Positions 1 through 64,000 of a stretch of 64,000 nucleotides of DNA are shown piece by piece. The stretch spans positions 45,401,613 through 45,465,612 of the forward strand of contig NC_092637.1 of NCBI RefSeq assembly GCF_039555335.1, in the 5' to 3' direction. The notes beneath the pieces are model-generated. The model had not been told where the DNA came from. It did not search any database and saw nothing but the letters and a program-made list of their open reading frames with translations. Position numbers and translations under genes: made by a program. The first letter of the stretch is position 1. Every line of letters starts with the position of its first letter. Origin of the DNA: Amphiura filiformis (Eukaryota; Echinodermata; Ophiuroidea; Amphilepidida; Amphiuridae).

Positions 1-2
1 TA

Positions 3-467
3 GGTCTGCGGTTTTACGACTGGGCGAAGCAGACGGCAAGGCCTATCGTGTTCCTTAAGACGTTGCACGTTGTGCACAAAGACATTAAGGCGTCGAACTA
101 CTTGATCACAAACGGCAACATCTTGAAGTTGTGTGATTTCGGATTAGCCAAAGATATGGATGTCACTAAGAGCAAAGCTACAGAAGCAGCCTCTTACGCA
201 TGGATGGCGCCAGAACTTTTGCGAGACGACACCCTTTCCCCTACATATGATATCTATTCTTACGGAGTGGTTGTTTGGGAACTTTGGACGACAGATATTC
301 CGTTTGAAGGTTGTGAGGTACCTGCTAATCTCATTTGGAGGATATGTAATGACAACGAACGCCCCCCAATTCCCCGTAACTGCCCCAAGCCAATTGCTGA
401 TTTGCTACGACAGTGTTGGCAAATTGATTGGAAGCAACGTCCGACCATGGAGCAAGTGATGTTGATG
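3..467 (+). CDS. Protein kinase catalytic domain, C-terminal part (exon of kinase-NHL gene, 5' incomplete)
   Basis: The reading frame is open from position 3 and encodes the second half of a Ser/Thr or dual-specificity protein kinase domain. Visible landmarks in order are HKDIKASN (catalytic loop, HKD in place of the usual HRD, with the catalytic Asp kept), CDFGLA (Mg-binding DFG), WMAPE (end of the activation segment), the D-IYSYGVVVWEL helix and the final RQCWQIDWKQRP arginine motif. The style resembles MAP3K/mixed-lineage and RIP-like kinases. The N-lobe lies before the window. The exon ends at 467 with a GTGAGT donor in phase 0, matching the phase of the NHL exon at 1595, so the two were probably one protein. 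Sure of a kinase; unsure of the subfamily. Confidence 0.85.
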
Positions 468-1594
468 GTGAGTGCATTTGAAAAGCTTATATTAATCTGT
501 CCAGGAAACAATTGCTCCATCCAGAGCCTATCACTCCCTAAACTATCAGATACACATGACTGTTGCAAACTTTTTGCATACTTTTGTTTTTTCAGCAACT
601 AATTTTGTGATGTTTTTTCTTCGTGAAATTAAAAAATTATACTTTTTTCAATTGGGAAATCCTGCTGGATAGGAATATACCCCTCAGAATCAGACATACA
701 ATTTTGTATTGTTTGATTGGCTTAGCAACAGGCAGCCACAGGGACAATTGATATCGCCTTTGAGAGAGAGCACTGTCTTTTGGCAAACTTTATCAAGTTT
801 CGGAATTGGTACTAAACTAAGCAAATATGTTACATGCACAGAAAATGTGAACTTGTCAGGCATCGATCTAGAGCGTGACCTGCTAGCTGGTTGACTTACA
901 AGTTCATAAACTTGTATATGATAATGTTATTATCAAATACTATATTTAGTCTGTTGTTTATCTGATAACACAAATTAAATAAACATATGTCTAGTTGTCT
1001 ACATGACTATAATTATGATAACACAGGGCTGTATGTTTCGCTTTAAAAAGTGTGCATAGCATCATTTCTGACTAGGGCTCAACCGATCATTGGATCGGAT
1101 ATCATATCGGCCTGATATTTGCAATATCGGTATCGGACAGGATGCAGTAAAAAAAAATTATAATTGAAAAAAAAAAAATTCAAAGTTTTTAAAACACTGG
1201 ACTTATTCTGAATTTTTTTTTACCAATATCGGATCGGATCAGCTATCGGCCGATATCATAAAATCGATATTGGATATTGTATAGGAAGACAAATGCCATA
1301 TCGGTTGAGCCCTATTTTGACATACCGTAAAGATTAAGCCTTATGGCGCTAATGGTCTCCTTTGACATCACTGGAATTTAAGGCAAAAACTAAAATTGCT
1401 CTTCTGTAAAAATCAGGTTTGAAAAAATTAACTCCATATTATACGATTGTACATTTTTTTTGTCTTTCAAAATTACAAATATGTCTGGGCCCCATAAATC
1501 AAGATGGCAAACTGATACATTATATGCAACAAAAAACTAATTTGAGTAAAACTTTTTCCTTTTCCCCTTTTTATTTTCTTTCCTTTTCTTTTAG
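468..1594 (+). other. Intron of the kinase-NHL gene
   Basis: GTGAGT donor at 468 and a pyrimidine-rich acceptor ending TTTTAG at 1594. Both flanking exons are in phase 0. The intron carries a MITE at 1073-1314. No coding signal was seen inside it. Confidence 0.7.
1073..1314. mobile_element. MITE with TAGGGCTCAACCGAT ends
   Basis: Inverted ends TAGGGCTCAACCGAT and ATCGGTTGAGCCCTA frame about 240 bp rich in ATCGG/CCGAT words and A-runs. No ORF. The flanks (TTTCTGAC and TTTTGACA) are only a poor match for a duplication, so the class is not certain; hAT-like is a guess. Confidence 0.7.
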
Positions 1595-2439
1595 CTCATA
1601 TCTGCTGAACAGTTTCAATTCATTGCTGGTCCATGGGAGCTTGAGAGGGAGTTTGGTTATCAACATGGGCCTGGTAAGCTGAGAGAAGCAAGGAACATTG
1701 CCGTCTGTTCCAAGCGGAGATATCGCTGTGGTGGACAACTGCGCTGATAGAGTATCTATGTATTGTTCTGATGGGTTAAACAAATCTCATCTGGACCTCA
1801 ACCAAAGGATGAATCCTGGAGTGACACCAATTGCTTGGGATGTGACTGTCAATGCTGATGGTATTATCTTTGTGACTTGTGGGTTTTACGTCCTAATGTA
1901 TACGGCACAATGTGTGTATATAGGTAAATGGGTAGCAATGTCTACTATTAACAAACCCTCCGACTCCGAGTACACACGGCTCCGTGGTCTGACGATAGAT
2001 AGCAATGGTCAGCTGTTGGTAGGCCAGGTATATAATCAAAGGTATATCAGCAAACATAGACAAAATGGATCTCACATTGCCAGTATTAAGGTAGATATTG
2101 AGCCTTCCTACCTAGCTACTACATCACATGACACAATCATCGTCAGTGATGGTGTTAGCTCAGTACAGATAGTAGACAGCACAGGATTACTGTTGCATAC
2201 TCTCAACACCAACAGGCAACTGTCATTCTTGTATCCGTCTGGAGTGTGCTGCTATAATGACATCATATTGGTGTGTAACAGCGACTTGGGTAACACTCAT
2301 GAGATCTCATGCTTCTCTGTGTCTGCTGAATACCTAGGATCTATTGCTGTAAAGTATAGACCATGTGGTATGACCATTGCTTATAAAGATAACTGCAAAC
2401 TATTGGTGGTGTGTTATGACAGGGTGCTTGTCTATGTAA
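1595..2439 (+). CDS. NHL-type beta-propeller exon of kinase-NHL gene, one-base frameshift
   Basis: From 1595 the frame begins LISAEQFQFIAG, then EFGYQHGPGKLREARNIAV, a typical NHL repeat start. It must move by one base near 1704-1706 to continue as VPSGDIAVVDNCADRVSMY and further blades (DVTVNADGIIFV, GLTIDSNGQLLV, SGVCCYNDIILV, GMTIAYKDNCKLLVV). About 270 residues of propeller are visible. The C-terminal blade ends at VLVYV, where a MITE (2440-3302) interrupts the frame. NHL domains bind RNA or protein. The same propeller type is found in the TRIM genes at 46-58 kb, but here it follows a kinase. The frameshift makes this either a recent pseudogene or a sequence error; the rest of the frame is intact. 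Confidence 0.75.
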
Positions 2440-3302
2440 GGCCAAAAAAAAAAAAAGGTTTGTCTCACGAACATTTGCCAAAAAAGCTAAGTGCTATGCT
2501 TTTTTTTTTTTTTTTTTGGTTTAGAAGCTATGCTAATTTTTTTTTTTTTTTTTTTTTTTTTAGCCTGAGACAAATGAAAATCACAAGACAGGTATTGGAA
2601 AACTACAAGTGGTCTTACAATGAAAGAGAAGCAACAAATTTACAATGTTAATATTCTGTAACTGTATTTTATTTGCCTTCCTAGAGCTGATCACTATTAA
2701 AAATCAGTGCAAAATACGGAAAATACGGGTTACAGCTTCGCCCCGACACCAACTCATTTTTTAGGGCATTCAGAGTAGGCCTAACCGAATCGGCGCACCG
2801 ATGCAGTGCCCAATTCCTCAGCACAGTCCCCCTGTTTTAACTATACGAATCACGAACAATCATGTTGAAATAAACGGTAAAAATTAGTTAAAAACAGCTA
2901 CAAAAATACAAAAATTTATGAAAACAACATGGCTTCACTTTCGATCGCAGAGAGTTCTCCGTGAGGCTAAGTCCTTTTATATTACATCCACTTTGCTGCG
3001 TCGGCTTTACGCTCCGTGCCGTTGCAAGGATGGCGTGAAACTAGCGAGACTGAGGCTACGGTGTGGGTTACGGGCTATCTGCAACACTAATGGCATACGC
3101 GCTGCCTGACATTTTCGATGGTTTTCTGACATTGAGGAATTCATTTTTTTTCGTTTTTCGAACTATCGGGACCCGGAAAAATCGGCGAAAAAAAAAAAAA
3201 AACCCTTTAAAAAGGCGGTCAGCGCGTAGACAAACGCGCTGTATCGCTTTCACATACTTATGCGCGCGGGTTCGTGAGACAAACCTTTTTTTTTTTTTGG
3301 CC
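2440..3302. mobile_element. TAA-flanked MITE (GGCC-A-run family), inserted in the NHL gene
   Basis: The ends are GGCC plus an A-run then GGTTTGTCTCACGAAC on the left, and the exact inverse on the right. Both sides carry TAA (2437-2439, 3303-3305), a 3-bp duplication as in PIF/Harbinger elements. A shorter relative lies at 21224-21464. The 863-bp element holds long T-runs and no transposase. Confidence 0.8.
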
Positions 3303-3305
3303 TAA

Positions 3306-4274
3306 ACAAATCATTAACTATGTAAACTAATGTTTTTACATGGGCATGGTAGAGTAGAGGGGTAATTCTTTATTTTAGCATCCTCTGTTTAGGGTCTATG
3401 CATCTACAAAAAAAAGCTTACTTCCACAATTTCAATTGATTCGGACCACAGCAGCTAAAGGGAGTATCCCATTATGCTTTGCGGTACGATATTGGTCAGA
3501 ATGTGCCATAGAAAATGTACACAAATTCCCTCACTTCAACTTTAAATAACTCATTTAAATCAGGGAAGCTTAGACTTTTGTTTGCAAAAAATATGACCTC
3601 TAAAGTATTGTGAAACTATCCATAGCTCTCAATATCTAAGCGGCTCTTGTTTATATTTTGTACGCATTTGCTATGGAGCATGAAGATATACTGCAATGCA
3701 TGATGGGATAGTTCTTTCAGCTGCTGTGGATTCAGACATTGAATTTGCAAGTTGAACCATGGCCACCGACTCAACTTTTCCATTTTTCCTACTTGAGGGC
3801 AACACAACAATATTTTTTACTGGCCCTATCGACTTATGTTTAGCATGTCTACTCTCAAAATGAAAACAAAGGGAACCTGTACAAAGTAATGGGAGTGTCA
3901 TTTGATGAAATGGGGCGATACATCATGTTGCAAAGGATTCTGGGAATAATATAGTATCTTCTTTGGTATAATGCTAAATGGTTTATAAGGTGTGTCTTGG
4001 GCCACTGTATGTATCATTAGTTTGTCATAGAGTTTGTTTACAGGCAAGATGAAATAAATTTGTTTTTTTAATTCTTGAAAATCAATCTATAGCTTTCCTA
4101 AGAGTTCTAATTTTCACATCAAACCTTCTTTATTGCAACTGATTTTAACATAAATATTTGGAAATTGCAGTATATATCTACCAAAAATCCTGATACACAC
4201 AAAATTTAACACAATATTAATTAAACACAAACTTGGTTTTTGATACATCTACAGGAAACAAACACGAACAAGTA
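3306..4274. other. Intergenic repeat debris, no gene seen
   Basis: Position 3306 onward restores the NHL frame if the MITE is removed. Around 3345-3480 and 3560-3900 there are fragments of repeats found elsewhere: the GCATCCTC/ATCTACGAAAAAAGCTTA words of the TTAA-flanked family, and one terminus (3790-3828) of the family at 5774-6139. No exon was recognised. Confidence 0.5.
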
Positions 4275-4590
4275 TACCGTAGATTCGCCTGATGGCACAC
4301 ATGGGCTCCTTTGCCTTGCAGTAAATTTCATATACAAATAGAGAGTGCCCACCATGTCCTGATTTGATGGTGGGATTTTTACAAATTTGAAATTGAGATA
4401 AAGGCAAAAAAATGGAGTAAAGAAACAATACAATACATAACAAAATACACATCACAAAGCTTCAGAACTTTAGAACCAAGTATGCTAGACCTTTGGTGAT
4501 AATGTAATGATAAGGTAGTAATTATAGTAACTCAATTTTCAAAAATGCCTCCTTTGGTCCCCATGCGCCATTAGGCGAATCTTTACGGTA
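4275..4590. mobile_element. MITE with TACCGTAGATTCGCC ends
   Basis: Left end TACCGTAGATTCGCCT and right end AGGCGAATCTTTACGGTA are inverted repeats with a small indel. Related words occur at 1325-1350 and 42085-42125. Noncoding. Confidence 0.6.
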
Positions 4591-4784
4591 TTAGTCTCCA
4601 TCCCAGACACTACTTACTTGGTTTGATCCAAAACTCTGGCTACTCTGACTGGCTGGGAGACTACCATAGACTTGGAAATGTTTGAGTATTTGTAGGTATC
4701 CTGATACCGCTATCTTCCGGGAATCTCCTTGTCTGGGAATGGCAATAAAGTTCAGTGTTGCTGGTCAGAAGGATGAAGTTTCAT

Positions 4785-5110
4785 GAAGATCATACAGGGA
4801 GAAAAATGGGTTACTCCTTCATGTAATTATACACAAAATTTAGGGTTAGGCTTATGGGATAGGGTTAGGGATTTGGGTTATTCTCAGGGTTAGGGTTATG
4901 GTTAGGGCTATAGTAAGAGTTATGGTTAGGGTTAGGATTAGGGTTAGGATTTGGGTTTTGGTTAAGATTAGGGTTAGGGTTATGGGTTAGCATTAGGATT
5001 AGGGATATGGTTAGGGTTTGGATAAAGTTACATGAAGACATACAGGGAGAAAAATGGGTTACTCCATGTAATTAAACACAAAATTTAGGATAAGGCTTAT
5101 GGATATGGTT
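4785..5110. repeat. Degenerate telomere-like (TTAGGG)n block with a duplicated leader
   Basis: Between 4845 and 5010 the sequence is a string of GGGTTAGGGTTATGGTTAGG-like words. A roughly 70-bp leader (AGGGAGAAAAATGGGTTACT and following) stands before it at about 4797 and again at about 5043. It is interstitial and highly mutated, so it is not an active telomere. Confidence 0.7.
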
Positions 5111-5266
5111 AGAGATTAGGGCTATTGGTAGCGTTAAGGTTATAATTAAGCGATCAAAAGGTAAAGGTTAAAGGTTGGGACGATTTCAAAGAGCAAATGT
5201 CAATGTTTGTAAGGCACTTTTTTCCAAGTGAAGACGGTATCTAACAAAGTAACTAGTTCTTCCTAC

Positions 5267-5468
5267 CTGGCAAACATTGCCTTGCGTAATACCAGCATGA
5301 GGGAGTCTTTCAGCGACACATTCAGTTTAATTAGCGGCTGGACGGATTTCATCAACCCTTCAGCAGACGACAGCGGTAGATAAGCCAGGAAGTCAAATGC
5401 TTCTTTCAGCTTTGGGAGTGAGTCTAGTAGGACTTGAGGAGCTGATGCAATCACTTTACTCAGTAGAT
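5267..5468 (-). CDS. FANCI: FANCI coding exon 14, with the monoubiquitination lysine
   Basis: 202 bases: [15 protein letters not shown] ... [13 protein letters not shown] ... LVLRKAMFA; acceptor TTTTTTGCAG, donor GTAGGA at 5266. The Lys in LRKAMFA aligns with human K523. If the donor is not used, the frame stops two codons later (AGG TAG). No following exon (the vertebrate QLDARKSAVAGF region) was found between 5266 and 2440 on this strand. Confidence 0.94.
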
Positions 5469-8400
5469 CTGCAAAAAAGAATTCAGAACATGTATAATTT
5501 TCTAAACTTGGTATCACATACAATAAAGCTTTGGTAGGGTAAGTTTGGGTAATTTTGCTCTGTTTGATAAATATCCAATTTAATCAATTTTGCACATGCG
5601 TTCTTTCCATTTCTAAGAGTTGAAGCTCAGTGAATATTTGATTTAATGCGAAAAACTAGGTGTCGCTAAAACTTGAAAATAGGTGCAAGAACTTGATATT
5701 ATCACAATCCTAATAAGTCGCAAATGGCAGAAACCTAGGTAAAATATAGAATGGCTGGAAAATACTGCCATTAGGCCCCCAAAAAAATATTGTTGTGTTG
5801 CCCTCAAGTGGAAAAATGGGAAATTTGGGTAGGACGGTCGGATTATTATTATTTTTTTTAATATTTTTTTTTAAACCTTCAGTTTTTAAAAATCCCCTCA
5901 AATATTAAATAATGCTTGTTCAATTAGGGGGCATTTGTCAATGTTGACTTCTGGATACCTGTTAGACAACAATTAAAGACTAGTCTTACAATAAAATATT
6001 AATTTTAAGTGAAAAACATTGAGTTTTTGAACAAATCTGTAAAAATCATCATTCAAAAAAAAAAAAAATTATGCGACCCTAATTTTTCAGGATTTAGGGT
6101 AGGGACGGTTGAGGGCAACACAACAATTTTTTTTTGGCCTTATATGTCTTTATGAGATGCCTGAAACGTTCCGTAAATTGAGCGCAAAAATGACAAATGA
6201 AGCAGCACTCCAAGACTTATGATACTCCATTTCTAACTGGTAAGGATCCGACAACAATATTTAACTGTGATGAGATGAGAGTACCACGCAATGATCTTAT
6301 CCAGCACTACATCGCCTTCGCTTTTAATCTTACAAATCAGTGCACGTTAGATATGAAAACTGATAGCTTTAGGAAGATTATAGATTGCTTTTCATAGGAT
6401 ACTTAGTGATTAACAAAATGGATGAGAAAAAATTTGTCATCATTTCTAGGGTTGAGAGCCAGAAAGCCTCAACTCATAATCACCTGCTCCCACAAAATGA
6501 GCATCAAGTCTTGTATGAGGGAGGCACTAATACGGAAGAAGAAGAAGAAGTCGCCAGGGCACCATGAAGATACAGTCCATTAATCGTGACAAAATTCAAT
6601 AGAAAACAAAAGACATTGTGGAGGAAATATTGATTTTTGAGACCAAAGCAAGGAGCCAACTTTATGCTCATTTTGTGAGAGCTGGTCAAAATGAGTTGCA
6701 GCTTTCTGGTTCTAAACCCTAGATTTATTTGAAAATTTCATTTTTTTTTCTGGATTTTTCAAATTAAAAAAACAAAATATAGTAAAATTGCTCCCAAAAA
6801 CAAAAGTGCACAGCCTACAGGAAACAAATTTTTTATTAGCCAATAAAGTGCGGGTCAAGGCGAAAGTGAAAATGGTATGTGATGAAATTACACCAACAAA
6901 GCAAAGTTGGGCTATTCTATTTGAAATTCACATCCTCCCTGTGAAAGATTTTGGAAATATCTTTCACTAGGGGAGTATGTTTTTCAAATGTAATTGGTAA
7001 GGGTTAATCATTTTGAAACTCATACTCCCCCTGTATTATGAATTTAGATATCTTCCACAGCTGGAGTATTTCAAATAGAAGTTACCCAATTGTCTATTCT
7101 ATTCAAAACTCATACTCCCTCTGTGGAAGACTTCAGCTAAATCTTCCACAGGGGTAGTGTGGATTTTAAATGGAATAGCCCAATTAGATTGCTCACAGTT
7201 TTATCCAATCCACAACTGGTTATAACACAGATACTGCCCTTACCTAAATAATGTGTGACCGGTGCATTCGTCTTGGTAACGACCCTGTTGAGAATCTGTT
7301 CTAACACCTCGGAGCGAACCATCTCGTGAACTTTGAATGTGTCCAATAGGATGTGAGCACCAAGGTCACATGACTTCTGAGATGGGGTACTTGGTTGACC
7401 ACCGGTTTCTGTTTGGGAAAATATGACAAACATGATTATATATATGATGTATTATATGAATTATTGGGGCTGCAATGCATATCACAGCATATATTTATTC
7501 AAACCCTATGCAACCCTTACAGACCAAAGGACAGACAAGTAAACAGACACATACACACTTCCATACCCAAATTGTGAGAAAACCAAGGGCATGTGTGTTG
7601 TATGTGTTTTTCATCATGCAAGGGGGGGGGGAACAAAATAGCCATCTCACTATATAACTATGCAATTTGTAGGGTATTTAGGCATAGGAATTTTGATGGT
7701 GCATAGTGCTGCCAACCAGGGAAATCCCATTGGACATATCGGGTACCCTTGATTGTTTGTTTTTTTAATCTAAATTGTCCTTAAAATTGTCCTCAGGATT
7801 ACTACCCCCCCCACACCTGTTTATATTTGCCAGCAAACACAGACATTGTATTTTGCTATTTTATTTTTATTTTTTATTTTACAAATTCGGCTAAAATACA
7901 TCAAAAAGCAAAGTAAAATTACACAATACATGTACATACATAAGGAAACAAAATTGAAATAGACCCAAAGGGCTAGCCTGGAAGAGTCAGAAGCATCAAG
8001 ACACTGTCACCAAAAGGTGTGACTCCTCCAACCCATTGGGTCAATTACATATAAGATACGGTATATACTATTGCACTATTTAAACAGAAATATGTGTACA
8101 TCCGCATCACAAGGATGCCCCATCAGCCACAACACATGCCTCCCCCCACATACCAGTCGCGAATAAACAGCAGACCCATGTTGTGCGGAGGCCACTCCAA
8201 ACCATCCTCAAGCCACATGGCCTAGCATCATGGCCTTGCTATCAAAACAAGGACATCTGAATCAACATTTAATTGACAAACATTGGACAAAAATGGTGTA
8301 TAGCTGTGTGTGATACACAGTACGAAATACGCCTACCCACTGAGGTTGATGTATATAATGCACAATAGCGGGCATATCTCTAGAATGCATTTGACATACA

Positions 8401-11400
8401 ATTTCGACCTCCTGCAACCCTCCAAAAATTAAGCACAGACGGTGCTCGTTTGCAGGTAAGTCCACATTTTAAATGTGAAAAATCTTGTGTGCGTCCTCGT
8501 TTTTAGGCAAACACCAATGCATCCCAGTTTCATATTATGAAACTATATATTAAACTTCTAGTTTGCTTACCAACTGTTTTACCAAATGGTCCTGGTTTGG
8601 GTCCAAATGCATCCATGAGTGTAAACCCTAGTTGTACCATGCCCTCAGTCACATGATCCCAGCCATGAGAGCTGCATGTGAAGAGATAGTATACAAATAG
8701 TAACTCAAGCACCTAATGTGGGTTCCTACAAACTTAAAAATAATTACTTATACATGTATCTTCACTTGAGATGGAGAGGATTAGCATAGCTGTTCTGTCC
8801 TCGCTTAATTTACACCACTGAGGTCCAAGGTTAGAGCCCAGGCTCAGGGATGGGCAATATATCCATTTACTGAAAATCTGTCTGGTCCTTGGACAGGTGG
8901 CCGCCGACTTGCGCGCGGTATGGAACATTTAGAGGGATTTGTCCAGGGAATACGCTGCAGGGTATCACCCCCTCCTTTTTTTTTTTTTTATATTTCTGGA
9001 TTTTTTTTTATGGCCAAATTTCCGGAAGATTTTCATCCCTGCAGGCTGTTCACAGACAACTTAACATGCATTTGGTTCTAATCCATACTCACTCCCACAT
9101 GGTTTACTCTGGGTTCTTAGGCCTCCTGCTTGCATCTAAAGTGGCCTTTTTTATGAGTATATTAATCCGATTTGTCTCCAGTATTGGATAATGACATGGT
9201 ATGAGTAACCATAACCAATAAGTGCCAGTGAATCCAAGCACCCCCCTCTTCACTTGATTAAATCGATGAAGGAGATTAACATGTCATACATGTTGCTGCT
9301 GTGAGGATCCAAATGTCCTTACTTGATGTCATTAAACTTTAGGTGATAAAACTTGTCGACAAGTGTTGATACCAGTGACAAGTGTTGATACCAGTGACTT
9401 TAATTATGTACAGGATAGCTGCAGCAAGATTGTCAACACACTAATACAGATCAAGTCAGGGTGCTTAAGGAGGAGCACCAAGTTTTGTAAGAGGCACCAC
9501 TCAGCCTTACTACACTCAGGGAGTCTATCCTGGCTGTGATGGATTATTGTGGTATGTCTAGGGTGCATGCTCCATAGTTCTCAGCTGCAAGTCAGTCCAT
9601 GAATTGCTGTTACATGCAACGGTTTTATATAGGATGCTTCAGGGCCACTGCAGTGGTTAGACAATTTGTAAACTTTGCAGAAGACTTGTGGGTTATGGCA
9701 TAGCACTTTCAATTATTTCATGTGTTTTTTGTTTTTTGTTCTTTTAAGAGAGGAAGTTTTTTTTAAATTTCATATAAGCTGCTATATTACAACATGGAGA
9801 AAAGCTTACCTATTCTGTACAGTTTCAAGGATCATTCCAGTTACATCCGACACTTGTGGTACCAATTCTACAAAAAAAAAACACAAAAAGGCAACATTTT
9901 AATTTGTTGAGCAATATTATTGCAAATAAAATTCAAAAGGTGGATTTTACCATGATTGGCTTTAATTGCACATGAAATCACCTTCAAATATCAAAATTTC
10001 TGATAAGAAAAGTGCATAAAATACTTTTCCTGTGCTCAGTGTTCCAAAAACACCAATCTGCTCCCCCATTTTGCACACACCAAACTAGGTGAAACCCAAG
10101 GCAAGGTTTCAGGTCTTTTTCAGATGGTCTCAAAATATGTACATGAAGGCAGCAGAGCTCGCACAAAATTTTGCTTAGTTGAACATTATTTGCAGTGCTT
10201 TAATCATCACCTCTCTACAGGCAAAATTAAAACCGTACCAAAAATTGTGCAGCAGTAACAGCAGATATTATGCTGTGGGTTTCTTATGACATTTGGTTTT
10301 TTTTAAGATAAATAAGGTAAAGGTAAAGGTTAAAGACCACTAATAGGCCTGGGCGATACATTGAAATCTGACGAGGAACTATTTGTTTTCATGGCATTCA
10401 AAAGACTGCATTAAAATCGCTGAAATTGATCAAGTTATATAGCCAACAAAGTACTTTTTAGAGTTTGATGCTTCAAAATGGTACATTTTCTCTCATTATA
10501 TGACATTTTGTTGTAATAGTACCAAAATTCATACGCACGGTTTCGGTTTTTAGTAAACATTAGCCCTATCATATTGTAACTATCAGCTTCGAGGGCGCAC
10601 TGTCATTTTAAGGTGTTTACGGTTCAGTGCGTTAAAACAAGAAAAGTCTCAGGTCAACCTATGTTGAATTTTTGATCATTTGGCATCTAAATCATATAGT
10701 TTCACCTGATATTAGTGGCATTGAACTCTGAGAGTTCTGAATATGAGAAAATTCCACCCGAAATTAGGCATTTTCCCATTGAAACCCGTGTAATACATAA
10801 TTAGTGGTCTTTAACCTATAGAAACACTGAATTCTATGGATCTGATATTCGTATGGAGACTTTTCTAGCTATTTTTTGCTTACATTTCTCAATATTTAAC
10901 TGTATTTGCCCTGGCAAGAAAACGTGCATCTTCTTCGACTACTACGGTATATTTTTAGAACCCGTTGAGGTAGTAACGGGTTGAGGGGGGGGGGGGACTT
11001 GTGGCATTAGTATTGGGTTTACGGCTGGTTTCTGTGATTTCAGGGCTTCTAAATTCAACAACCTTTGCTTGCTTGCGTATACATATAGAAAGCTTAATGA
11101 TGATGAAAAATCAATGTTGATGATCATATAGATATGCCACTTTGTCAATTAGAACCACATGCACATTTTGTTGGTGATTTCCTTGCCCTAAATATCGTAC
11201 ATAGGCCTATACGTGTAAATACAGTATAGGCCTAGGCTAGGCATTTTGCTTAAGCTTTAAGGCGCATGTAAGGCCTATAGTCGCGTGTAAAATAAAACCT
11301 AGTCTTTGTGTACACATTGTCTATGGCTTCTACAGCATCATGTATGGCCTCACTCTATCCTAACTCAAGCCGAAACCCTAACTTGATCTATAACTCTATT

Positions 11401-14400
11401 TTAAACCCATATCTAATCCTCGGACCTAGCCGTATCTCTATCCCTATCCACGAGCCTAGCCCTATAAAACACCCTATTCCTAATGCGAACCTGACCCTAA
11501 TCAACAATTCTAACACTAATTAGCAAGCCTAAATCGGAACACTAACCCTAAATCAATCTTAATCTGATCTGATCGTGCTAGGACATGCTGCAGATACGAA
11601 TCTCCAGATATAATCCTAGGTTGAAGCAAAAACAGCGAAACAGTCATCATACAGGGTGTCCGAAAACCATTGATATTTAACTCGTCATGCTGTTTTCCAG
11701 AAATTTTCTTGTTAAAACATGTATTGCAAATGTCAATGTTTACATTCATGGCATTTTACCCGAGACTGGAGCACTTTTGTGCTTATATAGGTTAAAGACC
11801 ACTAATAGGCCTGGGCGCTACATTGAAATACCACGAGGAACTATTTGTTTTCATGGCATTCGAAAAGACTGCATTAAAATCGCTGAAATTGATCAAGTTA
11901 TATAGCCAACAAAGTACTTTTTAGAGTTTGATGCTTCAAAATGGTACATTTTCTCTCATTATATGACATTTTTGTTGTAATAGTACCAAAATTCATACAC
12001 GCACGGCTTCGGTTTTTAGTAAACATTCGCCCTATCATATTGTAACTATCAGCTTCGAGGGCGCACTGTCATTTTAAGGTGTTTACGGTTCAGTGCGTTA
12101 AAACAAGAAAAGTCTCAGGTCAACCTATGTTGAATTTTTGATCATTTGGCATCTAAATCATATAGTTTCACCTGATATTAGTGGCATTGAACTGTGAGAG
12201 TTCTGAATATGAGAAAATTCCACCCGAAATTAGGCATTTTCCCATTGAAACCTGTGTAATACATAATTAGTGGTCTTTAACCTATAGGAGACGATCCTGT
12301 ATAAACAGTGATTGGAGTGCCCATCTCTCTTTCATTGTCGATTGGGCCAGACTCCTCCATGTAATGTTGCTATATGGGGATCGCTACACCTCCTCTACAG
12401 CGAGTCTGTTACCTTCCCAGCATTTAAGAATGCCGGTACCCATTTAAACACCTGGGTGGAGAGGAGCAATCGAGATAAAGTGCCTTACTCAAGTACACAA
12501 CACAATGGCGTCACCGGGGCTCGAACCCGCAACCTTCCGATTACGAGTCAGTGCCCGTTCTGCTAGGCCACCAAAGATAAATAAACAAGTATTGTTTAAG
12601 TTAAACTTTAAATTATTCTCATGTTATTACCACTACATATGAATCTGCAATTCTATACACTGTACAACCGTGAGATTATTGCAATTTTAAATTGTATATA
12701 GAACATAACCTTTCACACACTTATTACAATTAGACTTTAACAGGGTTTTGATCAATTTCCCACATCGAATACAAACCAATGACCACTGTTACATCTACAA
12801 TCAAGTGCAAATTTGCTGGGACACTTACACAGTTCAATGACCCTCCAGCTCCCCTTTAATATTCAATGTTGTATACCAAACACCTTCATTTTGAAATGTG
12901 CTACAACATTGGTTGGTGGGACTGGGAGGGGATTCGAAATGTACATTGTAATCTACACCAGGGGTCTGCAAATAGCGGCGCGCGCGCCACATGTGGCGCG
13001 CCGTGGCTTCCCGAGTGGCGCGCGCCTAGCCGTTTAGATTAAAAATATATTTTAAAAAATCAAACACTTTGATCAAACTTTGCAGGAATATCTCCAATAT
13101 TCTATATTTCAACATTAAACAATGCGATTCCCATGTTATATCCTTGTAAAGACAGGCTAAAATAGTACAAAATGTTGCACCAAATGGCGTCATTTGCACC
13201 TCAAATTGCAAAAAATCGATAGCTTCAAAGGGGGACACCTCCCTCTGACTCCCCCCCGGCGACTTTGAAGCCAAGTTGAGTGGCGCTTTGCAGTTTTCTT
13301 TTATTTTATGTGGCGCTTCAACAAATCTATTTGAGGAAGCCTGATCTACACAAATAGAATATCATATGATGAACTTCACATGGACAGTTATATTTAACTT
13401 CCACGGGTGCGAAATATGAATAAGTGTCACAGAGAATCTTGCACTTGATTGTAGGTTGCCAATAGCAGGTGTGGCTTGTACATGAAATCATCTAGAAACA
13501 TTTTCTACTGCCAATATAAAATCACTGAGTGCATTAAAACTATGAAACCCTAACTGGCGGTGTGATACCCACCTGCTATCCATTTGGAGTTGCTTTGTCT
13601 GTCTGCATCTTTGAAGCTTTTGAGTACGGTTGTCTTCAGGAAGTCATAAATCTACAGAATATTACAAAACAAAATAATGTTAGTATCAAGTACATGTATC
13701 TAATTTCCATTCTAACATTCACTACTAAATACCGATAGGTTGTAGATAGCACAAACTATAAAAAATTTTAATCCTTGTTATCAGACGAGTAATTTGATTA
13801 TCTTTGAACAAGATCTAAGCATTTTCAGTTTTTTTACCTGTGTGACCTTCTGTGACCTCTAGCCAAAAAATGCACCCTACAATTTGAGTCCACTATCCTC
13901 TAGCAGTGGTCCAGCGGGTCTATCCTAACACCTCATGGTATTAAACATCAGTAGACATGGGTGTTGAACTTGATCCTTAATTAAGGCCCATATGAGATTT
14001 AGCTCATATGCAAGCATTTAAGAAGCTGTATATACATACAGCTGCCTCAAGGCATTGACATCTACTAGCCAAGAGTAAAAATACTAGTTCATCCACACAT
14101 TAAAAGATATATATATTCATCAGCACAAGGACGTATTACGCACTATGTTGCTCTTGTGCCTTGAGTGCAGGGATGCCGAATTTTGTTGATTTTTTTTCTC
14201 CCCAACCACATACTATCTGCTAAAACCAACCAAAATGGCTCAACACAATGCCTAAGAGTTGGCAATTCCAACTATGAAATAAAAATCGAATAAATTGTCA
14301 CTCCAATACCCCAAAATTAGTTGATGTTAAATCTTTAATAAATCGTGTGAAAATTTTATGGGTCGATCCTTTATGTAATTATTAGGGAAAGCTAAACAGA

Positions 14401-17400
14401 TAAATTAATTTTCCGCAAAAAAGATACAACAGGCGGAAATTTTCGTAATTGTAGATTTTTACTTGGAGGACAAGAAAAATTCCCCCTTGCCCCTTCCCCC
14501 CTTAATTTTCAGTGCCACTTTTCACTGGGAATAACCAAATTATGGCAGTGAGAGAAGACTACTCACCGGTTCTTCAAATCTTCTGATATGTGCTATAGAC
14601 AAAGCCAAGGCTACATTGAAGGGGCTTAGAACCTTGGCTGCATCGCTTTGCTGACCAGCCTAATATAATTGAAAAAAAAAACACAAGAAATTAGAGAATA
14701 AATGATATGACATGTATCATGGGATAGAGGATAGGGCAGGTGGAATATTTTGAGTAATGTTAACCCCCTGAACACTACTTGCCGATCTAACATTGCCTCT
14801 GATAGGTTAATTACGTGATATCTTAACTTTAATCTCCAATCAAATGGAGCTTCGCAAATAATTCACACCAATTTTTTTGTGTGGTGAAATTATTCTAACA
14901 ATGTTGCTGATTGGTCCGATTGATAATGAAAACTTCTTTTTGACCAATAGGCAGGTAGTTCTCATGGGGTTAAGCATTAAAAATCAACTTTTAAAAGTCA
15001 AAGATAATTTCATATATAGAATGATTTTTCCATCACAGACACACAAAACACATACAAAGACCCACCTTACACCTATACCTTACCTTTAGCAATTTGACAA
15101 ATTCTCTGCCAAGTTCCATGTCTTTCATAATGGAGTATCGCATATGTAGAATAATTGTACCCTCCACGTGTCTCAATGTCTCTGGCGTAAAGGACACTAG
15201 ACCTTCCCTGAAATCAAAATAAGATTTAAAAACAAGTACATGGCTGTGTAGTAAAAGCACACGGTGGTTTATAATCTTCCCTGCAAAATTTTGCAATCAG
15301 AAACATTGTTTTGCTAGATGGGTTAGGGGGTAGATTTTGCAACACGGCGGAAGTCCTTCCCGCAAAAAAGATGAAAGCATTTTTTTGACAAATTTTCCAG
15401 ACATTTTTGACAAAATGTTTGCACAATATATTATTGTTATTTTCCAAGGGGTACCCCTCCCCAAAATGGTCAATTTGAGTTGCAGTTGCCGTAAACATTT
15501 TCATGCCCGAAATTTTCTTAATGAGTGGCCCTCTTTAAAAACCTGGACCCACACCTGCATTAACCCATCGTAAGTTCACTCCAACACATCTACTTAAACT
15601 AAGGTCAGACATAGAGAAAACTAAACCCACTTCTTTAATAAGTTTTGATAAACTGTGGTTTCTCATATAAAAGCAATGAAATATTTAGATAGGATAGGAC
15701 AAGATTTATTTGGTGGTGCAGGCTCTGTACATCACTTACCCATCTTGATCTTTGTTTTGTTGTTTACATTGTCTGTCTTGTTCATTCATGTGGTTCATAA
15801 TACCTTCTAGCACAACCTTACGATGACCCTATGAAAAGAAAGACATGAAATATAAAGTTTCTTTCAATATATTCACAAGTTGGATTCAGCGAAGTCTTCA
15901 GTTACCATTTTAACAGCCAAACTATGACAATATAATTGCCTACCTTAACTGACAGAGACAGTAGCTGATATACCACAGGGGGAAGTTCCTGTAGGTCTGT
16001 ACTCTTCAGCAATCGCACTATTTTTGCCATAAAAAACTGCAGTTGCTCTGGTGTGAGTGGCACATCTCTGTAGAAGAAAAAAAATTAAATGTGTACGTGA
16101 ACAAGTAACCAAAATAATCATCAAAATAATTACTACTTATTTCATTTGAAAATTTAAGAAAAAACAACACAAAAATATAATTTAAAAAACTTACTTGACA
16201 ACAGCTGCTAGATGAATGATGCAGTGAGACTCCCATCTGGAAACATACAAGAAAATATAAATAGGAAATTATTGTCAACCTTCTACGCAACAAAATTGGC
16301 AACACTCACCGGAGTGCTTTCACTGACTCAACAGGCCTCTTCAGCAGATGTTATTGCTATGAAGTTGTTACTGGTGAGTGCATGGTGATGTTTTTGAGTT
16401 ACCTCTGATGACATCACAGTCACAGATGTTGATGACATTATACAAGAAGATATTGCACCCCTTGGTTCCAGGGCAAAAGGTTGTCCATGAGTTAGATCTT
16501 GACACAGTTCAGGACATTGTCTGTGATGTCATCGAAGCAGTAAATTTGCTGTTTCAAACAGCAAACAAATAAATTATGCGTGTAATATTTTCCTCTTTAC
16601 ACTAATAAACCAAATTTGGTGAAATTTTTCTTAAAACAAATTAAATACTTTCCATACATTATAATATGTTGTAACTGTACTCGTAGATCTGGAACTAAGT
16701 ACAATAAAGCCTAGCAACTGTCAATCACTAATTCCGGAAATAAGTCTGTAACACACTTGACACATCAATTTTTAGACTAAAAACTCCCCCAGTTGACGAT
16801 GAAATGACTACACCCATTTGTACAAGTGAGTAAATATGAGTGTCACGGCCCTGTCTGCACCTTTGGTCTGTGGAATCACTGATCAGGCTACACACGGGCA
16901 CATTTTATTCAGTAGGCTTAATTCCAAAGCAATAATAGTACCTGAAAGGTAGTGGCAGGCTGATTGACAGCTGTATGAGTTATGCTCTGTTATTGGAAAT
17001 GCATCAGTGGCGTATCATGAATGGAATTATAACAGATTACAAAACTTTTTCTTTAATCTGTGAGCAGGGTTGTAGGTAGGATATTTTTAGTGCTGGGTGG
17101 CATTTTATGAAAATCTTGATATTTGGCAATTTGTTGTCAAAATTGATGATATTCTTGATTAATTCAACAAAATGGTGGAAATCTGGACTTGTGAGTGGTG
17201 GGCATGCTAAATTTGCAGCTGAGTGGTGAGCTCCAAAACTAAGTGGTGGGCTCTGACGCCCACCACTGCCCACAGTAACTATAATAACCCTGTCTGCGAG
17301 TTACAATTTGTAAATCACATACTTGAAGCGAACCATTGGAAGCAGCAACACAATGTACTCACCTACAAGAGCACAGTGAATTCAAAATGTGGTTCTTATA

Positions 17401-20400
17401 CTCTGCTCCGGTCATAGTGTTGTTGCCATACACAACCGTTTCCTTGGTAGCAAGGCCTGCTAGTATGTTGGGTAAGAGTTCATAAGCTCTGTATCAAAAA
17501 GAATAGTTTGAGTTAATTGATATTTTGGCATTTTACATGCAATGGGCTATTCCATTTAAAATCTGTCATCCCCCTGTAGAAGATTTAAGAAAAGTCTTCC
17601 AAGGGAGTATGTTTTTCAAATAGAATTGGTAGAGTTAATTATTTTGAAACCATACACACCCTGAACCTGCTTACGTATCTTCTACAACTGGAGTGTATAT
17701 TTCAAATGAAAGTTACCCAATTGTCTAGCTGTTTGAAACCCATGCTTATGCTGGTTTCATACTACCCTGCCGCTTGCCGCATGGCGCACGCGTATTGCAG
17801 ACAAACGGACACAATCAAGGCTTGTCATTGGTTGAAGCGCCCTGCCGCTTGCAGCGGCAAGCGGCAGGAAAGTATGCTGGAGGCTTTACGCTGTGACTTA
17901 TAATCTTCCAAAGGGGAAGGTGACTTTCAAATGGAGTAGGCCAATTTGATGTACAGTGACAAACACAGCAACAATTTTGATGCAGCGCAGATGAAAAACC
18001 TGCAGTGGGGACAGCCAATACTGTGTTTGTCACAATGGGAAAATATCATACTCAACAACAGCCAAGATACTGGTTATCAAAATGTGTGTATGTATATGAG
18101 GATGCATATTTTTGTGTGTCAATGGTTTATGTCCCCAACTAGACAGTCTAAATCAGACAGGGGTGGGGGGGGGGGGGGTGTCCGTGTTCAATTACTTACT
18201 TCCCATTGGTAGGTTCTTTGTTCTTCACAGTATCAATAAATAGGTTAGCCAGTTCTGCAAGGCCACTAGCAGAGAGATTATTTGTCTGTAAATATAATAG
18301 AACAGAATACATGATTGAACAAATTCATCAGGATCGGTAGAGTAAACTCAGTCAACATGGTTTGTTGTATCTGATCCAGTAAAATGCACTCACTTGTGTA
18401 TGTTTCAGCAAATGCTGTGAGTGATGAGGAGTGATTGCTGCTACTGAGGGATTTCCAGCGACAGTTTTTGCAACAGGGATCAAGAAAATCCAAAGGAGTA
18501 AAACCAACTGGCAACTCCAAAACTTGCGCTAGTATTGGTTGTCAGTATACGTAGCTGCAGTCACTCCTCATCAAGTGTTGACAAAGGCAACAGTGTTTGC
18601 TGAAACATACACAAGTGCGTGCAATTTCTTGATCAGATGCAACGAACCTTGTTTACTAACAGAATACAAAAAATTAAAATATAAATGTCTTGTTTCATTG
18701 ATGTTTTTAATTGGCCTCATTTTAAGCACCACACCATTGGCACTGCACAGGTAAATTCACATTCCTCAGCCCAACAGCTACCACCAGAACCATTTTGTGT
18801 TTGATTTGATTTATCCATTCATAATAACATCATACCTCAAACATTAGAAATCCAACCATCTCTGTAGCGACTTTGTTTAATATTTCTGTACTTTGCAGCA
18901 ACTTGATGGTGTGTATGAATACCTGTAGTCTGCGTTGAAGACTGGTTGCATCAGAGACTGGCGAACCCTGGAAGATGCCCTGGATTAAGACGGTCAAATC
19001 GCTGGCATTTCTGGAGGCTTGTTTGCGCAAAATGTCTGGTACCTGTTGAAGAACAACATAAATCCAGTCAACAGTGACCCAGTCAACAGTGATCCAGTCA
19101 ACAGTGACTTAGTCAACAGTGACCCAGTCAACAGTGACCCAGTCAACAGTGACCCAGTCAACAGTGACCCAGTCAACAGTGACCCAGTCAACAGTGACCC
19201 AGTCAACAGTGACCCAGTCAACAGTGAACCAGTCAACAGTGATCCAGTCAACAGTGACCCAGTCAACAGTGACCCAGTCATCAGTGACCCAGTCAACAGT
19301 GACCCAGTCAACAGTGACCCAGTCAACAGTGACCCAGTCAACAGTGACCCAGTGCAAGTTCCCAAAGTGGCCATTTCTGAAGAACAACATAAATCCAGTC
19401 AACAGTGACCCAGTCAACAGTGATCCAGTCAACAGTGACTTAGTCAACAGTGACCCAGTCAACAGTGACCCAGTCAACAGTGACCCAGTCAACAGTGACC
19501 CAGTCAACAGTGACCCAGTCAACAGTGACCCAGTCAACAGTGAACCAGACAGTGATCCAGTCAACAGTGACCCAGTCAACAGTGACCCAGTCATCAGTGA
19601 CCCAGTCAACAGTGACCCAGTCAACAGTGACCCAGTCAACAGTGACCCAGTCAACAGTGACCCAGTGCAAGTTCCCAAAGTGGCCATTTCTTTTCTTGGA
19701 CCAGAGTCACCCAGAGAAGATATCAAACCAGTGTTCGAAATAAGCACTTATCCTCTTGTCCTCTTGTCCAAAAATCACTAGGGACAACCATATTGAGCTA
19801 TGTACTTATCCCCTGGACAACCACTATTTGGATTCTTTGCACTCAAAAACATGACATATATTTTTGGGACAACCAAATAGTTTTGAGGACAAGCAGAATT
19901 CATGCTTTAGTTGTTCTCGGGACAACCTCCATATTTTCCTTATTTCGGACACTGTATCAAACACTTCCCACAATTCATTTCTACCCTGTACTTATTTGCT
20001 ATTTATTGCAACATGGGTCAAACTCAATAGTGATCATTATATACCTCATATATAGATTCCTCTCATCTGATTGGTTAAAAGTGGAGTCATTAAAATAGCT
20101 GTGCCCCCTTTTTCTATCAAGATGACGTCATACAACAACTGTGCCCCGGGCACAGTTGATTCTATGCCCGGAAAATAATTGGATATTCGCAACCCGAATA
20201 CACAGATCGCTCAGTATACATTGCGCACCCACTATCGGCCGGCGTTGATTACGAGTGTTGAGACTATCGCGGTCACAGTTCGCAATGAATTTGACCTCTC
20301 CTTGCTTGAATGACGATCTTTCACCGCCGCCGTAGTGAGTGCAGTGATTGTTTACAAAATGTTACATGTCAAGGATTTATACCTGCCAAATGTCACTTTT

Positions 20401-23400
20401 AGACAAATTACTACGACCTGGAGACTCGGCAGTGTGTGATGTTAGCACAGAACTTGAATGGTAGGGTTGTTTTAGATTATGACATCGGTAGATATCGGTC
20501 CAAATTCTGCACCCTTGCTCTTGCATGCACTGTCATGCTGTGTGCATTTAAGCCTAAAGGCCTATGATGCAGTTAAAAGCTTGTAGGCCTTGTCAGTCAG
20601 GAAATCTTTTAACCAATCAAATGAGAAGAACCTATATTATTCGGTATATAAAACAAATATTGACTGCTTCGCTTCGGGCATAGTCATGGTTTTGACATCA
20701 CCTCGGGCCTATAATTTTAACTGTGCCCCTCATAGCAGTCAATATTTGTATAATAAAACCTCAATTGCCAGATCTGGATGAGCTCTGTTAATTGAGGTGT
20801 TTTTTACTATTGACCCATGTTGGACTGAATAGCAAATCGTTACTGGGAAGAAATGCATTGTGGGAAGTGTTCAATATCTTCTCTGTATCAACTTGCTATA
20901 GGAGGGGGGGTCACTGCCCTTCCCGCACAAAAGGTCTGTATTACCTCTCCAGCACTATACCTATAGGTACCCATTACCACATGGGTGGAGAAATACAACA
21001 GGTAACAGGTCTTTCATATGAAGTTCACATTACATCGGCACCACTGGATTTCAAACCCGCTTGGCACTACCTTCCAATCATGACAGAGTCGGTACTTTTT
21101 GGTTCTACTCTCATTAAACATAATATATACAAATATTGACTGCTATGATCTCAAAACCATACTATGACCCGAGGTCGCAGCCGAGGGTCATAGCATGGTT
21201 TTGAGATCACCGCGGGCCTATAAGGCCAAAAAACAAAAAAAGGTTCGTCTCAAAGCTTGCGCGCATTTGTAAAATCACACCATTTGACAAAAAAGAAATG
21301 CGGAAATTTTTTTTATTTCAAAAGAAAAAATCGGCGAAAATGAAACTTTTTTTTCAAAATACCATGAAAAAAGTAGGGAATAAAAAAAAAAAATTTAAAT
21401 CGCATTTCGCATTTGTTTTTGAATTTCTCGTGAGCTTTGAGACAAACCTTTTTTTTCTTTGGCCTAATCTTAACCATGTCCCGAATAAAGCAGTCAATAT
21501 TTGTTACATGTATACCGAATGGATACGTGGATGTTGCGATTGCGCAGTTTGTTCGGGACGCATGTGACGGTCCATAGTTCATTTCCATTGACCGGTCCAT
21601 AGTTCATTTTGAGGGCATATTTAATTCAATGACTGTACATTCAACCAATCAGATGACAGGAATCTATATATGAGGTATATAATACCTTTCATGTTCCAAT
21701 TTGAGCCAAAAATTTTAAGCTATTCTTGTTGAAATCCATAACCAATATGGAATACACGTTCTGGTAGAACAAAAAAGTACCAACTCTGCATGCCATTTTT
21801 GTGTGTCGCTCATGGAGGGCCGGGGGGGTACTCAGTACAAATGACCATATGGGGACGTGCCGCAAACATGGGTAGCATTTTCAGCCATCTGGTATATCAA
21901 TGACCCCTTTTTCAAAGCCTATTTTGGTATATGAATGGGTCCTTTTTTCAAAATTTTCTCAATTTTTTCGAAAAACAGCCCAATTTTTCTTTAATCTAGC
22001 CAAAATTTTTCCAAAATTTTTGGGAAAATTTGTAAAAACTAAGACAATTTTGCTTAAATTTGGCCGAAAATTTTGACTTTTGGTATATCAATGGTCCAAA
22101 TTTCTTGAAAATTTGGTATATTTATGGGTCCACTTCCAAAATCTCAGCGGCACGTCCCTACCAAAACCAAACTTGAGTACCCCCCTGGGATGGAGGGCAA
22201 ATAGTGTACCTCCTGATTATTTTGCTCTACACCCGACAAACTTCCATTCGACTTTCGACGAGAATTACAGAGTCGATTCTTGAATATGATTCTCGTAAGA
22301 TTTGGTTGTGAGAATCAACTTCTCTCATTGTATCATACAGTAAGTGCAGTGACTATAGATTTTGATTCTCGCAAACCAAGATGAAATCTAGGCTCTGTGG
22401 GGATACCTGAATGGAATGGATGTTTGCGTACTGTGTGTAACGTGTTGTGTCAAAAAATGTGTGCCAAGAGCTGAGTTTGCAAACCTTTGTAACTTGCAAG
22501 CTTAAAGACACAAATTATCATTTGCTTTCAGGTGCTTGCCATAAAACACAGGCAGCACACTATTTGCTTAAACCAAAATGGCAAATTTACCATAACATTA
22601 CCGTATAATTGAAGACCAAATTAAAAAGACTAGTTTGCATCTGACATCCTGTCAACCAGACCAAAAATAGCATACTGCGCAGATCAGCAACCAATCACAC
22701 CGCGCCGTTGCCCCGATGTCGAACGCAAAATAGTCTTTTAAATTCGGTCTTCAATTATACACACTGGGGAAATTTGAGTTGGTACACTTTGGTTATAATC
22801 TCTTTGATTACTAAGTATGTCACACAAAATTTATAAATCACTTTATTCAAAGTCATAACAGAGAAGATACCAAGGTACGGTGTGTTTTGTTTTGACAAAA
22901 TATGAAATATATTGAAAACTACACCTATGATGTATATTTTAGCCTCTATCATGAAAATTGCATAATTGTCAACAGGGTTGGCGCGATTACGATTTAAATC
23001 ACAATTTAAATCAAATGGGTTTTTTTTAAATCACTGATTTTACCGTTTTTGATCAATTTAAGTTAATTTCTATCATGAATCAATTGCCTGTTTTACTTCA
23101 TTTGTAATGTTTCTACACCTTTTGGATGTCATTTTATTTATTGCTAAAAACTCATTTTCAAGGTGCAGAATTCAACAGGTTTTTTCCCATGATTTTACCA
23201 AATTTTTTCTTTGAAATTTTCACATCTGAAAACATGCTTTGATTTTTTGTAAATACCTGATAGGATTGTGCATATTTCTAGCATTCCACTGTCTCTTTAG
23301 ACTTTATCATGGGGTATAGCAGTTCTTGGGATAATTTTTTTTTTTAAATCGATTTAAATAAAAAAAAATCAGATTTAAGGGGGCTGTTAGCTAAGAAAAT

Positions 23401-26400
23401 GACTAAAATGAGCATTTATGTGTAATTTGAGTTTTGCTCAGGGTTGGACTTTTGACCGGTCAAAACCTGTTTTGTCCACAAAGCGGTTAAAACCAGGTTT
23501 AAACCGGTCAAAACCGGACAAAACCGGTCAAATCTGGTCAAAACCTAATTTGTATTCTAGAGTTAAATGAAGTTGATGTATCATGTATCATATAACATAA
23601 CTATAATCACTACTTGGAGAATAATTTGATTTATTTATTAATTAATCAATAAAGAAATCATTAATTGAGAAAATATAGATAAAAAAACATCCCTTCAAAA
23701 GCCAAGTTTATGGATGCAATGCAAATTTTATAAAACTAAATTGAGTATTGTTATCTGTTATCAAATAAGACGTGTAGGCCTACATGTAGTGTTAGGTTAC
23801 TGTCACAGCAAGGGTGATTTTAAGCGGGCGACGGGCGCCGTTTGGCCCCCAGAAACCAGGCAAGTGCGCTCGTGACAAGGCAAAATAATATAGACGGGCG
23901 ACACCCATTTTCTCCCGAGTGGCGCTCAAATGCGTCTCAACACTACCTGACTCTAAAATTTAAGTAGAAATTACCTGTAAGCTTAACAAGTTTTGTTGAC
24001 GAAAACATCGTTTTAAAATCATGAACTGCGTACGCACGTAGAATTCAGTGCCCAGGTCAGTCTGCATAAATTATTGTAATTTAGTTATCGGCAGCTTTCC
24101 GATCGTCCACGAGTTGGACTCGGGGAAAAGATTTCATTCATGGAGTTACCCCCGAAGATTTTCGGTAAATTATCGACTATTTCCGGTGGGGATGGCGTCA
24201 TGAACATGAACCATGACCCCATTAAATATTAAAATGGCGTCACATACAGAAAAACTATGGAAATTGATTGAGTTTTCGCCAAGTTTTTGCACCTTTTTCT
24301 GACCACGTTTGAACAAAACTGACATGGAAATGAGAAAATTTATCATAGCGACTAGTGATGGAATATCACGGCGGAAATGCACTTTAACGTTTTATTTGAG
24401 CAATAAAGTTTGTACAACACCGCACAGTCTGTGCACTGTGTAGTGGGGAGGTGCACTGCAGAGAGCACGTGTTATGTGAGCGTACTGCACAGTGTAATTT
24501 TTAATTAATTTATTTTTAATTTTTTAATAACATTATACTGCAGTGCTTTTATTTTAGTTCCCCAAACTTGAAATAATAATTAAAAAAAAAAAAAAAAAAA
24601 AAAAGTGGCCCCTGGTTCATCCAAAGTGGCCCCTGGTTCACTTCAAATCTTGGTGAACCAGGGGCCACTTTTTTTGCCAAAGTGGCCCCTGGTTCACGCG
24701 CTCTTATTTTCACCCTTGTGTCACAGTAATGAGGAAAAATTGCAAATGTGCCTAATTTAGTCTCAACATGGACATGTTAAGTAAAACCAAAACCAATGGG
24801 GGAAAACATTGCACTTGACACTTGAAAATTACATGTACATCTAGGTTAATGGATTTAAACTAACTCTAGCATAGCCACTATGGAGTAACAAAAATTACAG
24901 CCTACAGTGATATCAATTTATATGTTTGTTACACTTGTATGATACTGGCAACATTTTTGAATGTTTGTATTGTCAAGTAAGGTAAATTTTCAGTCTTTTT
25001 CCTTTATTTTATTTTATTTTGTAGCATCAAAATGGTTTTGACCAGTTTTGACCACTTTTTAGCGGTCAAAACTAGGCGGTTTAAACCTGGTTTTAACCGG
25101 TTTTAACCACGGGGTTTAAACCTGGTTTTGCTACTTATTAAATTCAGCAGAGTTTTAGCTTTAAAATATTTTTTACCCCATTAAAATCGGATGTTGCATT
25201 GCCAAGTTTCGGCTATTTGAAGTGAACAAGGTGTCGAGAAATATGGTAACATTTGTTCGTTTCCTATTCTTATCCATGCATTTGAATTTTAATGTATTTT
25301 ATTGTTTTTTAAGGAGCGATATGTGAAAGAATTACTAACAAAAATATTTACCTGGCAATTACAATCATAATTTAACATTTATTCACTTTATTATTATTTA
25401 TATATACTTTACTATTAATTTTTGCTTCAACAAATTTATATTCTAGTATATTTATACTATATTTCATAATTCCTCACCTGGCTATTATTAGTCATTTTTA
25501 AAATGCGTTTATTTCAAAATGGCAATTTTATCAGTAATTCAAGTTTTTTTCAGCCATTTATTAAGTCCAAATGACTTGAAACTTGGCAGAAAGGTGTATC
25601 TTAAGTAGATCTAGAGAAGTACAGAGCCCTTTTTTAACAAAACCCCTTTGAACTTTTCGCATAAACACAATCTTAAAACGTCTCAAACACAAAAACGGAG
25701 CCAATTTTGTGAAAAAGGGCTCTGTACTTCTCTTTATTATGCTTCAAACAGTTAAATATTGGTGGTTTCAGACTCATTGTTGTTTTAATTTGTCTGAAAA
25801 CCTTGAATAACTAAGTGTATAAAAATCCAATATGGCCGCCGTTACCATTGCAACGGTGGATGCGGCGACGAAAAAAAATAGATTTTTGTGTTGAGAATTG
25901 TTATAGGTATACACCAGTGATAATTGTTTATCCAAAAAGTCCAAAATAGCCAAAAATGCCTTCTTAGCTAACACTACAGCCCCCTTAAATCAAATAAATT
26001 GATTTTTTTTGATTTTTTTTAAAAAATCAAAAAAATTGCCAACCCTGATTGTCAATAACTGTCTCATTGTTCTGTTCTGTAACTTTTAACGTAAAAGTAA
26101 CAATCAAGATCATTTCCAAACAATAAGGCTGTGATTTTCAGGTATTTTGGGGTACATTGTACAAGTATCATCACCAGAGATCAAGTCAGAGTGGAGTGCA
26201 AAATTTGCACTTTTTTCTGTAATCGGATTTTGTGGCTACTAGGAGTAGACCACAGGGACCAAGTCAATTAACTCACCATGGGCCCATTGAACTTTGCATG
26301 CAAACTTTTCACGCAAATTGGGTCAGGTCAAAGCTTGTTAACAATTAAATGTCCTTTGTGTATCGAGCAGCTGGTGTTTGTTCCCCAATTTTCGAGCGAG

Positions 26401-26564
26401 ACTAGATTTCCCGGGTATTACTCCCAACCTTACTAAACAAATACAAACAAACAAACAAACTAGCAAACAAATACACAAACCTGTTCTGGCTTAAGAGCTC
26501 CAACTTGTTGTACCAAACCAGCCACATTGCCGTCCCTGGCTAGGGATACTATCTTGCTTGCCAT
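5267..26564 (-). CDS. FANCI: FANCI, Fanconi anaemia group I protein, N-terminal 526 codons in 14 exons (3' end missing)
   Basis: FANCI pairs with FANCD2 on DNA at stalled forks and interstrand crosslinks and is monoubiquitinated by the FANCL/UBE2T complex in the nucleus. I joined 14 exons whose GT/AG borders and phases all agree: 26481-26564, 18836-19042, 18200-18285, 17363-17488, 16195-16236, 15944-16067, 15740-15828, 15084-15207, 14567-14659, 13573-13651, 9810-9867, 8571-8671, 7244-7408, 5267-5468. The product starts [10 protein letters not shown] and aligns with recalled vertebrate FANCI almost without gaps ([32 protein letters not shown]). The lysine of LRKAMFA (residue 522) matches human K523, the ubiquitination site. 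Vertebrate FANCI is about 1,330 residues, so the C-terminal 60% is absent. No premature stop or frameshift is seen in these exons. Confidence 0.93.
5774..6139. mobile_element. TTA-flanked MITE in FANCI intron 13
   Basis: Inverted ends contain TTGTTGTGTTGCCCTCAA and TTGAGGGCAACACAACAA next to GGCC and an A/T-run. TTA stands on both sides (5771-5773, 6140-6142). One isolated terminus of the same family lies at 3790-3828. Noncoding. Confidence 0.75.
6908..7182. mobile_element. MITE with TGGGCTATTCTATTTGAAAT ends
   Basis: Left TGGGCTATTCTATTTGAAAT and right ATTTTAAATGGAATAGCCCA are inverted. Inside, the CATACTCCC and CTTCCACAG words recur in both orientations. A second copy lies at 17548-17943. 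It ends about 60 bp from FANCI exon 13. Confidence 0.75.
7244..7408 (-). CDS. FANCI: FANCI coding exon 13
   Basis: 165 bases: [20 protein letters not shown] ... [19 protein letters not shown]; acceptor CCCAAACAG, donor GTAAGG. Very close to vertebrate FANCI around LNRVVT. Confidence 0.94.
8571..8671 (-). CDS. FANCI: FANCI coding exon 12
   Basis: 101 bases: [20 protein letters not shown] ... PFGKTV; acceptor CACATGCAG, donor GTAAGC. Aligns with SWDHVTQGLVELGFILMD of vertebrate FANCI. Confidence 0.93.
9810..9867 (-). CDS. FANCI: FANCI coding exon 11
   Basis: 58 bases: [18 protein letters not shown] with split codons on both sides; acceptor T-run plus GTAG, donor GTAAGC. Aligns with LVPHRSYVSTMILEVVKN of vertebrate FANCI. 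Confidence 0.9.
10328..10816. mobile_element. GGTTAAAGACCACTAAT-ended repeat, copy 1
   Basis: Starts GGTTAAAGACCACTAAT and ends with its inverse. It is nearly identical over its whole length to 11790-12282, which lies in the same direction within the same intron. No ORF. Confidence 0.75.
11330..11560. repeat. Degenerate CCCTAA-like block
   Basis: A run of CCTAAC, CCCTAA and CCTATC words, the other strand of a TTAGGG-like array, heavily mutated. Similar blocks occur at 4845-5010 and about 58670-58760. Confidence 0.5.
11790..12282. mobile_element. GGTTAAAGACCACTAAT-ended repeat, copy 2
   Basis: Second copy of the 10328-10816 repeat, with only scattered substitutions and short indels. It is flanked on both sides by TATA, which may be its target duplication. 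Confidence 0.75.
12300..12585 (-). mobile_element. tRNA-derived SINE with a tRNA-Thr(CGT)-like head
   Basis: On the minus strand 12570-12500 reads as a tRNA-like head: a TGGCCTAGCAG box-A-like word, CTGACTCGTAATCGG around a CGT anticodon, and the box B word GGGTTCGAGCCCC. The body runs to about 12300 and shares GGTACCCATT ... GGGTGGAG with 20800-21090. It lies in FANCI intron 10. Confidence 0.65.
12959..13343. mobile_element. hAT-type MITE with 8-bp target duplication
   Basis: Ends CAGGGGTCTGCAAATAG and CTATTTGAGGAAGCCTG are inverted repeats. Perfect 8-bp duplications ATCTACAC flank it (12951-12958, 13344-13351). The left part holds a striking GGCGCGCGCC/GTGGCGCG block. No transposase. Confidence 0.85.
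13573..13651 (-). CDS. FANCI: FANCI coding exon 10
   Basis: 79 bases: [20 protein letters not shown] ... KWIA. Acceptor ATTCTGTAG, donor GTGGGT. Aligns with VLDLLKTSVVKSFKD of vertebrate FANCI. Confidence 0.9.
14567..14659 (-). CDS. FANCI: FANCI coding exon 9
   Basis: 31 codons, phase 0: [20 protein letters not shown] ... IRRFEEP. Acceptor ATTATATTAG, donor GTGAGT. Confidence 0.9.
15084..15207 (-). CDS. FANCI: FANCI coding exon 8
   Basis: 124 bases: [20 protein letters not shown] ... [10 protein letters not shown]; acceptor TTGATTTCAG, donor GTAAGG. Contains [10 protein letters not shown], one of the best conserved FANCI stretches. Confidence 0.94.
15740..15828 (-). CDS. FANCI: FANCI coding exon 7
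   Basis: 89 bases: [20 protein letters not shown] ... NKDQD. Acceptor CTTTTCATAG, donor GTAAGT. The Gln/Asp-rich end matches the variable acidic loop of vertebrate FANCI. Confidence 0.9.
15944..16067 (-). CDS. FANCI: FANCI coding exon 6
   Basis: 124 bases: [20 protein letters not shown] ... [17 protein letters not shown]. Acceptor CTTCTACAG, donor GTAGGC. Strong match to the VPLTAEEVEF ... LQEIPPLVYQLL region of vertebrate FANCI. Confidence 0.92.
16195..16236 (-). CDS. FANCI: FANCI coding exon 5 (microexon)
   Basis: Only 42 bases, [13 protein letters not shown] plus split codons; acceptor TGTTTCCAG, donor GTAAGT. Its place between exons 4 and 6 and both phases fit, and it matches WDQQYVIQLTSMF of vertebrate FANCI in position. 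Confidence 0.85.
17363..17488 (-). CDS. FANCI: FANCI coding exon 4
   Basis: 126 bases: [21 protein letters not shown] ... HILNSLCSC, acceptor TTTGATACAG, donor GTGAGT. Aligns with the LELLPIILTALATK stretch of vertebrate FANCI. Confidence 0.9.
17548..17943. mobile_element. Second TGGGCTATTC MITE, interrupted by another inverted-repeat element
   Basis: Same family as 6908-7182. Its right part is split by an insertion at about 17751-17894 whose own arms (ATACTACCCTGCCGCTTGCC and its inverse) fold back. It lies between FANCI exons 3 and 4. Confidence 0.65.
18200..18285 (-). CDS. FANCI: FANCI coding exon 3
   Basis: 86 bases, phase 0 in and 2 out: [21 protein letters not shown]...; acceptor TATTTACAG, donor GTAAGT. 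Aligns with the PLLVELANEFISAV stretch of vertebrate FANCI. Confidence 0.9.
18359..18653. repeat. Inverted repeat in FANCI intron 2
   Basis: The arm at about 18359-18440 (CACTTGTGTATGTTTCAGCA and flanks) is mirrored at about 18548-18653. The spacer is about 110 bp. It could fold into a long hairpin in the pre-mRNA. Confidence 0.6.
18836..19042 (-). CDS. FANCI: FANCI coding exon 2
   Basis: 69 codons, phase 0 to 0: [16 protein letters not shown]... [12 protein letters not shown] ... [10 protein letters not shown]. The acceptor is TTGTTCTTCAACAG and the donor GTATGAT. The acceptor-side sequence is also the edge of the minisatellite duplication at 19043-19696. Confidence 0.92.
19043..19696. repeat. 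15-bp minisatellite in two blocks at the FANCI exon 2 acceptor
   Basis: The unit CCAGTCAACAGTGAC repeats about 20 times at 19063-19354 and about 18 times at 19395-19664. Both blocks begin with the same GAAGAACAACATAAAT leader and end with the same GTGCAAGTTCCCAAAGTGG trailer, so a roughly 330-bp unit was itself duplicated. The order of variant units matches in the two blocks; block 2 has a 3-base deletion near 19552 and fewer units. The unit length is a multiple of 3 with few stops, so long false ORFs appear in four frames. Confidence 0.95.
20800..21090 (-). mobile_element. SINE-like segment related to 12300-12585
   Basis: Shares GGTACCCATT ... GGGTGGAG and, on the minus strand, a box-B-like GGGTTTGAAATCC. 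More degraded than the copy in intron 10. Confidence 0.45.
21224..21464. mobile_element. TAA-flanked MITE, relative of 2440-3302
   Basis: GGCC plus A-run and GGTTCGTCTCAAAGC at the left, inverse at the right, with TAA at 21221-21223 and 21465-21467. Confidence 0.8.
21820..22189. mobile_element. hAT-type MITE, CCGGGGGGGTACTCA family, copy 1
   Basis: G-rich inverted ends with GTACTCAGTAC on the left and ACTTGAGTACCCCCC on the right. Perfect 8-bp duplications ATGGAGGG (21812-21819, 22190-22197). Inside, GGTATATCAATG-like phrases recur three times. Confidence 0.85.
22604..22757. mobile_element. Short MITE with TATAATTGAAGACC ends
   Basis: TATAATTGAAGACCAAATT and its inverse enclose about 150 bp. 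A partial relative lies at 46010-46100 in the 5' flank of TRIM-NHL copy 1. Confidence 0.7.
23379..25984. mobile_element. Middle element of the nest, TTAA-flanked (piggyBac-like)
   Basis: Ends GGGGGCTGTTAGCTAAGAA and the inverse of GGGGGCTGTAGTGTTAGCTA, flanked by TTAA at 23375-23378 and 25985-25988. It carries AACCGGTCAAAACC-rich stretches on both sides of the inner insert and a hairpin at 25606-25735 (CAGAGCCCTTTTT / AAAAAGGGCTCTG). No transposase ORF. Confidence 0.75.
23809..24718. mobile_element. Inner hAT-type element of the nest
   Basis: Ends CAAGGGTGATTTTAAG and the inverse of CAAGGGTGAAAATAAG, with perfect 8-bp duplications TGTCACAG (23801-23808, 24719-24726). The right part repeats AAAGTGGCCCCTGGTTCA three times directly and once inverted (about 24603-24697). 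Confidence 0.85.
26481..26564 (-). CDS. FANCI: FANCI coding exon 1
   Basis: Starts at the ATG at 26564 ([17 protein letters not shown]...) and ends KPEQ before a GTTTGTG donor; 28 codons, phase 0. The Met sits where vertebrate FANCI starts. A TTTGTTTGTTTAG acceptor at 26590-26602 on this strand suggests a short 5' UTR (26565-26589) preceded by a UTR intron. Confidence 0.85.
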
Positions 26565-26849
26565 GGTAACAACCTGATAGTCCCAATTTCTAAACAAACA
26601 AAACATAAACATAAACAAGAGACATTTTTAAAGTATGTTTTGTAGCAGGAATATTTACACGTACATTTGTATGTACAGTATTGATGGTGTTCATAGTTAC
26701 TTGTAGACGTATTGTGACAAAATAAAGACCAACAACAAAACAATAATTGTTTTTACCCGCGTATAAGGACTTTCAAAAAGTAGATAAAGTACCCAAAGCA
26801 AAGTACCCAAAAAATCTTTGTCCCCCAAATTTACCCTCCCTCTTGGTAA

Positions 26850-27202
26850 GGCCCTTTGCACTTGATTATTAGTTTCCTGTTTACCGCCCGCGTCCAAAAT
26901 TGAAAATCTCAAAATTATTAATTATTTTGTTTTTATTTCTAATTTTCTCCTTTAAAATTTTCTCCTTTAATAATATCACCAATAATGATGAATAAACAAG
27001 GAGTACAACTCCACCTTCACTTATTTATAAAATCAAATCTTGTTGTGAAATAATTAAATGCCCGCTCTAGTCAAAACGTGTAAATAGTTGCTTGTAATAG
27101 TTCGAACTAAATAAAGAAAATAAAAGATAATTAATAATTAAAAGTCACCTCATCCTTTTTCAAAATCTTTAACAGGAAACTAATAATCAAGTGCGAAGGG
27201 CC
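26850..27202. mobile_element. TAA-flanked MITE upstream of the FANCI start
   Basis: GGCCCTTTGCACTTGATTAT and its inverse, about 35 bp each, flanked by TAA (26847-26849, 27203-27205). It sits 290 bp upstream of the FANCI ATG, so it may lie in the 5' UTR intron or promoter. Confidence 0.8.
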
Positions 27203-27205
27203 TAA

Positions 27206-29110
27206 GGGTGGGCAACACCAGGGTTTTCCATGATGTTGTGATATCGCGGCAAAATTTATCGCGGTATCGATCATATCGCTCTACAACTGATAGAGGTCAC
27301 GTAACTAACTACACATTCGATGCTAGAGTACGTTGCTATCGTTTTTCAGTCGGACAGCAGTGACATTTTATTCTGTTACGGTAAATTCGGTAATGTTGAA
27401 ATTTGGATGATACTTATTTCGATGAGACAACTGATGACAGTATTAGGGATGCTCATAAAATTTTGAAGTTCAATATTTTTAGCTGAAAGTTCTTTCATTT
27501 GAAAGAGAATTAAATTACCTAAACAATAAGGGGTCAATCATGTTTCTAGTGCATATACTTTTGAAGTTACAGACAAAAATAGTGTCATCAAATTGCCCAA
27601 AATTTTGTGTGTGAAATTGTGACAGCAGGCACATGTACAATGCACACTACTGTATGTGACCCCAGATGACCTCATATTCTTTACTGTAAGAAAGCTGTTT
27701 TGGATGGTCTTGATTTACACACAAATTGCTTTTGAGCTAAATCGAGTGTCGACTTGGTGGAACATGGATTGCACTATGTGATAGTTTATGAATCCAGTAT
27801 CATGCCAGTACCAACATAAGTCAACATCACTTAGGTTTTGGTTGTCAAAATTAATTTTTAGTGATTTTCTCCATTGAGCCCCACAGTAAAGCCATTTTTG
27901 GACCGTACATGCACATTCCACTTCCCTATGGACGAATAGCGCCACCTATAGTGTGTGATGTGAGCTAGCCTAACAGTATAATTTGAGTAAAATTTGCCTA
28001 TTTTGAACAGTCTAAAAATTTGTTTAGTGCAATTTTAGCAACATTGATGTGATCACCGTCGTGATTGGCTATGTTTACTGAATGAAATTCCATTGCTTTA
28101 CACGGTGTCATGCTTTAGCGAATCCGACTAGATTTTGAATGCAGAGGTCTCTAGACAGAGAATGTGAAGCTATCGGCGACGGTGAGCAAATTCATGGCTA
28201 GAGTCCGAGCAGCCAAGGAGTCATGAATGAAGTCATGAATGGATTACATATTTGTTCTTTAAAAAAAATTTGTTTTCTACCTATAGCACCCTAGCTAAAA
28301 TACAGCTAAATAATGTACAATAGTAAATGTAAACCTGTATTTTAGATAGGTATCTCAACGGTGCCTATTAAATTATGATGAACATGTTTCAGGAATGGCG
28401 CGTATGGCGCCAGCGCCAAATTGTGGGATTGTGAAGCGCATCATGCAAAAACAATAAGAATCGCTGATAAAGAAATTAAAAACTGCTGATAGTTTAACCC
28501 TAAAAATTATATAATTTCTGAATTTTTCACTTTTGATAGCAGTCAAACGATGGCAAGACCTTGAACCCTGTCTGGTTGTTGAATTCGTCATGTTTGCAGA
28601 CCTCTACAATTACCATGATGAATAGGCGACAGATAGGGAGTCACCTACTTCTAATTCTGCATCCAAATAGTTCCTAATAGTGTTAATATAAATATTACCC
28701 GATTTAAATGTATAATTTATGGCATCTTACCTGAGTATTTTTCACTTTTTCCTTGCCGAAATCTCCCGCTTTTCCCAAACAAATTTGAGTGGCGACGGGC
28801 TGTCAGTAGGGCTGGTTTCACGCTAAGGGCACACACCACTAAAATACAACCAAAATACAAGCTAATACAAGACAATGTTTCCAAACTGTTTTGAGTTGTA
28901 TTGCTCCAGCAGTTTTGATATGAGAAGCAAAAATGTGTATAACAATGCCCTACGTTTTTGTTCACATTATATAAACGAAAATAATTGATATCGCATCATA
29001 TCGGACTAATAAAAATAGGTGTAAATGGGAAAAGGGAAAATATAATATAAATAGCCTGCTGACTATCGCTTTAGAGGAATAGCCCCTCTATAAATTTGCA
29101 AAATTATTAT
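27206..29110. other. AT-rich intergenic DNA upstream of FANCI, no gene seen
   Basis: Only short, unsupported ORFs. It includes a GATATCGCGG/TCGATCATATCG patch near 27245 that may be a repeat terminus. No promoter motif could be assigned. Confidence 0.4.
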
Positions 29111-29111
29111 T

Positions 29112-29784
29112 AACCGTTTATGGGATCTAAAATGAGCGTTTATTGCGTTTCGACAGTATTTTTTGTGGGGCATGAGAGCACCTCAGACCTATCGAATTGC
29201 ATTCTGAATACGAAGTATGTCTTTCTGATATCAAATAATTTTCATTTTTGAAAATCACAATATAATACAAATTTTATGACAAATTATAAAAATTTGATAT
29301 TTTTCAAATTTTGATATATAACAGTCCTCGAAGTAAATTATATAAATCTAATGACATATTCTTAAAGTGTATGTAGCAGGGAGGAAAAGCCGACGGTCAA
29401 TTGAAAATTTTGACCTTTCATATTGAAGATATGGATTTTTTTCCCAAAAAGACCTATTTTTTTGGTGTTTTGGGAAAAATCCATATCTTCAATACGAAAG
29501 GTCAAATGTTCAATTGATCGTCGGCTTTTTCATCCCACCTACAAACACTTTAAGTATAAATCATCAGATTTATAAAGTTTACTTCAAGTACCGGTACTGT
29601 TATATATCAAAAATATCAATTTTTAATGATTTGCCATAAAATGTGTATTGAATTGCGAATTTCAAAAATCAAAATTATTTGATATCAGAATGACATTCTT
29701 CGTATTCAGAATGCAATTCGATATGTCTGATGTGCTCTAATGTCCCACAATAAATACTGTCCAAACGTTCATACCCCAGCCCTT
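29112..29784. repeat. Long foldback (palindromic) element
   Basis: The two halves mirror each other around about 29455: AATTGCATTCTGAATACGAAG near 29200 returns inverted near 29700, and ATCCATATCTTCAATA/TATTGAAGATATGGAT face each other at the centre. Arms are about 330 bp. One arm alone recurs at 50850-51030. Confidence 0.85.
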
Positions 29785-31055
29785 AACAAATCCCCTTCAT
29801 CCAAACGAATAGCTGCTGATTTATAATGTCAGCGCCATTACACGGATCTTATAATTAATCTTAGGCCTATAATCATAATCAAATTGATTTTTTTTTTTTC
29901 AAACCTGCTTTTTTTTTGTTTTTTTTTTGGCATAATAAATGTTTACACACAATCCACTTGCACCTAAATGGAATGAGACATATTTGTTGTGTTTGTAGTT
30001 CAGGAAATTTGACATTTTAATAATAATATGTCATTAATTATGAGTTTTGACTTAAAGGAGTATGGGGATTCTAGCATCCTCTTTTTATTACATTTTTCAG
30101 TAGATATCTACGAAAAAAGCTTATTCCCCAAATTTCAGTTGATTCTGATTTAAAGCAATAATGTACGATCTTATAATATGGAATTGGTTAATTTTTTTCA
30201 AACCTGTTTTTTTTTTTTTTTTTACATACACATGTCCCGTCCTGTACCTAAAATGTGTTTCAGCCCTCTTTAGGGTTAACTCAATAACCACCAATAATGA
30301 CCTACAAAACTATATCTGTGATACCGGTATTTAAATTCTTTTACACACTCGCTATGAAAATGATCATTGCAATTTTTGCCAAAGCTCACACTCACTACCA
30401 TTCATTCATTCATTCATTCATTCATTCATTCATTCATTTTTCACTCATCAAATATAGCAACAAAAAAACATAGGATACATACAAAATCATATTAATACAA
30501 GTGAGAGTGAAGGAATCACAGGATGCGGTGAACTTACCAAATCGCAACAGTTTAAAATAGTTGCTAACCTTTTAACATGTTTAAGGCTTTTATCTTAACC
30601 ATATGTAGCCAGGGGTTTGCAGTGGTATAAAAAATCTCAACATTTTTGAGAAAAGTAGGGGGGAGCTAGGCTGTGGATAGGTAAGCCATTTTCATTTTAC
30701 CTTGTTATTTCATCAGCTTTAACTCTAACTATTATTTCAGTATTTTCGGTTAAGAATAATAAGTTAAAATTTGACGGAAATCGTATATTAGGCAAAAAAA
30801 TATGATAACCTATTATTCCAAAGCTTTTTTTTTCAGTTAATATATTTTCATGATGATTATTTATTATTATTATTATTTGTTGGATCAGAACAGGATTGGT
30901 GGATTTTAATGGTCAGAGGGATTAGATATAAAGGGATGATAAATTAAAATGCTAACGGTACTACCTACAGTAGACTACCACCAAAAAGGTCCACATAAAG
31001 GAACTTTCTGATAAATGCGGACATATATCCCATTTTCAGTGTTGCGAAATTTTAC
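29785..31055. repeat. Repeat-rich stretch with (CATT)n and a broken TTAA-family copy
   Basis: TTAA at 30052 begins a relative of the 31060 and 38273 elements (30056 to about 30685), split at about 30156-30600 by T-runs and a (CATT)n microsatellite at 30399-30438. No gene. Confidence 0.55.
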
Positions 31056-31059
31056 TTAA

Positions 31060-31388
31060 AAGGGCATTTCGTGATCCACAGCCTCATCCCCCCACTTTTC
31101 TCAAAAAAAGTTGAGATTTTTACATCACTGGAAACCTCTGGCTACATAATGTTTATGTACAAAATATTTCTTGCAGATTAATTCGTTTAGCAAAGATATC
31201 GTGAAATATGAATTTCGTTCTGGTGCACCGGAACGAAATTACAACGCATTGTCTATGGAGCAGTGTAATACACATAATCATGCATAACTCGCAAAGGCAA
31301 AATCGGAATCAACTGAAATTTTGGGAATAGGTTTTTTTTCGTGGATATCTAATGAAAAATGACATAAATAGGATCACGAAATACTCCT
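31060..31388. mobile_element. TTAA-flanked MITE, copy in inverted orientation
   Basis: Flanked by TTAA (31056-31059, 31389-31392). The inner ends share ATTTCGTGATCC. The central palindrome TTTCGTTCTGGTGCACCGGAACG is kept except for one base. Same family as 38273-38607. Confidence 0.8.
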
Positions 31389-31841
31389 TTAAGTGTATGG
31401 TAAATTTCAAACAATAATTATTTTGCTTACAATCATATGTTATTTATCGAAAATGGGTTTAATATAGGCCTATGTATAATACAAAACATGATCATGATGA
31501 TATGAAAACTAAGGCCCAATAAATATGTTTGGTGCATTTACAGCCATTTGGATTTCATGAAATTTGATTTAAGAAAAGGTGTTTTTTTTTTCAAATTTTG
31601 CTCAAAAAGTGTAAATTTTAATAGATTTTTAGCAAAATTTGAGAAAATGTTCCAAAATTAGTATCATTTCGGGTCGCTTGTGCGTCAAAGTTTGGTTTAA
31701 TGTCGGATAATTTGTCAGAGTTCCAGCCACAAGTTGAGACCCCGGATGCATATACTACACACAATTCACCAGCCATCTATGATCAGACTAATGTTGATCT
31801 ATGATTTGATTTAATAAAACAGAAGCTTCATTTCATCAATC

Positions 31842-32231
31842 CCGGGGGGGGGCACTCAACACAAATGACAATACGGGTATGCTCCCCCGGAAAGACCCCC
31901 GTTTTTGGGTTTCGCAGCTCCGAAAGACCCCCTATATTTGACCAAAGTAAAGCTCCGAAAGACCCTTGATTTTGATAATTTCAGCTCTCAAAGACCCAAA
32001 AGTTGCTCATTCCGCATATTTCTTGTTTTTTCAGGCGATTTTAAACCAAAAAGCCAAGAAAGACCCTTGATTTTGACTTTTGACAGCTCCCAAAGACCCC
32101 ATTTTACTTGTTCACAGCCCGGTTCGCAGCTCCGAAAGACCCCTTTTACCGGACGCCGGCAGCTCCCAAAGACCCACCACCTCAAAATTCCGGGGAGCAT
32201 ACCCACCAAAAATTTTGATGTGCCCCCCAGG
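31842..32231. mobile_element. hAT-type MITE, CCGGGGGGGG family, copy 2
   Basis: G-rich ends related to 21820-22189, with perfect 8-bp duplications CATCAATC (31834-31841, 32232-32239). The inside is built of repeated AGCTCCGAAAGACCC phrases, which create a spurious 135-codon ORF. Confidence 0.85.
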
Positions 32232-33164
32232 CATCAATCAGTAAACCATGCTAACAATACTCTTACAGAACAAATTGTTTTCATCGTTGTCAAATTTATC
32301 ATAAATGTGTAAAGCTTTTCAAAATACCTCAGAGCCCTGAGGCATTATGGGTATTGACTTAAGCGGCCACCGTCCTAGCTCAATGGCACTGTGGCTCAAT
32401 GGGAACAGTGTCATTGACCAGCCAGACCATTTAAAATGAGAAATATTTATTATGCTATTTCCAATATAAAAATGACCCGGGAAAAATGAGCTTTTATTAT
32501 CCATCATGTTTAATATTATTCTAGTCAAAATCAAGAAGAATTGGGCCTACCGTTTGGCCCGATTTTAAGCACAAAATGTCTTAATTTTGGCCCATTTTAG
32601 CATTTAAATTCTCATTTTCGCACAAGATAGTATATCGAAGATCGCGTGGGCTGTATAACCAGGGTGTCTCACCCGGGATCCCACTCCAGCAATATTATAA
32701 GCTAGTTCATGGCGAATTTATTTAGTTAATTGAGGTACTCTTTATAGGAAAGAAGACACACTTATTAGACTTTTTCCATCTTTTAGCAAGTATCAACATT
32801 TCCTGCAAAAAAGTACATTCACCCAAATCCGTCTTTCCTCTGACCACCCTATTCGGGAATCCTATGATTTCCTTATATTATGTTCTTATCTTTTACATTG
32901 ACAATTTGAGATTTTTTCAAAGAAATGGCCAAAATTGATCACATTCATTGGTTTGTGTCAAAAACATGTTAGCAAGAGTGTTTGTTCAAGCAAAGTAGGC
33001 CTACTGACTTGATACACTACAAATAATTAATACTCAACAAGCTTAAATTACCTTAATACAGCTAACATTGATTAAGAAAACCAAAAAGTCGTGAGAAAAT
33101 TGCAGTTTTCAACATATGTCAGTTTTAAATAACAATTTTATTTATTCTAAAATCTTATCCATGC

Positions 33165-33620
33165 ATTTTTGTAAGTTTCAAATTTAACCGGTTGAAATTG
33201 AGCCAAATAAAAACATGTTCAACATTATCATTAACCAATATGCATCTAATATTAATTAATAAAACAAACAAATTAATGCGAAAATAATACACATTTGCAA
33301 CGATTAGGTCAAAGAAAAACCTGTTCAATATTACCATGGTTTTAAATTACTAAATTAAACCTAAAATCAATTAGTACAATCCACGAATTCACGAATTTTT
33401 GTAAGTTTCAAATTTAACCGGTTGAAATTGAGCCAAATAAAAACATGTTCAACATTATCATTAACTAAAATGCATCTAATATTAATTAATAAAACAAACA
33501 AATTAATGTGAAAATAATACACATTTGCAACGATTAGGTCAAAGAAAAAACCTGTTCAATATTACCATGGTTTTGAATTACTAAATTAAACTTAAAATCA
33601 ATTAGTACAATCCACGAATT
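33165..33620. repeat. Two tandem copies of a 230-bp unit
   Basis: GTAAGTTTCAAATTTAACCG starts at 33171 and again at 33401, and the following 220 bp are nearly identical. No coding signal. Confidence 0.9.
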
Positions 33621-34185
33621 CATGCAAAAGTAACATTTCTTGATCATGAGGTCAAATGCAAAATGTGCAAAACGGTTTTAAGTTACCCAAATACACGTAT
33701 GATCAATTAACGGTTATTCATATTTCGTGGAAGAAATTCAAGTTCAAGCATTGGGTCAAATAAGAACCTGCGTAATATTTAATAATTATTAAAAACAATA
33801 TTTATCTAAATGTAGGCCTATGGCACCAGTGGAGATAAAAGTAACTTGTATTAATTAACAGAAACTCAAAGATTATGTTCATTTCGTATTTCTGAGCATT
33901 ATCAGTCATAAGGTCAAACATTCAAATAGCAAGATAGATGCATTATATCGAAGTTAATTTTTTATTCATGTTTGTGTATATATATAGGGGCGGTTTCAGT
34001 CTTCCGCCACTGCTAGCATATCACCTCTCATATTATTTCATCGGCAATACAGAAGTTAGAATAGAAATGTGCATGGAAGGGCGCTGTTCAACTTCAAGAG
34101 CTTTCAAGTAGACAAATGATTTTAAAATAGTGGCTTGAATTTTCACGAGTAATAGTCTAGGAGCTAAATCTCAAACGCCCGTATT

Positions 34186-34632
34186 TGCTGAGGAAGACGC
34201 CCTCACTGAATTTTTAAAATTCCTTTTTTTTACACGATTGAATTGTACTTTATTAAACCAATATACGCTGCAAAAATCAAGACTCTAAGTGCTGTAGTTT
34301 TGTCAAAATCCGTGATTTTGAATTAAAGGCTTAGCGCTTTATTATTACGATGGAATTATTAGTCGAACGCATACACGATGTTCATAACACACAGTACGTC
34401 ACGGCGTGCGGGACGGTGATATACACAACAAAGGGTCGTACCACAACATGACCGAAGGAGTGGTACGTATTGGCGACATGTGCGCCGGTAGTAAATTCCA
34501 ATTTTCTTTGCTTTGCCGTATTTGTTCGGCTCAAAAATAAAGGGATATATCTGACAAGTAAAGCTAATATTTTATGTGCAAAGAAATGCTAATCTATTTT
34601 GTTTGAAAATGTTATAATATTGCTTTAAGGAC
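34186..34632. mobile_element. Relative of the 42148-43497 element, lacking the mariner insert
   Basis: It is the inverse of the flanks of the mariner-like element at 42285-43171. One end reads AATGTTATAATATTGCT then TTAA; the other end is truncated. It keeps the uninterrupted site GGTAGTAAATTCC, so it serves as the empty site for that insertion. Confidence 0.8.
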
Positions 34633-34639
34633 TGAGTTC

Positions 34640-35530
34640 AACGCCCATGTCTACCAACACAGCCTCACCACCATGAGGTGTTAGGATATTTGTGACATCT
34701 ACGACCTATTGTTATTAAGTTATCTTACAAAAACCTCATTTTTAGGCAAAATGACATTCGGCAAATTTTATGGCAAATTATAAAAAAAATGAAAATGTTG
34801 ACAAAGTAAATGTTATTTACTTAAAGTGTGTGTAGCTGATGGGATGAAAAGCCTATACCATGAAACATTTGATCTTTCAAAGATGTACATGAAGTTTCCC
34901 ACCTGAAAGGCACATGCACCCTACCAATGTTTCGTGTTTAAAATGATATTATGTTACTACACCACATTTAATTACTATAACATGATGTGCACATTGAGCA
35001 AGTTGTGTTTTCAAGCATCTTTTTTGACCAGTCGCCAGGTCAAACACCCCTACAAATATTTCATGTTGAAAATGGACTTATGTTACCAAAATACACCTAT
35101 ATTCAATTAAAATTCAAAGACATTCATGCAAAAGGTGTATTTTTAAGCATTTTGTCTATAGTCCAGAGGTCAATGACCCCTGCCATTTGCTTGGCACATC
35201 CAACACGTATTGTGTCAATTATATTTCCTGACCGTCAATTCAAATGTTTTATTTCATAATAATTTTCATCTGGTCAGTTTTCAGGGAAATCGACCACTCA
35301 TTCAGAACAATTATAATATCTATAATAAATTACTGAGTTTGGCGACTTTGTAAGGCTAAAAACTTCTACGTTTTACATTATTTCGGAAAACGGATTTTTG
35401 CGTTGCGTAGAGTAAAGTTGTCCGCACCCCAATAAAACGTCCAATTTTGTTTTTGCTTACGTTAAGGGTGTCAAATTATGTTAATTAGTTTCAAAGGCAC
35501 TAGCAAGCAACCTGCGAGCTAAGCACTGAG
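34640..35530. other. Intergenic, no gene seen
   Basis: Short repeats resemble other parts of the window, such as CATGTCTACCAACAC, an inverse of DNA near 13965. Small ORFs here have no recognisable domain. Confidence 0.4.
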
Positions 35531-35533
35531 TAA

Positions 35534-36011
35534 AGGCCCGGTCACACTATGACGGACAATAAGCAACGAAAGGTGACGAACGTGAAAATCACAAAATGTT
35601 GACGGCAAAGCGACGACAAAAGAGGAAAAACAAGATTCGGTGACGAGTGGGAACGACCTTTAGCGACAACACGACGGCAATCAATAATAATCAAAAATAT
35701 TAATATCGATATCAATAATAATCAAAAATATTACACATATCAATAATATTCAAAAATATTACACATATCAATAATAATCAAAACTATTATTTATTAATAT
35801 CTTTATCAATAATAATCAAAAATATTACCATCAATATCAATAATAATCAAAAATATTACACATATCAATAATAATATAAAAAAACCAATATAAATATCAA
35901 TAATAATCAAAAATAGTTAAATCAATATCAATAATAATAAATTCAAAATTGCAATTCGCAGCTTAACGTCGCTTGCCGTGCACCCCTATTCGTCATAGTG
36001 TGACCGGGCCT
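35534..36011. mobile_element. TAA-flanked MITE with an internal AT-rich minisatellite
   Basis: Ends AGGCCCGGTCACACTATGAC and its inverse, flanked by TAA (35531-35533, 36012-36014). The interior 35690-35935 is an array of ATCAATAATAATCAAAAATA-like units. PIF/Harbinger class is inferred from the TAA and G-rich ends. Confidence 0.85.
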
Positions 36012-36099
36012 TAAACACTGAGTAAACAGTCACAATACACTACAATACAGTCATGCTGTTTAACATGAACACCCGCAAATCCTATGTCTGATCTGATCA

Positions 36100-37344
36100 A
36101 TGCTGAGATTGGGTCACTCATACCATTCCACAGGAGAATCTGACTTGAGCAACGGGTCTGACCTTCCTAAACTAGATGCCCTCTGCAACTCATTTGTCAA
36201 AAAATGGCTGCAGATCCCTAGACCGGGTACCTTGGCTGGTCTTTACTCTTCTGGTTCGCTCGAAATTCGCAGCATTTCCCAGCTGTATAAAGAAGGTCAT
36301 GCTTCTAAGTTTGTGCATCTTAAAAGAAGCTTCGACTCAAGAGTTCAGGATGCGTTGGTATCAAAGCTGGCTAGAGAAGAATCATTTTCTCGTAAATTTT
36401 CCATAATTCATTATAGTCAGAACTTGTACAATGAAGCTGTTAAAGCTCTGGAAAATAATCCGACCCGTAGCAATCCAGTGCCCACAAAAAAAGGTATTGT
36501 TGGTAAGATCAAAGAGTTTGTCACTGATGAAATCCGTAACCTGTGGAATTCTAAAGTTAAAGAATTGCTGGTTCAAGGCCGGTTTCTCCAGCTTATTCAC
36601 TTAGAACAGAATTGTTTTACTTGGAAGCATATAATGTATGCGCTTCCACGTGGTGTCTTACAATTTGCGCTCAACGCAGCCACAGATTCCCTCCCTACAT
36701 TGACCAACTTGGGGAGGTGGCGCCTAAGATCAGCTAATAATGTCAAATGCCCTTTGTGTCAAAACAGCCAAACTCTCCATCATGTGTTGAACTTTTGCAA
36801 AACAAAACTTGATCAAGGAAGGTACACATGGCGCCATGATTCGGTTTTGAACTATTTGGTGTCTCTTTTTAAGAACTCTGACAATACTAATGACTATCAT
36901 GTTTATGCTGATCTCGGAGGTAGGAAAAAAGGAGAAACAGTCACAACAGTTCCACCTGATGTTCTTCCTACCTCCCAGCGCCCTGATCTTGTCATTCATT
37001 GGCCTCATCTCAGCAAGATTTGTATTATTGAGTTAACCATACCCTTCGAAACAAACATTGTTAATGCCCATCAGAGGAAACTCGACAAATATGCGAGTCT
37101 TGTTAATGATCTTACTGAAAAGGGGCTCAAAGTCAATATTCATGCTTTTGAAATTGGTAGTAGAGGTTACCTATCTCCTGAAAACACATCTACTCTTAAG
37201 TCCCTTATACATCTCTCTGGTACAACTCAAACTTTTAAGAACGTTCGGAATAATCTTATGAAAATCGTCCTGTGCACATCTTTTAGTTTATATTGTTCCA
37301 AATCCGAACCATCATGGATTGATCCGCCACTGTTTAAACTATAA
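36100..37344 (+). CDS. Non-LTR retrotransposon C-terminus (CCHC plus restriction-like endonuclease), 5' truncated
   Basis: The 414-codon ORF matches the part after the reverse transcriptase in R2/NeSL/CRE-type retrotransposons. Near the N-terminus KKWLQIPRPGTLAGLYSSG resembles the post-RT linker. A CCHC knuckle follows (C217, C220, H228, C233), then a restriction-like endonuclease with RPD at 294-296, E311-L-T and a KLDKY lysine segment. These elements nick DNA with this nuclease and prime reverse transcription at the nick. The RT itself is absent, and a stop (TGA at 36094) lies just upstream, so this is a 5'-truncated copy, as is usual for such elements. The ORF has no internal stop, which suggests a fairly recent insertion. 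Confidence 0.85.
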   Translation: MLRLGHSYHSTGESDLSNGSDLPKLDALCNSFVKKWLQIPRPGTLAGLYSSGSLEIRSISQLYKEGHASKFVHLKRSFDSRVQDALVSKLAREESFSRKFSIIHYSQNLYNEAVKALENNPTRSNPVPTKKGIVGKIKEFVTDEIRNLWNSKVKELLVQGRFLQLIHLEQNCFTWKHIMYALPRGVLQFALNAATDSLPTLTNLGRWRLRSANNVKCPLCQNSQTLHHVLNFCKTKLDQGRYTWRHDSVLNYLVSLFKNSDNTNDYHVYADLGGRKKGETVTTVPPDVLPTSQRPDLVIHWPHLSKICIIELTIPFETNIVNAHQRKLDKYASLVNDLTEKGLKVNIHAFEIGSRGYLSPENTSTLKSLIHLSGTTQTFKNVRNNLMKIVLCTSFSLYCSKSEPSWIDPPLFKL

Positions 37345-37555
37345 TGTCTTTTAACAATTGTTTTTTTTTATAAATATTTTATCTTGCCGGAGACTCGCTG
37401 GTCGGGTATCTCCGTGTCCTAGATTTTTCACTGCCAGTTTGTACTACTTTATATGTATTTTATTGTTGCTATATTTATTTTATTCATGTATCATTATTTA
37501 TCTTTGTATATGTAATTAATGAGAATAAACTGGCTGATTTAATAAAAAAAACATG
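37345..37555 (+). other. 3' tail of the non-LTR retrotransposon
   Basis: Noncoding tail after the stop; it ends near ATAAAAAAAAC at about 37552. It includes GAGACTCGCTGGTCGGGTAT. No clear target duplication was found because the 5' end is truncated. Confidence 0.5.
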
Positions 37556-37640
37556 CATTGTTTATTCAACTAATTTGTCAACATTATCATGCCAGTGTTC
37601 AAACTAGAACCTATTGTCAACAGTTAAATGTTTGTTTATT

Positions 37641-38085
37641 GAATTAGGAATCTCCAAATCACCCAAATTAAACAGGGTTGCCAAACTGTGAATTAGTAGC
37701 CCAAATGGGTGACTTTTTAAGATCCCCCAACTTTTGACAATTTCCTGTCCCATAGAGACAGATGGTTAAGAAAAATGGGTGACTTTTTAGCAATGCAGGT
37801 ACAAAAGTCTGGTTAGGCTCACCGTAACTCACAGGTTAGCGGCATAATCAGTGAATTAGGTCAAAGTCTCCAAATCACCCAAATTAAACAGGGTTGCCAA
37901 ACTGTGATTTAGTAGCCCAAATGGGTGACTTTTGAAGATTCCCCCAACTTTTGACAATTTCCTGTCCCATGGAGACAGATGGTTAAGAAAAATGGGTGAC
38001 TTTTTTAATAGCAACGCAGGTACAAGTCTGGTAAGCATGGTAAGGCTCACCGTAACTCACAGGTTAGCAGCATAATCAGTGTCTG
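37641..38085. repeat. Two tandem copies of a 216-bp unit
   Basis: TCTCCAAATCACCCAAATTA starts at 37651 and again at 37867, with the rest of the unit repeated to about 38085. Each unit contains GGGTGACTTTT twice. Confidence 0.9.
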
Positions 38086-38272
38086 TGCAAAATACTTTGC
38101 CAATGTTGAAAGTAAGTGTTCTACAAAATTGTACATTTATTGTACTGCACCTCAAATTGCCCTGCACCAGGTGAAACTAAATTAACATCTATTGTTTATT
38201 CAACCAATTTGTCAACATGGTCACTGAACTTACCAATTCGAAAAACTCAGTAATTGATTATAGATACCTTAA

Positions 38273-38607
38273 AGGAGTATTTCGTGATCCTAGCATCCTC
38301 TATTTATGTCATTTTTCATTAGATATCCACGAAAAAACCTATTCCCAAAATTTCAGTTGATTCCGATTTTGCGTTCGCGAGTTATGCATGATTATGTGTA
38401 TTACACTGCTCCATAGACAATGCGTTGTAATTTCGTTCTGGTGCACCAGAACGAAATTCAAATTTCACGATATCTTTGCTAAACGAATTAATCTGTAAGA
38501 AATATTTTGTACATAAACATTATGTAGCAAGAGGTTTCCAGTGATGTAAAAATCTCAACTTTTTTGAGAAAAGTGGGGGATGAGGCTGTGGATCACGAAA
38601 TGCCTTT
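38273..38607. mobile_element. TTAA-flanked MITE (piggyBac-like), intact copy
   Basis: TTAA at 38269-38272 and 38608-38611. Ends AGGAGTATTTCGTGATCC and the inverse of AAAGGCATTTCGTGATCC. The central TTCTGGTGCACCAGAACG is a perfect palindrome. Close relative of 31060-31388. Confidence 0.85.
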
Positions 38608-39630
38608 TTAAGCAATCACACAATATTATATAATACCAGGGACTGTGTATGAACACCTAATTAGTCACACATCAATAATGTCAACATACTGAGGTCATGA
38701 TCCAATTGCCTATTTGCATGCCTTATCAAACCACTGAATTTTACCATGCTATGTTATATGAAACAGAGTGTAAGGATATGTGAATAAAATTGTTTCATCT
38801 GCACAGTGGTGTAGCCAGGACTTTTTCAGAGAGAGAGAGAGGGGGGGAGAAGGCAAATTTCATGGGGGGGGGGGCAAATTGTCACAAATGGGCTAAAAAG
38901 TAAAAGGTACAACAAAATTTATCCAAAATGGGCTAACAAATAAAAAGTACAACAAAATGCATACAAATGCATACAAATCTTAAATATCCGTAGCCAGCAT
39001 ACCATAGGGGCCCAAGAGAGAAGTAAATGAAATTGTGTTCATCTGCTCAGTGATGTAGCCAGGACTTTTGCAGGGGGCAGCAAGGTACATTTCAAGGTTG
39101 GGGATGGACAAACTTGGACGAAAATGGTAACAAGTGGGCTAAAAGGTACAACAAATTTGTCCAAAATGGGCAAAAAATTAATGTATTTACAAATGCATAA
39201 CAATTTTAAATATCAGGGGCCGGGGGCCCAGCATCCCACAGGGGCAAGACTTCTCACGGTGGATATGATATGGTGGCAAGAAGACTTCCATCATGATCTA
39301 ATTGCAATTTCAAGCCATTGATTTATATGGAAAAGATACTATATATTATATTTCTAAATGATAATCTCCTCTCATACCATTAATCACATTAAATAAAACA
39401 TTTACATGTACAAAAAATATACAAAATTTACCAACCGCGAAAGACTCTGACCGCGAAAGACGGGTGACCGCTAGTAGGCCTAATTGATCAGTTCAAGTTG
39501 CCAAATATTGGTATTTTTGTTTCCTTGTTAATTAAAAGAACAATATTTTTGTTGGGTACTAAATGTGCGACTGGCATTGTTTTTTCTATCTAACAATGCA
39601 AATGTATTATACCACATCTCATACCTCGTA

Positions 39631-41112
39631 CAGGGTGTATCAAAATGATTGATACCCTGTACCCAGGTGGTATGCGCCGTGCATTCTCTAAATTCAGTAA
39701 ATTTCCATCGTCAACGTGTAATTGTATGGGATTATTTTGAAATTTTAAAACGCTTGCAATATCATAAACAAATAGGCCTATGCTAATAAATAACATAAAT
39801 ACAAGCTAAAACCGTTGGGGTTCGATAATGAACCCCACAAAACTAACCGAGTATAGGCCCTATATGGAAAATGCCATACGGCCGAGCGGTTTTGCCAGCT
39901 CTCTCCGACCATCATGCCACTCGCCGCCTGCCTGTACCCAGTAGCTTTATCGTCGAATGAAAGGTCTCATCATGCAGTTATTGTTATTTTATATGTATGC
40001 ACGCAACACAGGGGCACTCACATAGGTAATTGACCCGTATATATATAGCGCTGTGCTGTGGGTATAGGATATGAACTAGTTAGCGTCATATATCAAAAAG
40101 TATAAAAGCTCTGATTTTAGTACTTGCTCTATGTTTCAATTACTTATTCTTTTCAAAATATCTGAATTGTTAATCCGGTACAAGCTTTAATAACGGGGGA
40201 GCATGCATTTGTATGAGAACGGAAATCTACCATCTTATCCAAACTCCCGTGTTAATCCAATGCACATTTTGCTTCACCGGGCCGCCCTGACTTGGTCAAA
40301 TACAAATTTAGTACTTTCTGTCAATCAAGTAGGCCTATGGTTTAGTGTCTACATGTCAATCTTTAAATTATTAGAGTCCTTATAATAACGGTGGAGCGCC
40401 TTAATGAGTAAATGATAGCAAACCAGTGAAAAATCCCCAAAACTCAGTCAGTGGAGCTCCACCCGTACATGTCAATAGCGTCATTATCGATTGGATTAGT
40501 CGACCGTAGCGGACAATTTGATCGCTCATTGGATTAATATTATCACGTGGTAGGAAATGTGCATTGGACAATCGATTACTATAATGGTTTAGTACTGCAT
40601 ATTTCGGTTTAATCTTCACTAAGCGGGGTTATGGCTGAAAAGGTCACGGTAAATTTGCCGTGGACAAAACTGCACTATGTGCTTCTTCCAATTTCAACAT
40701 TAGACCTTCTTGAAACGACTACAATTTATAGTTTTATGACCCAGCAAACACAAAATGCTCTAAAACGTTTTCCAAATTGTTTTTAAAATAACATTTAAAT
40801 GTCGGGTTATAAAGATCATGAATGCATTTTTCAAACGTTATTGTAAAGATTTTGTGCGAACATTTGCAAAATATTTTGTCAACATTTAAATAACATTCTG
40901 TTAGAATGTTCATCACGTTTTCATGTTTTATGCATGTTATTAAAACGTTTTTATACCCGTCATAACCCGACTTTTCTGTAAAACGTTTTGTGTTTACTGG
41001 AGACCTTTTATTACATAAATCTACAAATAAGGCAGATGTTATTCTGCATTTTGATTGGACAGTCTTCAATTCAATGGCTATTGATGGGTACCAATCATTT
41101 TGATACACCCTG
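39631..41112. mobile_element. Mariner-like element, 1.48 kb, no transposase
   Basis: Ends CAGGGTGTATCAAAATGATT and its inverse, with TA on both sides (39629-39630, 41113-41114). A CAGCAAACAC-type MITE (40741-41000) sits inside it. No transposase was recognised in any frame. Confidence 0.75.
40741..41000. mobile_element. MITE with CCAGCAAACACAAAA ends, copy 1
   Basis: Inverted ends CCAGCAAACACAAAATG and CGTTTTGTGTTTACTGG; internal AAAACGTTTT and GTCGGGTTAT words. Other copies: 56512-56878, and a degraded one at about 59330-59940. Confidence 0.75.
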
Positions 41113-41362
41113 TATATCTGGTCCGTATGGTCAGTTTCTCTCTTTCTATAGACCTTATTATAGTGGTCGCTATTTTTCATGTTTTGTCACGTTTTCTGCG
41201 AATCTTTGACCAAAGACATGATGTTTTGCTTTGTTTTGTTTTCCATAAAACTTTATTTCATTGAGTAGACATTGAACATGATGGAACGAAATCGAGAGAG
41301 AACATTGCACTCCCGGCCATGCACCCGACCTGTGGCGCAGCCAGCACTTTTTCAGAGGGTGG

Positions 41363-41655
41363 CAGTGGCGTAAGTAGGAGGGGCAAGGGTGTTGGCAACG
41401 TGCCCCGGGCACTACCACTAGGGGGCCCCAAATTGACCAATTCAGCATCAATTCTTCGCCCCTCCAAGCGAAGAAAGTCAAAATTTTCGCGCACAAATAC
41501 CCAATTAGATCAATTTAAGACCGACATTCAACTTCATAACCAAAATTAATTGGTGGTATTATGTGCACAATAATTGTTTCAAGAATTGGGGGGGAGTGAG
41601 GGGCGCCATTATGTATCCTTAGCCCCAGGCGCCACAACCCCTAACTACGCCACTG
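41363..41655. mobile_element. hAT-type MITE, CAGTGGCGTA family
   Basis: Ends CAGTGGCGTAAGTAGG and CCTAACTACGCCACTG (with an inner indel), flanked by perfect 8-bp duplications GAGGGTGG (41355-41362, 41656-41663). It is inserted in another repeat that reads GTAGCCAGGACTTTTTCAGAG at 38812. A partial relative lies at 62760-63066. Confidence 0.85.
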
Positions 41656-42147
41656 GAGGGTGGGCAAGATGGGAGGGGAAGCTAACTTTTAGGGGGGAAA
41701 ACTTTGACGAAAATGGACTAAGAAGCACAAAAAGGGCTCAAAGTCTTATATCAGGGCGCCCAGAATCCCACAGGGGGACAAGGGGGGGGCAAGACTTCTC
41801 ACAGGGGGGTCAGCTGCCCTCTGGCTACCCCACTACACCCGAATCGCCACAGATACCGCATTTTTTGGATTTATGACCACTAAACAGCAAATAACTACCC
41901 AATGACTCTCTTTTTTAGGTTTAGCTAATTACCTTTTTTTCTAGTCTATGGGGCTACACAGCAAAAAATATTTTAAGCAATCCGTTCAGGTTCACTACTT
42001 AAACAACTTGTTTAAAAAAAACCTACATTTCAAACAATTTTATTTTATTCAGCAAATTATTTTGTTATTTTGTAATACTATAAAGATTTACGCGCCTAAT
42101 GACGCATAGGCTCCCTTGGCATACCTGGATTTTAAGGCACGCATTAA

Positions 42148-43497
42148 AGCCATATTATAACATTTTCAAACAAAATAGATCAGCATTTATTTGCCATAAA
42201 ATGTTAGCTTTTACTGTCAGATATATCCCCTTTCATTTTTGAGCCGAACAACTACGGCAAAGCAAAGAAAATTGGAATTTACTACAGAGTGAGTCAAAAA
42301 AAGTGCAATAGAGAAAAGAATCCATTTTTATTTAAGAACCGATTTGAACCTTACAGGTTTTAAAACATTTTATAAATGATATATCCATTTGTGACCTTGT
42401 GTGAAAAAACCAAGGAATTAGCATTTAACGTTTTGTTTTTATGACACATTTTATAGCGATACCCAATTTCAATGTTTGTCCAAGAAACATCTAAAATTTG
42501 AAAGTCAGCCCACTCTGTGTAAGGTAGATTTGGAACAACTGCTATTTTCTTAACCTCATTGGCATTGAAATAAAATGGAGCACCCAAATTGTTATTGTCC
42601 TTGATCTTGTTTAAGGAAAAGAAACATTATTTGTTGTTATTTTCATTTTACCTTTACTTTAAAGATGTTTATTCTCTATCAAAATCATACAAATTTGCAG
42701 GCGGATTTTTTCAAATGTCGAAATGAAATGCGCGTAAATTGAAGTGGAACGAATTATAAAATATCCAGTAAGTTGGACATACTGGGATTAAAAAAACTGG
42801 AGTTGGAGTCGAGTGAGGTATGAAGGACTTAAAGTAATGTTAAAAAGTTTGTTTGAACAGAAAAAAGAAATGAAAATAACGCAAAAGTCAACCTTATTTA
42901 AGTTAAAGTCAGTTTCAGAGCTGGTGCCTTTATCGTGCATTGTGTGCTCTCATTCAAAATACATGGTACCTCGTGGACAAATAATGAAATTGGGTATCGT
43001 AGCAAAAGGACTCATCAAAATTAAACGGTAGATGTGATTGACTTCCGTTTTTCACAGAAGGTGCCTATTGAGTGTGGCATTTATAGAAACTTTCAATAAT
43101 TGGAAAGTTCAAAGTAATTCTTACGTAATTATCGATTCTTTGCTCTATTGCACTTTTTTTGACTCACCCTGTACCAGCGCACATGTCGCCAATACGTACC
43201 ACTCCTTCGGTCATGTTGTGGTACGACCCTTTGTTGTGTATATCACCGTCCCGCACGCCGTGTACGTATAGTGTGTTATGAACATCGTGTATGCGTTCGA
43301 CTAATAATTCCATCGTAATAATAAAGCGCCGAATCCGGCGTTTTATTCAAAATCTCGGATTTTGACAAAACTACAGCACATAGAGTCTTGATTTTTGCAG
43401 GGTATATTGGTTCAATAAAGTACAATTTAATCGTGTAAAAAAGGAATTTTAAAAATTCAGTGAGGGCGTCTTCCTCAGCAAATGTTATAATATGGCT
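42148..43497. mobile_element. TTAA-flanked element interrupted by a mariner-like element
   Basis: Ends AGCCATATTATAACATTT and AAATGTTATAATATGGCT are perfect inverses, flanked by TTAA (42144-42147, 43498-43501). Without the 887-bp insert it is about 460 bp. Relative at 34186-34632. Confidence 0.85.
42285..43171. mobile_element. Mariner-like element, 887 bp, with TA duplication
   Basis: Ends CAGAGTGAGTCAAAAAAAGT and the inverse of CAGGGTGAGTCAAAAAAAGT, about 29 bp with one mismatch, with TA on both sides (42283-42284, 43172-43173). The uninterrupted site at 34186-34632 proves the boundaries. It is too short for a full mariner transposase. A 5'-truncated copy lies at 51052-51600. Confidence 0.9.
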
Positions 43498-43689
43498 TTA
43501 AAAGTGCCCTCCCATAAATATCCCACAGCAAATAAGGCACAGGCATTTGTAATTTCACAGGGTCGTGCGGTTCTTGAGTTAAGACCAATAATATAATTAT
43601 ATAAACAAAAGTTTTAGGCGTCAAAATGACACCACTTATATCAAGTCTTGGGATTTCCTTTATCGTGAAAACAGACATCCTATTTTTAA

Positions 43690-43985
43690 TAATACAACTT
43701 AAAATGCATAACAAACTTTAGAGATCATAATACAGCATAAAATACATAACAAACTTATAACTTTAGAGATCCTAATACTGCATAAAATACATAAAAGACT
43801 TATAACTTTAGAGATCCTAATACAACTTAAGATACATAAAAACTTGTAACTTTAGAATCCTGATACAACTTAAAATACATAACAAACTTATAACTTTAGA
43901 GATCCTAATACAGCGTGAAATACATAACCAACTAGTTATATAACTTTAGAGATCCTAATACAGCATAAAATACATAAAAAACTTA
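43690..43985. repeat. Tandem repeat of about 45-50 bp, six units
   Basis: AACTTTAGAGATCCTAATAC and AAAATACATAACAAACTTAT alternate six times with small indels. Confidence 0.85.
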
Positions 43986-44040
43986 AAAGTTAAAATGTTA
44001 CTTTAATATCAATCAAATACGATTAGATGATAGATAAAGC

Positions 44041-45819
44041 CTGCACAAAAAGTAACGCAGCTGTTATAAATCATGTAAATACGCCTATAGCTTCAGAACT
44101 AATAATTGAATATATGAATACAAAAGCCACCCAAGTCCATACTTTGGCCAAATTGAGTTAAGCATGGGAAAGTGTTGCTATACATAGGCCTGTCATATGT
44201 ATGAAAGAACAACTCAAATTCATCCTCTGTGTCTATTGAGCATGTGAAAAATAGCATGTATGAAAGAATCAACCCAAGTCCATGATTTGAGTCTTGTAAC
44301 ACATTGATTGAAATCCAATATGTATAAAAGTCCGCTTGTAACACATTCATTGCTGGAGAGTGACTTTTGAAAACAAAATGGGTTTAATCAAGGAAAGTGT
44401 GTAGTTTATATTACATGACAGAATGCTTATCAACATTATACATAACTATGTGCTTTATTTTGTATTATCTTACTAGTGGTAATCTCATTCCAACATTATT
44501 GTCTTAGTATATGATTAAAAAAACCACCCAAGTCCAGAATTTAAAATGAACCCCACGAAGTCCCTGAAATGCTAATTGTCATACCTAATACAGGTTAACC
44601 CACCCATTTGCACGTACAACTTACCATATTGACCAGGTAAATCTAACTGAAGGAACTAAAATCACTTCCCATGGACTTGGGTGGGTTTTGGATTCATGTA
44701 TTCAATTGTTTCCACAATATTTCTTTCTAGAAAGATGGATGACTTATTTACGCGCATTTTGATAGCCGATTTGTCAAATGTCGTTTAATATCAACAAAAC
44801 AAAACAGTAGTGCTTTTAAAGAAAAATACCCGAATTTACAAGTTGCGGTTTACAGCGATCAGTGGTTATTCTCGCTATTCGCAATAAGGGCGCCGCCAGC
44901 GGTTTGCGATGTAATCGTGATGTATCATGGGAAAAGGTCGACATCCAAGTCCTCGCAATACGAATATTACCATGCTATTACATAGGAACACGTGACAATA
45001 TTTTTTAGTTTGTCAAAATAAAGGTGTTACACGCGAATCGATACTCAATAATACGTGATTTGAAATGTGCACAATTAATTTTTTCTCTATCGATGTGCGT
45101 GTAATACCGTTATATTGACAAACTAAAAAATATTGTCACGTGTTCCTATGTAATAGCATGGTAATATTCGTATTGCGCGGACTTGGATGTCGACCTTTTC
45201 CCATGATACATCACGATTACATCGCAAACCGCTGGCGGCGCCCTTATTGCGAATAGCGAGAATTCTCGCTATTCGCATTTTAGTTTGTCAAAATGAAGGT
45301 GTTACACGCGAATCGATACTCAATAATACTTAATAATGTGATTTGAAATGTGCACAATTAATTTTTTCTCTATCGATTTGCGTGTAATACCGTTATATTG
45401 ACAAACTAAAAAATATTGTCACGTGTTCCTATGTAATAGCATGGTAATATTCGTATTGCGCGGACTTGGATGTCGACCTTTTCCCATGATACATCACGAT
45501 TTTCCCATGATACATCACGATTACATCGCAAACCGCTGGCGGCGCCCTTATTGCGAATAGCGAGAATTGTGGCACGTATGTAAAACCCTCCATTATCTTC
45601 GCGCTGACTTCAAATCAATACAAATAGCTGTAACTTTTAAATTTGGGCATTTGTCTCTAAAAACACTGCCGAGTTGTTAATTGAACGAAATTGGACACAT
45701 GTGGTATCAAAATGCGCGTAAATATATCATCTTTCACTCGATGTTGAAATATTGTGAACACAATTATTAGTTCTGACGCTATAGGTATATTTATAACAGC
45801 TGCGTTACTTTTTGTGCAG
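44041..45819. mobile_element. Long foldback element with a nested insertion and a multiplied centre
   Basis: CTGCACAAAAAGTAACGCAG at 44041 is mirrored at 45800-45819. The arms continue inward for hundreds of bases (AGAAAGATG...TTTACGCGCATTTT at 44732 faces ATGCGCGTAAATATATCATC at 45712). A 595-bp element (44109-44703) interrupts the left arm. The centre (44871-45569) carries an approximately 140-bp arm three times: once forward and twice inverted. Confidence 0.85.
44109..44703. mobile_element. Element with CCACCCAAGTCCAT ends, 5-bp duplication
   Basis: Inverted ends hold ATGAATACAAAAGCCACCCA and TGGGTGGGTTTTGGATTCAT. AATTG stands on both sides (44104-44108, 44704-44708). The sister arm of the surrounding foldback (near 45761-45775) has the site without the insert. 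Confidence 0.8.
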
Positions 45820-46559
45820 TCTTTAGCTGAATTGGACTTTGAGTAATGCCGTTTCACATTGACAGTCATATTATGAAGGTCATAACTTATCAACTTGACT
45901 ATTATTTACATATTGTTAATTAATAATCATATTGAATAATTGTGTTCTATATTTAATATTTGGCGATTGTATTTATAGTGGCTGCTTTGTGAATTTTGTT
46001 TGAATATAATTGATGACCGAATTGAAAAAAGGAGACCAGTTTGCGTCTGACGTCAAGGCAATGACGCGGTGTGATTGGTTGCTGACCTGCAAAATTTACA
46101 TTTGTTATTTGTAAACTTAAATGTTTAGTACAATGAATTTGATGTTTAATATGCGATCATAAATTTTTGCGGGAAGTTTTGCAAACATAAAATGATATAG
46201 GGCCGCTAATGGGGATGATAATTATTCATTGTAACTTTAACATACTTATAATATGACGAGTGTTGCGCGATTCTTTTCTTATTTTTAGACTCATTTACAA
46301 ATTAAAAGATGCATATGTATAAGATGTGATGTTTTATTTTCATTTAAATAAAACTGAATAAAATTCTGAATCAATATAATAATTTAAAGGCAAATGAGCT
46401 TGTGTTGTTCCAATGTTCATGATATTGCGAAAGGGTATAACATAGAAACACTACTTAGTACTTTATCATGATATCATGATGAAGTTGGTCGGTTCTGTAC
46501 CAGGTTCTGTTCGGCACTAACCATGCTAACGCATTGAAATACGCCCCTATTCTATCAAA

Positions 46560-46814
46560 ATGACTGAAAGTCAGCTTGTGAAAAAACTGAGTCGGGATCT
46601 TTTGGAGTGTGGAATCTGTTTGCATCGGTACAAGAAACCTAGAGGACTACCATGCCTCCATTGCTTCTGTCACTCCTGCTTAGAGAGTTACTGTAAGGGA
46701 CAGAAGAATGTGTTGTGTCCAAACTGCAAGAGACCAACTGCAGTACCAAAAGAAGGAGTGTCTGGATTCCCTGCTCATTTCATCATAAACACCTTGCAAG
46801 ATACATTGCAGGAA
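46560..46814 (+). CDS. TRIM-NHL copy 1, RING exon
   Basis: 85 codons starting MTESQLVKKLSRDLLECGIC. All eight zinc ligands of a C3HC4 RING are present: C17, C20, C32, H34, C37, C40, C53, C56. RING domains recruit E2 enzymes for ubiquitin transfer. The exon ends in phase 0 at a GTACGT donor (46815). It is intact, but the B-box exon it should join is deleted downstream, so the gene may only make a short RING protein or be a pseudogene. Its paralogue is at 52319. Confidence 0.85.
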
Positions 46815-46950
46815 GTACGTGAATTTCCAGTTTGATTTAAAAAAAATTAATATGAAATTAAGTAAATATGTCTTTTTCAAGTTAACTGACCGCAAAATGT
46901 TCTTGTTTTTGTTAACTTATATACTATTATAAAACAGCATGGTAAGTGCA

Positions 46951-47099
46951 GACCATTCCTGTAAATTTGCACATTCCCGTCATTGTTGGGGTGAACAATG
47001 ATATCACGTCTGTTTATCTCTCGATTTCGTTGTTTTATAACCACGTGCCATCGATGTTCACCCCATACGACAGGAAAGTGCCAATTATAGGAATGGTCT
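46951..47099. mobile_element. Palindromic MITE in intron 1 of TRIM-NHL copy 1
   Basis: GACCATTCCTGTAAATTTGC faces GCCAATTATAGGAATGGTC, and GGGGTGAACA faces TGTTCACCCC further in. About 149 bp, not seen in the copy 2 intron. Confidence 0.65.
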
Positions 47100-47528
47100 A
47101 TAGTAAGCTCTTTACAATGTTACTTAACGCCAAATATTCTGAAGGTAATCTATAAATTGTGTGTTGCTAATAATCATCGAGTCTGTCACATGACCAGTCC
47201 AGCGGGTCAGTTGCCTGATGAAGTGTGATGGTATCACACGCAACGTAACTTTGCTAAAAAATAGTAAGTCCAGTATTCCAAACTTCAATCATCGAGTTTT
47301 GAGCCTAATGATATTTCATGAGTAAGAGTTCTGTTATTTTAATTTAATATCAAATCACTTTCTAAAACTGTAACGTGTTCCAAGATAGAAAATTAAGTCT
47401 CGGTCCCAATAAAATTAAAGATAGATCTCTTTCCAAAATTTGCTGAGTCAAAAAAACACCTAAAAAACCTAAAAAAAAAAGAATTCACCGACCTCGACCA
47501 GCACCCCAGTCAAATGGTGCGTCCCTAA

Positions 47529-47736
47529 AGTTCCGTTCATACTGCACCGCAATTACTTTGCGATGTGGTGCATTGCCGATATATCGATTACTTTTTGCCG
47601 TAATTCACCGCAACTCGTCTAATTAAAAATTTATTTGACCTTATTGCGATACCGCAATGCAGTATATTTTGCAGTTCGATGCATTGCGGCAACGCACCGT
47701 ACCGCAAGGCAATTGCGGCGTAGTGTGAACGGACCT
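47529..47736. mobile_element. TAA-flanked MITE in intron 1 of TRIM-NHL copy 1
   Basis: Ends AGTTCCGTTCATACTGCACC and the inverse of AGGTCCGTTCACACTACGCC, with TAA on both sides (47526-47528, 47737-47739). The inside is made of TTGCGGT/ACCGCAA words. Confidence 0.8.
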
Positions 47737-47796
47737 TAACACGGGGCCTGTGGATTGAGCATGTTTTTGGAAAAGCACTTTACTCATAATTTATCT

Positions 47797-48960
47797 TGCT
47801 GCCTCTAAAGACGTCAAGAAGAATATGGACATGTTCAGAAATAATTACTACAGACAGGTTGTTGCCATCTTTAAAAACACGAGGTTGTTGCCAGGTCAGT
47901 GGAGGTCCAAAATACCAAGGAGCTAAATAAGATTAAAGACAATCTTCAGACAACGTTGGCTAGCCTTGAAAGTGCCTGTAATCTTGCTACTAAAATCACA
48001 CAAATGGGATCAGAACATGACATCACTACAATCTTCCCTACCTTGTCAGCAAGTCTTGAGGAGCTGAATGAGATGACCAAGCCTGTGGCTGCACCAGAGT
48101 CGCTGGGATATGTTGGGTACAGAGCATCTGACACAGTTGATATTCCTGATTTGTTTAGTGTGTTGTCAGTCAATCCAGGAGATAAATGGGTGCAGAGTGG
48201 ACAGTTTACCCATTTTGAATTGAAGAATCCTTGGGGAATAGCAGTCAAGAAAGATGGTGATATTGTTGTGACAAATGGATCCAGGAAAACTTGTAATGTA
48301 TTCTCAAAGGATGGCAAAGTTAAGTACATATTCCAAGGGCCTTTTCATGCATTCTTGTATGATATTGCCATCACTGCAGACAACAGGTACATCTTTCCTG
48401 GCCAAGGTAATATTCTATTCCATGACAGCCAAGGAAAGAGGTTGGATTATCCCAAGGCATCTACTTATGATACGAACCAGCAACCATCCACTCCTGTGGC
48501 ATTGGCTGTAGATTCAAGAGGCAAAATTATAGCTGGGTTAGAAAACAATACAATCTCCATCCATCATGCAGATGGCCAACTCTTGTTTAAGTTGGCTACT
48601 TTTGGTAGGCCATATTGGCTAGCTGTCACATCCAGGGGAGATATTGCTGTTAACATTAGGGATTCCAGTGCTACACTAGCATTACAATTGATGGACTATG
48701 TTGGTAACAATATCAGAGTGTTGCGGCCTCCTCAAGGAGTCACTTCGTGGCAACCTCACTCAATCTGCTGTAATAAACAAGGCGAGATATTTGTTAGGAA
48801 TGATAAAGCTGTATATCGTTACACAGCAGATGGCCAGTGTACGGGATGCGTCATCAGAGGACTTGATAATCCAAGAGGCATTGCAATCTCGGAGGATGGA
48901 CAGCAACTGTATGTAGTAGAATACAGTCAATGTGCAGTTAAAATATTCCAAAGACAATAA
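47797..48960 (+). pseudogene. TRIM-NHL copy 1, coiled-coil/NHL remnant lacking B-boxes
   Basis: Homology to copy 2 resumes abruptly at about 47797 inside the coiled coil (AASKDVKKNMD). The intron end, splice acceptor and both B-boxes are gone. One base is missing in an A-run at 47873-47877 compared with copy 2, shifting the frame. From about 47875 the frame is open for some 360 codons to the stop at 48960, with a good NHL propeller (NPWGIAVKKDGDIVVTNG, ALAVDSRGKIIAGL, GIAISEDGQQLYVVEYSQ). The C-terminus looks complete, unlike copy 2. Expression of the NHL part alone cannot be excluded. Confidence 0.8.
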
Positions 48961-51050
48961 CTTGCTTTTCCTGTAAATCTCATGGATTGGCCATCCGAGC
49001 AGATTGTAGCACATAAGTTTTTGGAGTTTAACTTGGAGTTATGCTTTATGGTTAAGATAAGGATAAGGGTTAGAGTTACACTTTGAATAAAGATTAAGAG
49101 ATTAGGCATGTTAGGGTTAGAACACTATTCTTGAAGTCGATCCCAATGCTGTTATACTTATAGTCTTTACATTTATAGAATGCCAGTGAATTAACCTATA
49201 CTAACAACTGCAACAATCTCGATGTGCAATAATTTTTACGCATTATTCTAATCTTCTTATCTGTCCTAGGTGCTTACTTTTACGAAACAGAAAAAAATCG
49301 CATTTGTTAATCGCTCATTTTCTATAAGCACTGTATGAAACAATTATTGGTAATGTGATGTAACCTGATGTAATGCAATCCAACATGTGACACGCGTCAA
49401 GTTTGAAAAAGGCTTAGCGAACGTAAGCCGAAATCTCACGTAAGTGAACATTTTTGTTGTGAGAATAGTGAGAAATGCATCAATATGTAATGCAACCTGT
49501 TTATATAGAAAGTAATGTAACATAATGTAGCACTGGCTTCTGTGCTGTACTCTGATACCTGTATGATGATTTTCCAACTGCTTCGCTACGCTCGGTGCTC
49601 GCTCCGCTCGCTATTCGAGAGGCGTCGCGGTTTGTGGAACGGGGCTAGTTCTAACATAATGTAAAGTTTGGCCTATGTATTGTACTGTGATGTAACGTAA
49701 ATGTAATGAAATGACAGGCAATCTTATAAAATGTAATGTATTATACTAATTATGTATAATATAGTAGGTGATGCAATGTAATGTTAATTATGTCATGCAA
49801 ATGGAACGTATAATGCAATTGTCGTGAACACTCTCAATATAATGCAATGTAATGTAATGCTATGTAATGCTATGTTATCATGGTTATGTTATCTAATGAT
49901 CTAAAAATCTGGCCCGGGGTGATTTTTTCACAATTTGGGTTTGTTGCGAATTTGTGATGTTATGAATGTTAAAAATACTGTCTGATTGTTTCAGACCGGA
50001 ATATAACTGGCATCTTGTATTTTTTGAGACATTTTTCAAGGTAATTCCTATTCTCAACATTGTCAATAATATTTTTAAAGGCCGATATCTCAATTTCCAA
50101 TTTTATAATACCATAACTTACTAACTCAATATCTTGGCTTAGGAATGTCCGATTTCATTGGGGAAAATGGTGTTGTGGAGCAAAATATCTCTACATTTAA
50201 GATATGTAAGAACCTTAAAATTGATAACCTGCCCAAAAGTGTCTCCTTTTGACATGACAAGTCACAAATGCACTACGATCAAATAGGTTGATGACAACAT
50301 TTGATTGAATGAACTGCACTGCGTCATGATTACGGTGATCAATCAATAATTTCACGCACAACCTCTACAGGAATAAAATAGTCTAATAAAAATTAATGTG
50401 ATGTAAAACTGTGTTTAATGTAAATATAGTAGGCGATACAATGTAATGTAAATTATGCGATGCAAGTTGAACGTAATCGTATAATGTAATGTAATGTAAT
50501 GTAATGTAATGTAATGTAATGTAATGTGATGTAATGTAATGTAATGTAATGTAATAAAATGAGAAGATGATAGAGGACGGGTATTGAACTGAAGACCTAT
50601 ATATAATAACATCACTGCTCTTCTCCATCTGACTCATTAGCTCAGTTGGTAGAGCATCGGTCCAGTGATCCGAAGGTCCCAGGTTCAAATCCTGGATGGT
50701 CAGTGACATTTTTTCACTGGCTGTCATTTATGTATGTGAAGGCTTGTGTTAAAAACCTTTCTTATAAAATGTAGTGTAATTTGATGCAATGTCATGGTAC
50801 GTAACGTATGATTAATTTGTAATGTAACGTACATGTACTGTAACATATAACAATATCAAAAATTAAAAAAATATCAAATTTTAATAATTTGTCATAAAAT
50901 TTGTATTATATCGCGAATTTCAAAAAATCAAAATTATTTGATATTAGAAGGACATTCCTCGTATTCAGAATGCAATTCGATAGGTCTGGTGTACTCTCAG
51001 TCCCCACAAAAATACGTGAAAACGTCGCTAAACGTTAATATCCCATTCCT
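48961..51050. other. Spacer between the TRIM-NHL copies: (ATGTA)n-rich DNA, no gene
   Basis: TAATG/ATGTA words dominate 49650-50830, with a pure (TAATG)n microsatellite at about 50475-50565. One arm of the 29112-29784 foldback lies at 50850-51030. A tRNA-like sequence lies at 50631-50702. Confidence 0.6.
50631..50702 (+). tRNA. tRNA-like sequence (AGT anticodon position), probably a pseudogene or SINE head
   Basis: Box A TTAGCTCAGTTGGTAGAGC and box B GGTTCAAATCC are canonical. The D, anticodon and T stems form (T stem CCAGG/CCTGG). The anticodon position reads AGT (Thr). Position 33 is C instead of T, the inner anticodon pair is T-T, and the acceptor stem pairs poorly, which argue against function. 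Confidence 0.5.
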
Positions 51051-51051
51051 T

Positions 51052-51600
51052 AAGGAGAAAAAACATTATTTGTTGTTATCTTCATTTTCCCTTTACTTTA
51101 AATATGTTTATTCTATATCAAAAACATATACATTTGTAGCCGGGTTTTTCAAATGTCGAAATAGAATGCGCGCAAATTGAAATGGAGTGAATTACAAAAT
51201 ATCCAGTAAGTTAGACATATTGGGGTTAAAAAAAACTGGAGTTGGAGTCGAGTGAGGTATGAAGGACTTAAAGTAATGTTAGAAAGTTTGTTTGAACAGA
51301 ACAAAAAAAAGTAACACAAAACTCTACCTTATTTAAGTTAAAGTTAGTTTCAGAGCTGGTGCTTCTATCGTGCATTGTGTGCTCTCATTCAAAATACATG
51401 GTACCTCGTGGACAAATAATGAAATTGGGTATCGCAGCAAAAGGACTCATAAAAATTAAACGGTAGTAGCGAGTCACCTCATTTTTTCACAAAAGGTGAC
51501 TATTGAGTGTGGTATTTATAAAACCTTTCAATAATGGACAATTTCAACTTTTACAAAATATCGATTCTTTGGTCTATTGCACTTTTTTTGACTCACCCTG
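51052..51600. mobile_element. Truncated copy of the 887-bp mariner-like element
   Basis: Matches 42615-43171 closely and ends in the same CTATTGCACTTTTTTTGACT then CACCCTG, followed by TA. The left half is missing. It abuts the start of the second TRIM-NHL unit. Confidence 0.85.
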
Positions 51601-52318
51601 TATTATTGGACTTTGAGTAATCGTTCGGTCAATCAGCTTGATATTGGCAGAGTCAAGAGCTTATCAGTTTCTTTTACCAACTTCATTATTGACATACAGT
51701 TATATATATTATTTATTGTTATGATTGCATTCTATTTCAATATTTTGCAAGATCAATTGTTCCAATGGCTGCTTTGTGTTCAATTGTGTTTAAATAGTTT
51801 CAACAGTATTTACAATAATAGTATTGTCCCAAAAGAATACAAAATAAGAATTGAAATTATAGTGAAAATAACACTTAATTTTAGTTTTAGTAATAATTTT
51901 GATGGTTTAACACGATGAGAAGATTTTGCGGCAAGTTTTGCAAAAATAAATAATTTGGAGCAGCTATTGGAGATGATATCCATCTTGCGTAACTTTAACA
52001 TGTTTCAAAAGTAGTACGCATTCAGAATCATGCAATAAACGTGATTCTTTTCTTATTTTCTAACACTTATTTTCAACTTATTAGTGCTACTTGTGAAATA
52101 CGGCTTTTTAAAATAATTATTTAAATAATTAATATGAAGGCAATTCTGAAATATGAAGTTGTGTACACAAAAATATATTGCAATTATTTTTTTTATTTTT
52201 TTTTAAATATTTTTTTTTTGAAAAATAGAACATAGAAACACTACATTTAAAGATACGACGTTTTTCACTAGCCAGTTCGGCACTAACTAATTGAAATACG
52301 CCCTTTTCTACCAATACA

Positions 52319-52579
52319 ATGGCTGAAAGTAGGCTTGTTAAAAATCTCAGTCGGGATCATTTAGAATGCGGGATCTGTTTGCATCAATATAAGAAACCTA
52401 GAAGACTGCCATGCCTCCATTGCTTTTGCCACAACTGCTTAGAGAGGTACTGTAAAGGGCAGACGCAAGTTGTGTGTCCCAACATTTACTGCAAGAAACC
52501 AACAGCAATACCAAAAGAAGGAGTGTCTGGATTCCCTCCTCATTTCATCATCAATACCTTACAAGAAACACTGGATAAG
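52319..52579 (+). CDS. TRIM-NHL copy 2, exon 1 (RING)
   Basis: 87 codons, MAESRLVKNLSRDHLECGIC ... LQETLDK. Compared with copy 1 it has a six-base insertion giving CPNIYC instead of CPNC at the last zinc pair. Donor GTAAACG at 52580. Confidence 0.88.
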
Positions 52580-55500
52580 GTAAACGTTCATCTTCAAAAC
52601 ACTATAGGCTTTTTGTTTTAATCCAGCTGATTATAAAAAAACTTTTCTGACCGCCAAATGTTGAGAAAAGTGGCCTTTAAAATTTATGTTGCTAATAAAT
52701 CTTCGAGTTTCAATTTTCGATCTTCGAGCTGATAGCCTGATGATAATTGTAGGCCTAGGAGTAAGAGTTCGTAGATTTCAATTTGAAGTAAAATCACATT
52801 CTGAGCGGTATGTGCAGTGTTCCAAGATAGAAAATTAAATCACTGATTCCAATAAAAATAGATCTCTTTTCAAAACTTCTATCAGGCCATCCGTCAGAAT
52901 TTATAGATTGTTTTCTTCAAGAAAGGGCTGATTTTCAACGTTTCTACCAGAAAAAAGTGGATGTTATGTGATTTTGTTTGTCTTGCACCCCCGCACCCAC
53001 TATGGCTACGGCTTTGGTGTCCGCTTTGGTGTCTATAGCCTGCAAACAAATAAATATAGTAAACATATACCGTAAAACCCCGTCTACAAGGATATACCTA
53101 AGAAACGCCCTCAATAAAATTGGTTGCTTTTTGTATTTGGAGTTTGAGCAAATATATACTGGCACTGGGTGGCTATGCATTCCATCTAAGTATGTTGTAA
53201 CACCAATCAATTGTATTGACATAATAACGACTGTTTCGTATATCAGGATCGTATAGCTCAATTGATAGAGCGTCAGACTTTGGAACTGAAGATCTAGAGA
53301 GCATGGTCCGGGCACCGGTTCCGTTTTTTCATTCTCGTTTAATTTTAACTTTTTTGACATGTTCTTTTTATCTTTCTTCAAATCTACCTTTCTACTTTTA
53401 ATTTTAGGTGTTTTTGGGTGTTTTTTTTTTTTTTTTTTTTTAGTTTTTTTTTATAGTTTTTTTTAGTAATTTTGTGGTTTTATTCTAATAATAGCGAAAC
53501 CCACGGTTAGACAGATGTGTTGTAACTACTTGTCTGTCCTCGTCTTTGCAATAAAACCTATGTTGCAACTTTGTGCCATCCCAATTCTTGAGGAATGGTA
53601 GGTAGGGTGCGTTTTGGCTTAAGCACGATTTTGTTTCTACTGCTGTGTATAAGTGTGTCATCAAAAAGACCGGCCACCACCGTGGCCGCGTCTCTTTTTA
53701 GACTAGCTTTCTTGCGGCCAGAACGGTCGACAATGGCAACTGCGTTCTCATCGTGGGGGTTGTCCCTATCCCTGCGAAGGTACTGTCTGTTCAATTAGCT
53801 TAGATTCTTGTATTTTTAAGATATTTGAAAAAATAACAAATTTTGGTCTAAGTCATCAAAGAAAAGTGTTAGCACAGCCTTAGACCCAATGTGATTTTAA
53901 CTTTTCAAATTCCAACGTTCAATTTAAAACCCCATTTCTTTTCAATTTTGCCTCATTTTAGGCAGTTACTTGGGTCCACCAAAAGGGTTCGCGACCTTTT
54001 CACAAATCGAGTGGGATGGTCCATTCTCAACTTAGGGCATAGACCCTATCCAATTCAGCAAAACAATCTGTCCTGCCATTTCAATTGTTATGTCGTTCCG
54101 GTTATTGGATAGGGTCTATAGGTGACGATTGTCCACATGTTTTTGTTGCACGAAATTATATGCGCGAATACGTTTTATGCATAACATTATGTTGAGCATT
54201 ATCTTTTTCCTAAACAATGACATTAAAATTATGGATTTCGTTCTTATTTCAACTGGTTTACAATGTAAATTGAGTTTTGTTTAACACCATCATTTCTTTC
54301 CAATAATAAATATAAATACGCAAGGAATGTATTTATATAAGCTTGGCCTATTCTGGAAAACCTTAGTTCATATTCACATTTTTATAATAACGTAATGATT
54401 CAACGGTTTCAACATAAAAAAGTTAGGCCTACTGGCAAATATATCTATTTAGCTGGACAATACTTACTGATGCGGATGGTCGAATACTATATCTCAGCGC
54501 ATCTAATTATTATGACATTCGTTATGACGTTCTACGGCTTTTTATAAAAATATCGCGGGAAAAGACCAAAATTGAAAAGAAATGGGGTTTCAAATTGAAC
54601 TTTGGAATTTGAAAAGTATAAATCACGTTGGGTCTAAGGCTGAGCTAACACTTTTCTTTGATGACTTTGACCACAGTGTTTTAGTTTTTCAAATATCTTA
54701 AAAATACAAGAATCTAAGCTAATTGAACAGACAGTAGTAACCTTCCCTACGACTAGCCCGCTGTTGCCATAATGACGCATTCCGACCGCAAGAAGCCCGC
54801 ACAAGAACACTTTCATCGTGCTGGAAAATAAATCTAATCTAAGCATTTTAATGTTGTATACAAGAACCTGTTCCAACTTACTGCAGGGGTGTTCAATTTA
54901 GTTAATACTCTTGGTCCTTTTTACGAACTTAATATATGCATCTTCTACCCCTCGCCAGAATGAAAGCCTTGTGATGAAATCAAAATAAATATTGTTCTGT
55001 TGCCACAATTGCAGTTTTTTCAATAAAAAAAAAATAGATGAGGAATAATAATTATTCCATATTTGAATCTATTGTCCCATCAAGAATAGAGTGTCTTCAA
55101 AAACTTCAATCAATTTATCTGACAAAGGAAACTATTCTGGTCATTCAATTTTGTTTCGCTTGCACCTGTTATATCACAGGCGTTGGTAGAGAAGGCACAC
55201 TTCTCTTGTCTTCACCGAAGTAGTGATGTAAACACTAACATGATTAATTACCATAGCAATGGACATACACTATTTTTTGTTCCACTTGAACCCATACTCA
55301 TAGGCTATTCGCTGTCGATGTGACGTAGTTAATCGGATTAACTACCATAGCAATATATGAATACAATTTTGGCTATATCGCCCGCACTACAACGTTCATG
55401 CGGTGCCGATGCATTGAATCATAGATGTCAAAGAAATGCTAATCACCTGCAACTGTAAGATTAGTCTCTTTGAAAAGAGCGGTATTGTATTCAATCTATC

Positions 55501-58500
55501 ATATAATTGAAGACAGGCGATGAGTTCATCCTGCAGCGCGGTACATTAAAAAATTGTATTTATCTATTGCTATGGTAGTTAATCCGATTATGACGTCACT
55601 TCTACGGCGTATAGTGTGTGGATACTCTTCTACGGATTTGGCTACTAAGCATGTCAGGAAGGATATATATGGCCGTATGCTGACCTGTGTCAATATGTTT
55701 TGGCCAGATGAAGTCCGACCGATTGCCTACGTCACTGTGTGCGATCATGTGTGACAGGCAATTCCCGATATCATTAAAATTCCCTGTAAACAATCATCCT
55801 TCTAATGTCTACGTACGTAGGCCTCCAGCCCATAGTACAAAGCAAACAATAATTACATGGTGACAGACTCCTATAGTAATGTTTGCCATTGAGCGCACTA
55901 GGTTTCATCCAACCTGTAAATGTGAAATGACGCAGCCTTGGCGGTGACTGCACTCCATCGCCTGTTTTACACTAGACAAACGAATGTCAGCTTACAACAC
56001 AAGACAATATAAAGTAGATTTTAAAGCGGGTTTTATGTACTTAATTCGCTGTATAAGATTAAACAAGAAAAAAAAGACAAAGAAAACAAAGAAAAGAAAC
56101 AATAAAAGAAAAACAATAGAATAAATTAAACTAAATATGAAAAAAAAATGATCACGAAAGGAGTCTTTAGAAAATGCAAGAAAATATAAATGAAAAGTTT
56201 GAACAATATTTTGTTTATAAAAGTTTGTGTGACCGTGATGAGGCTCGAACTCACCATCTTCCGATCTAAAGAACCAAAGTCTTATGCCTTGCCAAGTGAG
56301 CTATGCTCGTGAGATGCGAAATAAAGATAAAATAATACATTGTATACCTGCTTGTGTCGGTAAATGATTTGCTCAAATTCCATAATGATATAATATTGTG
56401 GAGGGTGCTAGCGTGAAATTTTCTATCATCACAGTCGCTACTATTCCTTGTAGACGGGTTTCTACGGTATATTAAATGAAGGCAGTAGATTGAGCACGTT
56501 TGGGAAACGTCTCAGCAAACACAAAAACGTTTTAAAGACGGTTTAAACAAGTTTTAATTTGGGTCTTGGTTTAAATAAAAACGTTTCAATAACATTAAAT
56601 GTCGGGTTATATATATGTCATGAAAACGTTTTGAAACGTTTTGTATGAAAACACACTGCAAGAATAATTTTGAAATGTTTTAAAAATATTATTGTAAACT
56701 ATTTTTTGCCAAATATTTTGTTGTCAATGTTAAAATATTTGCAATAGGTTATTAAAAAATATTTTTTAATGTTATGAAAACGTTTTATACCCTTTATATA
56801 ACCCGACATTTAAACTTTTTCTAACCACCTTTTATTACCTTTTGCGAATGATGTCGAAAACGTTTTGTGTTTGCTGGGATACCACACTCTTAATTTTCCT
56901 TCTACATTTTTGTCATCATGTTCAGTGGATCACTTGATTTGTCCTTCTTGAATGTATTTATGAAAAAATAAATAAATATTCGGTAACTGGTAGTTGTTAT
57001 GTGTTTGCACCCATGTTGTTGCAGGCAAAACAAACCATGAAGGATGCCGTGTGTGGAAACTGCAACCTGAAAAAGAAAGCCACAGCCTATTGCCTGGATT
57101 GCGAAGAATTCTTCTGCCAAACCTGCCACACTGCACACGATACCCTCAAAACCCATAAAGACCACCAGGTTGTAAGCATTGAAGATGTTCGCTCCGGAAA
57201 AGTAGTGCTACCAGTGACTGCATCTGAAGACCAGAAGTGTAAGGACCATGACAGTGAGACAAAGAAGTTCTACTGTGAGACATGTGGGAAGCTTATCTGT
57301 GGAAAATGCATCGTGCTTGGTCATCCCCAACATCAGGTCATCACCTTGAAAAAAGCATCGGAGGAAAAGGTTGAGAAGTTAAAAGAGCTCTCCAAAGGAA
57401 GTGAAGATCTAGAGATAGAGTACAGAGATGCCATCAAGAAAACAGAGGATGTTCAGAAGAGTCTCGCTACTGCCTCCAAAGAGGTCAAGAAGAACCTGCA
57501 AAGGGTCAAGAATGAGTACTACAAGCAGGTTGATGCCATCTTCAAGAAACATGAGGTTGATGTCAGGTTAGTGGATGTCCAGAATGCCAAGGAGCTAAAT
57601 CATATCAAAGACAATCTTCAGACAACATTGGCTAAACTTGAATGTGCCCGTGATCTTGCTACTAAAGTCACACAAATGGGATCAGACCATGACATTACTT
57701 CAATCTTCCCTACCTTGTCAGCAAGTCTTAAGGAGCTGAATGAGATGACCAAGCCTGTGGCTGCATCAGACTCGCTGGGATATGTCGGGTTCATAGCACC
57801 TGATACAGTTGATATTCCTGATATGTGTAGCGTGCTGTCGTTCAAAGACAAGTGGGTATTGATTAGGCGGTTTAGTACCAAGGCTGGACTGAGTGGCCCG
57901 TGGGGAATTGCAGTCAACCACGATGATGATATGAGTGGCCCGTGGGGAATTACAGTCAACCACGATGATGATATTGCTGTGACAAATGGATACAATAAAA
58001 CTTGCAAAGTATTCTCAAAGGATGGTAACATCAAGTACATATTTCAAGGTCCTCTTACAACGAGCCTGGTGGATATCGCTATAACATCAGACAGCTGGTT
58101 CGTCCTTCCTGGCAAAGGTCAGATTCAGTTCTATGACAGCCAAGGTAAGACGTTGACTGACTATCCCAATACACCTACTTATGATATGCTCAACCAACCA
58201 TCCACTCCTCGTGCACTCACTGTAGATTCGAGCGGCAGGATTATAGCTGGATTAAGAGGCAACACAATCTCCATCCATCATGAAGATGGTCGACTCATAT
58301 CTAAGTTTGCTACATCTGGTATGCCAAACTGGCTTGCTGTCACCTACAAGGAAGATATTGCTGTTGTCATTGACAACACTCTACAATTAATGGATTACTG
58401 TGGTAATAATGTCAGAGTACTGCAGCCTCCTCTACAAGTCACTGAGTGGATGCCATACGGTGTCTGCTGTAGTAAGCAAGGTGAGATATTTGTTGTGAAT

Positions 58501-58620
58501 CTGGGCAGCCCTAAAGCTGTATATCGATACACAGCAGATGGTGAGCAGTGTCTGGGATGTGTCATCACAGGACTTCATTACCCAATGGGTATTGCTATCT
58601 CAGATGAGCGGGCAGAATGA
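52319..58620 (+). CDS. TRIM-NHL protein, copy 2 (RING, two B-boxes, coiled coil, NHL), two exons
   Basis: Exons 52319-52579 and 57025-58620 join in phase 0 (donor GTAAACG, acceptor TTGTTGCAG) to give 618 residues. Order: RING (C17 to C58), B-box 1 (C97, C100, C110, C113, C118, C121), B-box 2 (C159, H162, C171, C174, C179, C182, H187, H190), coiled coil (about 195-300) and an NHL propeller from about 370. This is the layout of TRIM2/3/56-like E3 ubiquitin ligases; NHL propellers choose RNA or protein targets. Odd points: the last RING pair is C-x4-C rather than C-x2-C; a 42-bp in-frame duplication adds 14 residues; and the C-terminus stops about 20 residues before that of copy 1. It is probably a functional member of an expanded family, but this is not certain. 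Confidence 0.88.
53246..53325 (+). tRNA. Degenerate tRNA-like sequence (TTG anticodon position), left arm
   Basis: Box A GTATAGCTCAATTGATAGAGC is good. The anticodon loop CTTTGGA reads TTG (Gln). The T arm is broken and followed by TTTTTT. Probably a tRNA-derived module, not a working gene. Confidence 0.4.
53558..53794 (-). pseudogene. HIRAN-like domain fragment
   Basis: Minus-strand frame with LRRDRDNPHDENAVAIVDRS then SLKRDAATVVAGLFDD. The DNPHDENAVAIVD core is the hallmark of HIRAN domains, which bind 3' DNA ends in HLTF/Rad5 helicases and occur alone in many invertebrate proteins. Only 78 codons are open, and no start context or partner domain is seen. A diverged inverted counterpart lies near 54740-54830, so it is probably transposon cargo or a gene remnant copied with it. 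Confidence 0.5.
56231..56311 (-). tRNA. Degenerate tRNA-like sequence (TTG anticodon position), right arm
   Basis: Minus strand: box A CATAGCTCACTTGGCAAGGC, anticodon loop CTTTGGT reading TTG, box B GAGTTCGAGCC. The D stem is imperfect. It shares AGACTTTGG with the left-arm copy at 53246. Confidence 0.45.
56512..56878. mobile_element. MITE with CAGCAAACACAAAAACG ends, copy 2
   Basis: Inverted ends CAGCAAACACAAAAACGTTT and AAAACGTTTTGTGTTTGCTG. It is inserted in intron 1 of TRIM-NHL copy 2, just after GGGAAACGTCT, which corresponds to the copy 1 intron near 47770. Confidence 0.8.
57025..58620 (+). CDS. TRIM-NHL copy 2, exon 2 (B-boxes, coiled coil, NHL)
   Basis: Begins AKQTMKDAVCGNC after the acceptor CAG at 57022-57024. 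It encodes both B-boxes, a Lys/Glu-rich coiled coil and the NHL propeller (GPWGIAV, ALTVDSSGRIIAGL, GVCCSKQGEIFVV, YPMGIAIS). It ends DERAE at TGA 58618. Confidence 0.9.
   Translation, partial: AKQTMKDAVCGNCNLKKKATAYCLDCEEFFCQTCHTAHDTLKTHKDHQVVSIEDVRSGKVVLPVTASEDQKCKDHDSETKKFYCETCGKLICGKCIVLGHPQHQVITLKKASEEKVEKLKELSKGSEDLEIEYRDAIKKTEDVQKSLATASKEVKKNLQRVKNEYYKQVDAIFKKHEVDVRLVDVQNAKELNHIKDNLQTTLAKLECARDLATKVTQMGSDHDITSIFPTLSASLKELNEMTKPVAASDSLGYVGFIAPDTVDIPDMCSVLSFKDKWVLIRRFSTKAGLSGPWGIAVNHDDDMSGPWGITVNHDDDIAVTNGYNKTCKVFSKDGNIKYIFQGPLTTSLVDIAITSDSWFVLPGKGQIQFYDSQGKTLTDYPNTPTYDMLNQPSTPRALTVDSSGRIIAGLRGNTISIHHEDGRLISKFATSGMPNWLAVTYKEDIAVVIDNTLQLMDYCGNNVRVLQPPLQVTEWMPYGVCCSKQGEIFVVNLGSPKAVYRYTADGEQCLGCVITGLHYPMGIAISDERAE
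57891..57974. repeat. 42-bp in-frame tandem duplication in the NHL domain
   Basis: GAGTGGCCCGTGGGGAATT... occurs twice back to back with one substitution, giving GPWGIAVNHDDD followed by GPWGITVNHDDD. Copy 1 has a single unit. Confidence 0.95.
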
Positions 58621-58659
58621 GCGGGCCGATGAAAGCAGCTGATTTATAGAATTACCACC

Positions 58660-60060
58660 CCAAGAAATTAGGTTAGTTTAGGCTATTAAGTTAGTTGAGG
58701 CTATAATAAGAATTAGGGTTGGGTTTAAGGGTTAGGTTAGGATTAGGATGATGTTTGGGATTAGGGTTGCGGTTAGAATTAGCCTTATGATTATATATTA
58801 AAAGAAGCTGTTTTCTTTCCATCAGAACTAGAGTGAATGTATACATGGCAGTAGCGTATACAGTTCTTTTTTAAACGGGCGCGCGCTCCCCGGGTATCAA
58901 AAAAAGAAGAGAAATTAGAGAAAAAGAGAAGAGAAACGCATGTGTGCATGCGATATTGACGAAATTAATCTGTTTGACCATTTCAGCTTTTAAACAAGCA
59001 AATTTAAGCGCACTTCGCGGGAATTTGTTCCAATTTAAACCATATTTGACCATTTAAGCTTCAATATGTTATATTTACACGTTTCATGATCCTTTCATAG
59101 CTCACCAAGTAACCCCCCCCCGCCGCTTGCTGAAGTTCCGATACGCGCCTGCATGGTATAGGTTTCGACTTGTGTTTAGGACCATGATTATAAGATTATC
59201 ATGATTATGGTTATTAGAATTGTGGTTGATAGTTGCATACATTATACCTAAGTTGCTCTCAATATAATGTTTTTAAGTTGATAATTTAAATTAACTTAGC
59301 GTAAGCGACACGGGTTCAAACAACTGCAAACAACCCGGTAAACACAACAATGTTTTAACCCAGTTAAACAACAATGTTTTAACGTGGTTTGGTCAAAACG
59401 AATTTAATAACATTTATAAAATGTCAGGTTATATAATGGTCATGAAAACGTTTGCAAATATTTTTGGCAAACATTTGTGCAAAACATTTTGTCAACAATT
59501 AATTAACATTATGTCAGAATATTTTGCAGCATGTTTTCCAAAATGGGTTTGAATATTTGAAGAGCTTATTTCCGAACCGTGTTAAAATCCACAAACCCAT
59601 GTATCTGATTTCCCTGTGCATTATTGCAATGCTATAGGTATTACAATTTCAGTTGGATGCCCAATTACAAAGCAAATGCACAGTAAAATACTGTGTGAGG
59701 CTTTTGTTTTTCCAAATGAGAACAATAGTCTGCATATTGTTATGCACCTTTGTTATGGTAAATAATAGTACAACTCATTGTTGCTAATGTCAAACTTGTC
59801 AAAGTAATTGTGATTGTATCACACAAGTAAATGAGACACATGGGGTTGTGGACTTAACACGGTTTGGAAATAAGCTCTTCATTTTTAAAACCCGACATTA
59901 AAACATTTTCTGTAAAACATTTTGTGTTTTGGTGATAACATCTTCACAGGCCATATTTTTACCTACTTCAAAGGAATATTCATCCTTCCTTTGACCATAA
60001 AAAGGAAATTATGTACTAATTTTGTAATCATTAAAACTGAAATTGCTTTGAAGAACAATC
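58660..60060. other. Spacer after TRIM-NHL copy 2: telomere-like and MITE remnants, no gene
   Basis: Degenerate TTAGGG-like words at about 58670-58760, a GC-rich ACGGGCGCGCGCTCCCCGGG patch near 58876, and a degraded CAGCAAACAC-family copy at about 59330-59940. Confidence 0.5.
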
Positions 60061-61180
60061 AAACAGATTATCTGCATATAACAATAATATAATGTGATGT
60101 GCCAAAATGTTATATATATATTATTAAATTTAATGTAATGAAATGTAATATGAAATTTAACATCATGTCACTTAATGTAAATATAATGAAACTTATAGTA
60201 ACGTTACATAATGTAATGTAATGTAAGGTATGGTAATGCAAGGAGTGTAAGGCAATGTAACTTTTGTAATGTAATGTTATTTTATGTTATGTTATGTTCT
60301 TATAAATATGCTTATGCACTGTCTGCCACTATGTGCAAAAAGAAAGAAAAAACATTCCCTATTATCACTAAAACAAATAATTAAAAAAATAGATTCTTGT
60401 CAAAAACGATTCAACTTGTCAAATTTGAGTAGGATGGCTGATCCGAGGGGGACAAAACAGAATCTTGTCAAACTTATATGAATACACTCTAATTTCGCAC
60501 AATACATTTGTTAATATAATCCCTACTCATTTATTTTTGATCCCGTAACTAATCGATTTGATGAGTAATACTGTAAATTTTGATTAGGTTTATTATCAAT
60601 TTGACCCCGAATTCGAATATCAAATGGTAGCAGTTTCCGGTTTATATTAACTATTCATATTCATTATTTGACCACATTATCCATAGCATAGTGACGATTT
60701 TGTTATGTCCCCCTCTGATAAGACATCCTATTCAAATTTGATACGTTGAGTCATTTTAACAAGAATTTATACATTATAAGCTAATTGACCAGATCTACGT
60801 TTCATATTATTTGATTAGAATGTCATTGTCATTTTAAACCTGTCAAATTGATGAGTTTCTTGTCATTTTGATAAGAATATCCGAGTTATTTTGGAGAGAA
60901 ATCTGTTATGTCTCCCTTGACAACTTTCTATCGTTATACATTTTAAGCCCTTCCATCCTCCGACATAACATAGTAGAAAGTGCGACTGTATAAATTCAGT
61001 AGCTTTTTTGTCCTGTAAAGCTCACCGTAGTCTTCTTATCCCAACAGGGTGGATATTGTAAAGGCTTCTTTAAAACGCCTTATAATGTTTTAATCTTGAA
61101 CTATTCCCGTAGGTGGTAATAGTTTTATCAGTGAACTTTTAATGTTTTTGTGGTCAACTTCGTAATAATATGAATTAGGG
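60060..61180. repeat. (TAATG)-rich DNA and AT-rich spacer
   Basis: ATGTAATG words at about 60110-60290 as in the 50-kb spacer. No supported gene follows up to 61180. Confidence 0.5.
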
Positions 61181-61186
61181 GTTCAT

Positions 61187-61253
61187 TCATAGAATTGTGG
61201 GCATGATCGATTGTTTATAAACAACGATCATGCCCTCAATTCTATGAATGAAC
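61187..61253. repeat. Near-perfect 67-bp palindrome
   Basis: GGGGTTCATTCATAGAATTG ... GGGCATGATCG faces its inverse across a short ATTGTTTATAAACAA loop. Possibly a tiny MITE; the flanks show no clear duplication. Confidence 0.85.
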
Positions 61254-62232
61254 CCCGTTCATACATTCCCAAACATTCAGTGATTGTTTTTCATCAAATA
61301 ATAACAAAAAATAAGATGTAAGATTCTTAAAACCGCGGTTTTCTGCGTTTTTTCTATACCAAAAAACGCTGAAGTAGCCGGGCGCGGGCATGGACGTTGT
61401 TTATGCTCGGCTTTCGACCAATCACGCTCGCCGTTCTATAGCATTAATGTATGAACACAATAATGTGTATAAGTATTTAAGATAAGAAAGAGAAACTTTG
61501 TCATGTTTTGCAGGAGCATGTCTCATTATCAACATTTGTAATTTAGTGACACGTTGTTTTTCACAAATTAAAATACCTTTGAGAGGTGTTATTATTTATC
61601 TGGAAAAAATCTGTGTATCTCAATTTGTGTTTGTTTTTACTATGCCTGTGGTTATATTTTGACATAACGTCTGTTCTTTCTGATGCTCTCTAATGTGTAT
61701 AATATTACTACAAATTGGGCGTATAAATAAGTTGGTCAAAATGATAGTACATGTAGAAGAAATTTTGGAACTTTTGTACACTTTGGCAAATTTGGGGCAG
61801 CACCCTCAACCCCCCCCCGCGTACGGGCCCGTAGTGGTTCATTTCCCGGGCTACATTTGTCTGCAACGTCTTCCGATGCCGAAGACGTCGAGAATGAGAA
61901 CAAAGCACTGAAAAGGCTGGTCACTTTTACGTTAGAAAATCTAGGCCGAGAACCGAACGAAGACGCCGACACTCAAAAACGCAAAAAAAGATCGTCAGCA
62001 AAGACGCCTTGAATCATGCAATCAGGGAAATTCCAAATCAATCACGTAAGAGGAAAAGTTCCTTAATATTATTGTTATATGAGAAAAATATAAGAAAATA
62101 AGCCATTTTTACTCTAGTACTGAGGAAATTCCCAGATAATATTAGTCAGTGTATTATTTTAAAGGGACAAACCCGGAAGGGAATCCCCTAGTGCATTACT
62201 GCAATGTCAAATGTATGGGAAGGATTTAATTA

Positions 62233-63404
62233 GGGACCGTTCATAAATACTTTGGTGGGGGGACTGGGCAAAGTGTGGGGGGACACAAAAAGTTTTGAGT
62301 TGCACAAAGGGGGTACCAAAAAGTTTTGGTTACTAAAGGAGGGGGGTCAAAAAAGTTTAAAGCAAAAAAATACCAAAAGAACAAGAACATACAAAAATTT
62401 TGCGCGCTACGCGCACATATGTACCAATAAAGCCCTTTTTATCACGATTATGGCCCAAAATACTGTAAAATACATTTTTTGGCGTGCTACGTGTGCTCAT
62501 TACCGGTGTCCCATTAAAGCCTTTTTGGAATTTCAAAGACTTTACATGTATTCTACAGTCGCTATAAGAAAAGGGTGATTATGTATGTATCCCACTGATA
62601 ATACCGGGTCAAAATGATGCAACCAGGATTTTTTTTTTGTCTTTGCCCCAAAAGTTATATTTTACCCCCCTGACCAAGAAAGCTGGCTACGCCCCTGATA
62701 AACAAATCTTAAGTATTAAAAATCTTGAGTATGTGCCCAGATGTTGCTCTGAATTTCCAATGGATAGCGACGGGGGCAGGTGGGGGCATGTGTCCTGGGC
62801 GCCACTCTTAGGGGGCGCCAAATTGACCAATTCAGCATCGATTCTGAGCCACTCTAAAAGCGATGAAAGTCAAAATTTTCGCGCGCTTTGCGCGCATTTC
62901 AGGACAAAGTCATTTGAAACATCAATTTAAGACCGATATTCTTTCATTATAACCAAAATTAATTAGTGGTAGCCCCTATTTGTGCTCCGGGCGCAATAAT
63001 TATTTCAAGAATCGGGAGCGACACCTATCCTTAGCCCTGGGTGCCACAAGCCCTAGCTACACCACTGTCAATTTCCCTTTTTTTGTGTTACTTTTATTTA
63101 TTTAATCATGTACACTGGTCACAAAAATTAGAATGCATAAATTGAAATTAAACTTCATACAAGTCACAGCATATGAAAAACACCTTGAACTATAATTGTG
63201 ACCTAGTTTGCACAAATGGAGTAGCCCCCCTCCCCAGACTGTTTTTTAACCTCTTGGAAAGGGGGGGGGGTCAAAAAAGTTTTATATGTCTAAAGAGGGG
63301 GGGGTCAAAAAAGTTTTAGGTTCTCTGGAGGGGGGGTCAAAAAAGTTTTGACTCCAAAAATTCCAAGTGCCCAGCCCCCCACCAAAGTATTTCTGAACGG
63401 TCCC
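62233..63404. mobile_element. TTA-flanked element, GGGACCGTTCA family
   Basis: Ends GGGACCGTTCATAAATACTT and AAGTATTTCTGAACGGTCCC region inverted, flanked by TTA (62230-62232, 63405-63407). GTCAAAAAAGTTT phrases recur near both ends. A CAGTGGCGTA-family relative lies inside (about 62760-63066). Confidence 0.8.
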
Positions 63405-63407
63405 TTA

Positions 63408-64000
63408 GAACATGATGCAATGTTTGACACATTTGTATTTGATATAAAATGAGAAGACAAACACAAACTTGAGGCTTTCTGTAGTGATAATGCTGCGAAA
63501 AACCATTTATAAAATCTATCAAGTTATAGACGAATCCAAGGAGCCAAGTCATGGTCAGGATTTGGTCGGACATCTTTGGGTAGCCGCTAGCACCAACCTG
63601 GTGTTTTGAGCGTCCAATTGTGCAAATAAAAGCCGCCTAACATAGAGAGAAGATGCAAGGACGAGGAGGGTTAATAGAATAATAGCTAATAATATATATA
63701 ATGGAGATAATTCCGCAGGTAATCCCGTCGCATCTATTCATACTGACATAGTCCTTTTGTTCGCAAGTATACATCAATGCATAGATACCGCGTGTAGTTA
63801 ATCCGATTATTATGTCACTTCAACAGCGAATAGACCATGCTGTGTGTTTTGTCGAAGGGCACTGTATTGTGTTATTCTTTTGTCTACCTGTGTTTTCGCG
63901 GAAGGTGTAAAACGGGTGATGGAATGCAGTTTAATATTTCCGCCAAGGCCGAATCATTTCACATTTTGAGTGCATTGTAGCCGACGGCTACCCAACTAAA
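63408..64000. other. Terminal stretch, no gene seen
   Basis: Includes TAGTTAATCCGATTATTATG at about 63797, a piece also found at 55320-55610. No supported ORF. Confidence 0.4.

Follow-up and report, generated by a model that had tools for sequence, protein, structure and literature searches.

Pack-TYPE elements capture gene fragments, as we infer for the inverted-repeat element described here, and the SINE found in MER6 is tRNA-derived. Dada transposons insert into tRNA genes, whereas in our element tRNA-like modules sit inside the ends; Dada was set aside as a candidate, the tRNA being its target and not its cargo. As presented in the part of the source used here, MER6 and MER6A are Tc1/mariner MITEs with an Ac1-like V-SINE inside, present in hundreds of copies per genome (PMC6887750). 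Like our element, MER6 is of the non-autonomous TIR type with short ends (24 bp in MER6, with a TA duplication) and carries a SINE; unlike our element, it holds one internal SINE fragment in place of a tRNA module in each arm, and the same part of the source mentions no HIRAN domain (PMC6887750). For the tRNA part of the layout, MER6 thus offers a precedent in the literature. The foldback transposons Tetris and Galileo resemble our element in having a middle domain enclosed by long inverted arms of modular build, and the portion of the source at hand states that no transposase was found for Tetris (PMC4079207). Tetris differs in its target duplications of 8-10 bp and in the tandem repeats within its arms, neither of which was seen in our element, and tRNA parts are not mentioned for Tetris or Galileo in that portion (PMC4079207).

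The window, that is, the whole stretch of 64,000 nucleotides analysed here, has a G+C content of 36.7% and looks eukaryotic in character, with a RING frame (52319-52621, Pfam) on the left side of the element and a B-box/NHL frame (57001-58620, Pfam) on its right. These two frames would be exons of one animal TRIM/NHL gene, in which case the element would be intronic. A tandem paralogue lies at 46560-48897. When the paralogous intron was compared with the left flank, the alignment stopped at 52878, 186 nt before the left end of the element; the right flank, compared separately, gave weak, out-of-place alignments only, none of them credible. The search for an empty site by way of the paralogous intron found none, as this intron is not alignable at the insertion position. 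A separate inverted-repeat element, to which stretches at 59340-59464 and 40787-40845 are related, starts at about 56517. From left to right, the features of the element itself are the following:

53065..53092, + strand: left terminal inverted repeat, 28 bp, beginning ATATACCGTA; 26/28 identical to 56445-56472
53093..53246, + strand: left subterminal spacer, alike to the right one with many gaps (identity in 84/109 aligned columns, besides 75 gap columns)
53247..53327, + strand: left tRNA-like module with an eroded T arm, continuing into a T6 that resembles a Pol III terminator; Rfam RF00005 match at 53247-53309
53328..53465, + strand: left T-rich tract, from the arm alignment
53558..53794, - strand: open frame of 78 codons with part of a HIRAN-type domain and a possible 3' splice site AG before it (seen by eye)
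53781..53950, + strand: left arm of the inner inverted repeat, 93% (158/170 identical, no gaps)
53951..54566, no strand: central unique region, 616 nt; one read-through piece without a Pfam match at E<=1
54567..54736, - strand: right arm of the inner inverted repeat (158/170 against the left arm)
about 54737..54830, + strand: decayed, gapped HIRAN counterpart in the right arm (69/88 aligned columns identical, 141 gap columns)
54831..56045, no strand: extra right-arm sequence with no recognised left counterpart
56046..56223, - strand: right T-rich tract, A-rich on the + strand (arm alignment and shuffles)
56224..56308, - strand: right tRNA-like module with a box-B-like GAGTTCGAGCC, T4 downstream and extra bases after the anticodon position (targeted scan; likeness to the left module)
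56306..56444, - strand: right subterminal spacer (alignment to the left spacer and shuffles)
56445..56472, - strand: right terminal inverted repeat, 28 bp (26/28 against the left end)

Likeness between the arms was set against 1000 shuffles of the right-hand piece with dinucleotides kept, and the counts given below are those of shuffles reaching the observed score. The terminal inverted repeats that characterize a TIR transposon are present: the matching 28-bp inverted ends claimed in an earlier note on this DNA agree at 26 of 28 positions, a score met by 0/1000 shuffles. ATAT surrounds both ends, and a 2-bp TA or AT duplication is therefore indistinguishable from the end sequence. Because the target duplication is hidden in this ATAT and no transposase was recognised, no superfamily is assignable. 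The ends may resemble those of pogo/Tigger-type Tc1/mariner elements, a likeness that was not used as evidence.

Two further described systems bear on the target site. The 2-bp AT target duplication of ISL2EU, of the PHIS superfamily, would suit the ATAT flanks, whereas the A before its AT target is missing on the left of our element, where C or T stands, depending on the register (PMC4482050, in part). In addition, the THAP/DDE transposase and YqaJ exonuclease of autonomous ISL2EU members were not recognised in the frames of our element that were scanned, a subset of the six, for which reason ISL2EU was dropped (PMC4482050, in part). KolobokP, to judge from the part of its description used here, is likewise an animal DNA transposon of composite-like build whose terminal units are long, but these units are direct, its target is TTAA and its ends are of the form RR..YY (PMC9587614), none of which our element shows. 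KolobokP was dropped since the repeats of our element are inverted and its flanks are ATAT.

The tRNA-like modules lie 182 nt (left) and 164 nt (right) inside the ends, are mutually inverted and both read inward, with a box-A-like TAGCTCA and AGACTTTGG common to the two, so that the earlier description of two oppositely oriented tRNA-like pieces, placed comparably far from the ends, holds. As at Pol III genes, a run of T comes after each module, T6 for the left module and T4 for the right. Their mutual likeness was equalled by 0/1000 shuffles and by 0/1779 random window pairs. In the Rfam search the left module scored 27.6 bits (E 0.014 for 6 kb, 0.15 for the window) against a gathering score of 29. 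The right module scored 14.4 bits (E 1.4 for the 141 bases scanned) and does not appear in the Rfam tRNA lists at E<=1 for either the 6 kb or the whole window, so that the case for its tRNA origin is chiefly its resemblance to the left module. The combination that marks a tRNA gene, a gathering-level Rfam score with a cloverleaf, was found in neither. ARAGORN called neither of them at its default setting, at -ps95 or with introns allowed, while at -ps80 with introns it made 114 calls in the window, which are plainly noise. Neither was listed by a box B scan that allowed one substitution, and neither folded better than shuffled sequence (z 0.01 and 0.67). The modules are best called tRNA-derived and broken, with either a tRNA gene or the head of a tRNA-derived SINE as their source; the suggestion that the element captured a tRNA is likely to be right in this broad sense. 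The left module may resemble tRNA-Lys, a likeness that carries no evidential weight here. Another tRNA-like piece, scoring 52.5 bits, lies at 50631-50702.

Long modular inverted repeats, as expected of a foldback element, were found in part: the arms are alike in the ends, the spacer, the module, the HIRAN remnant and the inner repeat, and are not distinguishably alike in the T-rich tract and just beyond it. Spacer likeness was equalled by 2/1000 shuffles and by 15/1770 random window pairs. In a first random-pair test about 0.1% of pairs did as well as the T-rich part, but 175/1000 shuffles were as good once its own composition was kept, and the likeness of the two tracts is not above composition. 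Past this tract no likeness between the arms was detected (161/1000 shuffles; 503/1770 random window pairs). Homology of the arms beyond their ends and tRNA parts, the lack of which would have counted against the earlier note, is thus moderately supported by the spacer. Over the whole 420-nt arms, a first random-pair test gave an observed score of 68.8 against a largest value of 33.0 among 393 pairs, and the score of ends, spacer and module together was reached by 4/1765 random window pairs. These four pairs lie near 31.2/38.1, 44.7/45.2, 44.7/45.6 and 59.4/59.8 kb and are probably other inverted repeats.

Symmetry is further broken by the right arm, which is longer by about 1.2 kb. Within this extra sequence lies a separate repeat (55305-55370/55550-55614 and 55918-55972), which is matched in part at 63794-63839 and 63905-63966. 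Identity is also patchy: it reaches 93% in the inner repeat, compared with some 65-78% of the aligned columns, and many gaps, in the other parts, and the aligned-column figures are flattering since they come from a gapped aligner. This patchiness, the end of likeness past a T-rich tract that is itself within composition, and the presence of other repeats both within the right arm and in the flank next to it would all suit a patchwork, in which a TIR transposon shares only its ends, spacer and module between the arms, unrelated repeats were inserted later, and the inner repeat with the HIRAN remnants is a nested element or a local inverted duplication. We regard such an assembly as rather unlikely, given that both arms share one inverted order of end, spacer, tRNA, HIRAN and inner repeat and that a nested insert would itself have to be palindromic.

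The composition of the individual arms raises a second alternative: each alone combines a tRNA head with a T-rich stretch, and the locus might consist of two SINE-like or MITE-like units (28-bp end, spacer, tRNA head, T-rich stretch) placed head to head with ordinary intron between them. The further tRNA-like piece at 50631-50702 (52.5 bits) would agree with such units. Yet the HIRAN remnants and the inner repeat are mirrored too, no solo arm was found in the window, and a SINE is not expected to place a matching end upstream of its tRNA promoter, which together make two independent units an unlikely account.

Within the inner region, the HIRAN frame matches PF08797 at profile positions 27-74 of 96 with an E-value of 5.5e-5 and 23.4 bits, 1.3 bits short of the curated cut-off of 24.7. 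The HIRAN domain proposed for this minus-strand frame (53558-53794) is thus borne out, though below the cut-off, and the piece is genuine but partial. Its best solved relative is the HIRAN domain of HLTF in PDB (E 0.0033), and NCBIfam gave nothing for the frame at E<=0.1. Next to the frame stands the inner inverted repeat, whose observed score was met by 0/1000 shuffles. The frame abuts this repeat with an overlap of 14 nt, the repeat beginning at the start of the frame and extending away from it. The right-arm counterpart of the frame is broken whereas the left copy is open, and its likeness to the left copy was equalled by 0/1000 shuffles. The earlier note had placed a HIRAN piece inside the inner repeat: the match and its mirrored remnant are there, but just outside the repeat. 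Its further wording, that a DNA-end-binding domain was captured, overreaches, as about half of the profile (positions 27-74 of 96) is covered and only one of the two copies is open.

Relatives of the HIRAN frame were sought more widely. No relative was confirmed among viral contigs, where seven stretches fitted the peptide pattern, and one of 123 candidate stretches from prokaryote contigs was a relative (an Aquifex-labelled contig, 44%). In phage, three records were found, two of which belong to a single Stenotrophomonas phage, with identities of 46.5% over 43 residues and 35.3% over 51. Such matches tell us that the domain is widespread, and not where the fragment in this element originated.

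The open left frame of 78 codons and the HIRAN remnants in both arms are also what a remnant of an autonomous transposon family might leave, if that family encoded a HIRAN protein and had terminal repeats that each carried a tRNA promoter. This origin seems very unlikely: only HIRAN profile positions 27-74 are represented, no transposase was recognised in the pieces scanned, and among the literature matches listed none links HIRAN to transposons of this kind. Also very unlikely, in our view, is an undescribed animal transposon family with an inward Pol III (tRNA) promoter in each terminal repeat, whose autonomous members would encode a HIRAN protein binding 3' DNA ends or replication forks and aiding transposition or donor-site repair, the present copy being a decayed member.

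Coding capacity and further copies were surveyed by several searches. Pfam found no transposase in the HIRAN frame, the ORF at 54634-54876 or five read-through pieces, which together cover part of the six frames; HIRAN was the one domain matched in them, and the five pieces gave no match at all at E<=1. A profile built from the two arms recovered only those arms from the 64-kb window at E<=1, with no solo arm, and the end pattern with up to three mismatches found the two known ends alone. The end patterns had no hits in viral or prokaryote contigs, and neither the tRNA-core patterns nor a 21-mer of the inner repeat had any in viral contigs, zeros that are weakly informative because these collections are non-eukaryotic; in the window, the tRNA-core and end patterns used on the viral contigs match the two arms only. 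Among the literature matches listed, judged by title and the start of the abstract, none described a transposon bearing HIRAN or a tRNA in each arm, and a text search for the end strings matched only papers titled on other subjects.

What the locus displays is a pair of inverted 28-bp ends, subterminal arms that resemble each other and contain a tRNA-derived module each, and an inner repeat flanked by HIRAN remnants. We assign a probability of roughly 0.58 to its being an old, non-autonomous, short-target TIR DNA transposon of foldback-like form, lying in a probable TRIM/NHL intron, that captured a tRNA or SINE head in both arms together with a HIRAN exon. A transposase encoded elsewhere would have bound the ends and moved the element by cut-and-paste. 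A tRNA gene or tRNA-derived SINE would have been inserted near one end, and the tRNA-bearing end may have been copied onto the other through end replacement or template switching, yielding the foldback-like arms. A HIRAN exon from the genome would have been captured together with a little intron and duplicated in inverted form in the same way, and the 170-bp inner stretch may have been homogenised between the arms at a later time. In ancestral copies the tRNA modules, broken in the present one, may have yielded Pol III transcripts. The arms differ by about 7% in the ends and in the inner repeat and far more in the spacer and modules, which fits an active lineage whose arms drifted apart while the ends stayed alike; this is read from one copy, and the comparison of ends with spacer is weak, the 2/28 differences of the ends having a 95% interval of 1-24%.

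Support for a captured-sequence TIR transposon comes from the sequence comparisons, in which the ends, the modules and the HIRAN counterpart were each matched by 0/1000 shuffles and the spacer by 2/1000. Also in its favour are the comparable distances of the modules from the ends (182 and 164 nt), the failure of Pfam to recognise a transposase in the pieces scanned, the RING and B-box/NHL frames on the two sides, and the example of MER6, a MITE with a SINE inside. Weighing against it are the single copy in 64 kb, the lack of an unambiguous target duplication and of an empty site, the weak right module, the 4/1765 random pairs that reach the combined score of ends, spacer and module, and the roughly 1.2 kb of extra right-arm sequence. 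The foldback-like element envisaged in the earlier note fits the sequence in its inverted arms, tRNA-derived module and HIRAN fragment.

The element is an unusual mixture known from one decayed copy, for which the initial observation was largely right and the interpretation is plausible, and in its present state it most likely lacks any function of its own. Judged from one worn copy, it is a curiosity left by the decay of an intron. If other copies share its layout, it would represent a DNA transposon that spreads a duplicated tRNA-derived promoter together with a piece of a fork-remodelling type gene, and it would add to the known chimaeras of DNA transposons and SINEs such as MER6.

Outside the inverted-repeat element at 53065-56472, which carries a tRNA-like module in each arm and a partial HIRAN piece, a well-formed tRNA-like gene, tRNA-Thr (AGT), was identified by ARAGORN at 50629-50704 (+), with an Rfam score of 52.5 bits. 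This piece, which is followed by a T run and has no inverted partner among the repeats listed nearby, could be either a gene or a SINE head. In addition, a pattern scan of the window located the box-B-like sequence GGTTCGAGCCC at 12527 (-), within a tRNA-like context that, judged by eye, looks like a SINE head.

A further inverted-repeat element, with AAAACGTTTT-rich arms, adjoins the HIRAN-bearing element on its right at 56510-56880 (bounds set by eye) and has partial relatives at 59340-59464 and 40787-40845. Strong inverted likeness was also observed for the pairs at 31.2/38.1, 44.7/45.2, 44.7/45.6 and 59.4/59.8 kb, which were outliers of the control that scored the HIRAN-bearing element's ends, spacer and module against random pairs of window stretches.

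Elsewhere, an open frame of 415 codons at 36097-37344 (+) matched nothing in Pfam at E<=0.01 and nothing in NCBIfam at E<=0.1. Across both strands of the array at 18989-19781, several frames are open and read as repeats of short peptide units. Two stretches matched miRNA models below the gathering thresholds: 29392-29522 (+), which matched MIR7504 with 61.5 bits (gathering 83), is probably a hairpin repeat, and 47535-47730, weakly matched on both strands with 40.7 and 34.6 bits (gathering 140), is probably a MITE-like palindrome, lying in an intron of the tandem paralogue (46560-48897) of the probable TRIM/NHL gene around the HIRAN-bearing element.
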